Shown here: positions 1 through 54,121 of the stretch, piece after piece | How the letters are laid out: each line of letters starts with the position of its first letter | How positions within the stretch are numbered: the first letter of the stretch is position 1 | NCBI GenBank assembly: GCA_903862885.1 | Contig: CAIOZU010000013.1 | Span: 1-54,121 of the forward strand | Direction of reading: 5' to 3' | Source of the DNA: an uncultured Pseudomonadota bacterium | GTDB lineage: Bacteria > Pseudomonadota > Gammaproteobacteria > Steroidobacterales > Steroidobacteraceae | DNA: 54,121 bases | Program-made: the position numbers and the translations under genes | The notes under the pieces: generated by a model | Told to the model about the DNA's origin: nothing | The model's input: only the letters and a program-made list of their open reading frames with translations | Databases searched by the model: none

Positions 1-2
1 AG

Positions 3-425
3 ATGCCACCACCGATGATGGGTCCGCCACCCATGATGGGTCCGCCGTCGATGATGATGGCCATGATGGGTGTCTTGCATGCACTCACCTTGACCGATGC
101 CCAGCACGCTCAATTGAAGACGATTCATGAGCAAACCCACAGCAAGATGCGCGCGCTGATGATGGGTGATCGTGCGACGCAGAGTCAGGTGGCGATCACT
201 TGGCCGGGTGAGCCTGGCTATGAGGCATCGATTGCAGCAGCTAAGCGCAATGCCAGTGAGATGATTCAGCTGCATAGCGACGCGATGGCGCAGATCTATC
301 TGTCGGTGCTGACCGATGCCCAGCGCACGCAGGTCACGCAGCTATTGGCGAGCCACAAGCAAGCCTGTGAAGCCCATCAGGCAGCGCATGCGCCGAGTCC
401 GAAGGAAGAAGCGCGAATGAAGTGA
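3..425 (+). CDS. Spy/CpxP-like periplasmic protein, 5' end cut by window edge
   Basis: The visible 140 residues carry two LTDAQ motifs (about residues 30 and 102), the hallmark of the Spy/CpxP/LTXXQ family of helical periplasmic proteins that act as chaperones or metal-stress sensors. The first 22 residues are almost only Met, Pro and Gly in MMGPP-type repeats, which resembles Met-rich copper-binding segments. No signal peptide is visible, and the reading frame is open to the edge, so the true start lies upstream and the first ATG is probably internal. The C-terminus is basic and charged. The next gene on the same strand encodes another exported protein. The family call is good; the metal link is inference from composition. 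Confidence 0.8.
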   Translation: MPPPMMGPPPMMGPPSMMMAMMGVLHALTLTDAQHAQLKTIHEQTHSKMRALMMGDRATQSQVAITWPGEPGYEASIAAAKRNASEMIQLHSDAMAQIYLSVLTDAQRTQVTQLLASHKQACEAHQAAHAPSPKEEARMK

Positions 426-471
426 TGAGTGCGTCGCGTGATTATCGTTTTTGAGTACGGATGGAAAGCAG

Positions 472-1119
472 ATGAATAAAGTCATGGTGATGGCGGTGTC
501 GATGGTCGCGTGCAATTTGTTGCTAGCCCCTGCGTTGGGCTTTGCCGGTCCCAGAGAACGCTCCGAACCCCATATGGATACGGCCTATGGCCATAATCAC
601 GCTTATCCAGCGCGGGGCGCGGTGGTGGTTCGCCCGCCGATGGGTGCGCATGCGCTGCGCTATCAAGGCCAGCGCTACTGGTTGCACGAGGGGGTCTGGT
701 ATGGCGGCCACCGCGGTGGCTATGCCGTGGTGGGGGCGCCTTATGGCCTGTATGTGCCCTGGTTGCCTGCTTTTACCACCGTGGTGATGCTGGGGGGTAT
801 GCGCTATTACTACGCCAATGAGACCTACTATCTCTATCACCCCAACATCAACCAGTACGAAGTGGTGGCATCGCCCAGTGCTGTGACCGATGCGCCGGTG
901 ACCGTGGGTGCTCAACCGGTGGGTGATAACATTTTCGTTTATCCCAAGAATGGTCAGTCAGCAGAGCAGCAGGCCCGTGATCGCTACGAATGCCATCGGT
1001 GGGCCGCTGATCAGACGGGTTTTGACCCGACCCGAAGTGAGGGCGCGCAGGCTAGGCGCGGTGATTACCTTAGAGCGCAGCAAGCCTGTCTGGAAGGGCG
1101 TGGGTATACGGTGAAGTGA
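472..1119 (+). CDS. DUF6515 family exported protein
   Basis: This encodes about 215 residues. A signal peptide ends near ALGFAG. A Tyr/Gly/His-rich middle (HEGVWYGGHRGGY, GGMRYYYANETYYLY) is followed by a C-terminal block starting FVYPKNGQS with a YECHRWA segment and a paired Cys near the end. This pattern matches the uncharacterised DUF6515 family. The ATG at 472 is preferred over an in-frame TTG at 451 because GGAAAG lies just upstream and the signal peptide then starts MNKVMVM. It follows the Spy-like gene by 46 bases and may be co-transcribed. Function is unknown; an envelope or surface role is likely. Confidence 0.8.
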   Translation: MNKVMVMAVSMVACNLLLAPALGFAGPRERSEPHMDTAYGHNHAYPARGAVVVRPPMGAHALRYQGQRYWLHEGVWYGGHRGGYAVVGAPYGLYVPWLPAFTTVVMLGGMRYYYANETYYLYHPNINQYEVVASPSAVTDAPVTVGAQPVGDNIFVYPKNGQSAEQQARDRYECHRWAADQTGFDPTRSEGAQARRGDYLRAQQACLEGRGYTVK

Positions 1120-1147
1120 GGTGCCATCGTAGAGCGCAGGCGTGTGC

Positions 1148-2434
1148 CTACAGAAAGGGCACGACTCGCGCGCGTGACCGGCGCGACCACAGCACCCAGA
1201 TGAGGATCAGAGGTAGATCAAAAAGTGCACTCAGTGCCTCCATGGCCGGCACCCCTTTAAAGCCAAAGGCATCGGCGGCACGTCCCTCAAGCCACGTCAT
1301 GTAAGCGATGGGCACATAAGACAGTGCGCTTAAGATTGAGTAGCGCAGGCTGCCGCTGCGACCGGCCGCCCCCACCATGTCGAGGACCAAATCCATCGAT
1401 AAGGTGGACGTCAGTCCAATGGTGAATAAGTACGTGACGGTGCCGATCAGATAGGTGGTGGTATTCGGTGGCGCGAAGGCCAAGTAGCCAGCGGGTAAGG
1501 CATTGAGAGCGCCTGCGAGGGCATAGGCGATGCGCCGGTCAAAGCGTGGCACCCAGCCGCCTACCAAACAACCCACTGCCATCAGTAAGCCACCGCCGAT
1601 GCCATTGATCCATACCACCGAAGCACCGGCCACGTGATAGTCAGGCGAAATCGCCGGCAGCAAGCCAATCAACGCGCCGGCGCCCGGTGGCGCGAGCAGC
1701 AATAACAAGCCAAAGAAATTTCGTGGCAGCAGGCAGGTGTCACGTAACTCATGCCCAATCTCACTGAGATGCAAGCGAAAGCCGGGTGTGGGCGCGCGCA
1801 CGGGTTCTTGAAGCCCAATGAGGGCCATCATGGGCAACATCACCAGGGCCAGTGCGATCAACACCCACGCAGAGGAGGTGATGTGTAAGGCGACATACAA
1901 CAGAATGCCTGGACCGACAGCCCCACCCCCTAAGTTGCTCGCCTGTGCCCAGGCTGAGGCGCGGGTGCGTTGCTCGGGGGCCACCAGTGAAGCCATCAAG
2001 CCACCGTAAGCCGATGAGATGAGCATGCAAAACAGCATGCCAATGAAGAAAATCCAAATGGACAGTCTGGGGTCTTTTTCTAGTATCCAGCAGCCCACTG
2101 CGAGCGCGATGCCGGCGAGGCTGGTCGATAATGCGTACCAGGTGCGTCGTGGCAGCCACAGATCGGCGAGTGGGCTCCAAAGAAAATAAAGGGTGGCCGG
2201 AATACCGAGCAGCGCAATAGCATTCGCCACTTCACCGACCGACAGTCCCGCGCGCCGCAATAAGAGCGATGCGCCGCCGTTGGTAGTGAAACCAATGTAG
2301 ATGGCATACGGCAACACGATCCAAAGAAACCGACTGGGCCCGACGGCGCGTACGACCGCTTCGCGGCTTTCGTTCTCATCGAGACTTGGACTGAGTCGGG
2401 TGGTCACGTCGGAATCCGATGGCATGATCGTCAA
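1148..2434 (-). CDS. MFS transporter, AmpG/PAT-like
   Basis: A 428-residue polytopic membrane protein with about 12 hydrophobic segments. The N-terminal half has the PAT/AmpG-type arrangement (YAIYIGFTTNGGASLLLRR, then LWSPLADLWLPRR in place of the classical MFS loop 2-3 motif). Family members move muropeptides, acetyl-CoA or siderophores across the inner membrane. It lies downstream of a TonB-dependent receptor on the same strand, separated by a terminator, so a shared uptake pathway (outer-membrane receptor plus inner-membrane permease, as with FptX/RhtX-type siderophore permeases) is plausible but inferred. Start ATG at 2434; another in-frame ATG lies 3 codons later. Confidence 0.82.
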   Translation of the reverse strand: MTIMPSDSDVTTRLSPSLDENESREAVVRAVGPSRFLWIVLPYAIYIGFTTNGGASLLLRRAGLSVGEVANAIALLGIPATLYFLWSPLADLWLPRRTWYALSTSLAGIALAVGCWILEKDPRLSIWIFFIGMLFCMLISSAYGGLMASLVAPEQRTRASAWAQASNLGGGAVGPGILLYVALHITSSAWVLIALALVMLPMMALIGLQEPVRAPTPGFRLHLSEIGHELRDTCLLPRNFFGLLLLLAPPGAGALIGLLPAISPDYHVAGASVVWINGIGGGLLMAVGCLVGGWVPRFDRRIAYALAGALNALPAGYLAFAPPNTTTYLIGTVTYLFTIGLTSTLSMDLVLDMVGAAGRSGSLRYSILSALSYVPIAYMTWLEGRAADAFGFKGVPAMEALSALFDLPLILIWVLWSRRSRARVVPFL

Positions 2435-2451
2435 AGCCTAACAGAGGTGCA

Positions 2452-2488
2452 TTAAAAAAGGCGGTAACGACTGCGTCGCTACCGCCTT
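2452..2488 (-). terminator. Rho-independent terminator after TonB receptor
   Basis: Bases 2458-2471 and 2475-2488 form a 14-bp stem with one mismatch and a 3-base loop. Read on the minus strand the stem is followed by a run of T (2459-2454). It sits 47 bases beyond the receptor stop codon and before the MFS gene, so it should separate or attenuate transcription between them. Confidence 0.75.
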
Positions 2489-2534
2489 GAACGGCCGGAT
2501 CAAGCTGAGCTTGCGGCCAGATCAGATCAGCGCA

Positions 2535-5150
2535 TCAGAATTTATAGCTTGCCTTGATGTAGTAGTAGCCGCCGTTTATGCCAAACGGTGAGAACAGCGC
2601 GTATTGATTGGTGCCGACATTGTCGCCGTAATACGGGTTGTTCTCATGGGCCAATTGCGTGGCATTGATCAGTGGCGGGAACTTATTGAACAGATTCAGC
2701 GCACCTGCGTTCACCGTGAGCTGACTGGTGACTTTATAGCTCACATCAAGGTTGGTAATCGGGGTCACGCCGATGTGGTTCTGAAAATAATCAAGATTGC
2801 CGGCGCAGATGAATAAACCACCGCGAGGCACGCAGGGAGGGTAAGGACCACCATAGCCGTTATCACCATCATCGCTTTCCCAATCGGAGGAAGGACCGTA
2901 GATCTTCTCCACCAGGTTCACGGAGAGCTTACCGCGAGTATAGAGCGCGCCCAGATTCACCACATATTTTGGATTGGCGGTGGTTAGGTTCGAGTAGGCA
3001 TTGGGGTCATACAACTCATTGATCGGTGGGTTGCCACCAGCAATCGCGGCCGGCGTGGTGGCGTACTTAGTGACCGAGGTCTTGCTGTAGTTCGCACCAA
3101 TAGACCAATCAATCTTGCCAAAGAGGTAGTTGACCGGGAAGTCAAACACCAAATCAATCCCACGGCTTTGGGTATCAATGCCATTGGCAAACACGTTAAT
3201 GCCTTTAAATGACACCGTCGGATCTAGTTCGTTGCCACTCGCGACGATAGCGCTATTAATTATACTCGAGACGACATTGCCGTCGTAATCAGTTCCCACC
3301 AATGATCCGCTGCCCACGATGCGGTTGGTTACGGTGATTTGATAGGCATCTAAGGTCACACTCATGCCGGGTTGTGGACGCCAGATGGCACCTAAACTCA
3401 GGCTGACGGAGTGCTCAGGCTTTAAGCCATCGCCTAAGCCGAGCAGGCGACCACCGGGCGAGTTAGGAGCTAACTGCACATACGCGGCGGCTGGGGATAC
3501 GGTGGTGGAGGTGTAGTTTTCCTCCGCCAGCGTCGGCGCTCTAAAGCCATTGCTCAAGGTGCCACGCAGGGCAAACTCTGGCGAGAAGTCATAACGACCG
3601 GTGAGTTTCCCCACCGTGGCATTACCAAAATCACTGTAGTGCTCAAAGCGAGCTGCGGCATCTAAGCGCAATTTGTCGATGGGCTTGCCTGCCAAATCAA
3701 CGTAGACCGACTCGTTAGTTCGGTCATGGGAGCCGGCGTCTGCGGGTGTAAAGCCTGCGTAGCCAGCCGCACCACCGTCTTGCCAAGAAATCGGCACCCC
3801 CGCGCCAATCTCATAGGTCTCCCTGCGGTATTCGCCACCGAAAGCGACGTTGAGAGGCCCTGCCCAACCCATGTCGATGTCACGATTGACATCGACCGTG
3901 GTGGCCCATTGGCTTGCTTTTAAAAAGCCATCATAGAAATCGGTGGGTGTGGGGACGTTAAAGTCTGCTGAATAGCCTGTGTTCCAAGAGTGCAATGTCG
4001 AGATAGAGACCTTGTCGCCACCAAAGCCGGTGCCGATGTCGTAATTCCATGCGCCGACCATTCCCTTGAAACCCACATTTAACTGGTAGTCATCTTCATT
4101 GCTCGACTCTTGCGGCGTAAAGCCGAAGGGATAGGGATAGATGGTGACGCCTGGGTTTTGTGGATCGATGTAATGGGCCTTGTGCGGCAGTCGATAATTT
4201 TCGTAGGAGGCGGCGTCTTTATGTCCGTAGCTGCCCACAAAATACAATTCACTGCCACCTGCAAAGTCGACACCCGCGCTTAACAGCATCGTTTTCTGCT
4301 TCACGGCGCCATCGCCGGAGATGCGATTGAGAAACGGGTATCCCGGAGCATTCACTGTATTGGCGTCAATCGGGTAACCATCGTTAAGAGGGTCCGTATT
4401 GAGATTAACCACGCGTTCGTCGATGGCCCCTACAAAGCTGTGGCCGTGGCCTCGGTAAGCGCCAGTCAAGTTAAAATAGGCGCCAGTGCTTGGCTCAAGG
4501 CCCACGTTGGCACTGACATCATTGGTCTTGCCACCGCTGGTGCCATATTGGCCGTAGCTCGCATTCAGTAATCCGCCCGATGAGTTCTTTTTCAAGATGA
4601 TGTTGATCACACCGGCAATGGCATCGGTGCCGTACTGAGCGGCTGCGCCGTCGGTTAGCACTTCGATGTGATCAATCGCATCGAGTGGGATGAAGTTAAG
4701 ATCAACGTTGGCACCGCCCTGAAAGCTCGAGCCGGTATCAATCGCCAAGTTCGCGGTGGTGTGGCGACGCTTTCCATTGACTAAAATCAGCACGTGGTTA
4801 GGGCTCAGGCCGCGAAGCCGTGCTTGTAAGGTTTGGCCGGCCATGTCAAAGCCAAAAGCCTGCAGGTTGAGAGATGGGACAACCTGGGCGAGCGTTGACA
4901 TAAGATCAGGGCTGCCAGAGGCGGCGCGCAGGGCATCCGCACTCAGCAACTGAACCGGAGCTGGGCTGTCTAATACCGCCATGCCGCTTTGGCGCGTGCC
5001 GGTGACGATGATGTCACCTAAGACGTCCGCACTCGGACCCGCGTTATCGGCGAGGGCACTGTTGGCGATGATTAGCGTCAGACCTGCGCTTAAGATCGTG
5101 CTGATTAGGGTGCGCATGGAGGCGCCTGTGTAATTGCTCTGGCTCATCAT
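2535..5150 (-). CDS. TonB-dependent outer-membrane receptor
   Basis: An 871-residue protein with a signal peptide ending near NSALA, then a plug domain (VLGDIIVTGTRQSG TonB-box-like start; QARLRGLSPNHVLILVNGKRR; DAIDHIEVLTDGAAAQYGTDAIAGVINIIL) and a long beta-barrel ending in aromatic Phe (YYIKASYKF). This is a full-length receptor for an energy-dependent ligand such as a siderophore, cofactor or oligomer; the ligand cannot be read from the sequence. The start is the ATG at 5150 (or the adjacent ATG at 5147) because GGGAGAAC lies a few bases upstream; the later ATG before RTLIST has no good ribosome site. A hairpin sits in the leader. A TonB receptor and MFS permease pair suggests uptake. Confidence 0.93.
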   Translation of the reverse strand: MMSQSNYTGASMRTLISTILSAGLTLIIANSALADNAGPSADVLGDIIVTGTRQSGMAVLDSPAPVQLLSADALRAASGSPDLMSTLAQVVPSLNLQAFGFDMAGQTLQARLRGLSPNHVLILVNGKRRHTTANLAIDTGSSFQGGANVDLNFIPLDAIDHIEVLTDGAAAQYGTDAIAGVINIILKKNSSGGLLNASYGQYGTSGGKTNDVSANVGLEPSTGAYFNLTGAYRGHGHSFVGAIDERVVNLNTDPLNDGYPIDANTVNAPGYPFLNRISGDGAVKQKTMLLSAGVDFAGGSELYFVGSYGHKDAASYENYRLPHKAHYIDPQNPGVTIYPYPFGFTPQESSNEDDYQLNVGFKGMVGAWNYDIGTGFGGDKVSISTLHSWNTGYSADFNVPTPTDFYDGFLKASQWATTVDVNRDIDMGWAGPLNVAFGGEYRRETYEIGAGVPISWQDGGAAGYAGFTPADAGSHDRTNESVYVDLAGKPIDKLRLDAAARFEHYSDFGNATVGKLTGRYDFSPEFALRGTLSNGFRAPTLAEENYTSTTVSPAAAYVQLAPNSPGGRLLGLGDGLKPEHSVSLSLGAIWRPQPGMSVTLDAYQITVTNRIVGSGSLVGTDYDGNVVSSIINSAIVASGNELDPTVSFKGINVFANGIDTQSRGIDLVFDFPVNYLFGKIDWSIGANYSKTSVTKYATTPAAIAGGNPPINELYDPNAYSNLTTANPKYVVNLGALYTRGKLSVNLVEKIYGPSSDWESDDGDNGYGGPYPPCVPRGGLFICAGNLDYFQNHIGVTPITNLDVSYKVTSQLTVNAGALNLFNKFPPLINATQLAHENNPYYGDNVGTNQYALFSPFGINGGYYYIKASYKF

Positions 5151-5177
5151 AGTGTTCTCCCAAGAATGAATCGGATA

Positions 5178-5220
5178 CTGACGGGGCAGCTGTTTTTTTT
5201 ATTAAAACGCCCCCAGTCAG
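5178..5220 (-). promoter_or_regulatory. Leader hairpin upstream of TonB receptor
   Basis: Arms CTGACGGGGC (5178-5187) and GCCCC-CA-GTCAG (5209-5220) pair over 10 bp with a two-base bulge and a 21-base A/T-rich loop. On the receptor mRNA the hairpin ends 27 bases before the start codon, just upstream of the ribosome site. No T-run follows on the minus strand, so it is not a terminator for slyX. It may control mRNA stability or translation. Confidence 0.4.
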
Positions 5221-5309
5221 GACGGGGCTGGCCCAGTCGCAGGCGCCACTGTAGTCAAGGGCCGGTGAATTGTCTAAGACGCGTTGATTCTAAGCTTAGT
5301 GCAAGGTCG

Positions 5310-5360
5310 CCTAAATTTAACATAAATATGATATAAATCAATTATATACTATTTTTAGCG
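5310..5360 (-). promoter_or_regulatory. AT-rich upstream region of TonB receptor
   Basis: This stretch is far more AT-rich than its surroundings and contains the palindrome-like TGATATAAATCA (5329-5340) and several TATA-type words. It probably holds the receptor promoter and a repressor site. The match to a Fur box is too weak to name the regulator. Confidence 0.3.
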
Positions 5361-5392
5361 CTGAGTGGCGCGTGCGCCTTACATTGATTTAT

Positions 5393-5602
5393 TTAGTAGT
5401 GGGGCGGGATCTCAAATTGAGCGCTGGAGCTCGCACCGCCGCGATCGGAGGACTCTAGTCGTTCGAGGAGTTCTCTGATCAGGCGCTCCTGGGCATCCAT
5501 TCGCGTTTGCTGTTGATACAGCGCCTGTGAGAGTTCGTGCACCGCCTGATCGAGGTGAGCGATTTTGACTTCCAGATGTTCCGTGGAGAAGGGCTGCGAC
5601 AT
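5393..5602 (-). CDS. slyX: SlyX family protein
   Basis: A 69-residue protein made mostly of one heptad-patterned helix (EVKIAHLDQAVHELSQALYQ), ending in the family's typical PPHY. SlyX proteins are small coiled-coil proteins of unknown role found across Gammaproteobacteria. The ATG at 5602 is chosen because GGAGCG precedes it and the length then equals the family's; the longer frame to 5686 adds an unrelated Pro/Gly-rich segment. It lies divergent to yheU. Confidence 0.88.
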   Translation of the reverse strand: MSQPFSTEHLEVKIAHLDQAVHELSQALYQQQTRMDAQERLIRELLERLESSDRGGASSSAQFEIPPHY

Positions 5603-5795
5603 CGGCGCTCCAATGAGAGGGGATGCCTTAGTATAGAGGCTCGTGCCGGGTGACGATATCGCCTGACCGTCGCCCGGGCGATTCACTTAAAAAGACGAGG
5701 GGTTGAGTAGCAGGCTGCAGGTGCCGTGTCCTCACTAAACAGGCGGCCTTCGTGTGTGGCCGACAGGCAAGGCTTAAGCTTAAATCGGAGCCGAT

Positions 5796-6056
5796 ATGAT
5801 GACCCCTGAAGAGGCGGAACCCCTACCGCCGGTGAGTATTCCGCATGGCGAGTTGCCTGCAGAGACGCTGTACAAGTTGATTGAGTCTTTTGTGCTGCGC
5901 GAAGGCACTGACTATGGTGAGCGTGAAGTGACGCTCGATACCAAAGTGGCGCAAGTCAGACGGCAGCTGGATCGCGGAGATATTGAGATTGTGTTTGATC
6001 CCAATACGGAGTCGGTCAATATTGTCGTGGCCAAAACCGGCCGCCGAGTATTGTGA
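5796..6056 (+). CDS. yheU: YheU family (UPF0270) protein
   Basis: An 86-residue protein containing the UPF0270 signature: IPHGELPAETLYKLIES, FVLREGTDYGE, a KVAQVRRQL helix and a VNIV end. The function of the family is unknown. GGAG lies about 7 bases upstream of the ATG. The next gene starts immediately after its stop codon, so the two are translated from one transcript. Confidence 0.9.
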   Translation: MMTPEEAEPLPPVSIPHGELPAETLYKLIESFVLREGTDYGEREVTLDTKVAQVRRQLDRGDIEIVFDPNTESVNIVVAKTGRRVL

Positions 6057-6314
6057 ATGAACACGCCCGTTGATCCATCGATGGCGACTGTAGAGCGACG
6101 TCTGAGCCCTAAAAAGCTATTGCACAGTAAGTGGACCGCCGTGGTGCCGCGCGGTAAGGAAAAGCATTTTATGGTGGTGGCGTGGGTGGAGCCTGAGACC
6201 GAGGGCGCACCGCTTGTGAGTGTGCTGCTGGAAGCTGTCTACTCTAAAACGCAGCAAGCGCTGCCTTGGCAGGCGCTGCAAGATGTCACTCAATGGCAAC
6301 AGGGTTGGCGCTGA
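6057..6314 (+). CDS. Small Trp-rich protein, TIGR02450 family
   Basis: An 85-residue protein with the family core LSPKKLLHSKWTAVVPRGKEKHF and several Trp residues, including WQQGW at the C-terminus. The family is conserved but uncharacterised. Its ATG directly follows the yheU stop with no gap, implying translational coupling. Confidence 0.88.
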   Translation: MNTPVDPSMATVERRLSPKKLLHSKWTAVVPRGKEKHFMVVAWVEPETEGAPLVSVLLEAVYSKTQQALPWQALQDVTQWQQGWR

Positions 6315-6376
6315 TCAGGCGGGAAGACCACCCTCGGGGTGTGCGAGCGGCCTATGCCGCGTTAACGGGAGAGCGT

Positions 6377-6877
6377 ATGCGACTCAGGATGAGTAGGCTT
6401 TTTTTATGGGTGGCTGTAGTGAGTCCGGCGCTGGCTGTGGGTCCGGGGGGTGGTATGAACAGCGGCATGAATAACCCCATGAGTAGCAGCCACAGCGAAA
6501 AACGCGCGGTGTCTGACAATGTATTCGATACGCCGACTAACGCCAGTTACGATCCGAAGTCCGTCACTGAGATTTTTGCAAAAACTGCCAATGGGGGCGT
6601 GTTGCATGTGACGGCCATTGAATCCAGTGATGCCAAGCAAATTGGCTTAATCCGCAGCGTCTTAAAACAGCGCGCAGACGATTTTTCTGGACAATACAAG
6701 AAGAGCGTTAACCAGTCGGCAGGTCCTAGTAAACCGGGGCTTGCGACTTTACTGGCCGCGGCGCCGGGGGACTTGCAGCTCACGTATCTTGAAATGCGCG
6801 GTGGCGGTGATCTGCGTTTTGCATCCGCGCTGCCAGAACTCGTGCACGCCGTGCATCAATGGTTTGATGCTCAGTAG
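6377..6877 (+). CDS. Uncharacterised exported protein
   Basis: A 166-residue protein with a signal peptide (MRLRMSRLFLWVAVVSPALA) and a Gly/Met/Asn-rich linker, followed by a compact domain with SVTEIFAKTANGGVLHVTAI, a helical stretch IGLIRSVLKQRADDFSG and an end like PELVHAVHQWFDAQ. Similar periplasmic proteins exist in proteobacteria but none has a firm function that I can name. The ATG at 6377 is preferred because CGGGAGAG precedes it and it gives a clean signal peptide. It lies 62 bases after the Trp-rich gene. Confidence 0.75.
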   Translation: MRLRMSRLFLWVAVVSPALAVGPGGGMNSGMNNPMSSSHSEKRAVSDNVFDTPTNASYDPKSVTEIFAKTANGGVLHVTAIESSDAKQIGLIRSVLKQRADDFSGQYKKSVNQSAGPSKPGLATLLAAAPGDLQLTYLEMRGGGDLRFASALPELVHAVHQWFDAQ

Positions 6878-6973
6878 ATTAGCAAGGCCTCACGCAGCCG
6901 ATGTGAGGCCGGTAATAGCCGGATCGAAGGCGCTGTGCATTCCAGCATGGCGCGGTGCTGATTAAAAACGCAC

Positions 6974-8710
6974 TTAGGCGTCCGGGCGACCATCCACGCG
7001 ACTGATGTCCAGTCGTTGGCCGGCAACCTTCATGCGCCGCAGCTTTGCCAGAATCTTGGGCGACATACTGTCTGGTAGGTTGACGAAGGTATGGTCTTCT
7101 TGAATGTCGATGCGATTGATCTGCGAGCCGGCCAGATCCGCTTCGTGTGCGAGCGCACCCACGATATTGCCAGGCTGCACGCCGTGCTTACGTCCGACCT
7201 CCAGTCGATACATGGTCTGTGGTTCTTCATGGCCACGCCGAGCACGAGGGCGTTTGTGTTCACTGTCTGCCGCAAAAGAGGGTCGACCGGCGCGTTCTGG
7301 TTTGCCTGGACGTGTGGCGCGGCTTTCAGGTCCTAGCATCTTGGCGCGCTCTGGCCGATCGCTTGCGGGTGCCTGGGCGCGATCACCTAAGATCAGCGAA
7401 CTATCCCCTTGTGCCAGACTGGCTAAAGCGGCTGCAACGTCGACTAAATCCGTGCCGGTCTCATGGGTGTATTCCTCGATCACCGATCGGAAGATCTCAT
7501 GAGCAGGTGTGGCTAAGGCCGCGGTCAGTCGTTCTTTAAACTTTTCAACGCGTCGACGATTCACATCATGCGGTGTGGGTAGGCTCATGGCCTCGATGGG
7601 CTGACGGGTGGCGCGCTCAATGATGCGCAGCATGTTTCGTTCGCGGGGAGCGATGAATAAAATCGCCTCGCCGCTGCGACCGGCGCGACCGGTGCGTCCG
7701 ATGCGATGTACATAGGACTCACTGTCGTAAGGAACGTCGAAGTTAATGACATGGCTGATGCGCTCGACATCGAGCCCTCTTGCGGCGACATCGGTGGCCA
7801 CCAAGATGTCGATGGCGCCTGATTTTAAGGCAGCTACGGTGCGTTCGCGCTGTGCCTGCAATAAGTCGCCATTTAGAGCGGCTGCCGAGAAGCCACGGGC
7901 CTCTAATTTTTCAGCGAGCTCCACGGTAGACTGCTTGGTGCGAGCAAAGACCAAGATGGCATCGAAAGGCTCCACTTCGAGAATGCGGGTGAGCGCATCG
8001 AGTTTATGAATGCCCTCCACCAACCAGTAGCGCTGCTTGATGTTGGTGGCCGTGCTGGTTTTTGATTTGATCGCCACTTCTTGCGGTGAACGCAGATGTT
8101 TTTGTGCGATACGCTTAACGGGGGGCGCCATGGTGGCAGAGAACAAAGCCACCTGCCGTTCTGCGGGTGCTTGTCTTAAAATGGACTCAATTGGCTCGAC
8201 AAAACCCATTTGCAGCATTTCATCGGCTTCATCAAGCACCACGAAGCGCAAGGTCGCCAAACTTAAAGTCTTGCGATCCAAGTGGTCGATGATACGACCC
8301 GGTGTGCCCACGATAACTTGTGGGCCACGCTTGAGTGCGTTGAGCTGGGGGGTGTAGCTTTGGCCACCATAAATGGGGAGCACATGAAAGCCCGGTAAGC
8401 GGCCCGCGTATTTTTGAAAGGCTTCAGCCACTTGAATAGCGAGCTCGCGGGTGGGCACCATCACCAAGGCCTGTGGCTCACGGCGAGTGACGTCAATCAT
8501 CGATAAAATCGGTAAGGCAAACGCCGCCGTTTTGCCTGTGCCCGTTTGTGCTTGGCCTAACAAGTCCTGCTTATTCAGCATCACCGGGATGCAGGCCGCT
8601 TGAATGGGGCTCGGTGACTCGTAGCCTACATCGGCTAAGCCCGCGAGTACGGCGGCGGAGAGGCCAAGATCGGCAAAGGCACGCGGCAAGGGGGGGGTTT
8701 TGTCTGTCAT
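6974..8710 (-). CDS. deaD: DEAD-box ATP-dependent RNA helicase, DeaD/CsdA type
   Basis: A 578-residue helicase. The Q motif (GYESPSPIQ, about 30-37), Walker A AQTGTGKT (54-61), DEAD (160-163), SAT (191-193), the RGLDVE segment and HRIGRTGRAGRSG are all intact. The C-terminal third carries a charged linker rich in Arg, Pro and Glu and a DbpA-type RNA-binding domain (from about 498, MYRLEVGRKHGVQPGNIVGA). DeaD unwinds structured RNA in ribosome assembly and cold adaptation. The family member is 629 residues in E. coli, so this is slightly short in the tail. It is divergently placed from the OYE gene across a 226-bp region. Confidence 0.95.
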   Translation of the reverse strand: MTDKTPPLPRAFADLGLSAAVLAGLADVGYESPSPIQAACIPVMLNKQDLLGQAQTGTGKTAAFALPILSMIDVTRREPQALVMVPTRELAIQVAEAFQKYAGRLPGFHVLPIYGGQSYTPQLNALKRGPQVIVGTPGRIIDHLDRKTLSLATLRFVVLDEADEMLQMGFVEPIESILRQAPAERQVALFSATMAPPVKRIAQKHLRSPQEVAIKSKTSTATNIKQRYWLVEGIHKLDALTRILEVEPFDAILVFARTKQSTVELAEKLEARGFSAAALNGDLLQAQRERTVAALKSGAIDILVATDVAARGLDVERISHVINFDVPYDSESYVHRIGRTGRAGRSGEAILFIAPRERNMLRIIERATRQPIEAMSLPTPHDVNRRRVEKFKERLTAALATPAHEIFRSVIEEYTHETGTDLVDVAAALASLAQGDSSLILGDRAQAPASDRPERAKMLGPESRATRPGKPERAGRPSFAADSEHKRPRARRGHEEPQTMYRLEVGRKHGVQPGNIVGALAHEADLAGSQINRIDIQEDHTFVNLPDSMSPKILAKLRRMKVAGQRLDISRVDGRPDA

Positions 8711-8936
8711 AGCGGATCGTCGCGGGCCGGGGGAGGGCGCGGAGTCTAGCCTAGGTGGGCTCGGAGTGCTTGATAAAAAACAGGTTTTGTGTGGTTTTAC
8801 GCAAACTTAACCGTATTTTTATGTAGAACAGCGCTTTGCTGCGATGCGTCGGTTGGTGGTGGCCGCGTGGCTGCCGAGGCGACCTTCTTTTTGGCATACA
8901 CTCGGCTGCTTTGTTGCCGACCGTTGAGGATGCTGC

Positions 8937-10037
8937 GTGACTACGCCTGCTTTGCTAACTCCTGTGCGCTTAGGCGCCTTACAGCTTCAGCATCGGGTGG
9001 TGATGGCGCCATTGAGTCGTCGGCGGGCGGCACAACCGGGTGATGTGCCTCAGCCGATGCATGCCACGTACTACGGACAGCGAGCCCATCCGGGTGGCTT
9101 ATTGATTACAGAGGCCACCGACATTGTCGAAAGTGCCCGTGGCTATCCGGGTGCGCCCGGGATTTATTCGGCGCCCCAATTGGCTGCTTGGAAAGTAGTC
9201 ACCGAGGCGGTCCATGCCAAAGGGGGTCTGATCGTGATGCAGTTATGGCACACGGGTCGCATCTCGCATTCCTCGATGCAAGTCGGCGGTGCTTTGCCGG
9301 TGGCCCCTTCAGCGATTGCCGCCCGCGGCAAGCACGTGACCGCCCAAGGTCAGCCCACAGCGTTTGAAGTGCCACGGGCGTTGGACTTAGCAGAAATCCC
9401 CACGGTGATTATGCAGTTCACGCAAGCCGTTAAAAATGCGCAGGAGGCGGGCTTTGATGGGGTGGAGTTGCATGCCGCCAATGGGTATTTAATTAATCAA
9501 TTCATGGAAGATGGCACCAATCAGCGCATCGATCGCTATGGGGGATCCATCGAGAATCGGGTGCGCTTGTTGCTTGAGATCATCGACAGCGCGTCGGCGG
9601 CGTGGAGTGCCGATCGCATCGGTGTTCGCCTGTCACCGGGTGGGTCTTTCAATGACATGAAGGATTCGGATCCTGTCGCGCTCTACGATTATGTGGTGAC
9701 CCACTTGAGCAATCGCGGCTTGGCCTACATTCATGTGATTGAGCCGCGTGAATCGGCGGATACCCCGGAAGGAACAGCGACCTCGGATCTGGCTGCCAAA
9801 CTTCGCGCAGAGTTCTTGGGGCCGGTGATTGCGGCGGGTGGTTTTGATCAAATCAGCGCGACCAAGGCTATTGAGGCGGAGCATGCCGATGCCGTGGCTT
9901 TTGGCCGTGCGTATATTGCCAATCCCGATTTAGTCGAGCGCTTTCGCTTAGGCGCCCCGTTAAATGCTTATGATCGCCGCACCTTTTATGGCGGCGATGA
10001 GCGTGGCTATACCGATTACCCAACGCTCAGTGTTTAA
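8937..10037 (+). CDS. Old Yellow Enzyme family alkene reductase
   Basis: A 366-residue flavoprotein of the OYE/NemA class. It binds FMN in a TIM barrel and reduces activated C=C bonds or nitro compounds with NAD(P)H. Visible marks are LGALQLQHRVVMAPLSR at the N-terminus, QLWHTGR, the active-site HAANGYLINQF (His and Asn three apart), DRYGGS, and the phosphate-binding AAGGF. Length fits the family (about 360). The start is a GTG at 8937 with GAGGA upstream. It stands alone on its strand. Confidence 0.93.
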   Translation: MTTPALLTPVRLGALQLQHRVVMAPLSRRRAAQPGDVPQPMHATYYGQRAHPGGLLITEATDIVESARGYPGAPGIYSAPQLAAWKVVTEAVHAKGGLIVMQLWHTGRISHSSMQVGGALPVAPSAIAARGKHVTAQGQPTAFEVPRALDLAEIPTVIMQFTQAVKNAQEAGFDGVELHAANGYLINQFMEDGTNQRIDRYGGSIENRVRLLLEIIDSASAAWSADRIGVRLSPGGSFNDMKDSDPVALYDYVVTHLSNRGLAYIHVIEPRESADTPEGTATSDLAAKLRAEFLGPVIAAGGFDQISATKAIEAEHADAVAFGRAYIANPDLVERFRLGAPLNAYDRRTFYGGDERGYTDYPTLSV

Positions 10038-10106
10038 TGGCCGTCGGCAAGCGATCGCTTTGTCAGTAATCGCACCGTTCGCGTGAAGCTGATGTCGATG
10101 GCTCGA

Positions 10107-10556
10107 CTAGCGGCGTACTCTGCGTTCGAACGCCTGTTCTTCTTCAATAATATGTGCCAAGGCTCCGGCTTGTCTGGCGTGTAAGGCCAGTAAATCATCG
10201 AGGGTGATCATCCCCACCAGTTGCTCTTGGCCATCGATGATGGGCATTCGTCGGATCTTATGGGCATGCATGCGCTCCAATGCGATGGTGCTGTCTTCGC
10301 TGTCCCTCGCCACCACCACCGGAGTGCGCAGGTACGCCATGACCGAGGTTGTGGCGGGGTCGAGGCCTAGGGCTAAGACTTCGATCACCAGATCACGATC
10401 GGTCACCACGCCGACCGGCGTGCGCTCGCCGTTTGGATCGTCCACCACGACGAGATCACCCACGTGGTGTTTGCGCATCAGTTGTGCCGCTTCGGTCGTG
10501 CTGGTGTTTCTTTGGCAAGTCACTACATCTACGGTGCAGATATCTTTGAGTTGCAT
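10107..10556 (-). CDS. Two-CBS-domain protein
   Basis: A 149-residue protein with a tandem CBS pair: TTEAAQLMRKHHVGDLVVVDD and VGVVTDRDLVIEV in the first, DSTIALERMHAHKIRRMPIID and LVGMITLDDLLAL in the second. Such stand-alone pairs bind adenine nucleotides and sense energy state. It begins 24 bases after pfkA on the same strand, which makes a nucleotide-sensing role next to a glycolytic kinase attractive, but the partner is not known. Confidence 0.9.
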   Translation of the reverse strand: MQLKDICTVDVVTCQRNTSTTEAAQLMRKHHVGDLVVVDDPNGERTPVGVVTDRDLVIEVLALGLDPATTSVMAYLRTPVVVARDSEDSTIALERMHAHKIRRMPIIDGQEQLVGMITLDDLLALHARQAGALAHIIEEEQAFERRVRR

Positions 10557-10580
10557 CTTCTTTGACTCCCGAGAGTGTGA

Positions 10581-11552
10581 CTAACAGGCCAGTGCATTGG
10601 CTAAATGAAGGACGTCCGATGGCAGCCGTTTTTCGCTGGTATTGACGATCTTAAGATCCGTGGTGGTGATGTCACCGTTCAAATAACCCACCAGGTGGCC
10701 CCAGCGGCCGAGGGTTACCTGTTCGATGGCGGCAGCGCCTAGGCGAGTGGCTAGAATGCGATCGAATACACCCGGTGCCCCGCCGCGCTGTATGTGGCCA
10801 AGCTTAGTGACCCGTGTGTCGAAACTGGCCAGTCCAGGATGGCTCGTAAAAAATTGATCGATTTGATCGGCATTGTGTGCCGCGCCCTCCGCAACCACCA
10901 CAATCGCATGGGTGCGACCTTGATCATAGAATCGATGCAGCTGATGCATGAGTGCTTCGGGAGAAAACTTAACTTCTGGCAACATAATGGCTTCAGCACC
11001 GCTGGCAAGTCCTGCCATGAGAGCGAGATAGCCACAGCGATTGCCCATGACCTCCACCAAAAAAGCGCGCCGCAAGGACGCTGCAGTGACTCGCAGTCGA
11101 TCGATGGCCTCAACCGCGACGTCAAGGGCGGTGGTGACTCCAATGCTGATGTCTGTTCCGGAGAGGTCATTGTCGATAGTGCTTGCGATCCCAATCACCG
11201 GGACCCCCAGACGGCTGAGTGCGTAGGCGCCCGCTTGCGAGCCGTTGCCGCCAATGACAATGAGTCCATTGATGGCGTGTTGTTTAAGTGACGCCACCGC
11301 CGCCTGTAGACCTGGCGTGGTTTTGAGGGCCACACAGCGCGTTGTGCCAAGCAGCGTGCCGCCTAATCCAATGATGCCGCCCACATCACGGGCGCTCAAA
11401 GTACGATATTCCCCTGCCATGAGCCCTGTGAATCCATGCGGGATGCCGACGATCTCATACCCGGTGGCACGCGCCATGCGCACCACAGCACGCAGCGCGG
11501 CATTCATGCCGGGGGCATCACCGCCACTGGTCAGCACGGCTAGTCGGATCAT
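10581..11552 (-). CDS. pfkA: 6-phosphofructokinase
   Basis: A 323-residue PFK, the usual length for bacterial ATP-PFK. It phosphorylates fructose 6-phosphate in glycolysis. Visible motifs are SGGDAPGMN (9-17), GGTLLGTTR, STIDNDLSGTD with the catalytic Asp, the EVMGNRCGYLAL segment and LGHIQRGGAP. At the nucleotide/Mg site the usual GGDGS reads GGNGS, giving Asn at position 103 (E. coli numbering coincides); Gly104, which favours ATP over PPi, is kept. The ATG at 11552 places the family N-terminus correctly; the upstream in-frame extension to 11723 has no family similarity. Confidence 0.9.
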   Translation of the reverse strand: MIRLAVLTSGGDAPGMNAALRAVVRMARATGYEIVGIPHGFTGLMAGEYRTLSARDVGGIIGLGGTLLGTTRCVALKTTPGLQAAVASLKQHAINGLIVIGGNGSQAGAYALSRLGVPVIGIASTIDNDLSGTDISIGVTTALDVAVEAIDRLRVTAASLRRAFLVEVMGNRCGYLALMAGLASGAEAIMLPEVKFSPEALMHQLHRFYDQGRTHAIVVVAEGAAHNADQIDQFFTSHPGLASFDTRVTKLGHIQRGGAPGVFDRILATRLGAAAIEQVTLGRWGHLVGYLNGDITTTDLKIVNTSEKRLPSDVLHLANALAC

Positions 11553-11737
11553 GGGCGTTTGCTTTTCACAATGAGAGTTCAGGCAGCGGGCACTAATGTG
11601 GCGCAGGGCAACGTCCGCGGCTATACGTAGTTGGCACGATGGACTGCCATGGCGAGTGCGGCGATAGGGACATGCTTTTAAAAACAGCGGGTTAGCGTTA
11701 TCGTAGGCTTGAGGCGAGGACATGAGGGCGGCAGTGC

Positions 11738-13018
11738 ATGAAACAAACAGTGCGACGTCGGATAAGGAAGCCTGAGTGGGTGGGTGCGGCGCTGTCTGTC
11801 TTGCTAGAAATCAGTGCGCTGAACGGCGCGTGGGCCGGTGACGCGCGGTCGATGGCACCGGTCGCGAGTCGGCCTGTCGCTATGGGCCATGTATTCGTGA
11901 TTGTGCTGGAGAACGAAGCCTATGAGGATACTTTCTCGTCGCAATCGCCTGCACCTTTTTTGGCGCACGTATTGCCAGCGCAGGGCGTGTTGCTGACACA
12001 CTATTTTGGCACCTCGCATTACAGTCTCCCCAATTACATCGCGATGATCAGTGGTCAGGCAGCCAATCCAGATACCCGCGATGACTGCCTCGTGTTTAAG
12101 GATTTTGTTAGTCAAGGCACGACCGCCGACGGTCAAGTGATCGGGCGAGGGTGTGTGTATCCGGCGCATGTGGACACGCTGGTTCAACAGTTAACTCGCC
12201 ACCACAAAAGCTGGCGCGCTTACATGGAAGATATGGGGAATGATCCAGCGCGCGAGGCGGCGACCTGCGGCAGTGTGCCGCTCAACCAACCCGACCCGAC
12301 GCAAGCGGCTGCAGGGCCTAGCCGGCGAGTGCCGTTAGGAGATCAATACGCCGCACGACATAATCCTTTTGTCTATTTTCATTCGGTGTTGGATTCGCCG
12401 ACTTGTCGGCGGCAGGTGGTTAATCTGCGGCTATTGCAGCGTGATCTGCACAGCGCAGCGACCACGGCCAATTTCTCTTTTATTGCGCCCAATTTGTGTC
12501 ATGACGGGCACGATGCGCCGTGCACGACGGGCGAGCCGGGTGGACTGGTCTCTGCGGATGAATTTCTTCGCACGTGGGTCCCGCGCATCTTGCAGTCACC
12601 TGCCTATCGTGCAGATGGGTTGTTGGTGATTTTGTTTGATGAAGGCGATGTGCCAGAGATGCCAAATCCAGCCGGCGGTCATCTGCAGCACTATCCGGGT
12701 GCGGTGTGCTGCAACGAGCAGCCGGGTCCTAACTTGGCAGCGTTTCCGCAGGTGGCGACGTGGGGCGATGACACCATCACCTTTGATTACTTTGGTGGCG
12801 ATCGGACGGGCGCTTTGTTGTTGTCACCGGCACTCGTGGCCGGTACGGTCGCGCATACCCCCTTTAACCACTATGCGTTTCTGAAAAGCATCGAGCATCT
12901 CTTCGGTATCACCCCCTATCTAGGCTACGCAGGTCAGCCAGGGCTCATTGATTTTTTCGCCTGCGAAGGTTCGGATGTGCAAACCGTTCCGGGTTTTTCG
13001 CAACGCTGTCGTCCCTAG
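11738..13018 (+). CDS. Exported phosphoesterase (PF04185-type)
   Basis: A 426-residue protein with a long basic signal peptide ending near GAWAG. The body matches the phosphoesterase family that includes acid phosphatases and phospholipase C: HVFVIVLENEAYEDTF, a metal/nucleophile region HYSLPNYIAMISGQ, NLCHDGHD, LLVILFDEGD, and HTPFNHYAFLKSIEHLFG. Several paired Cys suggest periplasmic disulfides. The likely role is phosphate release from phosphomonoesters or phospholipids outside the cytoplasm; the substrate is not readable. It converges on the TlpA-like gene with a 9-base gap. Confidence 0.85.
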   Translation: MKQTVRRRIRKPEWVGAALSVLLEISALNGAWAGDARSMAPVASRPVAMGHVFVIVLENEAYEDTFSSQSPAPFLAHVLPAQGVLLTHYFGTSHYSLPNYIAMISGQAANPDTRDDCLVFKDFVSQGTTADGQVIGRGCVYPAHVDTLVQQLTRHHKSWRAYMEDMGNDPAREAATCGSVPLNQPDPTQAAAGPSRRVPLGDQYAARHNPFVYFHSVLDSPTCRRQVVNLRLLQRDLHSAATTANFSFIAPNLCHDGHDAPCTTGEPGGLVSADEFLRTWVPRILQSPAYRADGLLVILFDEGDVPEMPNPAGGHLQHYPGAVCCNEQPGPNLAAFPQVATWGDDTITFDYFGGDRTGALLLSPALVAGTVAHTPFNHYAFLKSIEHLFGITPYLGYAGQPGLIDFFACEGSDVQTVPGFSQRCRP

Positions 13019-13027
13019 ACAGCATCC

Positions 13028-13594
13028 TCAAAACATTTTAGTTTGCCCGCCTTCGTTCTGTAACAACGGACTGAGCACGCGCTCTAAGCGCTCTGTGGTC
13101 CAGCCGGGCTCTTGTTTATCATCCCACGCGTTGTCAGCCAGCTTGCCTTCGCGATCGATGGTGAAATTCGCTGGCATTCGCCAAATCCGTCCGTAGCCGG
13201 GTGCGCTGGTGGCGTTAAAGAACCCCACAGGAAAACTTAAGGTTTGCGCGATTTCATGGACTGCGGTGTACTGATCGGTATCGTCCAAAGAAAAGCCTAA
13301 TACCGTCAGGCCAGCGGCCTCCTGACGGGCCGCATAGGTAGAAAGTGCTGGCAATTCGCGGCGACAGGGGAGACACCAGGTCGCCCAGAACGTGAGGACC
13401 ACCACGCGACCGAGCAGATCGTGTGTGCTGTAGTGGGTGCCATTGAGACTAATCAAGGTGGCCTCAGGGGCTGGCTGACCGAGGCGCAGGGGCGCGGCTA
13501 GGCTCTCGGTCGGCAGTAGCCCACCTAGGCCGAGTGCGGTGAGTGCGGCGGCATCTTTTAGCAGGCGACGGCGATTTATTTTTTTAAAGTGCAT
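13028..13594 (-). CDS. TlpA-like thioredoxin-fold protein with Tat-type signal
   Basis: A 188-residue protein with a twin-arginine-like leader (NRRRLLKDAAA) and a hydrophobic stretch ending near SLAAP, then an AhpC/TSA-Redoxin domain with the redox motif WATWCLPC (Cys74 and Cys77). TlpA/ResA-type proteins reduce disulfides or deliver reductant to metal sites in the periplasm. It overlaps the upstream outer-membrane gene by 11 bases, so the two are co-translated. With the CxxCxC protein next door, a job in keeping those cysteines or a metal site reduced is a reasonable inference. Confidence 0.9.
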   Translation of the reverse strand: MHFKKINRRRLLKDAAALTALGLGGLLPTESLAAPLRLGQPAPEATLISLNGTHYSTHDLLGRVVVLTFWATWCLPCRRELPALSTYAARQEAAGLTVLGFSLDDTDQYTAVHEIAQTLSFPVGFFNATSAPGYGRIWRMPANFTIDREGKLADNAWDDKQEPGWTTERLERVLSPLLQNEGGQTKMF

Positions 13595-14633
13595 AGTTCA
13601 AGCCCACGGAGGCGGTCCAGCGGGGAAAGAGCTGATATCCACTCAAGTGGCTGTAGATCGGGACTTGCATAAATCCGTATGCATGGAGTCGATGAGTGAC
13701 TTGCACCGTCATGCCTGGGCTGAGATAGGCGACGCTACCGGCGGTGCCGGTGGGATCGCCGAGTGCGCCTTGATCAGCGCTTCGGTGCGAGAGATTGAGT
13801 TGAATCGCAGGCATCCAACGCGGGTTCTCTAGGTAGCGTACGCCTATACTGACGGTGGCTGTATTGCCTGGCCGGTAATCGTGGCCGATGTCAACTCGGG
13901 GTTGTTTAATCGCCGCCTGAAACTGACTGCTAGCAAAGGCATCTATGGTTTGACTGATGGCCTTTACATAGTACGCGCCCATGATCACATCGGTGCTACC
14001 GGTCCCCGCCTGTAGACTGGCATCGAGTGGCGTACCGGCGCCGGGACCCGTGCTGAATAGTATGCGACTGCCATGGTCGCCGGTGGGTAACTTGACTCCG
14101 AATTGAATACCTAAATTACGCGTAGGCAGTAGGCCTAGGTAACTGGTGATTAGCTTGATATCACCCAGGGAGCCCACATGCACGCTCGAGAGTTGCTCGA
14201 CTGCTGACTCACTCGGTGTATACGGACTTTCTTGTTCACCATAGGTGCTGTGGTCCCGACTGATGTAGGGGATTTTAAGATCAATACGCCAGTCCTTGTG
14301 AGGGCTGTAGCTGAGACCGGTGGTCAGATAGCGATTGAGGGTCTGATGTTCGATCTCACCACCACCGAGCGCGGGGTTAGCGGGTGTGTTCACGACGGAG
14401 GCGACGCTCGCTGAGTGGCTACCCGTTCGCAGTTGATCCTGATTGATGTAATTCAACTCAAGACTCAGATGCCAGCCTGTGGTGGCGCCTAGGCCGTTGA
14501 CCGCATCAGAGTCTAAGGTGCAGCCACAGGTAGCACAGGCGAAGGTGGAGGCGCTAAAAAAAATGAAACTGACTAGGACGCAGCCCGTGAGGGTGTATCC
14601 ATAGGAAAAATCGAGTCGACGGTTCATATCCAT
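13584..14633 (-). CDS. Outer-membrane beta-barrel with N-terminal CxxCxC motif
   Basis: A 349-residue protein with a signal peptide and a mature N-terminus bearing CATCGC (Cys33, 36, 38). It continues with alternating beta-strand patterns (WHLSLELNYINQDQ, DWRIDLKIPYISRD, LGIQFGVKLPTGDHG, ASVGLNYAL at the end). This is the pattern of the transporter family often named after the MetA phenol pathway. No substrate can be assigned. It overlaps the TlpA-like gene and follows a DUF2946 gene by 87 bases. DUF2946 and Cys-rich neighbours are often seen with copper handling, so a metal role is possible. Confidence 0.8.
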   Translation of the reverse strand: MDMNRRLDFSYGYTLTGCVLVSFIFFSASTFACATCGCTLDSDAVNGLGATTGWHLSLELNYINQDQLRTGSHSASVASVVNTPANPALGGGEIEHQTLNRYLTTGLSYSPHKDWRIDLKIPYISRDHSTYGEQESPYTPSESAVEQLSSVHVGSLGDIKLITSYLGLLPTRNLGIQFGVKLPTGDHGSRILFSTGPGAGTPLDASLQAGTGSTDVIMGAYYVKAISQTIDAFASSQFQAAIKQPRVDIGHDYRPGNTATVSIGVRYLENPRWMPAIQLNLSHRSADQGALGDPTGTAGSVAYLSPGMTVQVTHRLHAYGFMQVPIYSHLSGYQLFPRWTASVGLNYAL

Positions 14634-14696
14634 TCACTCCCGACGAGTCGCGCAGGGCGATCTCATGCTATGCAATACCTGCCCCTGCAGGTCACT

Positions 14697-14718
14697 CAAA
14701 AGCGCTGCGCGCCTTTTG
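14697..14718 (-). terminator. Terminator-like hairpin after DUF2946 gene
   Basis: CAAAA and TTTTG arms flank a GCGC/GCGC core with a small bulge. The hairpin overlaps the end of the DUF2946 gene and lies before the barrel gene. The T-run is only four bases, so termination would be partial at best. A second perfect 6-bp hairpin (ACCTGC/GCAGGT) is at 14677-14692. Confidence 0.3.
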
Positions 14719-14720
14719 CA

Positions 14721-15098
14721 TCACATGAAGCGGGTCGGTGGACCGGTGTCTGGGCTCATGCGGGGTGAGCCGGCGGGAGGATTGGCTTGCGCGGTGGCAT
14801 TCCACGGCGGAGGTGAAGTGGCCACACGCTGAACGACGCGTGCGTCGGTGGGGGTGAGGCCTGATAGCGCCACGGTTGCGAACGGACAGACGCTGTCTTT
14901 ATGGACGCTGGTATGAGTGGATGGTGGGTCGTTTTGTGAGTCACTGACTGAATGCAAGACGCTTGTGTGGGTGCTGCACATGATCAGTGCGGCATGCGCG
15001 CGTACCTGTCCTGGCATTACGCCCATCGGCAGGAGCAGCTGGCCAAAAACCAACGGCAAAATCCAGCGAAGCAAGCGCGTGCGGCGGTGACGATGCAT
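14721..15098 (-). CDS. DUF2946-like small exported protein
   Basis: About 125 residues: a basic start (MHRHRRTRLLRW), one hydrophobic segment (ILPLVFGQLLLPMGVM), two spaced Cys (IMC and VCPF) and a Pro-rich tail ending GPPTRFM. This layout fits DUF2946, a family often found beside copper-related TonB receptors or exporters. The ATG at 15098 is used; a GTG at 15116 is an alternative. It starts 33 bases after the dgcA stop on the same strand, so it could be read from the dgc transcript. Family assignment is from pattern only. Confidence 0.65.
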   Translation of the reverse strand: MHRHRRTRLLRWILPLVFGQLLLPMGVMPGQVRAHAALIMCSTHTSVLHSVSDSQNDPPSTHTSVHKDSVCPFATVALSGLTPTDARVVQRVATSPPPWNATAQANPPAGSPRMSPDTGPPTRFM

Positions 15099-15131
15099 AC
15101 AAAGATTATAAGGCACGTTGCTGAGGTCCGG

Positions 15132-16115
15132 CTAGCCCCAGAGCTCAGGACGCGGCGCGTGCATCACGCCGCGCTTATACTCAATGGGAGACGCGCGGTC
15201 TGCACGTTGCAGAAGTGGACCATCGAGGTCTATGTAGTGACAGTACTGGGCAATGATAAACGCAGGCGCCATGCCTAACGAGGTGCCACACATATTGCCC
15301 ACCATCAAACCCATTCGGTGACGTTTGGCTTCCGCCACCACCGCGAGTGCTTCGGTGAGTCCGCCGGTTTTATCGAGTTTGATATTAATGTACTGATAGT
15401 AAGGTGCTAAGCCACCGACGGATGTGGCATCACTGCAGGATTCATCAGCCGCTAATGGAATTAAGCTTTTAAGGCCTTTAAGGCTCGCATCATCGCCGCG
15501 CGGGACGGGCTGCTCAATGAGAGTCACGGAGAGCGCTTGGAAGCTAGGTAACAGGGTCTCGAGTTGCGATCTGGACCACGACTGATTGGCATCTACCAAA
15601 ATCTCCGCCTGGGGATGTTCTTCCCTGACGATGCGCACGATGTCGATGTGTCGATCTTTGTCCATCTTGAGCTTCAGCAAGGGGTAAGCCCTGGCGTCGC
15701 GTGCTTTGCGGCGGGTATCGGCTTCGTTCCCAAGACCCAAAGTGAATACGGTGGTGACCGGTGCCATCGCCGTTAATCCTGCGCGCTGCCAAGCGGGTAC
15801 GCCGCTTTGTTTAGCGCGCAAGTCCCACAAAGCGCAGTCGAGGGCATTGCGCGCACCCCCTCGCGGCAACAGCGTGGCCAGTGTCTGCTGAGTGAGCATG
15901 TCAGTGAGTTGTGAGGCAACGGCGGCCACTTGGGCGGCCATGCTGTGTGGCGTTTCACCATCGTAATCCACACCGGCTGCCTCGCCCACCCCTTGTACGC
16001 CCTGATGATCAGTGAGGGTGACTTTAATCACCGGGATATGGGTGATGCTACTTCGGGCAATAGTAAAAGCTTCGACTAATTCCCATGTCTCGATTTCGCA
16101 GAAGAGCTTAATCAT
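15132..16115 (-). CDS. dgcA: N-acetyl-D-glutamate racemase (dipeptide-epimerase fold)
   Basis: A 327-residue enolase-superfamily enzyme. Visible active-site elements are KLK (Lys148 and Lys150), metal ligands Asp175 (VDANQSW), Glu201 (IEQPVP) and Asp224 (ADESC), and the opposite-face Lys in NIKL (246). Alone it would be called an Ala-Glu type dipeptide epimerase. The upstream partner is a DUF1611/DgcN protein and the two overlap as ATGA, which is the known dgcN-dgcA arrangement for D-glutamate use: DgcN acetylates D-Glu and DgcA racemises the product. The ATG at 16115 is chosen for this overlap and for family length. Confidence 0.88.
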   Translation of the reverse strand: MIKLFCEIETWELVEAFTIARSSITHIPVIKVTLTDHQGVQGVGEAAGVDYDGETPHSMAAQVAAVASQLTDMLTQQTLATLLPRGGARNALDCALWDLRAKQSGVPAWQRAGLTAMAPVTTVFTLGLGNEADTRRKARDARAYPLLKLKMDKDRHIDIVRIVREEHPQAEILVDANQSWSRSQLETLLPSFQALSVTLIEQPVPRGDDASLKGLKSLIPLAADESCSDATSVGGLAPYYQYINIKLDKTGGLTEALAVVAEAKRHRMGLMVGNMCGTSLGMAPAFIIAQYCHYIDLDGPLLQRADRASPIEYKRGVMHAPRPELWG

Positions 16116-17119
16116 AGGGCGCGCACGGCGGTAACCAAAGCGTCCACGCCCCCTCGCATCGGATCGCACACCGCCAGTCCGAGTTCGCTGTGTAGTTGGC
16201 TTTGATACTGCCGCCAGGTCGGTTCATCGAGACTTGATGAATTGATGCTGATCCCAATACAGCGGATCTTTGCATTGGTGAGCTTGCCTGTCGCGAGGTA
16301 CAGTGCGATGACCTCGGCAAGTGGTGGAATCAGGACTTGCGGATAGCCTTCTAAGCAGCGTCGTGACGGGTCATGACAAAGCACGATAGCATCTGGTTGT
16401 GAGCCATGCAGTAGGCCTAAGGTCACCGCGGCATAAGCGGGATGGAATAAAGACCCTTGTCCTTCAATCACATCCCAGTGCAGCGGATCATTGTCAGGCG
16501 TGAGTGCCTCGGCGGCACCGGCGATGAAGTCGGCGACTTGAGTATCCATCGGAATACCTTCGCCAGCGATCAGGATGCCTGTTTGGCCAGTGGCTCGAAA
16601 GGAGGCGGGAAGACCCTTGTCTTTGAGCGCGCGGGTGAGCGCCAGCGCGGTGTATTTTTTGCCGAGCGCGCAATCGGTGCCGACGGTGAGTAAGCGTTTG
16701 CCGCTGCGTCGAGCGCCGGTCGCGCACTGGCTATGCTGCACGCAGTGGCGTACATCAATGAGACGTACCCCGTGCGCCTGTGCAGCAGCCACCAGTCTTG
16801 GAAAACTCGTGAGCCGCGTGTGCAGGCCGCTGACCACATCGAGACCGCTTTTAAGCGCCGTTTCCAGATCAGCCAGCCAGGTGTCGGGCAGCACGCCACC
16901 GACGGGTGCGACCCCAATTACGATCGAACCGGCACCCTGTGCGGCGGCCTCGGCGGGCGATAGGCGTGGCAGCCCTAAGCGCACCGTGGCATCGGTATAC
17001 GACCATTCACCGAGCACATCGGTGCCGCACCAGTCTCTGAGGCCAAAACCCGTCTTCGCGTCCGTCGGCGCGGTGGCGGATCCTAGATAAAGAAGATACG
17101 GTTTTCTTAATACAATCAT
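16112..17119 (-). CDS. dgcN: D-glutamate N-acetyltransferase DgcN (DUF1611)
   Basis: A 335-residue protein of the DUF1611 family. It has an N-terminal nucleotide-binding-like half and a P-loop-like TVGTDCALGKKYTALAL (about 145-161), followed by IEGQGSLFHPAYA and a C-terminal helix-rich end. Its stop overlaps the dgcA start by four bases (ATGA), so translation is coupled. Together the pair should convert D-glutamate, for example from peptidoglycan turnover, into N-acetyl-L-glutamate. The ATG at 17119 has no clear ribosome site; it faces the M13 peptidase gene across a 203-bp divergent region. Confidence 0.88.
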   Translation of the reverse strand: MIVLRKPYLLYLGSATAPTDAKTGFGLRDWCGTDVLGEWSYTDATVRLGLPRLSPAEAAAQGAGSIVIGVAPVGGVLPDTWLADLETALKSGLDVVSGLHTRLTSFPRLVAAAQAHGVRLIDVRHCVQHSQCATGARRSGKRLLTVGTDCALGKKYTALALTRALKDKGLPASFRATGQTGILIAGEGIPMDTQVADFIAGAAEALTPDNDPLHWDVIEGQGSLFHPAYAAVTLGLLHGSQPDAIVLCHDPSRRCLEGYPQVLIPPLAEVIALYLATGKLTNAKIRCIGISINSSSLDEPTWRQYQSQLHSELGLAVCDPMRGGVDALVTAVRAL

Positions 17120-17322
17120 TACGTTGCAACCATATAGATGCGCGACTGCTGACCATGCACTCCATTATGACACCGGCTCTCGACGACTGCCGTTCGCAGT
17201 CCGATAAAGCGCGCGAGATCAAGCGCTTGCCGATCGACAGGAAGCGGACGCTATCATGGGGCTCTGTCGATGGCCATTGTGTGCCGAGCTTGCATAAGAC
17301 ACCCGAGCGTAAGGATTGACTC

Positions 17323-19392
17323 ATGTACCGATTGCTGTGTGCTGCGTTGTGTTGGTCGCTGATGGGTCCGGTCAGCGTCTTGGCTGCCGAGCCTTCTACT
17401 GCTGTCCCTCCTTTGCCCGCTGGTTTGGATGTCAGTGCGATCGATCGCACCGTGGCGCCTGGCGATAATTTTTTTCTGTTTACGAATGGCAATTGGATTA
17501 AACAAGCCGAGATTCCGGCGGATCGCAGTTCAGCGGGCACGTGGGCTTCTTTATTCGATTTGACTGAGAAGCGTTTGGCGGATCTTATTCAAACAGCCGC
17601 TGGCAGTCCGGCACCTGCCGGCAGCGAGGCGCGCTTGTTGGGCGATTACTATCGCGCGTTCATGGATGAGCCCGGTATTGAGGCGCGCGGTTTAACTCCG
17701 CTTGATCAAACGCGCCATGATTTGTCTTTGATTCGTGATCGCCGCGCTTTGAGCGGCTACTTAGGTGGCACGCTGCGCGCCGATGTCGATGTGCTCAATG
17801 CCACAAAAATCTATACGAGCCACTTATTCGGCCTGTGGATCGCACAAGACCTCAATCATCCAGAGCGTTATGTGCCTTTCATTTTGCAGGGCGGTCTGGG
17901 CCTTCCGGATCGCGGTTACTATCTCGATGGTTCTCCGAAAATGGCTGCCATTCGTGTCGCCTATGCCGCGCATGTGGAGAAGATGTTGGGGTTGCTTGGT
18001 CTGGCGAATGCCAACGCGCGGGCGGCCAAAATCATTGCGCTGGAGCGACGAATTGCTCAAGTGCATTCGACGGTTGAGGTCACTCAAGATGTGCTGAAAG
18101 GCAATAACCGCTGGAACCGCAAAGACTTCAATCGTCGTGCGCCGGGTATTGATTGGGAGGTGCTGTGGACCGCCGCCCACCTGCCGCGTGAGCAGCAGGA
18201 ACTTATCGTTTGGCAGCCGGGTGCCGTTCAGGGCATTGCTAAGCTGGTCGCAAGCCAACCGATTGAGACCTGGAAAGATCTGCTGTTATTGCATGCCATG
18301 GAGAGCAGCAGTGCGGTGTTGCCAAAGAGCGTGGGTGATGAGCACTTTGCATTTTATGGCCACACCCTCAATGGTACGCCAGAACAGCGACCTCGCTGGA
18401 AGCGAGCGATTGCGAGTACCGATCAAGCCCTTGGTGATGCCGCTGGCAAGTTATACGCCGAGAAGTATTTTTCACCAGAAGCCAAAGCGCGTGTCGCTGC
18501 CATGGTGGAGCACATTCGGGCTGCTTTTAAAGAGCGCATTGATGCACTAGATTGGATGTCAGCGGCGACCAAAGCCAGTGCCAAAGCGAAGTTGGCAGTC
18601 ATTAGGGTTGGCGTGGGTTATCCCGATTCTTGGCGCGACTACACAGAGCTTAAGATTTCAAAAGACGATGCGTATGGTAATGAGCAGCGTGCCGAGTGGT
18701 TTGAGTACCGCTATCAATTAGCGAAATTGGGCAAAGCAGTCGATCGCTCAGAATGGGTGATGGAGCCACAGACGGTGAATGCGGTCAATTTGCCGGCCAT
18801 GAACGCGCTCAATTTCCCAGCCGCCGCATTACAGCCGCCGTTTTTTGATCCGAATGGCGACCCGGCACAAAACTATGGTGCGATCGGTACGATTATTGGT
18901 CATGAGATTTCGCACAGCTTTGATGATGAGGGAGCGATGTTTGACGAGGCAGGGCGATTACGTAACTGGTGGACTCCAGATGATTTAAAACACTTTAAGG
19001 CGGCGGGTGAGCGCTTAGTTGCTCAGTTTAATGCCTATCATCCTTTCCCAGATTTGGCTGTTAATGGCCAGCAAACTCTGAGTGAGAACATTGCTGATGT
19101 CGGCGGGCTGACCGCCAGTCTCGCTGCCTATCATGCGGAAGTAGGTGAGCACCGTGTCGATGTGGTGGCGGGCTTTACCGGCGATCAGCGATTCTTCTTA
19201 GGCTTTGCAAATAACTGGCGCGGTAAGTTCAGAGAACAGGCGCTTCGTAATCAGGTGCTCACAAACGGACATGCGCCGTCTGAATATCGGGCGAGCTCTG
19301 TGCGTAATATTGATGCGTGGTATCAGGCCTTTGAAGTGAAGCCAGGACAGACGCTTTATTTAGCTCCTGCTGAGCGGGTGCCGGTTTGGTAA
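17323..19392 (+). CDS. M13 family (neprilysin-like) metallopeptidase
   Basis: A 689-residue exported zinc endopeptidase of the PepO/neprilysin type. It has a signal peptide ending near SVLAAEP, the M13 N-terminal domain (DDFNFF-like start read as GDNFFLFTNGNWIK), NAVNLPAMNALNFPAAALQPPFF, then the zinc site HEISH (527-531) with the third ligand Glu588 in ENIADVGG. The C-terminus has the family YRASSVRNIDAWYQAF. Length is typical. It would cleave short peptides in the periplasm. AAGGAT precedes the ATG. A prolyl aminopeptidase gene follows 82 bases after its stop, suggesting linked peptide use. Confidence 0.94.
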   Translation: MYRLLCAALCWSLMGPVSVLAAEPSTAVPPLPAGLDVSAIDRTVAPGDNFFLFTNGNWIKQAEIPADRSSAGTWASLFDLTEKRLADLIQTAAGSPAPAGSEARLLGDYYRAFMDEPGIEARGLTPLDQTRHDLSLIRDRRALSGYLGGTLRADVDVLNATKIYTSHLFGLWIAQDLNHPERYVPFILQGGLGLPDRGYYLDGSPKMAAIRVAYAAHVEKMLGLLGLANANARAAKIIALERRIAQVHSTVEVTQDVLKGNNRWNRKDFNRRAPGIDWEVLWTAAHLPREQQELIVWQPGAVQGIAKLVASQPIETWKDLLLLHAMESSSAVLPKSVGDEHFAFYGHTLNGTPEQRPRWKRAIASTDQALGDAAGKLYAEKYFSPEAKARVAAMVEHIRAAFKERIDALDWMSAATKASAKAKLAVIRVGVGYPDSWRDYTELKISKDDAYGNEQRAEWFEYRYQLAKLGKAVDRSEWVMEPQTVNAVNLPAMNALNFPAAALQPPFFDPNGDPAQNYGAIGTIIGHEISHSFDDEGAMFDEAGRLRNWWTPDDLKHFKAAGERLVAQFNAYHPFPDLAVNGQQTLSENIADVGGLTASLAAYHAEVGEHRVDVVAGFTGDQRFFLGFANNWRGKFREQALRNQVLTNGHAPSEYRASSVRNIDAWYQAFEVKPGQTLYLAPAERVPVW

Positions 19393-19474
19393 TTGGCTAG
19401 GGGCTTTGTCAGCGCAGTACCTGACGCGGCAGGGGCGAGCGAGTAAACTGAGTTGCTCATCTTTGGAGACAACT

Positions 19475-20458
19475 ATGGCAGATCGAAACCCTGAGTCGTC
19501 GACACGCCGCGGGCTTTATCCCTCGATTCAGCCATACCGGACAGGACGTCTTTCCGTATCCTCGCATCACGAACTGTACTTTGAGGAAAGCGGCAACCCA
19601 GCCGGTAAACCCGTGGTGTTCGTGCATGGTGGCCCGGGTGGTGGGACCAATGGCCAAATGCGCCAATTCTTCGATCCCAAGCGCTATCGCATTGTCTTGT
19701 TTGATCAGCGCGGCTGTGGACACAGCACGCCCCATGCGAGTCTCATAGAGAACACCACGTGGCACTTGGTCGAGGACATGGAGTCACTGCGCGTTCACTT
19801 AGGTATTGAGCGCTGGCAGGTATTTGGTGGGTCTTGGGGATCAACGTTGGGTCTTGCATATGCCCAAACGCATCCTGAGCGAGTGACTGAGCTCATTTTG
19901 CGTGGCATTTTCTTGTTACGCCGATCCGAGATCGAGTGGTTTTATCAAAACCCCTATGGGGCGGGCTCTTTGTTCCCTGACCTTTGGGAACAATATGTCG
20001 CACCGATTCCGGTCGCAGAGCGCGGCGATATGGTGGCGGCCTACTATCAGCGCCTGACCAGCAGCGACCCCGATACGTTGCTGTCTGCTGCGAAGGCTTG
20101 GTCAATCTGGGAAGGGGCGACGAGCCACCTGCATTTGAATACAGACTATGTGGCCACTTTCGGTGATGCCGACTTTGCCGCCGCGTTTGCGCGCATCGAA
20201 TGCCACTATTTCATTAATAGAGGCTTCTTACAGACGGACGCTCAGTTGCTTGAGAATGCCAGCCGCTTAAAGGCGATTCCGGGTGTGATTGTGCAGGGTC
20301 GTTACGATGTGATTTGTCCAATGACCAGTGCCTGGGACTTGCATCGGGCATGGCCGGAGGCGCTCTTTAAGGTAGTCCCCGATGCGGGGCACTCGGCGTT
20401 TGAGCCAGGCACCATCCATGAGCTGGTCAGCGCCACGGATCGGTTCAGCGCTGCCTAA
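19475..20458 (+). CDS. pip: Prolyl aminopeptidase
   Basis: A 327-residue alpha/beta-hydrolase that removes N-terminal proline from peptides. It carries the oxyanion motif HGGPGGG, FDQRGCGHSTPH, the nucleophile elbow GGSWGS with Ser120, the cap-domain feature WSIWEG, and C-terminal Asp/His positions in GRYDVICP and DAGHSAFEPG. Length and motifs match family S33. The ATG at 19475 has GGAGA upstream. It probably completes peptide breakdown begun by the M13 enzyme upstream, though in the cytoplasm. Confidence 0.94.
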   Translation: MADRNPESSTRRGLYPSIQPYRTGRLSVSSHHELYFEESGNPAGKPVVFVHGGPGGGTNGQMRQFFDPKRYRIVLFDQRGCGHSTPHASLIENTTWHLVEDMESLRVHLGIERWQVFGGSWGSTLGLAYAQTHPERVTELILRGIFLLRRSEIEWFYQNPYGAGSLFPDLWEQYVAPIPVAERGDMVAAYYQRLTSSDPDTLLSAAKAWSIWEGATSHLHLNTDYVATFGDADFAAAFARIECHYFINRGFLQTDAQLLENASRLKAIPGVIVQGRYDVICPMTSAWDLHRAWPEALFKVVPDAGHSAFEPGTIHELVSATDRFSAA

Positions 20459-20565
20459 ATGGGCGCTCAGTGGCGCTAAAGTGCAACGCGCTGATTAATT
20501 GGTGCATCGCAATATCTTCGGTTGCGTGTAGGACAAAGCCCTCACAAAGCTGCTAGGCTCGATGA

Positions 20566-21627
20566 ATGAGTACATCCGCACCGAATCGAAAAGCCCTACT
20601 GGCCTCTGTCGCTATGCACGGCACCGTCCAGCCGCTCCTGCTGGCTTTCGCAGACCTCCTAGCGTTTGGTCTCGCCTCGGCCTTTACCTTACTGATCACT
20701 TCGGTGCTCCTTAAAGTGCTGGGTAGCTTTTTGATCGCGGGCACCATTGTTCGCCTGTTTCTCATTGGACATGATGCGTGTCATGGCAGTTACTTCGCGA
20801 ATAAAACACTGAATCATCTAGTGGGTCGATTGGTGTTTCTGCCTTCAATGACCGCTTTTAGTTTATGGGATGTTGGTCATAACGTGGCTCACCATGGCTT
20901 TAATAACTTGAAGGGCCGTGATCAGGTGTGGACCCCTTTGTCGAAAGCCGAGTTCGATGAGATGGGACCCATTCGCCAGTCGATGGAGCGCTTGTATCGC
21001 TCAGGCTTTGGTTGCGGTGCGTATTACTTTTTAGAGTTGTGGTGGAAAAAGCTGTATTTTGCGAGTCGTAAGCAAATAGGCTCTGGCCGTATCCAGTATA
21101 AAATCGATAGCGTCATTGTTACGGTTGGGATGATCGCCTGGTGTACGGGGGTGGTGCTGGTGGCACAACACACTCACCAATCCATTGGGCTACTCCTCAC
21201 ACTGGCGGTGCTGCTGCCTTTCCTTTTATGGAACTGCATCATGGGCTTCGTGGTGTTTGTGCATCACACACACCCCACCATTGCTTGGTTTCAGAACCGA
21301 CATGACTGGCAAGCCGCACGCGCGTATCTGACGTCCACCGCTAATGTGCGCTTACCATTTGGTTTGGATTGGTTGATGCATGGGATTATGGAACATAACG
21401 CGCACCATGTGAATCCGCGCATTGCCATGTTTGGTCTGCGCGGTGCACAGCGGCTGCTCAAAGACAGTCATTTCACTGAAGTGCTGAGCTATCGCTTAAA
21501 CTGGGCGCTGTACAAAGAATGTGTTGAGCGCTGCAAGCTGTATGACTACGCCAATCATTGCTGGCTTAACTGGCGCGGTGATGTGACCGCGCGGGCAACC
21601 ATACCCTTGCAGGCCGTCAGCGTCTAG
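20566..21627 (+). CDS. Membrane fatty acid desaturase
   Basis: A 353-residue membrane di-iron enzyme. Three histidine boxes are visible: GHDACHG (69-73), HNVAHHG (105-110) and HNAHH (277-281), with HHTHP between hydrophobic spans. Its layout is that of the DesA/Delta-12-like or ketolase-like desaturases. It would introduce a double bond in acyl lipids; position specificity is not readable. The start ATG at 20566 has AGG upstream. The next gene is lpxD, so lipid metabolism is a shared theme but a common transcript is not proven. Confidence 0.88.
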   Translation: MSTSAPNRKALLASVAMHGTVQPLLLAFADLLAFGLASAFTLLITSVLLKVLGSFLIAGTIVRLFLIGHDACHGSYFANKTLNHLVGRLVFLPSMTAFSLWDVGHNVAHHGFNNLKGRDQVWTPLSKAEFDEMGPIRQSMERLYRSGFGCGAYYFLELWWKKLYFASRKQIGSGRIQYKIDSVIVTVGMIAWCTGVVLVAQHTHQSIGLLLTLAVLLPFLLWNCIMGFVVFVHHTHPTIAWFQNRHDWQAARAYLTSTANVRLPFGLDWLMHGIMEHNAHHVNPRIAMFGLRGAQRLLKDSHFTEVLSYRLNWALYKECVERCKLYDYANHCWLNWRGDVTARATIPLQAVSV

Positions 21628-21659
21628 CAGACGGGATCGCGCGCTTGGGGTGACACATT

Positions 21660-21675
21660 TTGCGCCTTGGCGCAA
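21660..21675. repeat. Perfect inverted repeat before lpxD
   Basis: TTGCGCC and GGCGCAA are separated by two bases. There is no T-run on either exit side, so this is more likely an operator or mRNA hairpin than a terminator. It lies 54 bases upstream of the lpxD start. Confidence 0.35.
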
Positions 21676-21728
21676 TCCGCGCCACTCACGTATCCTTGAG
21701 GCGTCAGACACGCCTAGGATCTAGCTCC

Positions 21729-22769
21729 ATGCTCACCGCGCGCGCCATTCTCGGTCAATATCCCAATGCCTTTACTCACCTCGCTGGCGACCTGGAGTTG
21801 TCGGCTACTCACTGCCGGAGTGCCGATGAGGCACAAAAAGGCTCGCTGGTGTTTGTGAGTCAACTGGGTCAGTTGGCTGCCGTTCTCGCTTGCCAACCGG
21901 CCATTGTGGTGGTCGATGCGGCGCTTGCAGCTGCCGTGCCCACCTCGCTGGATTTTCCCTGCTGCTTTTTGCAGGCAGGGCAGGTTCGCGCGGCCATGGG
22001 CCTGTTGTTGCAACACTTTGATGGGAAGTCGGAGCGCTTTAGCCAATGGGGCGACCAACACCCCACGGCGGTGGTGCATTCGACGGCGGTGATCGGTCAG
22101 CGGGTGTTACTCGGTCCCTACTGCGTGATCGGTGCCCGGGCTGTGCTGGGTGATGATTGTCGGGTCGGCGCACACACAGTGATTGAAAACGATGTCGTGG
22201 TGGGTCCGGGATCTACTTTGCACCCACAGGTCTTTATTGGTGCGCGCTGTGAGTTGGGTGCGCGCTGTGAGGTGCACCCGCACACGACGGTCGGCAGTGA
22301 TGGTTTCGCCTACAGCAGAGAGGCAAATGGCAAGCCGGTTAAGATTGCTCAAGTCGGTATTGTAAGGATCGGTGATGATGTCGAGATCGGGGGTAATTGC
22401 TCCATCGATCGAGCAACCTTGACTGCCACGGTGATTCGATCCGGTAGCAAACTCGATAATTTGTGTCATATCGCCCATAACTGTGATTTGGGCGAAAACG
22501 GCTTCTATACGGCCGGGTTCATGATGGCGGGCTCGACACGCATCGGAAAGAACTTTGTGACCGGCGGCAACTCGGTCGTCGCGGGGCATTTGACGATTGC
22601 CGATAACGTGGAGCTCGCGGGTCGCTCTACGGTCACCAACGACGTCAAAGAGAGCGGTCAGTATGGGGGTTATCCCTTGCAGCCTCTTCGCGACGCGCTT
22701 AAGACGCTAGTGAGTTTGGGTAAACTCAATGAGATGCGGAAAAAACTAAACGCTCTGGCGAAGCGTTAA
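21729..22769 (+). CDS. lpxD: UDP-3-O-acylglucosamine N-acyltransferase
   Basis: A 346-residue left-handed beta-helix acyltransferase for lipid A. The N-terminal uridine-binding domain is followed by hexapeptide repeats (VIGQRVLLGPYCVIGARAVL onward). The catalytic His region is HIAHNC, and the C-terminal helix starts after GGYPLQP. Length equals the family's (E. coli 341). It is not next to lpxA, fabZ or bamA here, so it may be a second copy; a search for another lpxD in the genome would settle that. The ATG at 21729 gives the family N-terminus. A hairpin CGAAGC/GCTTCG encloses the stop codon. Confidence 0.92.
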   Translation: MLTARAILGQYPNAFTHLAGDLELSATHCRSADEAQKGSLVFVSQLGQLAAVLACQPAIVVVDAALAAAVPTSLDFPCCFLQAGQVRAAMGLLLQHFDGKSERFSQWGDQHPTAVVHSTAVIGQRVLLGPYCVIGARAVLGDDCRVGAHTVIENDVVVGPGSTLHPQVFIGARCELGARCEVHPHTTVGSDGFAYSREANGKPVKIAQVGIVRIGDDVEIGGNCSIDRATLTATVIRSGSKLDNLCHIAHNCDLGENGFYTAGFMMAGSTRIGKNFVTGGNSVVAGHLTIADNVELAGRSTVTNDVKESGQYGGYPLQPLRDALKTLVSLGKLNEMRKKLNALAKR

Positions 22770-22793
22770 GCTTCGATTCAGACGGCGATCGGC

Positions 22794-24398
22794 TCAGGGG
22801 CTTCGTGGCGCGAGACTCCGCTGGCCATCAGCGATCAAGCTCGTCATGGATAAAGTGCGCGAGGAGGCTAATATTTGCCTCACTAAAGGCACATAGTCGG
22901 TGCGTCTCAACATCCAAAGGGCGAAGGGTTGGCTTGGATCCAGCGGATCCAAATAAGCCCCATTCAGCCGAATTTCAAAGTGCAGGTGATTGCCGGTCGA
23001 TAAACCGGTTGAACCCACATAGCCAATCTCCGTGCCGCGATGCACTTCAGCGCCTGTCCAGGTGTTGGTCGCAAACCCATTGAGATGCCCGTAGTGGGTC
23101 GTATAGCCGCCGGGATGCTCGATGATGATGAGATTGCCATAGCCACCATAAGGTCCGGCAAAGATCACCCGACCATCTGCCACGCTGACTACCGGCGTGT
23201 TGCGTGGCGCTGCAAAATCAACGCCAATATGATTCTCAGCGCGAAGCTCCGTGTGACTCACCACTTTGTGGTGCGCTTTGGTTTTAGGTGACTTAACGCG
23301 CAGTAGCACGGTGGATGCCCCCACGCCACGTGACACATGGGTGAATATCACGGGATTAATCCAAAACTGCCGCTCAAACGATTCACCGCCCGGGGTAAAA
23401 AAACCACCGGGTAAGCCCGGACGCGCGAGCCAGAGTGCTTGATCAAGGGTTTTCCACGTGCGTTGATCGACCAGTTCGACGCTGGAGAGGTGGGCGGGAC
23501 GGGTTGCGGTGGATTCCGTATAGATAATACGCACGCGGCAGTTGTCGCCATCGGTGCAGCTGGCGGTATCGGCCATGGTGGTACTTAAAATAGCGACTTC
23601 AAAGCCGAGATCGGTGGGTATATGCGGCGGCGTGAGTTCCTCGCTTAAGCTGATGTCACGCAGCGGAAAGGAGGTGACTTTAGCAGGGCTTGTGCGTATC
23701 GGTGCGGTTTCGAATTCAAAATGGTAACTATCGAGCTGCTCATCGACGGCGAAGGTGTAAATTCCGGTGAGTGTGGCGTTGGGCTCAGTGACGGCAATAG
23801 ACAGTGCTAAGGGTTCATTGAGTGGATTCACTAGCAAGGCGTAAGGCACGCACGGAGCCGTCGTTTTAAGTACCTCGGGTGCTTCGCGGGCAATGACCCG
23901 GCGCAGTTCATCATTGTTGATCCCGATGGTGGTCAGTAGATCGTCACTGACAGCTGACGTGGCGGCGCACCCCCAGCGCGGACTGAAATCGTCCGCCTCG
24001 AAACGCGGCTCCCCTTCGGGTTTAGCACGCGGTGTGTGGCCGCGCACATGCACTAACTTAATGCCTTTGCTGGTTTTAAGCGATCCGTGGCTGCTGTCGT
24101 GTGCGTGCTTGCCAGTGCTGGTGTGCTGCTTCGCATGCAGTGCTGGTGTGGGCGTGCTGTGCGTACCTGCGCCGTGTTTGCTCGTTGAGTGGGTGCCCGT
24201 TGCCTGATGGGTGCCGTGATGACGAGGCGTCGTTGAGGTGCTTGTGGGGGTGCTCGCGGGGGGTTCGGCGCGGGTGGGTGCGATGCGGAGTAGGATAGCC
24301 AGGCACAGCGCGCTAATGAGCATCCACGGTATGCGGGATAGGTGCCACCCGTCACGGCATGGCATGGGAGCAGGGATGGATGCGACCACTAGCCGCAC
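22794..24398 (-). CDS. M23 family peptidase with His-rich linker
   Basis: A 534-residue exported peptidase. A hydrophobic signal segment (MLISALCLAILLRI) is followed by a His/Thr/Ser-rich low-complexity region (about 45-115), a middle domain, and a C-terminal LytM/M23 domain. That domain has the zinc ligands in HIGVDFAAP and HLHFEI and the fold motif YGNLIIIEHPGGYTTHYGHL. M23 enzymes cut peptidoglycan cross-bridges or activate amidases. The start may be a GTG at 24398 or an ATG at 24365; both keep the signal segment. It converges on lpxD with a 24-base gap. Confidence 0.88.
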   Translation of the reverse strand: MRLVVASIPAPMPCRDGWHLSRIPWMLISALCLAILLRIAPTRAEPPASTPTSTSTTPRHHGTHQATGTHSTSKHGAGTHSTPTPALHAKQHTSTGKHAHDSSHGSLKTSKGIKLVHVRGHTPRAKPEGEPRFEADDFSPRWGCAATSAVSDDLLTTIGINNDELRRVIAREAPEVLKTTAPCVPYALLVNPLNEPLALSIAVTEPNATLTGIYTFAVDEQLDSYHFEFETAPIRTSPAKVTSFPLRDISLSEELTPPHIPTDLGFEVAILSTTMADTASCTDGDNCRVRIIYTESTATRPAHLSSVELVDQRTWKTLDQALWLARPGLPGGFFTPGGESFERQFWINPVIFTHVSRGVGASTVLLRVKSPKTKAHHKVVSHTELRAENHIGVDFAAPRNTPVVSVADGRVIFAGPYGGYGNLIIIEHPGGYTTHYGHLNGFATNTWTGAEVHRGTEIGYVGSTGLSTGNHLHFEIRLNGAYLDPLDPSQPFALWMLRRTDYVPLVRQILASSRTLSMTSLIADGQRSLAPRSP

Positions 24399-24675
24399 CG
24401 TGCCACCGCCGGCCGTTGGATAGCCTTCCGCGTAGCGATCGCTCGAATCAGATCATCGTTCAGCCGATTCACCTGCTCTCCCGCTGCGCACTCTAGGCTG
24501 CATTGAGTATCAGCGTACATTGTAGCGCGCCACAGCCCTGAAGCGATCGCACCCGGTGCGTGACGTGGCGACAGGGGCTGTCGATAAGGCCGCCATTATT
24601 CTATAAAAAAATACGGATTTTTTCTTATCACATGCGGTCATGAGGGGATGATCGATCGGTGCTCGTGACATAAGC
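24399..24675. other. Intergenic region with AT-only hairpin
   Basis: No gene is supported here. Bases 24606-24623 form a perfect inverted repeat of AAAAAAT and ATTTTTT around a 4-base loop, about 53 bases beyond the aldolase stop on the minus strand. It might act as a weak bidirectional terminator, but the stem has no G-C pairs. The rest may hold the promoter of the M23 gene. Confidence 0.3.
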
Positions 24676-25428
24676 TTAATTTTCGTAGCCAGGATTGGTC
24701 TGATCAAGCAGTAATTTGAGGTCGCGAAAGTGAGCGAAGGCCATGCCTCGGTAATCATCCCAGTCGCTGGCCGTTTTGACAGCAAGCGCGTCGGATAAAA
24801 CGTGTAAGGGTCGTCCGGTTGAGTAGGCCAGTACCAGCGTTTGGCAGGCGCGCTCTAGGTAGTAGAGCTCTTCAAAAGCTTCAGCCACGGATGCTCCCGT
24901 GACCAGTACGCCGTGATTGCCCATGAGCATGCAGCGGTGCTCGCCTAAGGCATGCGCCAGTCGATCACCTTCGGCGTGATCATCGGCAATGCCGGAATAG
25001 CCTTGGTCAATCGCGAGGCGATTAAAAAAACGGGCCGTGCATTGCTCGATGGGTAATAAGGTGGGATCCGCTAAGCCCGCGAGCGCAGTCGCATAGGGCG
25101 TGTGGAGGTGCAGTACCACGCGTGCGCGTGGCTTCATCGCATGGATGCGTCCGTGGATACACCAAGCAGACGGGTCAGGGGCGTGTGGGCGCTGGAGCGT
25201 GTCCGGATCACGGCTGTCCAACAACAACAGATCACTGGCCTTAATGAGTGCAAAATGCATCCAACGAGGATTCAGTAAAAATTGGTGGCCGTCGCTGGAC
25301 ACAGCGGCACTGAAATGATTGCCGACCGATTCATGCCAGCCCCACTGCGCTGCGATGCGAAAGGCCGCCGCTAAATCCACCCGTTGCTGCCACAGGACGG
25401 AATCACGCGAGTCTGAGGCTTGGATCAT
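24676..25428 (-). CDS. Class II aldolase/adducin family protein
   Basis: A 250-residue protein of the zinc-dependent aldolase/epimerase fold. The ligand pattern appears as VLHLHTPYATAL (HxH-type pair), NHGVLVTGASVAEAFEELYYLERAC, and SAWCIHGRIH. It could act as an aldolase or decarboxylase on a small hydroxy acid; the substrate is unknown. The ATG at 25428 has GGAGCG upstream and gives normal length; a longer frame reaches 25503 inside the SDR gene. It lies 26 bases after the SDR gene, so the two likely form an operon. Confidence 0.87.
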   Translation of the reverse strand: MIQASDSRDSVLWQQRVDLAAAFRIAAQWGWHESVGNHFSAAVSSDGHQFLLNPRWMHFALIKASDLLLLDSRDPDTLQRPHAPDPSAWCIHGRIHAMKPRARVVLHLHTPYATALAGLADPTLLPIEQCTARFFNRLAIDQGYSGIADDHAEGDRLAHALGEHRCMLMGNHGVLVTGASVAEAFEELYYLERACQTLVLAYSTGRPLHVLSDALAVKTASDWDDYRGMAFAHFRDLKLLLDQTNPGYEN

Positions 25429-25454
25429 GGTGCGCTCCGGGGTGGACTGACAGC

Positions 25455-26252
25455 TTAAGGTAAGTCGGGGAACAGTTTCCACGCCCCCACGGCGTCGAGC
25501 CAAGGTTGGGAGGGATAGTCGGTGATGGTCATGCCGCCATCGACGATCAGCGTCTGCCCCGTAATAAAACTAGCGTCGTCGGAGGCTAGAAACAGCGCCG
25601 CCCGGGCGATTTCATCGGGTGTGCCCATGCGCGACAGAAGAGAGGCGGCGCGGGCAACCTCCGGATGCCCTGCCGTGACCTCGGTGGCGATCCAACCCGG
25701 TGAGATGCCATTCGCTCGAATACCAAAAGGGGCGCCCTGTACCGCAAGAGACCGAGTCAGTGCTTCGACTGCCGCTTTCGCGATGCCGTAATTACCCCAG
25801 GTACCATGGAGCGCGGCGGTCGAAGAAATATTGACGATGCTGCCACCGCCACGGGCTTTGAGGACCGGCAGGGCGTAGGCGCCGACGTGGTACGCGGCAT
25901 GCAAATTGGAGTGCATCAGCTTTTTCAATCGCTCGGCGGGCCCATCGGAGACTTCGATGGAGGATCGGCGTGTGCCGGCACCTGCATTGTTAATGACAAT
26001 ATCGATCCCACCAAAACGGTGCACCACCTGTTCTATGACTTGAGCCGCCTGTGCTTCATGGCCCAAGTCCGCTGCGATGAATAGCGCATCGGCGCCTAAG
26101 GCCGCAAGCTCCACCAACACATGCTGACCTTTATCTGGGTCACGTCCGGTGATCGCCACCCGCGCTCCTTCCGTGGCCGCACGCAGTGCAATCCCACGGC
26201 CGATACCGGAGTTGCCGCCGGTTACCAGGACAACCTTTTCTGATAACGGCAT
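25455..26252 (-). CDS. Short-chain dehydrogenase/reductase (SDR)
   Basis: A 265-residue classical SDR. Visible are the cofactor motif TGGNSGIGRG, the NNAGAG motif, the catalytic Ser (NISST) and YGIAK (Tyr-x-x-x-Lys), and the C-terminal SFITGQTLIVDGG. It oxidises or reduces a hydroxyl/carbonyl with NAD(P). It is the first gene of a pair with the class II aldolase, which suggests a shared catabolic step on a sugar-like or hydroxy-acid substrate. Confidence 0.92.
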   Translation of the reverse strand: MPLSEKVVLVTGGNSGIGRGIALRAATEGARVAITGRDPDKGQHVLVELAALGADALFIAADLGHEAQAAQVIEQVVHRFGGIDIVINNAGAGTRRSSIEVSDGPAERLKKLMHSNLHAAYHVGAYALPVLKARGGGSIVNISSTAALHGTWGNYGIAKAAVEALTRSLAVQGAPFGIRANGISPGWIATEVTAGHPEVARAASLLSRMGTPDEIARAALFLASDDASFITGQTLIVDGGMTITDYPSQPWLDAVGAWKLFPDLP

Positions 26253-26432
26253 GGCGAGTGGATCTCCAAGTTCAATCCATAGTGGGGCGCGTTACGCGAT
26301 GATCGTAAAGCCAGTATAAGGGGCGCCAAAGAGCATGAGCGCTATTTTGGAGGTCGGCGATACCGCGTCGCGCTCTCGTCCAACGAATAGTGGGTTCTGG
26401 TATTGCGCGGTGTGCACAGACGGTCTATTTTA

Positions 26433-26451
26433 TTAATCCCTTCTGGATTAA
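26433..26451. repeat. Inverted repeat upstream of small exported-protein gene
   Basis: TTAATCC and GGATTAA are separated by five bases. The repeat ends 12 bases before the GTG start at 26464, where a ribosome site would be expected but none is seen. It may be an operator or a translation-controlling hairpin. Confidence 0.35.
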
Positions 26452-26463
26452 ATCAGTCATCAC

Positions 26464-26787
26464 GTGACCATCAAAAAATTCGTGCTGATCATCGTGGCCT
26501 TAACGGCCTTGATATTCTGCGGGATGTATTTATCGCAGCCCGTCGTATCGCCGCGTGTTGGCGCAGGATCCGTTATAAATCAGGCGGGTGGGGTGCATCA
26601 GCCTGGGACGGGCGGTGAGGGCGGGGTTGCGTCTGATCCGCCGGCTGCCGCCAGAGCCCTGCCGGGCGCCTCAGGTGCGGCGGCGACCATCAAATTGGTG
26701 CCCGACCAGCTCGCCCCTAATGAGCGGCGCACCAAGTGGGGTCTAGTGACCTTACCGGCCGCACCCGAGAGCAGTTCGTCTCAGTAA
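26464..26787 (+). CDS. Small hypothetical membrane-anchored protein
   Basis: A 107-residue frame with a basic start (MTIKKF), one hydrophobic segment (VLIIVALTALIFCGMYL) and a Gly/Ala/Pro-rich remainder. It may be an inner-membrane anchor or an uncleaved signal. I recognise no family. Start is a GTG without an evident ribosome site; the composition and signal segment argue that it is real. It stands between two minus-strand units. Confidence 0.5.
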   Translation: MTIKKFVLIIVALTALIFCGMYLSQPVVSPRVGAGSVINQAGGVHQPGTGGEGGVASDPPAAARALPGASGAAATIKLVPDQLAPNERRTKWGLVTLPAAPESSSSQ

Positions 26788-26884
26788 ACGTTGCTCGATC
26801 ACGACCGATGCGTGTTGATGACGGATCAAGCACCCCATCGCCTGACCGGGTGCCTACACCGAGCCTTTAGTGGTCGAGACGATC

Positions 26885-28618
26885 CTACGGCAACCACCAA
26901 TCGACGAACGATGCATCGGGGTTAGAGGTCCAGGTGGACTGATTGTTCTCCAGATAAAGCAAAAAGGAGTTCAGGTTAGCCACATCGTTCGGGCACAGGT
27001 AGTTCGCAAAGCCAGGCATCCCAGCATCAGAACCTGCATTAATGACGCCAGTGACCTCGCTTCCCACGATGCGAGGTCCCATGCCGCCCTTGGCGTCACC
27101 GCCATGGCAGCTATAACAATTCATGCGCATGTACGCTCTCCGACCTTCTCGCACCGCGGTGGTGACGGCCGGCGGGGTGATGCAATTGTCGGCAATAGAG
27201 ATGCTGACCGTGGCTGTTGCCGTGTTCTTTCCATCTGACGCCGTGAGGGTGAACGACGAGGTGGCTAAGGGCAGCGGCGGAGTACCTGAAATCACGCCCG
27301 TGCTGCTCGAGAGGACTAACCCAGAGGGCAGTGCGGGGCTCACTGAGTAGGTCACGGGGCCTGAAAAGTTGGTGAGCACGAAGGCCGCGGTGGGCGTGAT
27401 CGCGACGCCTCGCTTACCGTTGACTGTTTGTGTGGTCGGACTGATGCCGGTGACGGTGAGTGCTAGGGTCGCGTTAGCCGTGCCACTGGTGCCGCCATTG
27501 CCGGTGATCGTATAGGCGGTGGCGGACTGCCCCACGGTGGGTATACCGCTGATTTGACCGTTGCTCACATTGAAGCTCAGACCCGCCGGTAGCGTTGAGG
27601 GCGATAGCGAATAGGTGAGCGTCCCGACAAAACCTGCGTTAGCACTTAAGATGGAACTGGTCAGAGACCTGCCCACCGAACTGCTGACGGTTTGTGTGGC
27701 GGGGGTCAGTACGGGCTTGGGGAGCGCGACGGTGAGGGTCACGCTGGCGCTTGCACTGCCGCTGGTGGCGCCTGTGCCTGTGATCGAATAGACGGTGGTG
27801 GCCTGAGTGGCTGTGGGCGTCCCACTGATTTGGCCCGTGCTGGTGCTGAAACTTAAACCCGCCGGCAAAGCAGCCGGTGACAGGGTATAGGTCACCGTTC
27901 CAACGAAACCCGCATTGGCGCTTAGGTTTGCACTTTTTAGCGCGCTACTTACCGTACCACTCACGGTTTGTGAGGCGGGGCTCAACGTCGCTGCGGGGAG
28001 AACGACCGTTAAACTGACGCTCACCGCCGCACTGCCGCTCGTGGCGCCTGTGCCCGTGATCGTATAGACGGTGGTGGCCTGAGTGGCTGTGGGCGTCCCA
28101 CTGATTTGGCCGGTGCTGGTACTGAAACTTAAACCCGCCGGCAAAGCGGCGGGTGACAGTGCGTAGCTGAGGGTGCCGCTGAAGCGGGTCGCGCTCAGGC
28201 TCGAGGTCTTAAGCGATGTGCCTACCGTGCCATTCACGGTTTGTGAGGCGGGGCTTAGGGTGGCGACAGGAGCGGTGACCGTGAGGCTCACGCTGGCGGT
28301 TGCACTGCCGCTGGTAGCCCCCGTGCCGGTGATCGTATAAACGGTGAGGGCTTGAGCGACGGTCGGCGTTCCACTGACTTGGCCGTTGCTCGTGCTAAAA
28401 CTTAAGCCCGCTGGCAAGGCAGTCGGTGCTAACGAATACTTGACCGTACCACTAAAACCAGAGGCACTCATGCTGGTGGACTTAAGCGATGTGCCCACCG
28501 TGCCGTTCACTGTTTGTGAGGCGGGGCTCAAGGTGGCGGCCATGGCCGTGCCAGTGAGCCCTAACAGCAGCAGTAGGTGAATGCAGACAAGGCGCACGAG
28601 GGTGTGGTGAGATGTCAT
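26885..28618 (-). CDS. c-type cytochrome on five Ig-like repeats
   Basis: A 577-residue exported protein. A signal peptide (1-27) is followed by five putative Ig-like (He_PIG-type) repeats of about 90 residues at 29-119, 120-210, 211-303, 304-391 and 392-478. Each has LSPASQTV-, LPAGLSFS- and ISGTPT-like blocks. The last 99 residues form a cytochrome c domain with CYSCH (501-505) and a likely axial Met534 in AGMPGFA. Its start overlaps the XoxJ-like gene's stop as ATGA. In this position a PQQ dehydrogenase operon usually has a small cytochrome cL/XoxG; here the electron acceptor is on a long extracellular-type stalk. The electron-transfer role is inferred from context. Confidence 0.9.
   Translation of the reverse strand: MTSHHTLVRLVCIHLLLLLGLTGTAMAATLSPASQTVNGTVGTSLKSTSMSASGFSGTVKYSLAPTALPAGLSFSTSNGQVSGTPTVAQALTVYTITGTGATSGSATASVSLTVTAPVATLSPASQTVNGTVGTSLKTSSLSATRFSGTLSYALSPAALPAGLSFSTSTGQISGTPTATQATTVYTITGTGATSGSAAVSVSLTVVLPAATLSPASQTVSGTVSSALKSANLSANAGFVGTVTYTLSPAALPAGLSFSTSTGQISGTPTATQATTVYSITGTGATSGSASASVTLTVALPKPVLTPATQTVSSSVGRSLTSSILSANAGFVGTLTYSLSPSTLPAGLSFNVSNGQISGIPTVGQSATAYTITGNGGTSGTANATLALTVTGISPTTQTVNGKRGVAITPTAAFVLTNFSGPVTYSVSPALPSGLVLSSSTGVISGTPPLPLATSSFTLTASDGKNTATATVSISIADNCITPPAVTTAVREGRRAYMRMNCYSCHGGDAKGGMGPRIVGSEVTGVINAGSDAGMPGFANYLCPNDVANLNSFLLYLENNQSTWTSNPDASFVDWWLP
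27185..28534 (-). repeat. Tandem Ig-like coding repeats
   Basis: Five tandem coding units of roughly 261-279 bp. Units 2 and 3 share long nearly identical DNA stretches (around 27770-27870 and 28045-28150), which points to recent duplication or gene conversion. Units 4 and 5 are more diverged. Confidence 0.8.
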
Positions 28619-29511
28619 AGTCTCTTTACCTGTTCATTCTTGAGTGAAGTATTTAAAGGAGATTCAGATGAGAGGGTCGCGGAGACCCGCACGGGCTCTA
28701 TGACCGGGATGTGAGAGGCCAGCAGCACGTGACGAATTTCGCTGCGGTGTCTTTCCAAGGTCGCCTCGAGTTTGGCCGCAAGTTCCGTATCGTCCTTGCG
28801 CACGCCCATCGCCATGTCATAAGAAAACAGCAGTTCCGGCATATTGGGATCATTCGGAGCGGGAACAACTGCCAAGGTGTCGCGATATTTGCTCGCGAAA
28901 TACCCACCGATAGGTCCCCACACGATGGCCACATCGATCTGGCCATCGGCGACTGCCTTAATGACGAGACCCTGTGGGTCTTTAACGGAGCCTTCACCCC
29001 ACATGGAGAATCCCACAATGTTTTTGGCCAAACCATAACGACCTAAGGCTACGGCCGGTGGTGCATTTGAGCCATCATTACCTATCACGTGCAGTCCGAT
29101 GCGGAGATCCTTCAGAACCGGATCCTCATAGGAGGAAATATGCAGGTTCCGGGATTTCTTAGTCACCATCACATAGCTGGAGCGATAGTAGGGACGGGTC
29201 GCCAAGACCCGGTTAAAGCCCACGGGCACGGCCATGACGACATCGCACCGGTGAGCGCCTAAGGTTTGCCGAAAAAAGTTTTGACGTTGCTTAAGCCACG
29301 TATAACTGAGAGTGGCGTTCATGTCCTTAGCCAGAATGGCCGCGATCTGATTGTCGACGCCCTGCTGTTTTTCATTTGAGAAGGGCAGATTGTCCGGATC
29401 CGCGCACACCCGCAGTGACTCGGCTGCCCCACACCACACCGGCAGGAGCAGGGTGATGGCCACGCAGGATGCCGAGAGCCTGCGCGTCAGTGCGCACGGC
29501 CGATTCATCGC
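28615..29511 (-). CDS. XoxJ/MxaJ-like periplasmic binding protein
   Basis: A 298-residue exported solute-binding-fold protein. After a signal peptide (LLLPVWCGAA) it begins SLRVCADPDNLPFSNEKQQG and continues with ARxYYRSSYVMV-type and GLHVIGNDGSNAPPAVAL blocks. These are characteristic of the quinoprotein-dehydrogenase-associated family (MxaJ/XoxJ). Members are thought to help activate or mature PQQ alcohol dehydrogenases rather than import a solute. It lies between the dehydrogenase gene and the cytochrome gene, overlapping the latter by four bases. The ATG at 29511 gives the best signal peptide; a GTG at 29535 is possible. The symbol xoxJ is not given because the clade is uncertain. Confidence 0.88.
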   Translation of the reverse strand, partial: AMNRPCALTRRLSASCVAITLLLPVWCGAAESLRVCADPDNLPFSNEKQQGVDNQIAAILAKDMNATLSYTWLKQRQNFFRQTLGAHRCDVVMAVPVGFNRVLATRPYYRSSYVMVTKKSRNLHISSYEDPVLKDLRIGLHVIGNDGSNAPPAVALGRYGLAKNIVGFSMWGEGSVKDPQGLVIKAVADGQIDVAIVWGPIGGYFASKYRDTLAVVPAPNDPNMPELLFSYDMAMGVRKDDTELAAKLEATLERHRSEIRHVLLASHIPVIEPVRVSATLSSESPLNTSLKNEQVKRL

Positions 29512-29550
29512 GTTACTCGTTGCATTAGTCGCCACGCGCGCTGATCAGAA

Positions 29551-31509
29551 TCAAGGCAGCTTAAAGATGTGGACCCTACCGCCCCCATTGGTGGCGGTAG
29601 TGCTTGAGGTGGCGCCAGGGCAGGGCTTGCCCGAGGCCGTAAAGCTACCGGCAAGCCAACTCACCCCACTAAACACCGCAATGCGCTGCTTGCCATCGGT
29701 CCCGGTGAAGGCGATGGGGCTACCGACTGAGCTGCAGGCGTAGCCTGAGGCGTTAGGTGCCGGGTCCGTCAGCTTGGTGCGAAACAACTCGGTACCACCG
29801 CCCGCTGCCGTGCCATCGATGGCGACAAAGTCGCCCGCTAAGGTGCCGTAAAAAACTACATCGCCGGCCGTTGCCAAAATGCCCGCGTAAATGGCCGCCA
29901 TTTCGGGTTTGGCCCACAGACGTTGGCCATTGACGAAGTCCCATGCCACCAGCTCACTCATGAACCAGTGACCGGGTCCTAGCGAGGCGGGGTTGGTGCC
30001 CGGACCACCGCTGATGGAGATGTTGTTGCCCATGTATGGGGCGCCTGCGATGTACTCGGCTTGCAAGGCTTCGTAGTTCATGCAGAAGTTAAACGTCGGC
30101 ACATAAAATAAGTTCTGTGTCGGTGAAAACGCTGACGGTTCCCAGCCCTTGAGGCCAAGCGCAGACGGACAAATGTTGCTAGTGATTGCACCTTGGTGCG
30201 TTTCTTTGTTCTTACCCTTGCCAACGGGGTAGCCTGCCTGCTGATCAGAGGCGGCGTCCCAGCCCGGCATCGGATAGCCCGTGGTCAGATTGATCGCGTC
30301 CGCCCAGTTCACGGACTCTGGAATGGGGCCGTATTTGATGGCCGATAGGATCTGGCCTGACAGTCGATCAAAGGTATAGACAAAGCCATTCTTATTAAAT
30401 TGCACTAAGACTTGAGAATGGGCGACTTGATCTGGCGTCGTGATCGGCGTTGTCAGATTCAACGGGATGCTCTCACTGACGGCATCGAAATCGAACATAT
30501 CATGTGGTGTTGCTTGATAGATCCACTGCGCCTGTCCGGTAGAGGCCTTACGCGCATAGATAGAGGCGCTCCACTTATTTTCGCCCAGACGCTGGTCAGC
30601 ATTCCAAGTGCCAGGCTGGCTTGTGCCGTAGAAGAGCAAATCGTTGGCCGCGTCATAAGTGACGTCATTCCAGACGGAGCTACCGCCTTGCTGCCACATA
30701 TCACCCACACCTTGATTCCAGCTGGTTTTGCCCAGATCCGTGCCGCGGTCTTTCGCGTAGAAGGGGTTATAAATAGAGCCAATCAATACATCCGAGTCCG
30801 GCCCGGTTGTGTAGGCTTTCCATAGCAGTTTACCGGTGGCCAGATCCAATGCCTGCAGCCAACCGCGCACGGCCATTTCGCCGCTTGAGCTGCCGACGAC
30901 AACAATGGAGTTGCCAGCGGACGACTGGTTTGGGACGATCAGTACCGACCCGTTGGTGGTCACCCCGGTTCTCACGTCCGCAAGCGTCGTTCGCCACATC
31001 TGCGTGCCGACCGTGGCATCATCGCGGATAGCAATCACCGCATCGTCTAGTGTTGTATAAACGATGAGTCCTGTGCCATTGCCGGTGGTGGCGTATGCAG
31101 GGCCGCGATTGACGGTGTCACAGCAGTTCACGCCAACCGCGTAGTGGTTGACGCTTGGTGTGAAGGTCCATTTGGTTGCGCCGCTGTTGAGATCGTAGGC
31201 GATGAGTTTGTTGGGGAAGGGGGTGACGACATACAGGGTGCTCCCTACGACGAGGGGCGCGCCCATGTGGCTGCCGTTCACACCCGTCTGTAAGGTGCGC
31301 TCGAGTTGTAGGCTGGCGGCGTTTGCGGTGGTGATGTCGGTGAGTGCGCTGAAGCGGATACCATCGAGCGTGCCACCATGGCTTGTCCAGTTACTGCCTG
31401 TGCCGGTAGCCGTTGTGATCTGCGCATGACAGATGACAGTGAACGTCATCAGACAGGCGGCGAACAATAATGTCGTCGCGAATGGTTGAGGCAAAAAGCG
31501 ACGAGTCAT
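29551..31509 (-). CDS. PQQ-dependent alcohol dehydrogenase, lanthanide-type Asp pair
   Basis: A 652-residue exported quinoprotein of the methanol/ethanol family: an eight-bladed propeller with PQQ and a metal ion. Visible are a signal peptide ending CHAQ, the vicinal disulfide Cys129-Cys130 (VNCCD), Glu211 (GEMAVRG), Trp280, and the catalytic region PHDMFDFD with Asp340 and an extra Asp342. In XoxF-type enzymes this second Asp binds a lanthanide; Ca-type MxaF has Ala there. The usual metal-ligand Asn in GTGNP reads GTSQP, giving Gln298. The ATG at 31509 is preferred over a TTG at 31539. It is first in an operon with a XoxJ-like gene and a cytochrome gene. The substrate is not determined. Confidence 0.92.
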   Translation of the reverse strand: MTRRFLPQPFATTLLFAACLMTFTVICHAQITTATGTGSNWTSHGGTLDGIRFSALTDITTANAASLQLERTLQTGVNGSHMGAPLVVGSTLYVVTPFPNKLIAYDLNSGATKWTFTPSVNHYAVGVNCCDTVNRGPAYATTGNGTGLIVYTTLDDAVIAIRDDATVGTQMWRTTLADVRTGVTTNGSVLIVPNQSSAGNSIVVVGSSSGEMAVRGWLQALDLATGKLLWKAYTTGPDSDVLIGSIYNPFYAKDRGTDLGKTSWNQGVGDMWQQGGSSVWNDVTYDAANDLLFYGTSQPGTWNADQRLGENKWSASIYARKASTGQAQWIYQATPHDMFDFDAVSESIPLNLTTPITTPDQVAHSQVLVQFNKNGFVYTFDRLSGQILSAIKYGPIPESVNWADAINLTTGYPMPGWDAASDQQAGYPVGKGKNKETHQGAITSNICPSALGLKGWEPSAFSPTQNLFYVPTFNFCMNYEALQAEYIAGAPYMGNNISISGGPGTNPASLGPGHWFMSELVAWDFVNGQRLWAKPEMAAIYAGILATAGDVVFYGTLAGDFVAIDGTAAGGGTELFRTKLTDPAPNASGYACSSVGSPIAFTGTDGKQRIAVFSGVSWLAGSFTASGKPCPGATSSTTATNGGGRVHIFKLP

Positions 31510-31586
31510 CACGTGCTGAGCGGGGCGGATTAATGGCAAGCTGTTCGTGCAGTGTGGACCTCAACATCAAGGGGTTTTAGCGTTTG

Positions 31587-31592
31587 ATTATA
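31587..31592 (-). promoter_or_regulatory. Candidate -10 box for the PQQ operon
   Basis: The minus strand reads TATAAT, a perfect -10 hexamer, 78 bases before the dehydrogenase ATG. No good -35 is found 16-18 bases upstream, so an activator may be needed. A 16-bp palindrome (31612-31627) covers the expected -35 zone. Confidence 0.4.
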
Positions 31593-31611
31593 CGCCGAAT
31601 GGAGTGATCGG

Positions 31612-31634
31612 ATGCCTCAAGAGGCATTTTTTTT
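31612..31634 (+). terminator. Palindrome with T-run: terminator or operator
   Basis: ATGCCTC and GAGGCAT form a perfect 16-bp palindrome followed on the plus strand by eight T. This is a textbook intrinsic terminator, yet no plus-strand gene precedes it: the stretch to the left encodes the PQQ dehydrogenase on the other strand. It could end an antisense or small RNA, attenuate the Rap1a-like gene downstream, or serve as an operator over the PQQ promoter. Confidence 0.55.
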
Positions 31635-31751
31635 AATTCGACAGGCTTAAGTGGATAAGCAGCAACCGATAAGGGCGATCCGTTTAATGGGATAGATAGC
31701 GGGTTGATGATTATTGTTAAATGACACCGCAAGGGTGAGGCGAGGTAAATC

Positions 31752-32150
31752 ATGAAGAGGCGTGTGTTGGTAGGGCTCCTGTGCCTCCTCAGTGCGGTCT
31801 GTCGTGCAGAGCCGGGTGAAATAAAAAAACAGGCGCTGATGGCATCGACCTCGGCCAATGTTGCGGTGCGGGACGGCGCCTGGCTCAAATGGGCGTGTGA
31901 GACGCATCGGGCGTGGGATGTGGACCCGGGTACCCTTTGGAAGGGGACGGACAGTAAACAAGACAATTTGGGCGCCGGACTCTGTGCGGGCTTTATTGCC
32001 GGGGTGATGAGTGCGCCGGGCGTCCCGGCCATCGTCAGCCAACACCCATTCGCACCACAGGTCGTATTGGATTTCCTTGATCAGCACCGGATGCGTTTGG
32101 GCGAGCCGGCAGGACGGCTAGTCGTCGAGGCGCTGTCGTCTGCGCCGTGA
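31752..32150 (+). CDS. Rap1a/Tai-like exported protein
   Basis: A 132-residue protein with a signal peptide (LLCLLSAVCRAEP) and the pattern of the Rap1a/Tai family: an early WLKWACE Cys, then LCAGFIAGVM, and a helical VVLDFLDQHRMRLGEPAGRLVVEAL end. Some members are immunity proteins against type VI amidase effectors; many others occur without any effector and have no known role. No effector gene is seen here. GAGG lies upstream of the ATG. It is divergent from the PQQ operon. Confidence 0.7.
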   Translation: MKRRVLVGLLCLLSAVCRAEPGEIKKQALMASTSANVAVRDGAWLKWACETHRAWDVDPGTLWKGTDSKQDNLGAGLCAGFIAGVMSAPGVPAIVSQHPFAPQVVLDFLDQHRMRLGEPAGRLVVEALSSAP

Positions 32151-32563
32151 GCGGTGAGGAGTGTCATGCAGTCGGTCAGTAGCTAGAAACGATTGAGTGG
32201 TCACAGCAAGAGTCACTTGAACGTGCGCATCGAGGGGTATGTCTATTTACTTGAGGCTCGCTACTCATCCTCGCGCCATTGGGTTGTTCGAGCATAGCGT
32301 CGCATCCTCGGTCGTGCGGAGGGCCTCAATGGATGAAGCCACAGCCGCGAATGCGTCCATCGGATGGTGCATCTCTCATGCAAAAACGCATGGGTCTATG
32401 CGAAAACACACGGGTCGCTTAGTGAAAAACTTTCAGTGATAATCATTTGCCGTGTGCACGTGCGGCATCGCCTTAATCCATGCGATGGAATTAGCGAGCC
32501 TGTTGGTTTGTTCGTGTCAGGATGGCTGGGTGATCGTCGGGTTGAATTAACGAGGTGATCGGC
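32151..32563. other. Non-coding region with tandem 20-mers and Fur-like site
   Basis: No convincing gene lies in this 413-base gap. Two adjacent 20-mers at 32378-32397 and 32398-32417 match at 16 of 20 positions (both contain AAAAC and GGGTC). Downstream, GATAATCATTTGC (32438-32450) matches 11 of 13 positions of a 6-1-6 Fur core. These could control the MFS-MttB unit. They are suggestive only. Confidence 0.4.
32378..32417. repeat. Two tandem 20-bp direct repeats
   Basis: Each unit starts ATGC, has an A-tract, then CAC/CGC-like bases and GGGTC. The 20-bp spacing (close to two helical turns) is suited to a dimeric or tetrameric regulator. They lie about 150-190 bases before the MFS start. Confidence 0.5.
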
Positions 32564-33883
32564 ATGTCAAAGCAAACGGTGGGTGCGCGAATACCGTTTG
32601 CCGAGGTGCGCTTTGGGTCCTTTCACCGTCGTGTGGCAGTGGCCAGCATGGGCGGCGTTTTCAGTGACGGCTACGGCCTCGGGATTATCGGGGTTGCTTT
32701 GACGGGTGCAGACGCTGATTTGCACCTGAGCGCGTTGTGGGTAGGCCTGCTGGGGGGGGCTTCTTTGGCGGGGCTCTTTTTGGGCGCGCTGCTGGCGGGC
32801 CCTTTTGCCGATCAGCACGGTCGGCGTCCCCTGTTTGCGTACAACATGGGACTGTTGGCCCTGTTGTCGGTTGGACAGTTTTGGGTGCACTCCTCAGCCG
32901 CTTGGTTGCTGTTGCGTTTAAGCATTGGGTTTTTGTTGGGTACGGACTATGTGGTCAGTAAAGCCATGTTGTCCGAGTGGATGCCGAGTCGGTCGAGGCC
33001 TCGCATCATGGGCATGCTGTCCATTGCTTGGGCGGCCGGTTATGCGATCGCCTACTTCACCAGCTTTGCCTTGCTGTTTATAGGCCATGAGGCCTGGCGA
33101 TGGATGCTGTTGACCAGTGCGGTCCCGTGTCTACTCATTTTGCCCTTGCGACTGCAGATGCCTGAATCTGCGGTGTGGCTCGTGGATCATGGTCAAGCCG
33201 ATCGGGCATCGACGGTGGTGTCTCGGTATGTCAGTCCAGATGCCGCCGCCCCCGTGCCAAGTCCCGTCGCGATCGTCGCGACCGGACGGTGGCGGCAATT
33301 AGGGTCTGCCGCGTGGCGGCAGCGCACCGGGGTGGCCTGTGCCTTATTCACGTGTCAGGTCATTCCTTATTTTGCGGTCGGCACCTTTGTGTCACGCGTG
33401 TTATCGGCGTTGACCGTATCCGGCAGCTATGTGGGCGGACTGGTGTACAACGCGGCGTTACTGCTGGGCGCGGTGCTGGGGCTTGTGACGGTGGATCGGA
33501 TCGCGAGGCGTACTTTTATCGTGGGGAGCTTTGTGATTTCAGCCACGGCGATGAGTGTGTTGACTGTGGGGAGTGCGTTGCCGGGGTGGCTCACGGTCAC
33601 GCTGTTTGCCGTGTTTGCGGGCGTTTTGTCGGCGGCGTCTAACATGGTGTATGTGTATTTGCCGGAGCTGTTTCCAACGGATCTACGCGCCTCCGGTATT
33701 GGACTTGCAGTGGCTTCTAGTCGAATCGGTTCAGCCATCAGTACGTTTTTATTGCCATTGATTGTTGCAGGCTTTGGGGTACGCCCGGCGCTGGGTTGCT
33801 GTGTGATTGTGTTAGTGATTGGTGCGCTGATCTGTTTCAAATGGGCGCCGGAAACGCGTCGGCAGAGCGCGTTAATCATCTGA
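32564..33883 (+). CDS. MFS transporter, sugar/organic-acid porter type
   Basis: A 439-residue carrier with 12 predicted spans. The loop 2-3 motif reads GPFADQHGRRPLF, and YLPELFPTDLRASGIG marks the second half, both typical of the sugar porter/MHS group. The ATG at 32564 is used since GAGG lies 8-9 bases upstream. A small ORF and an MttB-type methyltransferase follow on the same strand with very short gaps, so this carrier probably imports the methyltransferase's substrate; that is inference. Confidence 0.9.
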   Translation: MSKQTVGARIPFAEVRFGSFHRRVAVASMGGVFSDGYGLGIIGVALTGADADLHLSALWVGLLGGASLAGLFLGALLAGPFADQHGRRPLFAYNMGLLALLSVGQFWVHSSAAWLLLRLSIGFLLGTDYVVSKAMLSEWMPSRSRPRIMGMLSIAWAAGYAIAYFTSFALLFIGHEAWRWMLLTSAVPCLLILPLRLQMPESAVWLVDHGQADRASTVVSRYVSPDAAAPVPSPVAIVATGRWRQLGSAAWRQRTGVACALFTCQVIPYFAVGTFVSRVLSALTVSGSYVGGLVYNAALLLGAVLGLVTVDRIARRTFIVGSFVISATAMSVLTVGSALPGWLTVTLFAVFAGVLSAASNMVYVYLPELFPTDLRASGIGLAVASSRIGSAISTFLLPLIVAGFGVRPALGCCVIVLVIGALICFKWAPETRRQSALII

Positions 33884-33911
33884 TGGATACGACTGGGATA
33901 GGAAGATTGCC

Positions 33912-34052
33912 ATGAGTCAGATTGGGTGTTGTCGACGGATGCGCAGGCACGCGGCTGTGTGTGCGCCGGGTAAGGTCTTTGGCACGCGGGGTGCTGTGCG
34001 GGATCGTTTGTTTACCGTGACTGGCTTATGTGAATCGGAGCCGTCGCTGTGA
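33912..34052 (+). CDS. Small ORF coupled to the MttB-type gene
   Basis: A 46-codon frame starts with ATG seven bases after AGGAAG and ends in TGA that overlaps the downstream GTG start as GTGA. The peptide is rich in Arg and Cys (MSQIGCCRRMRRHAAVCAPG at its start) and has no recognisable family. The strong ribosome site and the overlap argue for translation, either as a real small protein or as a device that brings ribosomes to the methyltransferase start. It could be chance. Confidence 0.4.
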   Translation: MSQIGCCRRMRRHAAVCAPGKVFGTRGAVRDRLFTVTGLCESEPSL

Positions 34053-35587
34053 GCGAGGGGATGCACCGTCGCCCGGGTGGCCGCGTGCGTCGCAGTGTGC
34101 GCGATGCGCTCCCTCAATTGCCGTGGCAGCAGGTGATCAATCCCTATGCGCCGATGGATATTTTAAGTGCAGATCAGATTGAGGCGATCCATAACACGTC
34201 GCTGCGGATTCTTGAGGAGCTAGGCATTGAATTGATGTCAGCGCGGGCGCGTGAGATTTTGCAGAGAGCCGGTGCCTCGGTCGATGAGGCCGCGGGTGTC
34301 GTGCGCCTGGATCGGGAGTTGGTGTCAAAAGCGCTCGCGCAGGCGCCTGGTCGCTTTACGTTGACCCCACGCAATGTTGATCGGCAGGTGCACTTAGGCG
34401 GTCGGCACATTAACTTCGGGCTGGTGGCGGGCCCCCCCAATGTCCACGATCGGGTACGAGGGCGGCGGTCAGGAAGCTATGAATCTTATATAGAATTCAT
34501 AAAGTTAGCGCAGTACTTTAATGTAATACACTTGATTGGCAATCAAGTCTGCGCCCCCATGGACCTGCCCGCCAACACGCGCCATTTGGACACGTATTTG
34601 GCTAATTTAAGCTATTCCGAACTCGCTTTTCATTGCACCGCCATTGGTGCGGGCAGGGCGCGGGATGGGGTGGAGATGATGGCCATCGCGCGCGGTGTCT
34701 CACTCGAGGAGATGGCGTTAAACCCAGGTGTCATAACGATTATTTCCGTTAACAGTCCGCGACGCTTTGATGAGGCGATGTCCGATGGCTTGATGGCGAT
34801 GGCCGAGATGGGGCAACCGGTGGTGATCACGCCGTTCACGCTCATGGGTGCGATGGCGCCGGTGACTTTAGCTGCCGCCCTTGCCCAACAAAATGCCGAG
34901 GCGCTGTTTGGCGTGGTGCTCGCCCAATGCGTGCGGCCGGGCACCCCCGTCATGTACGGCGCGTTCACTTCGAATGTGGATTTGCGCTCCGGTGCGCCGG
35001 CTTTTGGGACTCCGGAGAATACCAAGGCCAACGTGGCCAGCGGTCAGTTGGCACGCCGCTATGGATTGCCCTATCGCACCTCAAACGCGAGCGCGTCGAA
35101 TGCGGCCGATGCCCAAGGTGCCTATGAAACAGAAATGTCTTTGTGGGGTGCCATCCTAGGCCATGGCAATCTGATTTATCACGCTGCAGGTTGGCAGGAA
35201 GGCGGACTGACCGCATCCTTTGAAAAGCTGGTGCTCGATGTGGAAATGCTGCAAATGATGGTCGAGTTCTTAAAGCCGATTGTGGTGGATGAGGACTCAC
35301 TGGGCTTTGAGGCCATTCGTGGGGTGCCGACCGGCGGACATTTTTTTGGTGAGGCGCATACGCTCAGTCGTTACGAGCATGCGTTTTATCAACCGCTGGT
35401 GTCTAATTGGCAGAACTACGAGAACTGGCAGCTGGCGGGAAGCGAAGATGCGACGACTCGGGCGACTGGCCTATGGCAGCGTGCCTTGGCAGATTATCAG
35501 CAGCCGATGCTCGACCCCGCGATCAAAGAGGCGCTCGATGCTTATGTGCACAGACGAAAAAAAGAGATCGGTGCGGGGGAGCCTTAG
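34049..35587 (+). CDS. MttB-family methyltransferase without pyrrolysine
   Basis: A 512-residue protein of the trimethylamine methyltransferase superfamily, with INPYAPMDILSADQIEAIHNTSLRILEELGIE at the front and the TIM-barrel core (HAAGWQEGGLTASFEKLVLD region) behind. The frame has no internal amber codon, so it is a non-pyrrolysine member, like the glycine-betaine or other quaternary-amine methyltransferases. Such enzymes pass a methyl group to a corrinoid protein; no corrinoid gene is in this window. The GTG start at 34049 has CGGAG upstream and overlaps the small ORF. A substrate cannot be named. Confidence 0.88.
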   Translation: MSEGMHRRPGGRVRRSVRDALPQLPWQQVINPYAPMDILSADQIEAIHNTSLRILEELGIELMSARAREILQRAGASVDEAAGVVRLDRELVSKALAQAPGRFTLTPRNVDRQVHLGGRHINFGLVAGPPNVHDRVRGRRSGSYESYIEFIKLAQYFNVIHLIGNQVCAPMDLPANTRHLDTYLANLSYSELAFHCTAIGAGRARDGVEMMAIARGVSLEEMALNPGVITIISVNSPRRFDEAMSDGLMAMAEMGQPVVITPFTLMGAMAPVTLAAALAQQNAEALFGVVLAQCVRPGTPVMYGAFTSNVDLRSGAPAFGTPENTKANVASGQLARRYGLPYRTSNASASNAADAQGAYETEMSLWGAILGHGNLIYHAAGWQEGGLTASFEKLVLDVEMLQMMVEFLKPIVVDEDSLGFEAIRGVPTGGHFFGEAHTLSRYEHAFYQPLVSNWQNYENWQLAGSEDATTRATGLWQRALADYQQPMLDPAIKEALDAYVHRRKKEIGAGEP

Positions 35588-36401
35588 GGCTTTCTTGGCG
35601 CGCCCTGCGGCTTGGCTGTGGGCTGCACGTATCTTTGGCCTGTGCGGCGTCTTGTCGGCCGCACAGGCGGCAACCGACTACGTGAGCTATTCAGGGACTG
35701 CGTACGCCTGGCAGGGTGAGCAGGTGCTCTATCATGAACACCATGTAGTGCAATACCAAGAGGGCCAGCTGACGGAGCGGGTGGTGTTGTATGAGTGTGC
35801 GAGTGGCCAGCCTTTCGCAAGAAAAGAGCTGCATTACCGTGATTTGCTGGCGCCTGATTTTAGGTTTGAAGATCAGCGCAACGGGGTTGTAGAAGGTCTT
35901 TTACAGACCGGTGCTGGCCGTTCGGTGTTTTTTAAGGAGGACTTTGCGGGGCAACAGATGCAAGCCGCCTTGCCGCCGACCGAGGGCCTAGTGGCCGATG
36001 CCGGTTTTGATGAATTCATTCGCAGCCGTTGGCAGAGCCTGATGAGTGAACGCTCAGAACCCATTCGCTTTCTCATACCGAGCCGCTTACAAGCGATGGG
36101 ATTTACGGTTCAGCACCGCGGTCAGGCGGTCGTTGAGGGGGTGCCAGCGGAGGTATTTCACCTGAACTTGGCGGGTCTGCTGGGTTGGTTTCTGTCAGGG
36201 ATAGATGTGTATTACAGTAGTGCACAGCATGTTTTGCTGCGCTATGCCGGCTTGTCCAATTTACGTGATAGCGCAGGACATTATTTTAAGGCAGACATCG
36301 CCTTCCCGGTGAATCGCCGGGTGACGGCGACAGAGGCCGACATGCGCATAGCACGCTCAGTACCACTAACCTCCTGCCTTAAGGACGCTTCGCATACATA
36401 G
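35538..36401 (+). CDS. Uncharacterised exported protein after MttB gene
   Basis: About 287 residues with a basic N-terminus and signal segment ending SAAQA, followed by a beta-rich body (YVSYSGTAYAWQGEQVLYHEHH, VQYQEGQLTERVVLYE, SGIDVYYSSAQHVLLRYAG). I do not recognise the family. The ATG at 35538 has AGAGG six bases upstream and lies inside the end of the MttB gene; a GTG at 35571 gives a shorter signal peptide. The overlap suggests co-expression with the methyltransferase. Its 3' end overlaps the converging gene by 23 bases. Confidence 0.75.
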   Translation: MLMCTDEKKRSVRGSLRAFLARPAAWLWAARIFGLCGVLSAAQAATDYVSYSGTAYAWQGEQVLYHEHHVVQYQEGQLTERVVLYECASGQPFARKELHYRDLLAPDFRFEDQRNGVVEGLLQTGAGRSVFFKEDFAGQQMQAALPPTEGLVADAGFDEFIRSRWQSLMSERSEPIRFLIPSRLQAMGFTVQHRGQAVVEGVPAEVFHLNLAGLLGWFLSGIDVYYSSAQHVLLRYAGLSNLRDSAGHYFKADIAFPVNRRVTATEADMRIARSVPLTSCLKDASHT

Positions 36402-36777
36402 GGTCTTGTGTCTTGAAGTGATCGCGGGCCTGCTTCAGGATCTCTGCGTCCTTGGGGTGATCCATGGGCGTGACCGCAGCGATGCGTTGCTCAATCACCG
36501 GATAGTGGGCGTTTAAATAATTTTTAAGCTCGGATTTGGCTGTGCCTGGACCGGTGATGATCAGCGCACCACTATGGGTCAACTCATGTGCCACCCGTGC
36601 AAAAAACTCCGTATCCACACCCTGATGGCCACTGCCAGCGACATGCGCGCGATGCTGCGCATGTAAACCGGTCTGTTTGCTTTGTAGCAATAGGTTCTCA
36701 TCGGCTGTGGCATTGAAATGACAGATTCTGGCATCGCGGTGATCAATCCAAACGACCGAATAAAAATGCGGCGCCAT
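36379..36777 (-). CDS. Translational machinery protein (eRF1-domain-like family)
   Basis: A 132-residue protein with FYSVVWIDHRDARICHFNA at the start, HRAHVAGSGH, then ALIITGPGTAKSELKNYL and MDHPKDAEILKQARDHF. This matches a small family listed as translational machinery or host-attachment-like protein, related in fold to eRF1/Pelota domain 3. Its job is not established. An inverted repeat lies 33 bases upstream of the start. Confidence 0.75.
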   Translation of the reverse strand: MAPHFYSVVWIDHRDARICHFNATADENLLLQSKQTGLHAQHRAHVAGSGHQGVDTEFFARVAHELTHSGALIITGPGTAKSELKNYLNAHYPVIEQRIAAVTPMDHPKDAEILKQARDHFKTQDPMYAKRP

Positions 36778-36809
36778 GGCAAGTCCCTGTGAGTAATGAG
36801 GTGTTCAGC

Positions 36810-36830
36810 ATGAACGTTCTCGCAGTTCAT
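36810..36830. promoter_or_regulatory. Inverted repeat upstream of translational machinery gene
   Basis: ATGAAC and GTTCAT are separated by nine bases, and CCCCATAGGGG (36831-36841) follows directly. The GAAC/GTTC halves resemble dimeric repressor sites such as some LexA-type boxes, but the spacing does not match a standard one. Confidence 0.35.
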
Positions 36831-37026
36831 CCCCATAGGGGGTAGTGCTTATATGGCTGAGACTATGCGGCGAGCAGCTAAATGCGGTAGGTGAGCGCAT
36901 CGGCGTGCCCGTGGCGTGATCTCAGGGTGCACATCACACAGCGCTCAGGCATGATCAAGGGAGGCCTGTGGCCTGCTGACCTCCCTGTCGCGGCGGGCGG
37001 GGCGCGTTGCGATGAGGGGAATATCG

Positions 37027-38529
37027 ATGGATGAGGTAGCTCGTAATCAATGGACGCGACGCGATCTTCTTAAGACCGTCGCGGCTTGCAGCGCAGGAGG
37101 ATGGATGAGTACTGGCACCGCTTGGGCGACATTGCCCACTGAACTGACGCAACTGACCTTGTTTGAAGCAATGACGTTGCTTCGAACGAAGGCCATTTCT
37201 CCGGTGGAGCTGACTCAGGCCTTTCTTGCGCGCATTGAGCGCTTGAATCCCACCATCAATGCGTTCATCACCGTCACCGCTTTGCACGCATTGCAGCAAG
37301 CGCATGCAGCAGAAAAAGAAATCCAGCAGGGGCAGTGGCGTGGTCCTTTGCATGGGATTCCGTTGGCGCTTAAAGATCTGATTGATACCGCCGGCATTCG
37401 CACGACCGCCGCGAGTGCGGTCTTTAAGGATCGCATCCCCACGGAGGACGCTGAGGTGGTGCGTCGGCTGAAAGCCGCCGGTGCGGTGTTGCTGGGTAAA
37501 CTCAACATGCACGAGTTTGCGTATGGGGGCACCTCAGTGCCGAGTCACTACGGCCCCGTTCGCAATCCCTGGAATCCCACTCGGATTGCGGGGGGATCTT
37601 CTGGCGGATCGGCGGCCGCCGTGGCAGCTGGCCTGTGCCTGGGCGCATTGGGTTCGGATACGGCGGCCTCGGTACGTCACCCCGCGGCCTATTGTGGTGT
37701 GGTCGGCTTAAAAGGCACCTATGGCCGAGTGAGCACCCGGGGCGTCATTCCCCTGTCTTGGTCTTTGGATCATGTGGGACCGCTGGGTCGCACGGTGATG
37801 GACACCGCCTTACTGATGGAGGCGATTGCCGGGCATGACCCCTTGGAGCCCTTAAGTGTGGATCGGCCGACCGATCAATATGCAAATGCGGTGGCTGCGG
37901 GCACGGCCGCCCTTCGTATTGGGGTGGTGCGACGGCCCTATTTCGAGGGTTTGGATCCGGATATTGAGGCCGCTGTGCAGGCTGCCATTAAAGAGCTGGC
38001 CAGTATCAGTGCAAGTGTGCGCGACGTGGCGCTGCCTTACACCAATCTGCTGCTGACGGTGGCGTCGGCCGAGGCCTATGCGTTCCATCGGCCCTATTTT
38101 ACCAAGACACCCGAGCTGTACCAGGCGATGACCCGCCAGCGCCTGACGCAAGCAGCCGGTATTTCTGCCGCTGAGTACGTGAATGCGCGTCGAGAAATGG
38201 AGTCGCTGCGATTCAACGCGGACAGCGCGTTTGCCGACGTGGATGTGTTGGTAACGCCGACCACGGCCATTGCGCCCATGACGATCGAATCGGGGGATAT
38301 GGATCCGCCGCTGCCATCAGATGGCACGCCCATTGAGTTTCGTAATACCCATATGTTCGATGTGTTGGGCTTGCCGGCGCTCTCTGTTCCCTGTGGCTTC
38401 ACGCGCGATGGCATGCCGATTGGCTTGCAAATCGCAGGGCCTCGATTTGCGGAGTCACGGGTGCTGATGTTGGCGCATGCCTATCAGCAGCGTACCAACT
38501 GGCATACGCGCACACCACCATTGTCCTAA
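37027..38529 (+). CDS. Amidase signature family enzyme, Tat-type signal
   Basis: A 500-residue amidase. The leader has WTRRDLLKTVAA, a twin-arginine signal pattern. The Ser-cisSer-Lys centre is visible as Lys116 (PLALKDL), Ser191/192 (AGGSSGGSAAA) and Ser215. Around the nucleophile the usual GTDTGGSIR reads GSDTAASVR: the two Gly before Ser215 are Ala. The rest (YCGVVGLKGTYGRVS) is normal. It would hydrolyse an amide, probably in the periplasm. The ATG at 37027 is chosen because GAGGGGA lies six bases upstream. Confidence 0.92.
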   Translation: MDEVARNQWTRRDLLKTVAACSAGGWMSTGTAWATLPTELTQLTLFEAMTLLRTKAISPVELTQAFLARIERLNPTINAFITVTALHALQQAHAAEKEIQQGQWRGPLHGIPLALKDLIDTAGIRTTAASAVFKDRIPTEDAEVVRRLKAAGAVLLGKLNMHEFAYGGTSVPSHYGPVRNPWNPTRIAGGSSGGSAAAVAAGLCLGALGSDTAASVRHPAAYCGVVGLKGTYGRVSTRGVIPLSWSLDHVGPLGRTVMDTALLMEAIAGHDPLEPLSVDRPTDQYANAVAAGTAALRIGVVRRPYFEGLDPDIEAAVQAAIKELASISASVRDVALPYTNLLLTVASAEAYAFHRPYFTKTPELYQAMTRQRLTQAAGISAAEYVNARREMESLRFNADSAFADVDVLVTPTTAIAPMTIESGDMDPPLPSDGTPIEFRNTHMFDVLGLPALSVPCGFTRDGMPIGLQIAGPRFAESRVLMLAHAYQQRTNWHTRTPPLS

Positions 38530-38586
38530 TCAGCGATAGCGACGAGAGGGGGCCGTGCGGGCTCAGGATTAATCTGCTGCGGTGCT

Positions 38587-40308
38587 TTAACTGACTGGGG
38601 TGGTTCTTAATAAAGCCAGAAAGTGGTCGCCGTATTGCGCCAACTTCTTTTGCCCGACACCGTGGATCGCCAGCAAATCACCGAGCGTCCGAGGATGACG
38701 TGCAGCCATATCTTGCAGGCTGCGATCACTGAACACCAGATAGGCTGGGATTCCGCGTTCATCGGCGATGCTTTTTCTTAAGGCACGCAAAGCAGAAAAC
38801 AGGCCGTCATTGGCACTGAGCTCTGGGGTGAGCGCTGCGGTGTCCGTAGAGTTCAAGCCACTGGCACGCTGATGGAGGACACGGCGTGGCATGGCGGTGG
38901 CGACAATATCAACTTCGCTGCACGCCCCGCAGGACTGTCCGCAGTCACTAATCGAATCCGCAAAGTGGCTGACTAAGCGTTGCCACAGGCAGCTTGGGCT
39001 ATCGGCCATCTCGAACATCAGGCGCACCGCGCGTCGCTGTTGCTCCGCTGCCTCAGACTCCGCACTGTCTGTGTTCTCAAGCAAACGCTCTAAGGATAAG
39101 ACATCGGCCCATGAGTAAAAGAGCACACAATCGGCCTCCGCTCCATCGCGCCCGGCTCGACCGATTTCTTGGTAGTAGCCTTCAATCGAACGGGGCATGT
39201 CACGATGAATGACATAGCGCACGTTGGACTTATCAATGCCCATCCCAAATGCGACGGTGGCACACACGACATCTATGTTGTCACGGCTGAACCCATCTTG
39301 GGTACGCGCCCGATCATCAGCGGATAGTCCCGCGTGGTAGGCCACTGCACGAATGCCTTTGGTGGTTAAGAAGGCCGCAGTGGACTCAGCCGCCTTACGC
39401 GATAGGCAATAGATAATGCCTGCATCACCGGTGCGCGCTCGCACCAGCTTTAAGAGCATATTCCTGACCCCATCTCCCTGGCCTTTTTTGACTGCGAATA
39501 AGCGCAAATTGGGGCGATAGAAAGAGCCTCGGACCAAGAGGGGATTTTTAAGGGCTAATTGATCGATGATGTCGTTTTTTACGGTGGGGGTGGCGGTCGC
39601 CGTGAGGGCAAGCACGGGTAAGCCTTTAAAGCGTTGCTTCAGACCCGATAGGTTTCGGTAGGACGGTCTAAAGTCGTGACCCCACTCACTGATGCAGTGC
39701 GCTTCATCGACGGCGATCAGACTGAGGTTGAGTGTATCCAGCAAGCGCCCGATCGAGGCGTCAATGCCTTCAGGGGCGGCATAGAGGAGTTCATAGTCGC
39801 CCGATTTAAGCCCCGCGATGCGCTGTGCGCGTTCGGTTGCATCTAATGAGGAGTTTAAAAAAGTGGCCCGAATACCCACCCCAGTCATGGCATCGACTTG
39901 ATCTTTCATGAGTGAAATCAGCGGGGAGATGACTAAGGTGATGCCACCCAGTAGTCGTGCTGGAATCTGATAAGTAACCGACTTACCGGCGCCGGTGGGC
40001 ATCACTCCCACACAGTCGCGTCCGGCCATGACCGCCTCAATGATCGCGGCCTGACCCGCCCGAAAGGTCGTGTAGCCGAAGATGTCTTTCAACACGTCGA
40101 GGGCAGCTGAGCGGTGGTGATGGGCGGTCGCTTCGCGGGCCCTTTCAGCGTACGTGGTGAGCAGCGTGAGTGTGTCGGCGGTGAATAACTGCGGATTTGA
40201 TCGGTATCGATGTCGCAGGTTGTGTAAACGCTCAGCCCACTCGGCGGGCGGCGCGGACGCTAAGTCGCGTGCTGCCGCCAGCACTGCATCGAGAGTGTCG
40301 GTGGTCAT
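38587..40308 (-). CDS. recQ: RecQ-family DNA helicase, short form
   Basis: A 573-residue superfamily 2 helicase. An N-terminal segment of about 85 residues precedes GYTTFRAGQ, Walker A GAGKS and the DEAH box (VDEAHCISEWGHDFRPSY); FGMGIDKSNVRYVIH and QEIGRAGRDG follow. The zinc site is present as spaced Cys (CLWQ, then DCGQSCGAC). Only about 35 residues then separate it from an HRDC domain (LFSALRALRKSIADERGIPAYLVFSD), so the usual winged-helix part of the RQC region is missing. Its ATG overlaps the stop of the upstream LLM gene (TAATG). The symbol is by family; it may be a second, divergent RecQ. Confidence 0.88.
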   Translation of the reverse strand: MTTDTLDAVLAAARDLASAPPAEWAERLHNLRHRYRSNPQLFTADTLTLLTTYAERAREATAHHHRSAALDVLKDIFGYTTFRAGQAAIIEAVMAGRDCVGVMPTGAGKSVTYQIPARLLGGITLVISPLISLMKDQVDAMTGVGIRATFLNSSLDATERAQRIAGLKSGDYELLYAAPEGIDASIGRLLDTLNLSLIAVDEAHCISEWGHDFRPSYRNLSGLKQRFKGLPVLALTATATPTVKNDIIDQLALKNPLLVRGSFYRPNLRLFAVKKGQGDGVRNMLLKLVRARTGDAGIIYCLSRKAAESTAAFLTTKGIRAVAYHAGLSADDRARTQDGFSRDNIDVVCATVAFGMGIDKSNVRYVIHRDMPRSIEGYYQEIGRAGRDGAEADCVLFYSWADVLSLERLLENTDSAESEAAEQQRRAVRLMFEMADSPSCLWQRLVSHFADSISDCGQSCGACSEVDIVATAMPRRVLHQRASGLNSTDTAALTPELSANDGLFSALRALRKSIADERGIPAYLVFSDRSLQDMAARHPRTLGDLLAIHGVGQKKLAQYGDHFLALLRTTPVS

Positions 40309-41312
40309 TAGGCGGCGAGGCCAGACGGGGGGCGAAGCCGATGTTCAGCGATGATCGCGTAAGAACGTAATCGCGCTTGGTGATCAAAGATCTGTGAGGT
40401 GATCATGAGCTCGTCCGCAGCGGTGTCAGCGATAAACTGATCCATGGCGCTGTGCACTTGCGAGGGCGTGCCGATGGCGGTGTGGGACAGCACTTGGTCG
40501 AGCAAGGCCGTTTCGGCGACGCCGAGGCGCTCCCGATAGCCTTCGACGGGGGGTGGCAGGCCACTCGGTCGGCCGGCCCGCAGATTGACGAACGCTTGTT
40601 GCACTGAACTGGCGAGCCACACGGCTTCTTCCTGGGTGTCGGCCGCAAACACGTTAAAGCCCAACATGACATAGGGGCGGGGCTGCTGGGCGGACGGCCT
40701 AAAGTGCGCGCGGTAAATGGCAATGGCCTCTTTCATTTGGGCCGGTGCGAAGTGGGAGGCGAAGGCGTAGGGGAGTCCTAGCATGGCGGCCAACTGAGCG
40801 CCGAATAGGCTAGAGCCTAAAATCCACAGTGGTACCTTAAGGCCAATACCGGGGACGGCGCGCACACTTTGTCTTGGGTGATCAGAAAAGAAATCGGCGA
40901 GTTCTTGGACATCGCGTGGGAACTGATCAGGGTCGGAACTCAAATGACGGCGCAGGGCCCTTGCGGTCAGTTGATCAGAACCGGGTGCCCGTCCAAGGCC
41001 TAGATCAATGCGCCCCGGATATAAGGACTCGAGCGTTCCAAACTGTTCAGCAATCACTAAAGGGGAATGATTGGGCAGCATGATCCCACCCGCCCCCACC
41101 CGAATTCGCACGGTGCCACCGGCGACGTGTCCGATCAGCAGGGCGGTGGCCGCGCTGGCAATGCCTGGCATGCCGTGGTGTTCTGCCAACCAATAGCGGT
41201 TAAAGCCTAAGCGTTCCGCGTGCTGAGCGAGATCTAGGGTGTGCTTGAAGGACTCAGCGGCGGTGCTGCCTTCAGTGATGGGTGAGAGGTCAAGGACGGA
41301 CAGTGGGATCAC
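40308..41312 (-). CDS. LLM class flavin-dependent oxidoreductase
   Basis: A 334-residue luciferase-like monooxygenase fold protein, with [23 protein letters not shown] and [34 protein letters not shown] marking the flavin (FMN/F420) barrel of the MsnO8 subgroup. The substrate is unknown. Its stop overlaps the RecQ start by one base, which couples translation even though the functions look unrelated. Confidence 0.92.
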
Positions 41313-41450
41313 AAAACGCCTTCAAACACAATGTCAAAAATCGATGATGTGGCCAACTTCAAACAGACCGTCTGTGGGGTGCTGCCGACGCGAAACAGCC
41401 TTCATGAGGTGGGGTTTAGTTTACTCGTTTAGCGGGCCTCGAGCAGCCCT

Positions 41451-43223
41451 TTAAGCGCGATGCCATTCAGCGGAGTCTGATGCGCCCGCCAGCCGGGCTT
41501 GCAGTTGCAGCACGGTCTCATCGACCGAGAGACCACTAAACAGAGGGTTCGGGTATTCGGTGAGAAAGACTTGATCGAGCAGTTGATGCACGGGGTGTTT
41601 GAGTCGCGAGAGTGCCAGCGGCTTGCCCATAGTGCGCATCACACCAAAAAAGTTTTGTAGCGCCTCGAGGCTTGAACTGTCTAGATCAAAAGTCTCCTCT
41701 AGACTGAGTACGACCGCCTGTGTGGAGTCTGCCGATGCCACGATGCGGCGTTGTACGTCCGCTAAAATATGCTCGGCATTGGCAAAAAATAGCGGCTCCT
41801 CGGGTCGTAGAATTAAAATGCCCTGAATCGGCTGTGCGCTCGGATGATCTTGGATGCTGACAAAGTCATGACCGCCGCTCATGCGCCCGAGCTCTGCCAC
41901 ACGCGATTGGGCAATACGCCGCAAGAGCATGATGAGGCTAAGCGCTACGCCTGCCAGTAATCCATCGAGAACGCCTAACACGAGCACCGCACTCAGCGAC
42001 GCAAGTACCACCAATCGGTCTCTTTTCCAGACAAAGTACGGCCTAAACACGCCAGGCTTCAGCGAATGACTGACGCCATATATAACGATGGCGGCCAAGA
42101 CCGGCTGCGGTATCAGCGCGATACTCGGTAGGACGAAGGTGGCTATCATGAGCAGCACCCACCACGCGATACCACCCGACCATCGACTGGTCGCACCCGC
42201 CGCCTCATTGGTGGAAGTGGCTGAGTAGCCGGCGCCCACCGGCATGCCGAGCATCAGCGCTGATGCCACATTGGAGACGCCGAGCGCGAGCAAATCTCGA
42301 TTGGGTGCGACCGGGTCGTTGTGCAGATTGGCAAAGTTGCGTATCGATCCGTAGGACTCTGAATACAGCACCATGACCATGGCGAACGCCAGCTCCGCTA
42401 AACGCAGCCACTGATCGCGCGTCAAGACAGGCAGGCGGGGGCGTTCCAGATGCAGTTGTATAGGGCCCACCACATCGACCCCATAGTGCGCTAGATGTAG
42501 CCACTGCGTGGCACCAATGCCTAACGCAATGACGATCAGTCCACCGGGCAGACGTTGAATTTTCTTAAATAGATACAGAAGCAATAGAGCGCACAGTCCG
42601 ACACACACCGATACCCCGTTCCACTGTGGCAGTGCGCTGATCAATTGCCAGGCGAATATTGGCAAACTGGCATGAGTTAAGTGAGTGCCCGTTAACAGGG
42701 CGATTTGGTGAACGGCGATGAAGGTGGCGATGCCAAAGGTAAATCCCCTGAGCACCGGCTTTGAAATAAAATCAGTGACGCTGCCTAGCTGGGTGATACC
42801 TGCAATTAAAAAATACAGTCCGGTCAGTAATACCAGAGCCGACGCCAATGCGATGCGCAGCAGGGGATCACCATTGGCTAGGGTCGCCATTGCCGCGCCA
42901 AGGACAGCGGCTGATGACGAGGTGGCGGCCACGATGGCAAAGCGACTGCGACCCAGTAAGCCGTAACAGAGGAGTCCTGCAAACAACGCGATCATGCCGG
43001 CTTGCGGCGGCAGGCCCGCGATACCGGCGTAAGCGACCGCTTCGGGAAGTGCAAGGCCCGCGACGGAGAGTCCTGCGACCAGATCGGCGCTCACGCTTTG
43101 CATGCGTGCCATTTTGAGTGGTGGAGGCTGCTGGTTCATGTGTTGCGCGATGTCACTTCCCACGCAAGCATCCGACCGATGGGTGCAATCCGCACGCGGG
43201 AGCAATTCGAGAGACCGCTCCAT
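41451..43223 (-). CDS. SulP family anion transporter with STAS domain
   Basis: A 590-residue carrier: a membrane part with the SulP signature near the start (DLVAGLSVAGLALPEAVAYAGIAG) and about 12-14 spans, then a C-terminal STAS domain (QGILILRPEEPLFFANAEHI, VVLSLEETFDLDSSSLEAL). It moves sulfate, bicarbonate or a dicarboxylate by symport or exchange. Two starts are possible, 43223 and 43139 (ATG before NQQPPP); neither has a strong ribosome site, and the shorter one fits the family length better. Confidence 0.9.
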   Translation of the reverse strand: MERSLELLPRADCTHRSDACVGSDIAQHMNQQPPPLKMARMQSVSADLVAGLSVAGLALPEAVAYAGIAGLPPQAGMIALFAGLLCYGLLGRSRFAIVAATSSSAAVLGAAMATLANGDPLLRIALASALVLLTGLYFLIAGITQLGSVTDFISKPVLRGFTFGIATFIAVHQIALLTGTHLTHASLPIFAWQLISALPQWNGVSVCVGLCALLLLYLFKKIQRLPGGLIVIALGIGATQWLHLAHYGVDVVGPIQLHLERPRLPVLTRDQWLRLAELAFAMVMVLYSESYGSIRNFANLHNDPVAPNRDLLALGVSNVASALMLGMPVGAGYSATSTNEAAGATSRWSGGIAWWVLLMIATFVLPSIALIPQPVLAAIVIYGVSHSLKPGVFRPYFVWKRDRLVVLASLSAVLVLGVLDGLLAGVALSLIMLLRRIAQSRVAELGRMSGGHDFVSIQDHPSAQPIQGILILRPEEPLFFANAEHILADVQRRIVASADSTQAVVLSLEETFDLDSSSLEALQNFFGVMRTMGKPLALSRLKHPVHQLLDQVFLTEYPNPLFSGLSVDETVLQLQARLAGASDSAEWHRA

Positions 43224-43307
43224 GATCTTAAGGGATAGGGGGTAAAAGAGAGCATAGAACGCGCTGCCAGAGGAAGTTCACTAAGCGGGCAAGTCGCTCG
43301 GCGTCTA

Positions 43308-44660
43308 TCAGGATAGCAGACCCCTCGAGGGTGATAGATGACAACGCAGCCACCACACGCCTCCCAGCGTCAGTACGAGGACCCCGGACAGGCCTAAGAA
43401 AAAGACGCTGAGGCTGCCTCCTGCATGCGTTAAGACGCTGCCCGCGAAGGCACTGACGATGCTGCCAAGACGTGCGCTGGCAAGACCTGCGCCGATACCG
43501 ACCGAGCGGATGCGGGTGGGGTACGCATGCCCGGTGACGGTGAACATCTGCACTTGTTGGCCGTTGATGCAGGCACCGGCCATAAAGATCAAACTATACA
43601 AAGGCATCAGTTCAAGCATCGATCCTGCGGTCAAATAAGCCAGTACCAGACAACTGCCGATACCTAGGCTGGCCAGCGTCACCATGACGGGTCGTGAGCC
43701 AAAGTAGTTCATGGCAAGCGCGCCACCGAGTGCGCCGACCACACCGCCGAAGTTGAATAATAGCGCACCACGCAAGGCCTCGTTGAGGGTGAGCCCAGCA
43801 CCGGTTAACAAGGTGGGAATCCAGTTGAAAAATGAATAGACGGCGAGTAGGTTCGAGAAAAAAATTAACCAAATCATGAGTGTGTTATATCGATACAGCG
43901 ACGAAAACAACGCCCTGAAGCCGTATTTCCCACCGATGACATCTGGGAACATCCAACGCTCGACGCCTTGATAATGCGTGTTGCCAGTCACTCGATTGAT
44001 CAAGCTTGCCAGTTCGTCTCGTCGATCACTGCGTGTGGCGAGATAGCGTGGTGACTCCGGCAAACAAAATGCCATCAATAAAGCGAGTGCAGCCGGCAAC
44101 GCACTGCCGAGCCAGAAGATGCTGCGCCAGCCCAGCAGGGGAATGAGCAGTGAGGCGGCCAGTGCACCGAGCAGTCCGCCGATGGGAACGCCGACGATGG
44201 TTGTTGCCGTGGTGAGATTACGTGCGCGGGTGGGTGCAAATTCAACCATCAGAGCGGCCGCGTTGGGGAGCGCGCCGCCAAGACCTAGTCCCGTCAAAAA
44301 ACGCCAGACACCCAGGTCCCATAGGCCGGTGGCGCACGCTGACAAGGCAGAGGACAGCGCCATCACCAGTAGACAGCTAATGAGAGCCCGCCGGCGTCCA
44401 TAGCGATCGCCTAAGTACCCAAAGCCAAACGCGCCGACACCCATGGCCAGTACACCCGCGGCCAACACACCCGAGAGCTGCGGGCGGCTGATACCCCATT
44501 CGGTGATGAGCCGGGGGGCCACGAAAGCAATCGCTTGAATGTCAAAGCCGTCAAAGATCATGGTCAGTGCGGTCAGCAGGCACACCCACCATGTGATAGG
44601 ACTCAGTCGAGCGGCGCCTAACAAAGACTCCAAATCCATGGGATCAGTCGGTCGGTCCAT
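43308..44660 (-). CDS. MFS transporter, aromatic acid:H+ symporter type
   Basis: A 450-residue carrier with the AAHS hallmarks: DGFDIQAIAFVAP in span 1 and GYLGDRYGRRRAL in loop 2-3, LPESPRYLA at the end of the first half, and a second half with GQQVQMFTVTGHAYPTRIRSVGIG. Family members import benzoate-like or hydroxyaromatic acids. No aromatic catabolic genes adjoin it, so the substrate is open. It is divergent from the APC permease gene across 113 bases. Confidence 0.9.
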   Translation of the reverse strand: MDRPTDPMDLESLLGAARLSPITWWVCLLTALTMIFDGFDIQAIAFVAPRLITEWGISRPQLSGVLAAGVLAMGVGAFGFGYLGDRYGRRRALISCLLVMALSSALSACATGLWDLGVWRFLTGLGLGGALPNAAALMVEFAPTRARNLTTATTIVGVPIGGLLGALAASLLIPLLGWRSIFWLGSALPAALALLMAFCLPESPRYLATRSDRRDELASLINRVTGNTHYQGVERWMFPDVIGGKYGFRALFSSLYRYNTLMIWLIFFSNLLAVYSFFNWIPTLLTGAGLTLNEALRGALLFNFGGVVGALGGALAMNYFGSRPVMVTLASLGIGSCLVLAYLTAGSMLELMPLYSLIFMAGACINGQQVQMFTVTGHAYPTRIRSVGIGAGLASARLGSIVSAFAGSVLTHAGGSLSVFFLGLSGVLVLTLGGVWWLRCHLSPSRGLLS

Positions 44661-44773
44661 GTGCGGCCTTGATGCAATCTAAGAGGCCGATCTTGACCCC
44701 CTTGTCGTAGAGTGGCCAGAACGGTCCCGAAAGATTATCCTGACTTGGTTTGCATCTACAAGAGAAACTCTTC

Positions 44774-46243
44774 ATGACGGACGATAGCACTCGCAAGCTT
44801 GAGCGTAACATCGGTTCGCGGCAGCTCAGTATGATCGCCATCGGTGGTGCCATCGGTACCGGGCTTTTCTTTGCCAGCGGCAGTGCCATCTCGCAGGCAG
44901 GTCCCGGAGGCGCTCTACTGGCCTACGCCATCATGGGTCTTGCCGTTTATTTCATGATGCAGTCTTTAGGCGAAATGGCGACTCAGTTGCCCATCGCTGG
45001 ATCCTTTGAGGCCTATGCTGAGCGATTCGTCGACTCATCGCTCGGCTTTGCGGTCGGCTGGAATTACTGGCTCAGTTGGACGATCACCTTGGCTGCTGAG
45101 TTAGTTGCGAGCGCCTTGATCGTGCAGTTCTGGTTTCCACACTCAAATTCCACGCTATGGGCGATGGGTTTTTTCGCGTTCCTACTGGGTCTGAACGTGA
45201 TGTCAGTGAAGGTTTATGCAGAGGCCGAGTATTGGTTTTCCAGTATTAAAGTGGTCAGCGTGATCATTTTTATCGTGGTCGGTGCGCTGATGATTGTAGG
45301 CATGCTCGGCAATCAGTCAGTTGGCTTTCAAAACTGGACATTAAACGATGTGACCAGTGGTAAACATGCTCCTTTTGTGGGTGGTGCTGCTGCCGTCCTG
45401 ATGGTTTTTATGGTCGCCGGTTTTTCATTTCAAGGTACGGAAGGGGTAGGGCTAGCCGCTGCTGAAACCAGTGACCCAGCAACTAATGTACCCAAAGCAA
45501 TTAAGTCGGTTTTTTGGCGCATCTTACTGTTCTACATTGGCGCCATATTTGTGGTGGGCACACTCATTCCATTCACCGATCCTCATCTTTTAAATGGTGA
45601 CGAAGGGCATGTAGCCTTTTCTCCCTTCACGATGGTGTTTGAGCGCATCCCGCTCATTGGCTATTACGCCTCGAATATCATGAATGCCGTGATTCTGACC
45701 GCGGTGCTATCGTGCGGTAACACGTGCTTTTATGTGTCGTCGCGTATGTTGCAAGCGATGGCACGCAGTGGAAAGGCACCTAAAGTGTTTGGTTCGCTCA
45801 ATTCTCGTGGTGTACCGATCGCAGCGCTGCTAGCAACCGGGCTGTTTAGTGCGTCCGCGTTTTTCTCAAGCTTGGTAGGCGATCAAAAAATCTATCAGTT
45901 GCTGTACAACGCTGGCAGTCTCAGTGGATTTTTAGTGTGGCTCGGGATTGCTGTGTGTCACTTGCGATTTAGAAAAGCCTGGGTAGCACAGGGGCGTCCA
46001 CTATCGGATCTGAAATACCGATCACGTTTTTATCCGTACGGACCTTGGCTCGCGCTTAGTCTCTTTGTTGTGGTCTTGCTAGGTGCCAATTCCAGCGTGT
46101 TTCAGACACCGGTTTTTTCTTGGTTCGATTTTATCGCAAGTTACCTGATGGTGCCTACGTTCATCGTGCTGTATCTCGGTCATAAATGGTGGAACAAAAC
46201 ACGGTTGGTGAAGCTCACCGAGTGTAGTTTTCGGCTCGATTAA
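44774..46243 (+). CDS. Amino acid permease, APC superfamily
   Basis: A 489-residue permease with the AAT-family opening ERNIGSRQLSMIAIGGAIGTGLFFASG, then 12 spans and internal GFSFQGTEGVGLAAAE and NAVILTAVLSCGNTCFYVSSRML. It resembles LysP/AroP/GABA-type proton-coupled amino acid carriers, but substrate cannot be told from motifs. The ATG at 44774 fits; a TTG at 44750 extends the frame without support. Confidence 0.9.
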   Translation: MTDDSTRKLERNIGSRQLSMIAIGGAIGTGLFFASGSAISQAGPGGALLAYAIMGLAVYFMMQSLGEMATQLPIAGSFEAYAERFVDSSLGFAVGWNYWLSWTITLAAELVASALIVQFWFPHSNSTLWAMGFFAFLLGLNVMSVKVYAEAEYWFSSIKVVSVIIFIVVGALMIVGMLGNQSVGFQNWTLNDVTSGKHAPFVGGAAAVLMVFMVAGFSFQGTEGVGLAAAETSDPATNVPKAIKSVFWRILLFYIGAIFVVGTLIPFTDPHLLNGDEGHVAFSPFTMVFERIPLIGYYASNIMNAVILTAVLSCGNTCFYVSSRMLQAMARSGKAPKVFGSLNSRGVPIAALLATGLFSASAFFSSLVGDQKIYQLLYNAGSLSGFLVWLGIAVCHLRFRKAWVAQGRPLSDLKYRSRFYPYGPWLALSLFVVVLLGANSSVFQTPVFSWFDFIASYLMVPTFIVLYLGHKWWNKTRLVKLTECSFRLD

Positions 46244-46324
46244 TAGCGAGCTCATGTGTGCTCCGCCATCCCTGATTGATCGCGTCACAGCGATTAAGCG
46301 GTTGGGACAACAGTTGATAGTCGG

Positions 46325-47932
46325 CTATGCAGCCGCTTCAATCGGCGTGGTGGTGCGGGAGGGGGGCGCAAGACGACGCAGCAGCCAAACAATGCGCTCA
46401 AAGACGAGGAGCGCGGAGAGTAGGGTGTCTCGCCCATGGAGCGTCGCTGTGCTGTTCAGAAGTTTGTTGCGCACGCGTTCTGTAAGATCTGAGCGATCTG
46501 CGGCGAGCAGCAGTAGCATCTCATAGCCTTTAACCGAATCTTCGATCACTGTATCGACCGCGAAGCTTAAAAGCGCGTGCAATCCTTCGATCAGTTGGTG
46601 TTTGAAATCGGCTTCTTCGGTCGCAGGAATTTGCCCAAGCTCTATGTGTAATTCGTAGAGTGCGGTTTGCAAATTAATTAACGCACCGAGCTTCATTCTT
46701 GCAGAGAAGACGGGCTCGGCATCCATGCCGGGATTTTCGTGAAGCGCATTGTCCAGAAACTCGTCGATCCGTTCAGCCAGTGTGGTGCTGGCTTGATGTC
46801 TCATAGTGGTTGGTAAGTAGAGGATGCTGGGATCGCGCTCAGTGCGCATGTCATCTAAATAACAGGGTAATCCGTGTAGTAGACGTTGGTATTCGAGCTT
46901 GGCCAGTGCGACGGCGGTACTTGAGTCCTCTGCTGCGCCTTCAAACAAGTACATGGGCTTTGACAGCGCTTCCTCATGCGAGGGCGGCGAGAGATACTTT
47001 ATGAATCGTATCAGGGTATTCAGAAACAGCACAGTAATGAGCGCGAACCCAATCTGAAACATCAGGTAAATCAGACTGGTTTGCATAGCGATCGATGCGG
47101 CGAGATGCTGTGCGGCGGCGATGATCAGCGGGGTATGCGTTTGTACCTCGACTTGTAGCAAAGCGACTAATAGGGCCGCTGTGATGAGTCTAACAATTGC
47201 CTGGCATAGGGCTAGTTGACGGGCGCTGCCTTCGTTACCTGAGGCGAGCAATAGGACGGCGAGGCCGGAGCCTGCGCTTGCGCCGTAAATCAGCATCACG
47301 ACTTGTTCAAAAGAAATCAGTCCCGTAGTGGCCAGTGGTAACGCCAGCACCGTGACCACCGCCGAGGATTGGACAGTGATCGCAAATACCAGACCCACCA
47401 GAAAAGTGACCGCCCCTGCAGAACCTGCGAATTGGAAAAACTCAATCAGCCATGGGTTACCCTGTGCAGCCAGCGCGCTCTCTTTCACCATGGAGAGCCC
47501 GAATAGTAAGAGGCCGAGACCCAAAGTGGCATGCAAGATTTGTCGCTGACGCTCTGAGGGATCAGATGACGTTAGCGTGGAGATCCCAACGGCGCCGAGC
47601 AGCAGCAGAACTAAGGCCCGCACGTCGACCGCGGCCAGTAGCACGAGCGCGGATGTGCCGACATTAGCCCATGCCAACATGGGCAACGCCTTTGCTAAGG
47701 TGAGCGCGCCACCGCATAGAAGCCCAGTGGCTAGAAAAGTGACCGCACTGGTGGACTGAGAGAGGGCCCCGGCCACAAGACCCACAAGCTCGGTTGCCCC
47801 CGTGCGATTCAGGGTGCGGGTAAGAACGACTCGAATCGGGCCATTGGTGAGCTGTTTAAGATGGGTTGTGAGTAGGCGGATACCTATTAAAAATAGACCT
47901 AGTCCTGCCCACGCCGCTACCCCATCGTTCAT
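46325..47932 (-). CDS. Na/Pi-cotransporter family protein with PhoU-like tail
   Basis: A 535-residue protein. The membrane part has the paired QSTSAV (about 59-64) and QSSAVV motifs and GASAGSGLAVLLLASG, typical of Na/Pi (NptA/PNaS) carriers. The last 200 residues are helical and PhoU-like. It overlaps the sensor gene by one base (TAATG) and ends the operon that starts with the GOLPH3-like gene. Phosphate transport is the family expectation; here control by, or signalling with, the upstream STAS module is possible. Confidence 0.87.
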   Translation of the reverse strand: MNDGVAAWAGLGLFLIGIRLLTTHLKQLTNGPIRVVLTRTLNRTGATELVGLVAGALSQSTSAVTFLATGLLCGGALTLAKALPMLAWANVGTSALVLLAAVDVRALVLLLLGAVGISTLTSSDPSERQRQILHATLGLGLLLFGLSMVKESALAAQGNPWLIEFFQFAGSAGAVTFLVGLVFAITVQSSAVVTVLALPLATTGLISFEQVVMLIYGASAGSGLAVLLLASGNEGSARQLALCQAIVRLITAALLVALLQVEVQTHTPLIIAAAQHLAASIAMQTSLIYLMFQIGFALITVLFLNTLIRFIKYLSPPSHEEALSKPMYLFEGAAEDSSTAVALAKLEYQRLLHGLPCYLDDMRTERDPSILYLPTTMRHQASTTLAERIDEFLDNALHENPGMDAEPVFSARMKLGALINLQTALYELHIELGQIPATEEADFKHQLIEGLHALLSFAVDTVIEDSVKGYEMLLLLAADRSDLTERVRNKLLNSTATLHGRDTLLSALLVFERIVWLLRRLAPPSRTTTPIEAAA

Positions 47933-48618
47933 TAGCCGTGGTCTCGAAGCATCTTAAACACCAGTGTAGCGACTAACAGCAAGGAGACGCCCATCAGCAC
48001 CCATAGAGTCCGGCTGAGGGTTGCATACCTGTCTGCTGAGGATGTGGCAAGCTTGGCAATCAATGCACTTTCGTCCGTTCGTAACCCGAGTGCCAGTATG
48101 TTGATGCGTACATCGAGGTGTCGGTCCATACCGCGCACTGCCGCATCAATGGCGGCTGGATTAAACGTCCCACCGCGGTCTTCGTAAAGCGCCTGGCGAT
48201 ACTTAATACCTAGGGCTTGGTGCTCGGCCTGTGCTGCGGTGATTTCAGCGAGACGACTTTGGAGGTTCAGCTCGGTGGTGGTGCGCACAAGTTCGCTGAA
48301 TTTAGCCTCCGTATCGGCTTCGCTCTTTGTAAACGCCGCGATAAACGTCTCTCGGTCAGTGATGTTCGAACCGCGAATTAAAGTATTCTTCCATTCCTGT
48401 ACTTGAGTTTTGAAGATGGCTTGTGCGCTGCGCGCCTGGTCTACCATGACGATGTACTGGGTAATTAGACGATTGTTTTCGTTGTCCGCATGACTGATCG
48501 ACCACGCCGAAAATTGGCCAAGTAAGCCGGTTGCTAAAATACTGAGAAGTAGGAGGCTCGACGCTTGCAGGAGAGCGCGCCGCAGTCGGATCGCTTGCGT
48601 GTGAGCATTCTTGTGCAT
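47932..48618 (-). CDS. Membrane sensor-like protein with no output domain
   Basis: A 228-residue protein with two membrane segments (about 14-34 and 203-222) around a 165-residue helical periplasmic part (ENNRLITQYIVMVDQARSA, TDRETFIAAFTKSEADTEAKF). This looks like the four-helix-bundle ligand domain of chemoreceptors. After the second span only a few residues remain (FKMLRDHG), with no HAMP, kinase, cyclase or phosphatase domain. It could signal by contact with the adjoining carrier or with the RsbW/STAS pair. The gap of 139 bases to the RsbW-like gene may hold extra control. Confidence 0.75.
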   Translation of the reverse strand: MHKNAHTQAIRLRRALLQASSLLLLSILATGLLGQFSAWSISHADNENNRLITQYIVMVDQARSAQAIFKTQVQEWKNTLIRGSNITDRETFIAAFTKSEADTEAKFSELVRTTTELNLQSRLAEITAAQAEHQALGIKYRQALYEDRGGTFNPAAIDAAVRGMDRHLDVRINILALGLRTDESALIAKLATSSADRYATLSRTLWVLMGVSLLLVATLVFKMLRDHG

Positions 48619-48757
48619 GGCAATTCATCCAGCCTGAGGCGCATCAAAACGAAGTCAGCTGATCCGAAGATCGTGCGGGCTATGCTAAAAATGCAGGAAT
48701 ATTCAGACCTTAGCTGACACGTGTTACGGTTTGATGACGATCGGGTAGGGAGACGGC

Positions 48758-49177
48758 TTAGTCTGGTTTGGACAGCCGTTTGCTCATATGCAGTTCGTTT
48801 TTATTGTCATGGCGCTGGTACGAGACCGTATCCATGAGTTCCTCAACCAGAAAAATGCCAAGGCCGCCAATGGGCCGGTCCTCGAGCGCGGCGTTCACAT
48901 CGGGCAGTTCTTTTTCAAGAGGATTAAAAGGGAACCCCTGATCAATGTGCACCAAAGACATCACGTGATCATTTAAAGACAGACGCATTTCAACCACCGT
49001 ACCCGGTGTTTGGGCGACGCCGTAGGAGACTACGTTGATGAAAATCTCCTCGAGCGCCAGCTCAAAGGTCATTAGATCACCTGGTGGCAGATGATTTTCT
49101 AACCAAAAGTCGCCTAAAGACTTTCTAAGGGTCTCAAGCTCTGGCGCCGTCGCTGGGACAATCGTTGAGTGCGTCAT
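48758..49177 (-). CDS. RsbW-like anti-sigma/serine kinase ATP-binding protein
   Basis: A 139-residue HATPase_c_2 protein. The N box is in ELALEEIFINVVSYG, the G1-like box in DQGFPFNP, and the G2-like box in IGGLGIFLVEELMD. Such proteins phosphorylate a STAS antagonist and hold a sigma factor or another target inactive. The STAS gene lies immediately upstream, 8 bases apart, which is the standard antagonist-kinase pair. No sigma factor gene is in the operon, so the target is elsewhere or is not a sigma factor. Confidence 0.9.
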   Translation of the reverse strand: MTHSTIVPATAPELETLRKSLGDFWLENHLPPGDLMTFELALEEIFINVVSYGVAQTPGTVVEMRLSLNDHVMSLVHIDQGFPFNPLEKELPDVNAALEDRPIGGLGIFLVEELMDTVSYQRHDNKNELHMSKRLSKPD

Positions 49178-49185
49178 GTGCCCGG

Positions 49186-49536
49186 TTAGGCACCCGTGAT
49201 TTTGGCTGTGGCGGTGGCGAAATCAGCTTGAACGTCGATGATGCGACCAAAGCCGCTGACGTCGAATACTTCTTTTACTGACGGGGTGAGACTGCAGACG
49301 ATGAAGGCGACTGAGCCTGCTTTCGCCGAACGAGCCGCCACTAAAAACACACGCAGCCCGGCGCTTGATACGTACTCAAGTCCGTTGCAGTCCATGACGA
49401 CCGGCGCCGAGCGCTTGACCGATTCGGCAATCGCCTGATCCACTTGAGTCTGAAAGGTGGCAGCTGCCTCAAAGTCCAAGCGTCCCGCTGGGCGGATGCA
49501 AGTCATGTTGGGGAGAATTTCGATTGATGCATTCAT
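49186..49536 (-). CDS. STAS-domain anti-sigma factor antagonist
   Basis: A 116-residue single STAS domain (RsbV/SpoIIAA-like). The phosphorylation site region reads YVSSAGLR, with Ser57/Ser58, preceded by VVMDCNGLE. In partner switching the unphosphorylated form binds the kinase and frees its target. GAGGA precedes the ATG. It is placed between the GOLPH3-like gene and the RsbW-like gene. Confidence 0.92.
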   Translation of the reverse strand: MNASIEILPNMTCIRPAGRLDFEAAATFQTQVDQAIAESVKRSAPVVMDCNGLEYVSSAGLRVFLVAARSAKAGSVAFIVCSLTPSVKEVFDVSGFGRIIDVQADFATATAKITGA

Positions 49537-49572
49537 AATTATCCAGTCCTCGTTAATCTGACATTCGCCATG

Positions 49573-50223
49573 TTAAAACATGGGGCTCATAAAGGCAGTG
49601 GCACGGAGCGTTGATTCTGCCCGAATGGCGGCTTCTGCTGCCTTGACGTACAAATCAATGCCACCGACTAAGGAAATTCGTTCTTCTAAGCGCAATATCT
49701 CTGCGGATGACAAAAAGCCTTCCAATAATTGGGCTGCGCGGGCGAGTCCGAGTAACGCCGAGTCGTGCGGTGTCGGTACGTCCGTGCCGAGTAGTGTGCC
49801 GAGGATGCGAAGCTTCGCTTCTTTTTGCTCGCGACCGTCGACGACAGGGTAACGACGGGAGTGAAGGACCCACATAAAACTGGCGTCTTTAGGTGCGAGG
49901 ATGCCGCGGCTAACCAACAAGCCGAGTGACAGCTTCAGTAGGCTAGGCGACTGGGGTTGTAGCTGTTGGAGCCACGCGTCAATGCTTTGTGAGGGCCCTG
50001 CTGCGAGCGTTTCTAAGACTTGGTCTTCGGCGGGTAAGCCGGTGGGTTTGGAGGACAACACACGAAGCGTTGATAAGTCGGCGTCGATACGGCCAATGGT
50101 GCTGAGCTCGACCAAGTACGCGCTGACCAGTGCCGGGGTAAAACCCGGTGCACCCGCGGTATAGGAAATAGCGCCATCGTCTTCGATGGCGAGCAGGATC
50201 AGTTCTTCAGCCAGTGTGATCAT
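49573..50223 (-). CDS. GOLPH3/VPS74 (GPP34) family protein
   Basis: A 216-residue protein with the family opening TLAEELILLAIEDDGAISY and later GLARAAQLLEGFLSSAEILRLEERI. In eukaryotes GOLPH3 binds phosphatidylinositol 4-phosphate and Golgi enzymes; bacterial members are of unknown role, perhaps membrane-associated. It is the first gene of the partner-switching operon, 36 bases before the STAS gene. Family call is from the N-terminal and helical pattern. Confidence 0.82.
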   Translation of the reverse strand: MITLAEELILLAIEDDGAISYTAGAPGFTPALVSAYLVELSTIGRIDADLSTLRVLSSKPTGLPAEDQVLETLAAGPSQSIDAWLQQLQPQSPSLLKLSLGLLVSRGILAPKDASFMWVLHSRRYPVVDGREQKEAKLRILGTLLGTDVPTPHDSALLGLARAAQLLEGFLSSAEILRLEERISLVGGIDLYVKAAEAAIRAESTLRATAFMSPMF

Positions 50224-50726
50224 CAGATCGCCTATGAGTGCGGCATGCGAGGTGCTAGCAGGTGCCGCGGGGGCCGCATACCGCGTTTATTTTATAGCAC
50301 TCAGTTAGCGGCTGATAGCGTACGGCCTGATAAAAACCGTCTGCCGTATGGGCCTGCTCGGTGCGGTGGGTTTGACGCTTATACACATTTCGGAATAATA
50401 TGTTTTAAATCAGATTGTTAGTCGCCTATTCGGGTGTTTGATTCGGTCGGTGGGTGTGGAGGTGTTTGTGGCTAAGACGCCTGGCGCTGGGTCGTCTATG
50501 CGTCTAATTGAGTCGTTGGGGTGCGCCATCGCCTACCGAAGGGGCGGCTTGGCGAGCCGTCCGGGGGTCGGTACAGCAGGCATGCCGCGTCATCTTTAAA
50601 AGGCGCACAGTGTCCCGTAGAGGCCGCCCTGAGTCCGTCAGACTCATAGGGGCGTCGGCGCCTTAATGCCGACCACCGTTTTGGGCGCTCTAATTTTTTT
50701 ATCTTTCGATGTGATGATGGGGCCAT
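50224..50726. other. 503-base non-coding region between divergent units
   Basis: No convincing gene. The left part (to about 50440) is promoter-like for the GOLPH3 operon and contains an inverted pair TACGGC/GCCGTA. The right part (50534-50700) can fold into several hairpins and is described separately as a candidate leader RNA. Confidence 0.5.
50534..50700 (+). ncRNA. Candidate structured leader RNA or small RNA
   Basis: Three foldable parts are seen. TACCGA/TCGGTA (50534-50539 and 50568-50573) enclose an 8-bp GC-rich stem. GAGTC/GACTC (50631-50635 and 50641-50645) is extended by CGCCCT pairing with AGGGGCG. GTCGGC/GCCGAC (50654-50659 and 50668-50673) competes with a GGCGCC/GGCGC pairing that ends in seven T (50694-50700). 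The competing folds before a T-run resemble an attenuator ahead of the ferritin-like gene. No known riboswitch motif is recognised. Confidence 0.35.
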
Positions 50727-51983
50727 ATGGATTTCAAAGAATTTAGTGACTTCAGTGTCGATTTTATTCGTGATCGCGACGAGTTGTTCCTCTTGCTGAA
50801 TGAAGCAGCTGAATTTGAACATACGGTGATGTGCAGTTATTTGTACACCCTGATGACGCTGAAGCGCTCGGTTGATGAGGGCGTCACTGCTGAAGAGTTG
50901 GTTGCGATCAATCGCTGGCGGCAATATATCCGCAATGTCGCGTTTGATGAGATGGTGCACTTTTGTTTGGTGAATAATTTAATCACTGCGCTCGGTGGCG
51001 CGCCGAATTTTAATCGTCCTGATTTCCCAGTGCCTGTAGGACGCTTTCCTGCGGATTATGAATTTACGCTGGCGCCTTTTTGTGAGTCGACGATACAACA
51101 TTTTATGTATATCGAGCGTCCATTGGATTCCGATGTCAAAGACGGCGCATCGTATAGTAATAAGCGCAACTACTATCGTGAGATCCGTACGGACTTGTAC
51201 TCGCCCACCCGTTCAGACTATCCCACGCAGGGACACTTGTATCACAGTATTGCTTTTGGCTTGCGCAGGTTAGCAGCCGATCATGGGGAATCAAAGCTAT
51301 TTGCGGGTGCGGGTGATTCGCAATTAACGTCTGATGTGTTTGCAATTCCGGAACTCTTTGCGATCACCAATTTAGCCTCTGCGGAGCGTGCGATTGAGAA
51401 AATCGTCATCGAGGGTGAAGGTGCGCCAAGCCATTCGTCGACCTCGCATTTTGCTAGTTTCTCAAAAATTTCGGCGGAGCTCGCTGTGCTTAAAGCGGCG
51501 CGACCTAATTTTGAGCCCGCGCGCCGAGCGGCGACAAACCCCCGTTTGTTGGATCCGATTAGACGACAACGGACGACCCATGTGACCCATCCGCTTGCCA
51601 TGCGGGTAGTGGATCTGGGTAATTGCATTTATGTGCTGATGCTGCGCTGCTTGGCGCAAGTCGCCGCCCCGTATTCAGTGCCGCAGTCTGAGCGCGCCTC
51701 CTTGGGAGATGCCGCAGTGCAATTAATGTATGTCTTTGCCAGCATGGGCGATGCGGCCACACGATTACCGCTTAAGTCCGGCGGTGGCGCTCAAAGGGCG
51801 GGTCTGACTCTGGAGACCGACGGCCCGGGTGGCGTGATGGTGCAACGCTGCGCCACGCAGCTGCTGTCCGAGCGCGCCTTGCAGTTAGCTCAAGCCGTGC
51901 GTCAGTTAGATAGCAAACTAGCGCTCCACGGAGCGGCAGATCAGCTTGACTCAATCGGACAGATGCTGGCGCGGTTGTCTTAA
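50727..51983 (+). CDS. VioB-type ferritin-like domain protein
   Basis: A 418-residue protein. The first 230 residues form a ferritin-like helical domain with Glu26/Glu29 (NEAAEFEH) and an E-x-x-H pair Glu75-His78 (DEMVHF), with later IERP and EKIVIEGEGAP elements. This is the fold used by the iminophenyl-pyruvate dimer synthase VioB and relatives. No other violacein-type gene is near, so it is not a violacein enzyme by context. A carboxylesterase gene follows 91 bases later. It may be a stand-alone di-iron or heme-free oxidase; function unknown. Confidence 0.8.
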   Translation: MDFKEFSDFSVDFIRDRDELFLLLNEAAEFEHTVMCSYLYTLMTLKRSVDEGVTAEELVAINRWRQYIRNVAFDEMVHFCLVNNLITALGGAPNFNRPDFPVPVGRFPADYEFTLAPFCESTIQHFMYIERPLDSDVKDGASYSNKRNYYREIRTDLYSPTRSDYPTQGHLYHSIAFGLRRLAADHGESKLFAGAGDSQLTSDVFAIPELFAITNLASAERAIEKIVIEGEGAPSHSSTSHFASFSKISAELAVLKAARPNFEPARRAATNPRLLDPIRRQRTTHVTHPLAMRVVDLGNCIYVLMLRCLAQVAAPYSVPQSERASLGDAAVQLMYVFASMGDAATRLPLKSGGGAQRAGLTLETDGPGGVMVQRCATQLLSERALQLAQAVRQLDSKLALHGAADQLDSIGQMLARLS

Positions 51984-52074
51984 CGACGTGTCAGGGTCGT
52001 GATCAATGCGGTGTGTGCACACTCTTCGACAAACTACATTCTATGATTCACGGCGCACTGGAGTGGGGAAGGCA

Positions 52075-53631
52075 ATGACATTTTCTTGGCTGAAACGTTT
52101 GATGGCTTTCGCCCTGATGGGCATGGTATCGGCCGTCGGCGCTCAGCCGGCAGCTCCCGCAGTCACTTTTCAGAAGCAAACGCTGCAAGGCAGTTACAGT
52201 GAAAAGCAGCCGACTGTTGCTGTTTTCAAGGGTGTCCCGTATGCGCGACCACCCGTCGGGCAGTTGCGCTGGCAGGCGCCAAAGCCAACGGTAGTGCGCT
52301 CGGGTATCCAGCAAGCCACCCAGTGGCCGGCTGCCTGTTACCAAAATAATTATAACTTAGTCTGGTATCAGGAAATCGCCACAGCCTTTGGTAGCAACGA
52401 ACTTGGATTTTCTAATCCGACTTTCAGTGAGGACTGTCTTTACCTAAATATTTGGAGCGCATCACTTAAGAAGCAAGCGAAGCTGCCGGTCATTGTCTGG
52501 ATCCATGGTGGATCCAATAAGGCAGGATGGTCTTTTGAGCCTAACTATCATGGCGATCAGCTGGCAGCACAGGGGGCGGTGGTGGTCAGTGTGGGCTACC
52601 GGTTAGGGATTTTTGGTTTCTTTGGACACCCTGAACTTCGTGGTAGTCAGCGACCGACCAACTTTGGGCTACTCGACCAGATCGCGGCGCTACATTGGGT
52701 GCGCGAGCATATTGCGGACTTTGGCGGAGATGCTGACAACGTCACCATCGCGGGTGAATCAGCAGGTGGTGCGGATGTCAGTTATCTTCTGGCTTCGCCA
52801 CTGGCCGCAGGGTTATTTCACCGGGCGATCAGCGAAAGCGGCGGGTATCTACTGCGCGATGCGCGAACGCTCGCCGACGCCGAGCTCATCGGCTCCAAGT
52901 TATCTGCGGCGCGACCGGATAAACCTAATCTCGCTGCGCTTCGGTTACTTAGCAGCGAAGAGATATTTAAAACGGCAAAGCAGTCTTTAGCTCACGAACA
53001 GTACGGACCGGTGAGTGACGGCGTGTCAGTGCTTGTGCCTACGACGCTGCATTATCGGATTCATGGAATTGGTGTTGATCTATTGATCGGCAGCAATGAG
53101 AATGAAGATTATATGTACGTCGATGATAATCCGGCGACACTGGCGGCGACTTTAGCGGGCTTACCAAGCGAAAGTAGGGAGCCATTAGAGAAGCGGGCTC
53201 TGCTGGAGCCTACTACAAAGCATGCTAACGATCGGATTGAAGCGCTGGTGGAGATGCATTGTCCCGCGTATGTCATGGCCCAAAGCGCGGGCTCACATGG
53301 GCATCAGGCCTTTGTCTACCGTTTTACCCGAGTGAGACCCGGGCCGGGTGGTCAGGCGCTATTGGCCTACCACGGTGCTGAAATACCATATGTGTTTAAT
53401 ACGCAAGATGTGTGGTTGCCCACAACAGCAGATGACGCAGTACTGACGGATGCGATGGTGCATTACTGGTCCAACTTTGCACGCAGTGGAAACCCGAATG
53501 GCAATGGCAAACCGCTATGGGTGCCATTTACGGTAGATCATCCAACAGTGCAGGAGTTGGGTGTGCATATTGGTGGCATAGCGGGTCCTGACTATGCGCT
53601 CTGCCACCAGATCGAGTCGGTGTTGTATTGA
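52075..53631 (+). CDS. Type B carboxylesterase/lipase
   Basis: A 518-residue exported esterase. After a signal peptide (MTFSWLKRLMAFALMGMVSAVGA) it has the family start FKGVPYARPPVGQLRW, the EDCLYLNIWS motif, oxyanion WIHGGSN, the nucleophile elbow GESAGG with Ser229, an acidic residue region GSNENEDY, and the His in LLAYHGAEIPYVF. It hydrolyses esters outside the cytoplasm. The ATG at 52075 has GGGGAAGG upstream and a clean signal peptide; an upstream in-frame ATG at 52006 is less likely. Confidence 0.92.
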   Translation: MTFSWLKRLMAFALMGMVSAVGAQPAAPAVTFQKQTLQGSYSEKQPTVAVFKGVPYARPPVGQLRWQAPKPTVVRSGIQQATQWPAACYQNNYNLVWYQEIATAFGSNELGFSNPTFSEDCLYLNIWSASLKKQAKLPVIVWIHGGSNKAGWSFEPNYHGDQLAAQGAVVVSVGYRLGIFGFFGHPELRGSQRPTNFGLLDQIAALHWVREHIADFGGDADNVTIAGESAGGADVSYLLASPLAAGLFHRAISESGGYLLRDARTLADAELIGSKLSAARPDKPNLAALRLLSSEEIFKTAKQSLAHEQYGPVSDGVSVLVPTTLHYRIHGIGVDLLIGSNENEDYMYVDDNPATLAATLAGLPSESREPLEKRALLEPTTKHANDRIEALVEMHCPAYVMAQSAGSHGHQAFVYRFTRVRPGPGGQALLAYHGAEIPYVFNTQDVWLPTTADDAVLTDAMVHYWSNFARSGNPNGNGKPLWVPFTVDHPTVQELGVHIGGIAGPDYALCHQIESVLY

Positions 53632-53743
53632 GTCAGCGCCAGCGGTGTGGTCGCCGCTTTGGACAATTCAGCGCTGATGTGCGACCGCCTGATCTTTAAG
53701 CGTAATTAGGGCGTCATTTGATTGAGTGGCAGTGGATTGACCT

Positions 53744-53760
53744 GCCGGGTGTTTCCCGGT
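53744..53760. repeat. Hairpin CCGGG/CCCGG downstream of esterase
   Basis: A 5-bp GC stem (plus one G-T pair) with a TGTTT loop, 113 bases after the esterase stop. No T-run follows. It may be a weak terminator or part of an attachment region near the integrase; either is speculative. Confidence 0.25.
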
Positions 53761-53913
53761 AGTCAAGTAAAGGCCGCGCTAGGGAGAAGTGATTTCGGGA
53801 ATTCATTTTTGGGGCGACAGTGCTCGCTTGGGGCCTTAGCAGGCATAGAACACCCAATTAAACACCCGATTCAACCCAATAATACGACCTGCCATTACAG
53901 CCGTAATTTCAGG

Positions 53914-54121
53914 TTAAACCATTGGTTTATAACCTTTTTTTTGTTGGCTGTCGCCACTATTTTCCGCGAGCCGCCGAAGGCGGGTCGCCATAGCACCTTG
54001 CTTGGCTTTCGCCCCGCGCGAGTACATCCCTACCATCCTAGGGGTCTTCCAGCCGGCATCACGCATGATGGCGGCGTCTGACGCTCCATCCTCGACTAGG
54101 TCCTGTGTGGCGCCGATACGG
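53914..54121 (-). CDS. Tyrosine recombinase (integrase), C-terminal part
   Basis: The last 68 codons of a phage-type integrase are visible and end at a TAA. The fragment starts at the window edge with the conserved Arg (RIGATQDLVEDGAS, the R of the HxxR box), then GWKTPRM with Trp24 in the H/W position, and MYSRGAKAKQGAMA with the catalytic Tyr33. The remaining catalytic domain and start lie beyond the right edge. Its presence implies a mobile element or genomic island continuing to the right; no attachment site can be fixed from this window. Confidence 0.85.
   Translation of the reverse strand, partial: RIGATQDLVEDGASDAAIMRDAGWKTPRMVGMYSRGAKAKQGAMATRLRRLAENSGDSQQKKGYKPMV

Follow-up and report, generated by a model that had tools for sequence, protein, structure and literature searches.

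A xoxF-like dehydrogenase operon whose cytochrome carries an Ig-like array of variable length

The route by which lanthanide methanol dehydrogenases give up their electrons is poorly understood, and different clades use different acceptors. The operon described here, which lies in a 54,121-nucleotide stretch of DNA (the window), shares with the XoxF/XoxJ/XoxG lanthanide systems the gene set and order, the lanthanide-site Asp, a TIGR03871 J protein and a class I cytochrome slot, but differs from them in the 1-16 Ig domains carried on the cytochrome here and in relatives, in a Gln that replaces an Asn ligand, and in a Rap1a-like gene beside long arrays. He_PIG repeat proteins, which are often adhesin-like, have similar tandem Ig domains, whereas here the array belongs to a metabolic operon and is joined to one heme domain. 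XoxG4 of Methylomonas and XoxG1-3, compared by description only, are likewise dedicated or proposed c-type XoxF acceptors; the portions of the sources available describe the XoxG types as very divergent (PMC5874918, PMC5723320) and mention no Ig domains, and they place XoxG4, the proposed XoxF5 partner in Methylococcaceae, apart from xoxF (PMC5723320, PMC5874918). Planctomycete-type PSCyt proteins with Big_2 also combine a c-type heme and an Ig-like domain in one polypeptide, but they belong to other cytochrome families, carry another Ig family and, in the available portion of the source, go without mention of a PQQ dehydrogenase link (PMC5615132). The initial annotation knew of no described system with this layout, and among the matches listed in the literature searched we found none either.

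Gene content and domain architecture

The operon and its divergent neighbor comprise the following features.

29551-31539, minus strand: xoxF-like PQQ dehydrogenase (PF01011, 139.5 bits; 662 aa from TTG)
28615-29535, minus strand: xoxJ/mxaJ-like periplasmic binding protein (306 aa; TIGR03871; PDB 6onp XoxJ)
26885-28618, minus strand: Ig-cytochrome (577 aa; open reading frame and Pfam; its start overlaps the J stop, ATGA)
28538-28618, minus strand: residues 1-27 of the Ig-cytochrome, a likely Sec signal peptide cleaved between AMA and A (simple sequence rules)
27191-28537, minus strand: five He_PIG Ig-like repeats, residues 28-476 (five PF05345 stretches; AlphaFold2)
26888-27184, minus strand: C-terminal mono-heme domain, residues 479-577, with CYSCH, a conserved Met and an FVDWW tail (PF13442; same-slot relatives; fold)
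31540-31751, no strand: gap separating the xoxF-like and Rap1a-like genes, a presumed divergent promoter region (from position only)
31752-32150, plus strand: secreted Rap1a-like protein, divergent, 132 aa (PF18602)

The open reading frames bear out the annotated minus-strand operon of a PQQ dehydrogenase, a XoxJ/MxaJ-like protein and a CxxCH protein, with a gap of 15-40 bases and then an ATGA overlap: from the dehydrogenase stop to the J start we count 15 bases with a GTG start and about 42 with the next ATG. Translation of the xoxF-like gene may in fact start at an ATG just a few codons past the TTG.

The top three PDB matches of the dehydrogenase are 4mae, 6oc5 and 6dam, of which the latter two are named XoxF and the first, recorded as a methanol dehydrogenase, is one that we take to be XoxF as well; against TIGR03075, the PQQ methanol/ethanol dehydrogenase subfamily, the protein scores 409 bits, under the cut-off of 480. 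C139-C140, E221, D350 and D352 are all present in the alignment, and by reference to XoxF structures we take D352 to be the extra lanthanide-site Asp, D350 the catalytic Asp and C139-C140 the vicinal Cys pair. Q308 replaces the Asn metal ligand, a position occupied by Gln in 26 and by Asn in 46 of the 72 aligned rows. The J-like protein scores 270.6 bits against TIGR03871 (cut-off 212) and has XoxJ (6onp) as its best PDB match (E 2e-40). The enzyme may carry out lanthanide-dependent methanol oxidation, and the module is probably a lanthanide-type (XoxF) alcohol dehydrogenase with a XoxJ-like protein and its own cytochrome. PqqE scored over the cut-off neither in the host genome nor in any of 14 control genomes, a search with no positive control; PQQ may therefore have to reach the module from outside. 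The module is perhaps on the XoxF3 branch; cox genes adjoin some xoxF3, according to the portion of PMC10875860 available.

Pfam agrees that the heme domain occupies only the last 99 residues of a 577-residue protein with five Ig-like repeats, rather than the small heme-only protein expected of XoxG or cytochrome cL. The array scores 176.8 bits against PF05345 (He_PIG) over five stretches (cut-off 24), and Cytochrome_CBB3 (PF13442) covers residues 488-552 at 28 bits, barely above its cut-off of 27. The full-length AlphaFold2 model has five beta-sandwich domains, with ten-residue block means of 79-93 along the array; its pTM is just 0.44 and its heme part is mostly below 50. Strings of cadherin or Ig domains make up most of the best 50 PDB matches listed for this model, with strong E-values but low TM-scores (0.16-0.30 by query length). 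Because the full-length model was poor in the heme part, this domain was modeled separately (mean pLDDT 76), and its predicted fold matched class I cytochromes, cd1 nitrite reductases first, including cytochrome cL (7c90, 2d0w) and XoxG (6onq), at probabilities of 0.97-1.0 and weak E-values of 0.02-0.11, none at 0.001 or better. By Pfam and predicted fold, a class I mono-heme cytochrome is thus present in the xoxF operon slot. A search of the host's own genome returned no second match to the whole Ig-cytochrome, and we rejected the idea that the array was taken from a local adhesin.

A constant heme domain behind a variable linker

The same three genes occur in related operons without Ig domains, such as L129 and L132, where the cytochrome is 114 or 120 aa long, and the window heme domain is related to the small same-slot cytochromes of these and other loci. 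We measured the distance from the J stop to CxxCH, leaving out repeat records and loci that lacked J or were cut off; 41 loci gave 39 values (none for L158 and L159). In 31 of the 39 measured operons, those without an Ig-like insert, the distance is 38-138 codons, in keeping with the annotation's statement that such operons normally carry a small soluble cytochrome cL/XoxG, and in seven Ig operons it is 160, 164, 165, 336, 499, 676 and 1487 codons. The remaining operon, L192, has 278 codons; its insert of about 200 aa is Ig-like by eye, with no Pfam support. From CxxCH to the stop, all 39 operons span 75-102 codons in a scan that admitted 41-159. Across 26 rows the columns of the heme domain average 43% identity, and its Met is invariant; the linker is not conserved and ranges across the operon family from almost none through Ser/Thr/Gly-rich stretches and SG repeats to Ig domains. 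What the window protein carries as its heme domain is the usual small cytochrome of the family. All five more distant XoxF operons scanned (L103, L058, L060, L104, L105), which fall near the window group in the XoxF tree or outside it, carry a COX2-plus-cytochrome-c protein by the cytochrome, suggesting the usual onward electron path.

Searching other genomes for CxxCH domains fused to He_PIG-type repeats beside PQQ dehydrogenases, as the initial annotation had proposed, returned seven further records with the Ig-cytochrome layout, mostly from methane-oxidising groups. Repeat counts in the eight operons, window included, are 1, 1, 1, 1, 3, 5, 7 and 16. PF05345 exceeds its gathering cut-off in the window and five of the seven relatives; L133 and L135 were counted as Ig operons through a profile of the window repeats and blastp. 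Most related operons lack the Ig-cytochrome and a defined clade has it, which makes the layout characteristic of that clade and not something unique or universal.

In a XoxF tree of 43 chosen rows, the only one to include L129 and L132, the window and six Ig operons form one clade (100/99). Adding L159, the eighth Ig operon, leaves this clade weak, with support of 74/33 and a single grouping in 71% of bootstrap trees. On an earlier XoxF tree, L159 included, the Ig trait requires two changes; left out of that tree were six repeat-record loci, the near-copy L145 (L206 being kept) and any locus with fewer than 380 aligned XoxF residues. The J and heme-domain trees used 34 rows without L159: seven Ig rows group together in the former (95/91); in the latter, built on 92 columns, the Ig rows do not come out as a clade and two changes are required (one change in 11% of bootstrap trees), the window row being long-branched and by path nearest to non-Ig rows. 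A block resembling repeats 3-5 of the 7-repeat protein is present four times in the 16-repeat protein by its best-match pattern, and the arrays appear from such patterns to grow by block duplication.

A chance or assembly join is unlikely, since both gene ends fit the operon (the start is coupled to J through ATGA, and the heme domain resembles the third gene of related operons) and the fusion occurs in seven other records; misassembly at the repeats is made unlikely by these same points and by the divergence of the DNA copies (68-76% identity over 146-273 nt). We also regard misbinning of the contig as unlikely: flanking matches in the sister species G004, whose contigs break around the operon site and so show no exact empty site, are 85-89% identical in 4/5, and flank DNA was matched to some extent in 14/14 other genomes of the genus.

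The Rap1a-like protein scores 28.8 bits against PF18602 (cut-off 27.7; three relatives 30.1-36.9), with homologues in the same divergent position beside L191, L207/L139 and L208. This gene accompanies all four operons with at least three repeats, neither of two one-repeat operons and none of 27 others, where operons lacking it were counted only if they had at least 900 bases upstream. The product is probably a partner of long Ig arrays, to judge by this co-occurrence, which rests on one clade, perhaps on one loss, and may reflect shared ancestry only. The literature searched gave no link between a Rap1a-like protein and such operons.

Candidate roles of the Ig array

The annotation suggested that the heme may be kept clear of the membrane or displayed at the cell surface. 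A stalk needs attachment, and none was found, leaving this idea without support: simple sequence rules place a hydrophobicity peak from residue 10 and an AxA motif at residues 25-27, with no lipobox after the likely cleavage site (nor in any of nine cytochromes checked) and no second membrane segment, the strongest hydrophobic peak beyond that site (1.59, at residue 197) falling within the Ig array. Its C-terminus reads FVDWWLP, with no sorting tail. An uncleaved signal peptide may serve as attachment. In the 16-repeat protein, a stretch at residue 1269 reaches a hydrophobicity of 1.86.

We see about even prospects for an ordinary periplasmic XoxF-to-cytochrome pair in which the carrier is enlarged or immobilized by a length-labile Ig spacer. 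To judge by its family, XoxF would deliver its electrons to the C-terminal heme domain in the manner of standard XoxF/XoxG pairs; this periplasmic mono-heme domain, in the XoxG role, would hand them on toward a terminal oxidase. One clade would have gained the He_PIG array between the signal peptide and the heme domain, with domain number shifting by block duplication and loss; inside the periplasm the array would most likely serve as a spacer or handle, making the carrier larger, slower or immobile, with the Rap1a-like protein as probable partner of long arrays. One Ig domain is about 4 nm long, so that a fully extended 16-repeat array would exceed the periplasm, which strains a simple periplasmic spacer. 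A bolder version, in which an array block-expanded up to 16 repeats and tended by a Rap1a-like periplasmic partner fixes the cytochrome in the envelope, its heme immobilized or reaching outward instead of diffusing, strikes us as unlikely.

Alternatively, He_PIG repeats may have entered the linker once as a near-neutral insertion and varied by recombination since, leaving a heme domain that works like soluble XoxG. The wide variation of the linker across the family, the 1-16 repeats with their block duplications and the Ig-less relatives that keep the same operon all fit this reading, but each of the seven operons in the well-supported XoxF clade retains at least one Ig domain in an open frame, the longest of 1560 aa, the repeats of the 7- and 16-repeat proteins stay Ig-like although their mean identity inside each protein is down to about 50%, and a separate Rap1a-like gene tracks the long arrays; we keep it as a minority possibility. 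That the array is a stalk bringing the heme out to an acceptor in the outer membrane or beyond the cell, and thereby links alcohol oxidation with extracellular electron transfer, we judge very unlikely, although cadherin/Ig-like strings resemble surface proteins and the available portions of two reports describe cell-surface cytochromes and extracellular electron transfer in Methylococcus capsulatus Bath (PMC4831470, PMC6281684). Besides lacking a lipobox and sorting tail, the protein has a single heme and is the sole CxxCH open reading frame of at least 100 aa within the window, where no multiheme gene was found, and the operon's list of open reading frames contains no export gene. XoxF is periplasmic, so a surface heme would be cut off from its donor.

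The third-gene cytochrome, encoded in the operon, was also annotated as the electron acceptor, and this stands as likely. The operon contains no second cytochrome gene of the conventional kind, although further c-type cytochromes are encoded in other parts of the genome. Among 15 Cytochrome_CBB3 matches in the genome at E<=0.01 (12 above cut-off, the window's own included in the 15), some are small and soluble, and one of these could take the electrons, leaving the Ig protein a structural or sensing role, a reading with a precedent in the separately encoded XoxG4 of Methylococcaceae noted above. Conservation of the heme domain, but not of the linker, in the post-J slot of the measured operons argues against it, and we consider it the least likely of all.

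These comparisons suggest that a length-variable spacer, its function putative, has been added to a known electron-transfer system. They newly tie a Rap1a-like protein to such operons, as far as the literature searched extends, and a constant heme domain behind an N-terminal spacer of almost none to 16 Ig domains provides a natural series for the effects of tether length or immobilization on periplasmic electron transfer.

Architecture of the operon

The window covers contig C13 in full, from a draft genome totalling 2.79 Mb, and the operon layout proposed for it in the initial annotation, with a PQQ dehydrogenase, a J-like protein (J) and a 577-residue protein all on the minus strand, was borne out by our analysis. 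The gap between the dehydrogenase and J is 15 bases, counting from the GTG start of J, and the ATG of the 577-residue protein overlaps the J stop. In this last protein (hereafter the Ig-cytochrome), Pfam detects He_PIG in five stretches and Cytochrome_CBB3 at the C-terminus; no other window ORF of at least 100 residues carries a CxxCH motif. J was assigned to TIGR03871 (NCBIfam), with XoxJ 6onp as its best solved relative, and the dehydrogenase is nearest to XoxF structures among solved proteins and falls under the TIGR03075 cut-off (409 vs 480 bits). In alignment, it retains the vicinal Cys pair, the catalytic Asp and the extra lanthanide-site Asp, and carries Gln at residue 308 where the metal ligand is usually Asn, these being the roles that we take the sites to have. 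This swap could change the metal preference of XoxF. The same Gln is seen in 26 of 72 aligned XoxF sequences, which fall in two regions of the tree, and the one-repeat locus L159 retains Asn.

An Ig array in the slot of an ordinary cytochrome

Two related loci, L129 (from the family of the window's genome) and L132 (from the same phylum), share the gene order XoxF-like, J and short cytochrome (114 or 120 residues), with respective identities to the window of 47 and 44% for XoxF, 46 and 45% for J, and 43 and 30% for the heme domain. We measured the distance from the J stop to the heme motif, obtaining values for 39 of 41 loci: 38–138 codons in 31 loci without an Ig-like insert, 278 in L192, and 160–1487 in seven Ig operons, that is, loci carrying such repeats. 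The motif is followed by 75–102 codons to the stop in all 39 (scan window 41–159). These distances, together with the short cytochromes found in the same slot, argue that the Ig array is inserted into an otherwise standard operon cytochrome, behind the signal peptide and ahead of the heme domain. Judging from synteny and family knowledge, XoxF would reduce its heme. In operons outside the Ig clade, this position is nearly empty or filled by short linkers that are Ser/Thr/Gly-rich by eye.

Heme-domain searches yielded 32 loci in public genomes. They also matched 6 genomes out of 217 from the window's family (E<=1e-6) and 2 out of 398 from its phylum (1e-9), the window's own included in both counts, as well as 20 out of 237 from Methylovulum's family (1e-7). 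The Ig extension is present in six of the 32 loci (L133, L134, L135, L136, L139 and L159) and in L191, from the Methylovulum-family search, giving eight Ig operons with the window.

Ig repeats per operon cytochrome
Window: 5 repeats
L133, L134, L135, L159: 1 repeat each
L191: 3 repeats
L139: 7 repeats
L136: 16 repeats

L133 and L135, in which Pfam detects no He_PIG even with E allowed up to 10, were scored as Ig by a window-repeat profile (E 3.4e-25 or better) and blastp to the array; the cytochrome end of L159 is broken. Among the 20 heme-domain-bearing Methylovulum-family genomes, five carry arrays (L133, L134, L135, L139, L191), one has an insert of another kind (L192), and the remaining 14 show neither. 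The L192 operon cytochrome (6031–7104, +) bears about 200 inserted residues at this position; they look Ig-like on inspection but have no Pfam support, and would represent an independent insertion event.

In the XoxF tree (43 rows), the window shares one clade with every other Ig operon except L159 (100/99), and all eight form a clade at 74/33 and in 71% of bootstrap trees; a first quick tree (70 rows) required two changes of the Ig character. The window XoxF is 58–62% identical to those of six other Ig operons and 54% to that of L159, being closer to those six than to same-family L129 (47%). In the J tree, all seven included Ig rows group together (95/91). The XoxF and J trees indicate that the Ig extension is a clade feature. 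The heme-domain tree, from a short alignment of 92 columns, leaves the Ig rows ungrouped: it requires two changes, a single change sufficing in just 11% of bootstrap trees, and its long window branch is nearest by path to non-Ig rows. This counts against a simple common history for the heme domain itself.

Window repeats 1–3 are 75–79% identical to one another, above their identity to any other repeat compared, and the array therefore seems to have expanded within its own lineage. Between the 7-repeat and 16-repeat proteins, repeats 1–3 match best in register, and best matches point to a block of three repeats that occurs once in the former and four times in the latter. The 16-repeat cytochrome (L136/L208) has 1560 residues, with all its repeats before one heme domain and the block apparently copied four times.

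Location, partner gene and electron path

The Ig array had been proposed as a stalk holding the heme away from the membrane or at the cell surface, a reading that is possible but unsupported: the Ig-cytochrome has a single clear hydrophobic segment, from residue 10 and ending AMA|A, and simple sequence rules, rather than a trained predictor, recognised neither a lipobox nor a sorting tail. The next hydrophobic stretch (1.59, residue 197) lies inside the array; the 16-repeat protein has one of 1.86 at residue 1269. The array is 37% Ser+Thr, basic (pI 9.9) and poor in charges, next to an acidic heme domain (pI 5.0). We prefer to read the array as a probable spacer or handle within the periplasm, the main rival being that it is a neutral insertion.

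Divergent to xoxF lies a further gene:
31752–32150, +, Rap1a-like secreted protein, 132 residues, likely signal peptide

Its Rap1a match is barely above the cut-off (28.8 vs 27.7 bits), and relatives beside L139/L207, L208 and L191 score 30–37 bits. When ORFs from the window and 179 loci (L058 and later) were searched with a profile (E<=0.1), such genes turned up only beside these loci, beside the window's operon and in copies of the window region itself. For 40 loci besides the window we measured how much upstream sequence was available, and absence was scored where it reached at least 900 bases. The gene accompanies all four operons whose arrays have at least three repeats (window, L139/L207, L191, L208) and is absent from both scorable one-repeat operons (L133, L135) and all 27 scorable operons without He_PIG, L192 included; L134, L159 (both one-repeat) and six others had too little upstream sequence. 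This co-occurrence may reflect shared ancestry with one loss.

Because a COX2 and cytochrome c domain protein adjoins the cytochrome in all five more distant XoxF operons scanned (L103, L058, L060, L104, L105), an oxidase is suggested as the usual end of the electron path. No such gene is present in the window's operon.

Apparent acquisition by the host and standing of the variant

XoxF matches (E<=1e-60) occur in 38 of 150 family genomes, the window's own included; it is the only matching genome of its genus, with 13 others explicitly without. Flanking matches in the sister species G004 are 85–89% identical in four of five cases, and its contigs break around the operon. In G011, of the same genus, the adjoining transporter and MttB-like genes occur, and the 16 kb around them shows nothing related to the Rap1a-like protein or to any of the three proteins of the operon. 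From this absence and these comparisons, the operon looks like a gain at species level. The operon is adjoined by an MFS transporter and an MttB-family methyltransferase (32555–35587, +), relatives of one or both of which occur in all four genus genomes examined (G004, G005, G009, G011). PqqE was not found above its family cut-off in the host genome (G000, 99% complete), and five long frames besides XoxF, all of those checked, resemble PQQ dehydrogenases (E 5e-9 to 8e-47); the host may possibly depend on outside PQQ.

Among the open-licence literature matches listed, in their titles and abstract starts, we found no description of an Ig-like or He_PIG fusion to a XoxF-operon cytochrome, nor, in open-licence literature seen in part, of Rap1a linked to methanol dehydrogenase or XoxF3 to glutamine. 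Planctomycete-type PSCyt proteins likewise join Ig-like and cytochrome domains, according to an excerpt of PMC5615132. The Ig-array variant of the XoxF/XoxJ/XoxG module is real and recurrent, and is undescribed within the portions of literature searched. Its heme domain is conserved, the Ig array that bears it is labile in length, and a Rap1a-like gene is linked to it, the array and this partner having putative roles.
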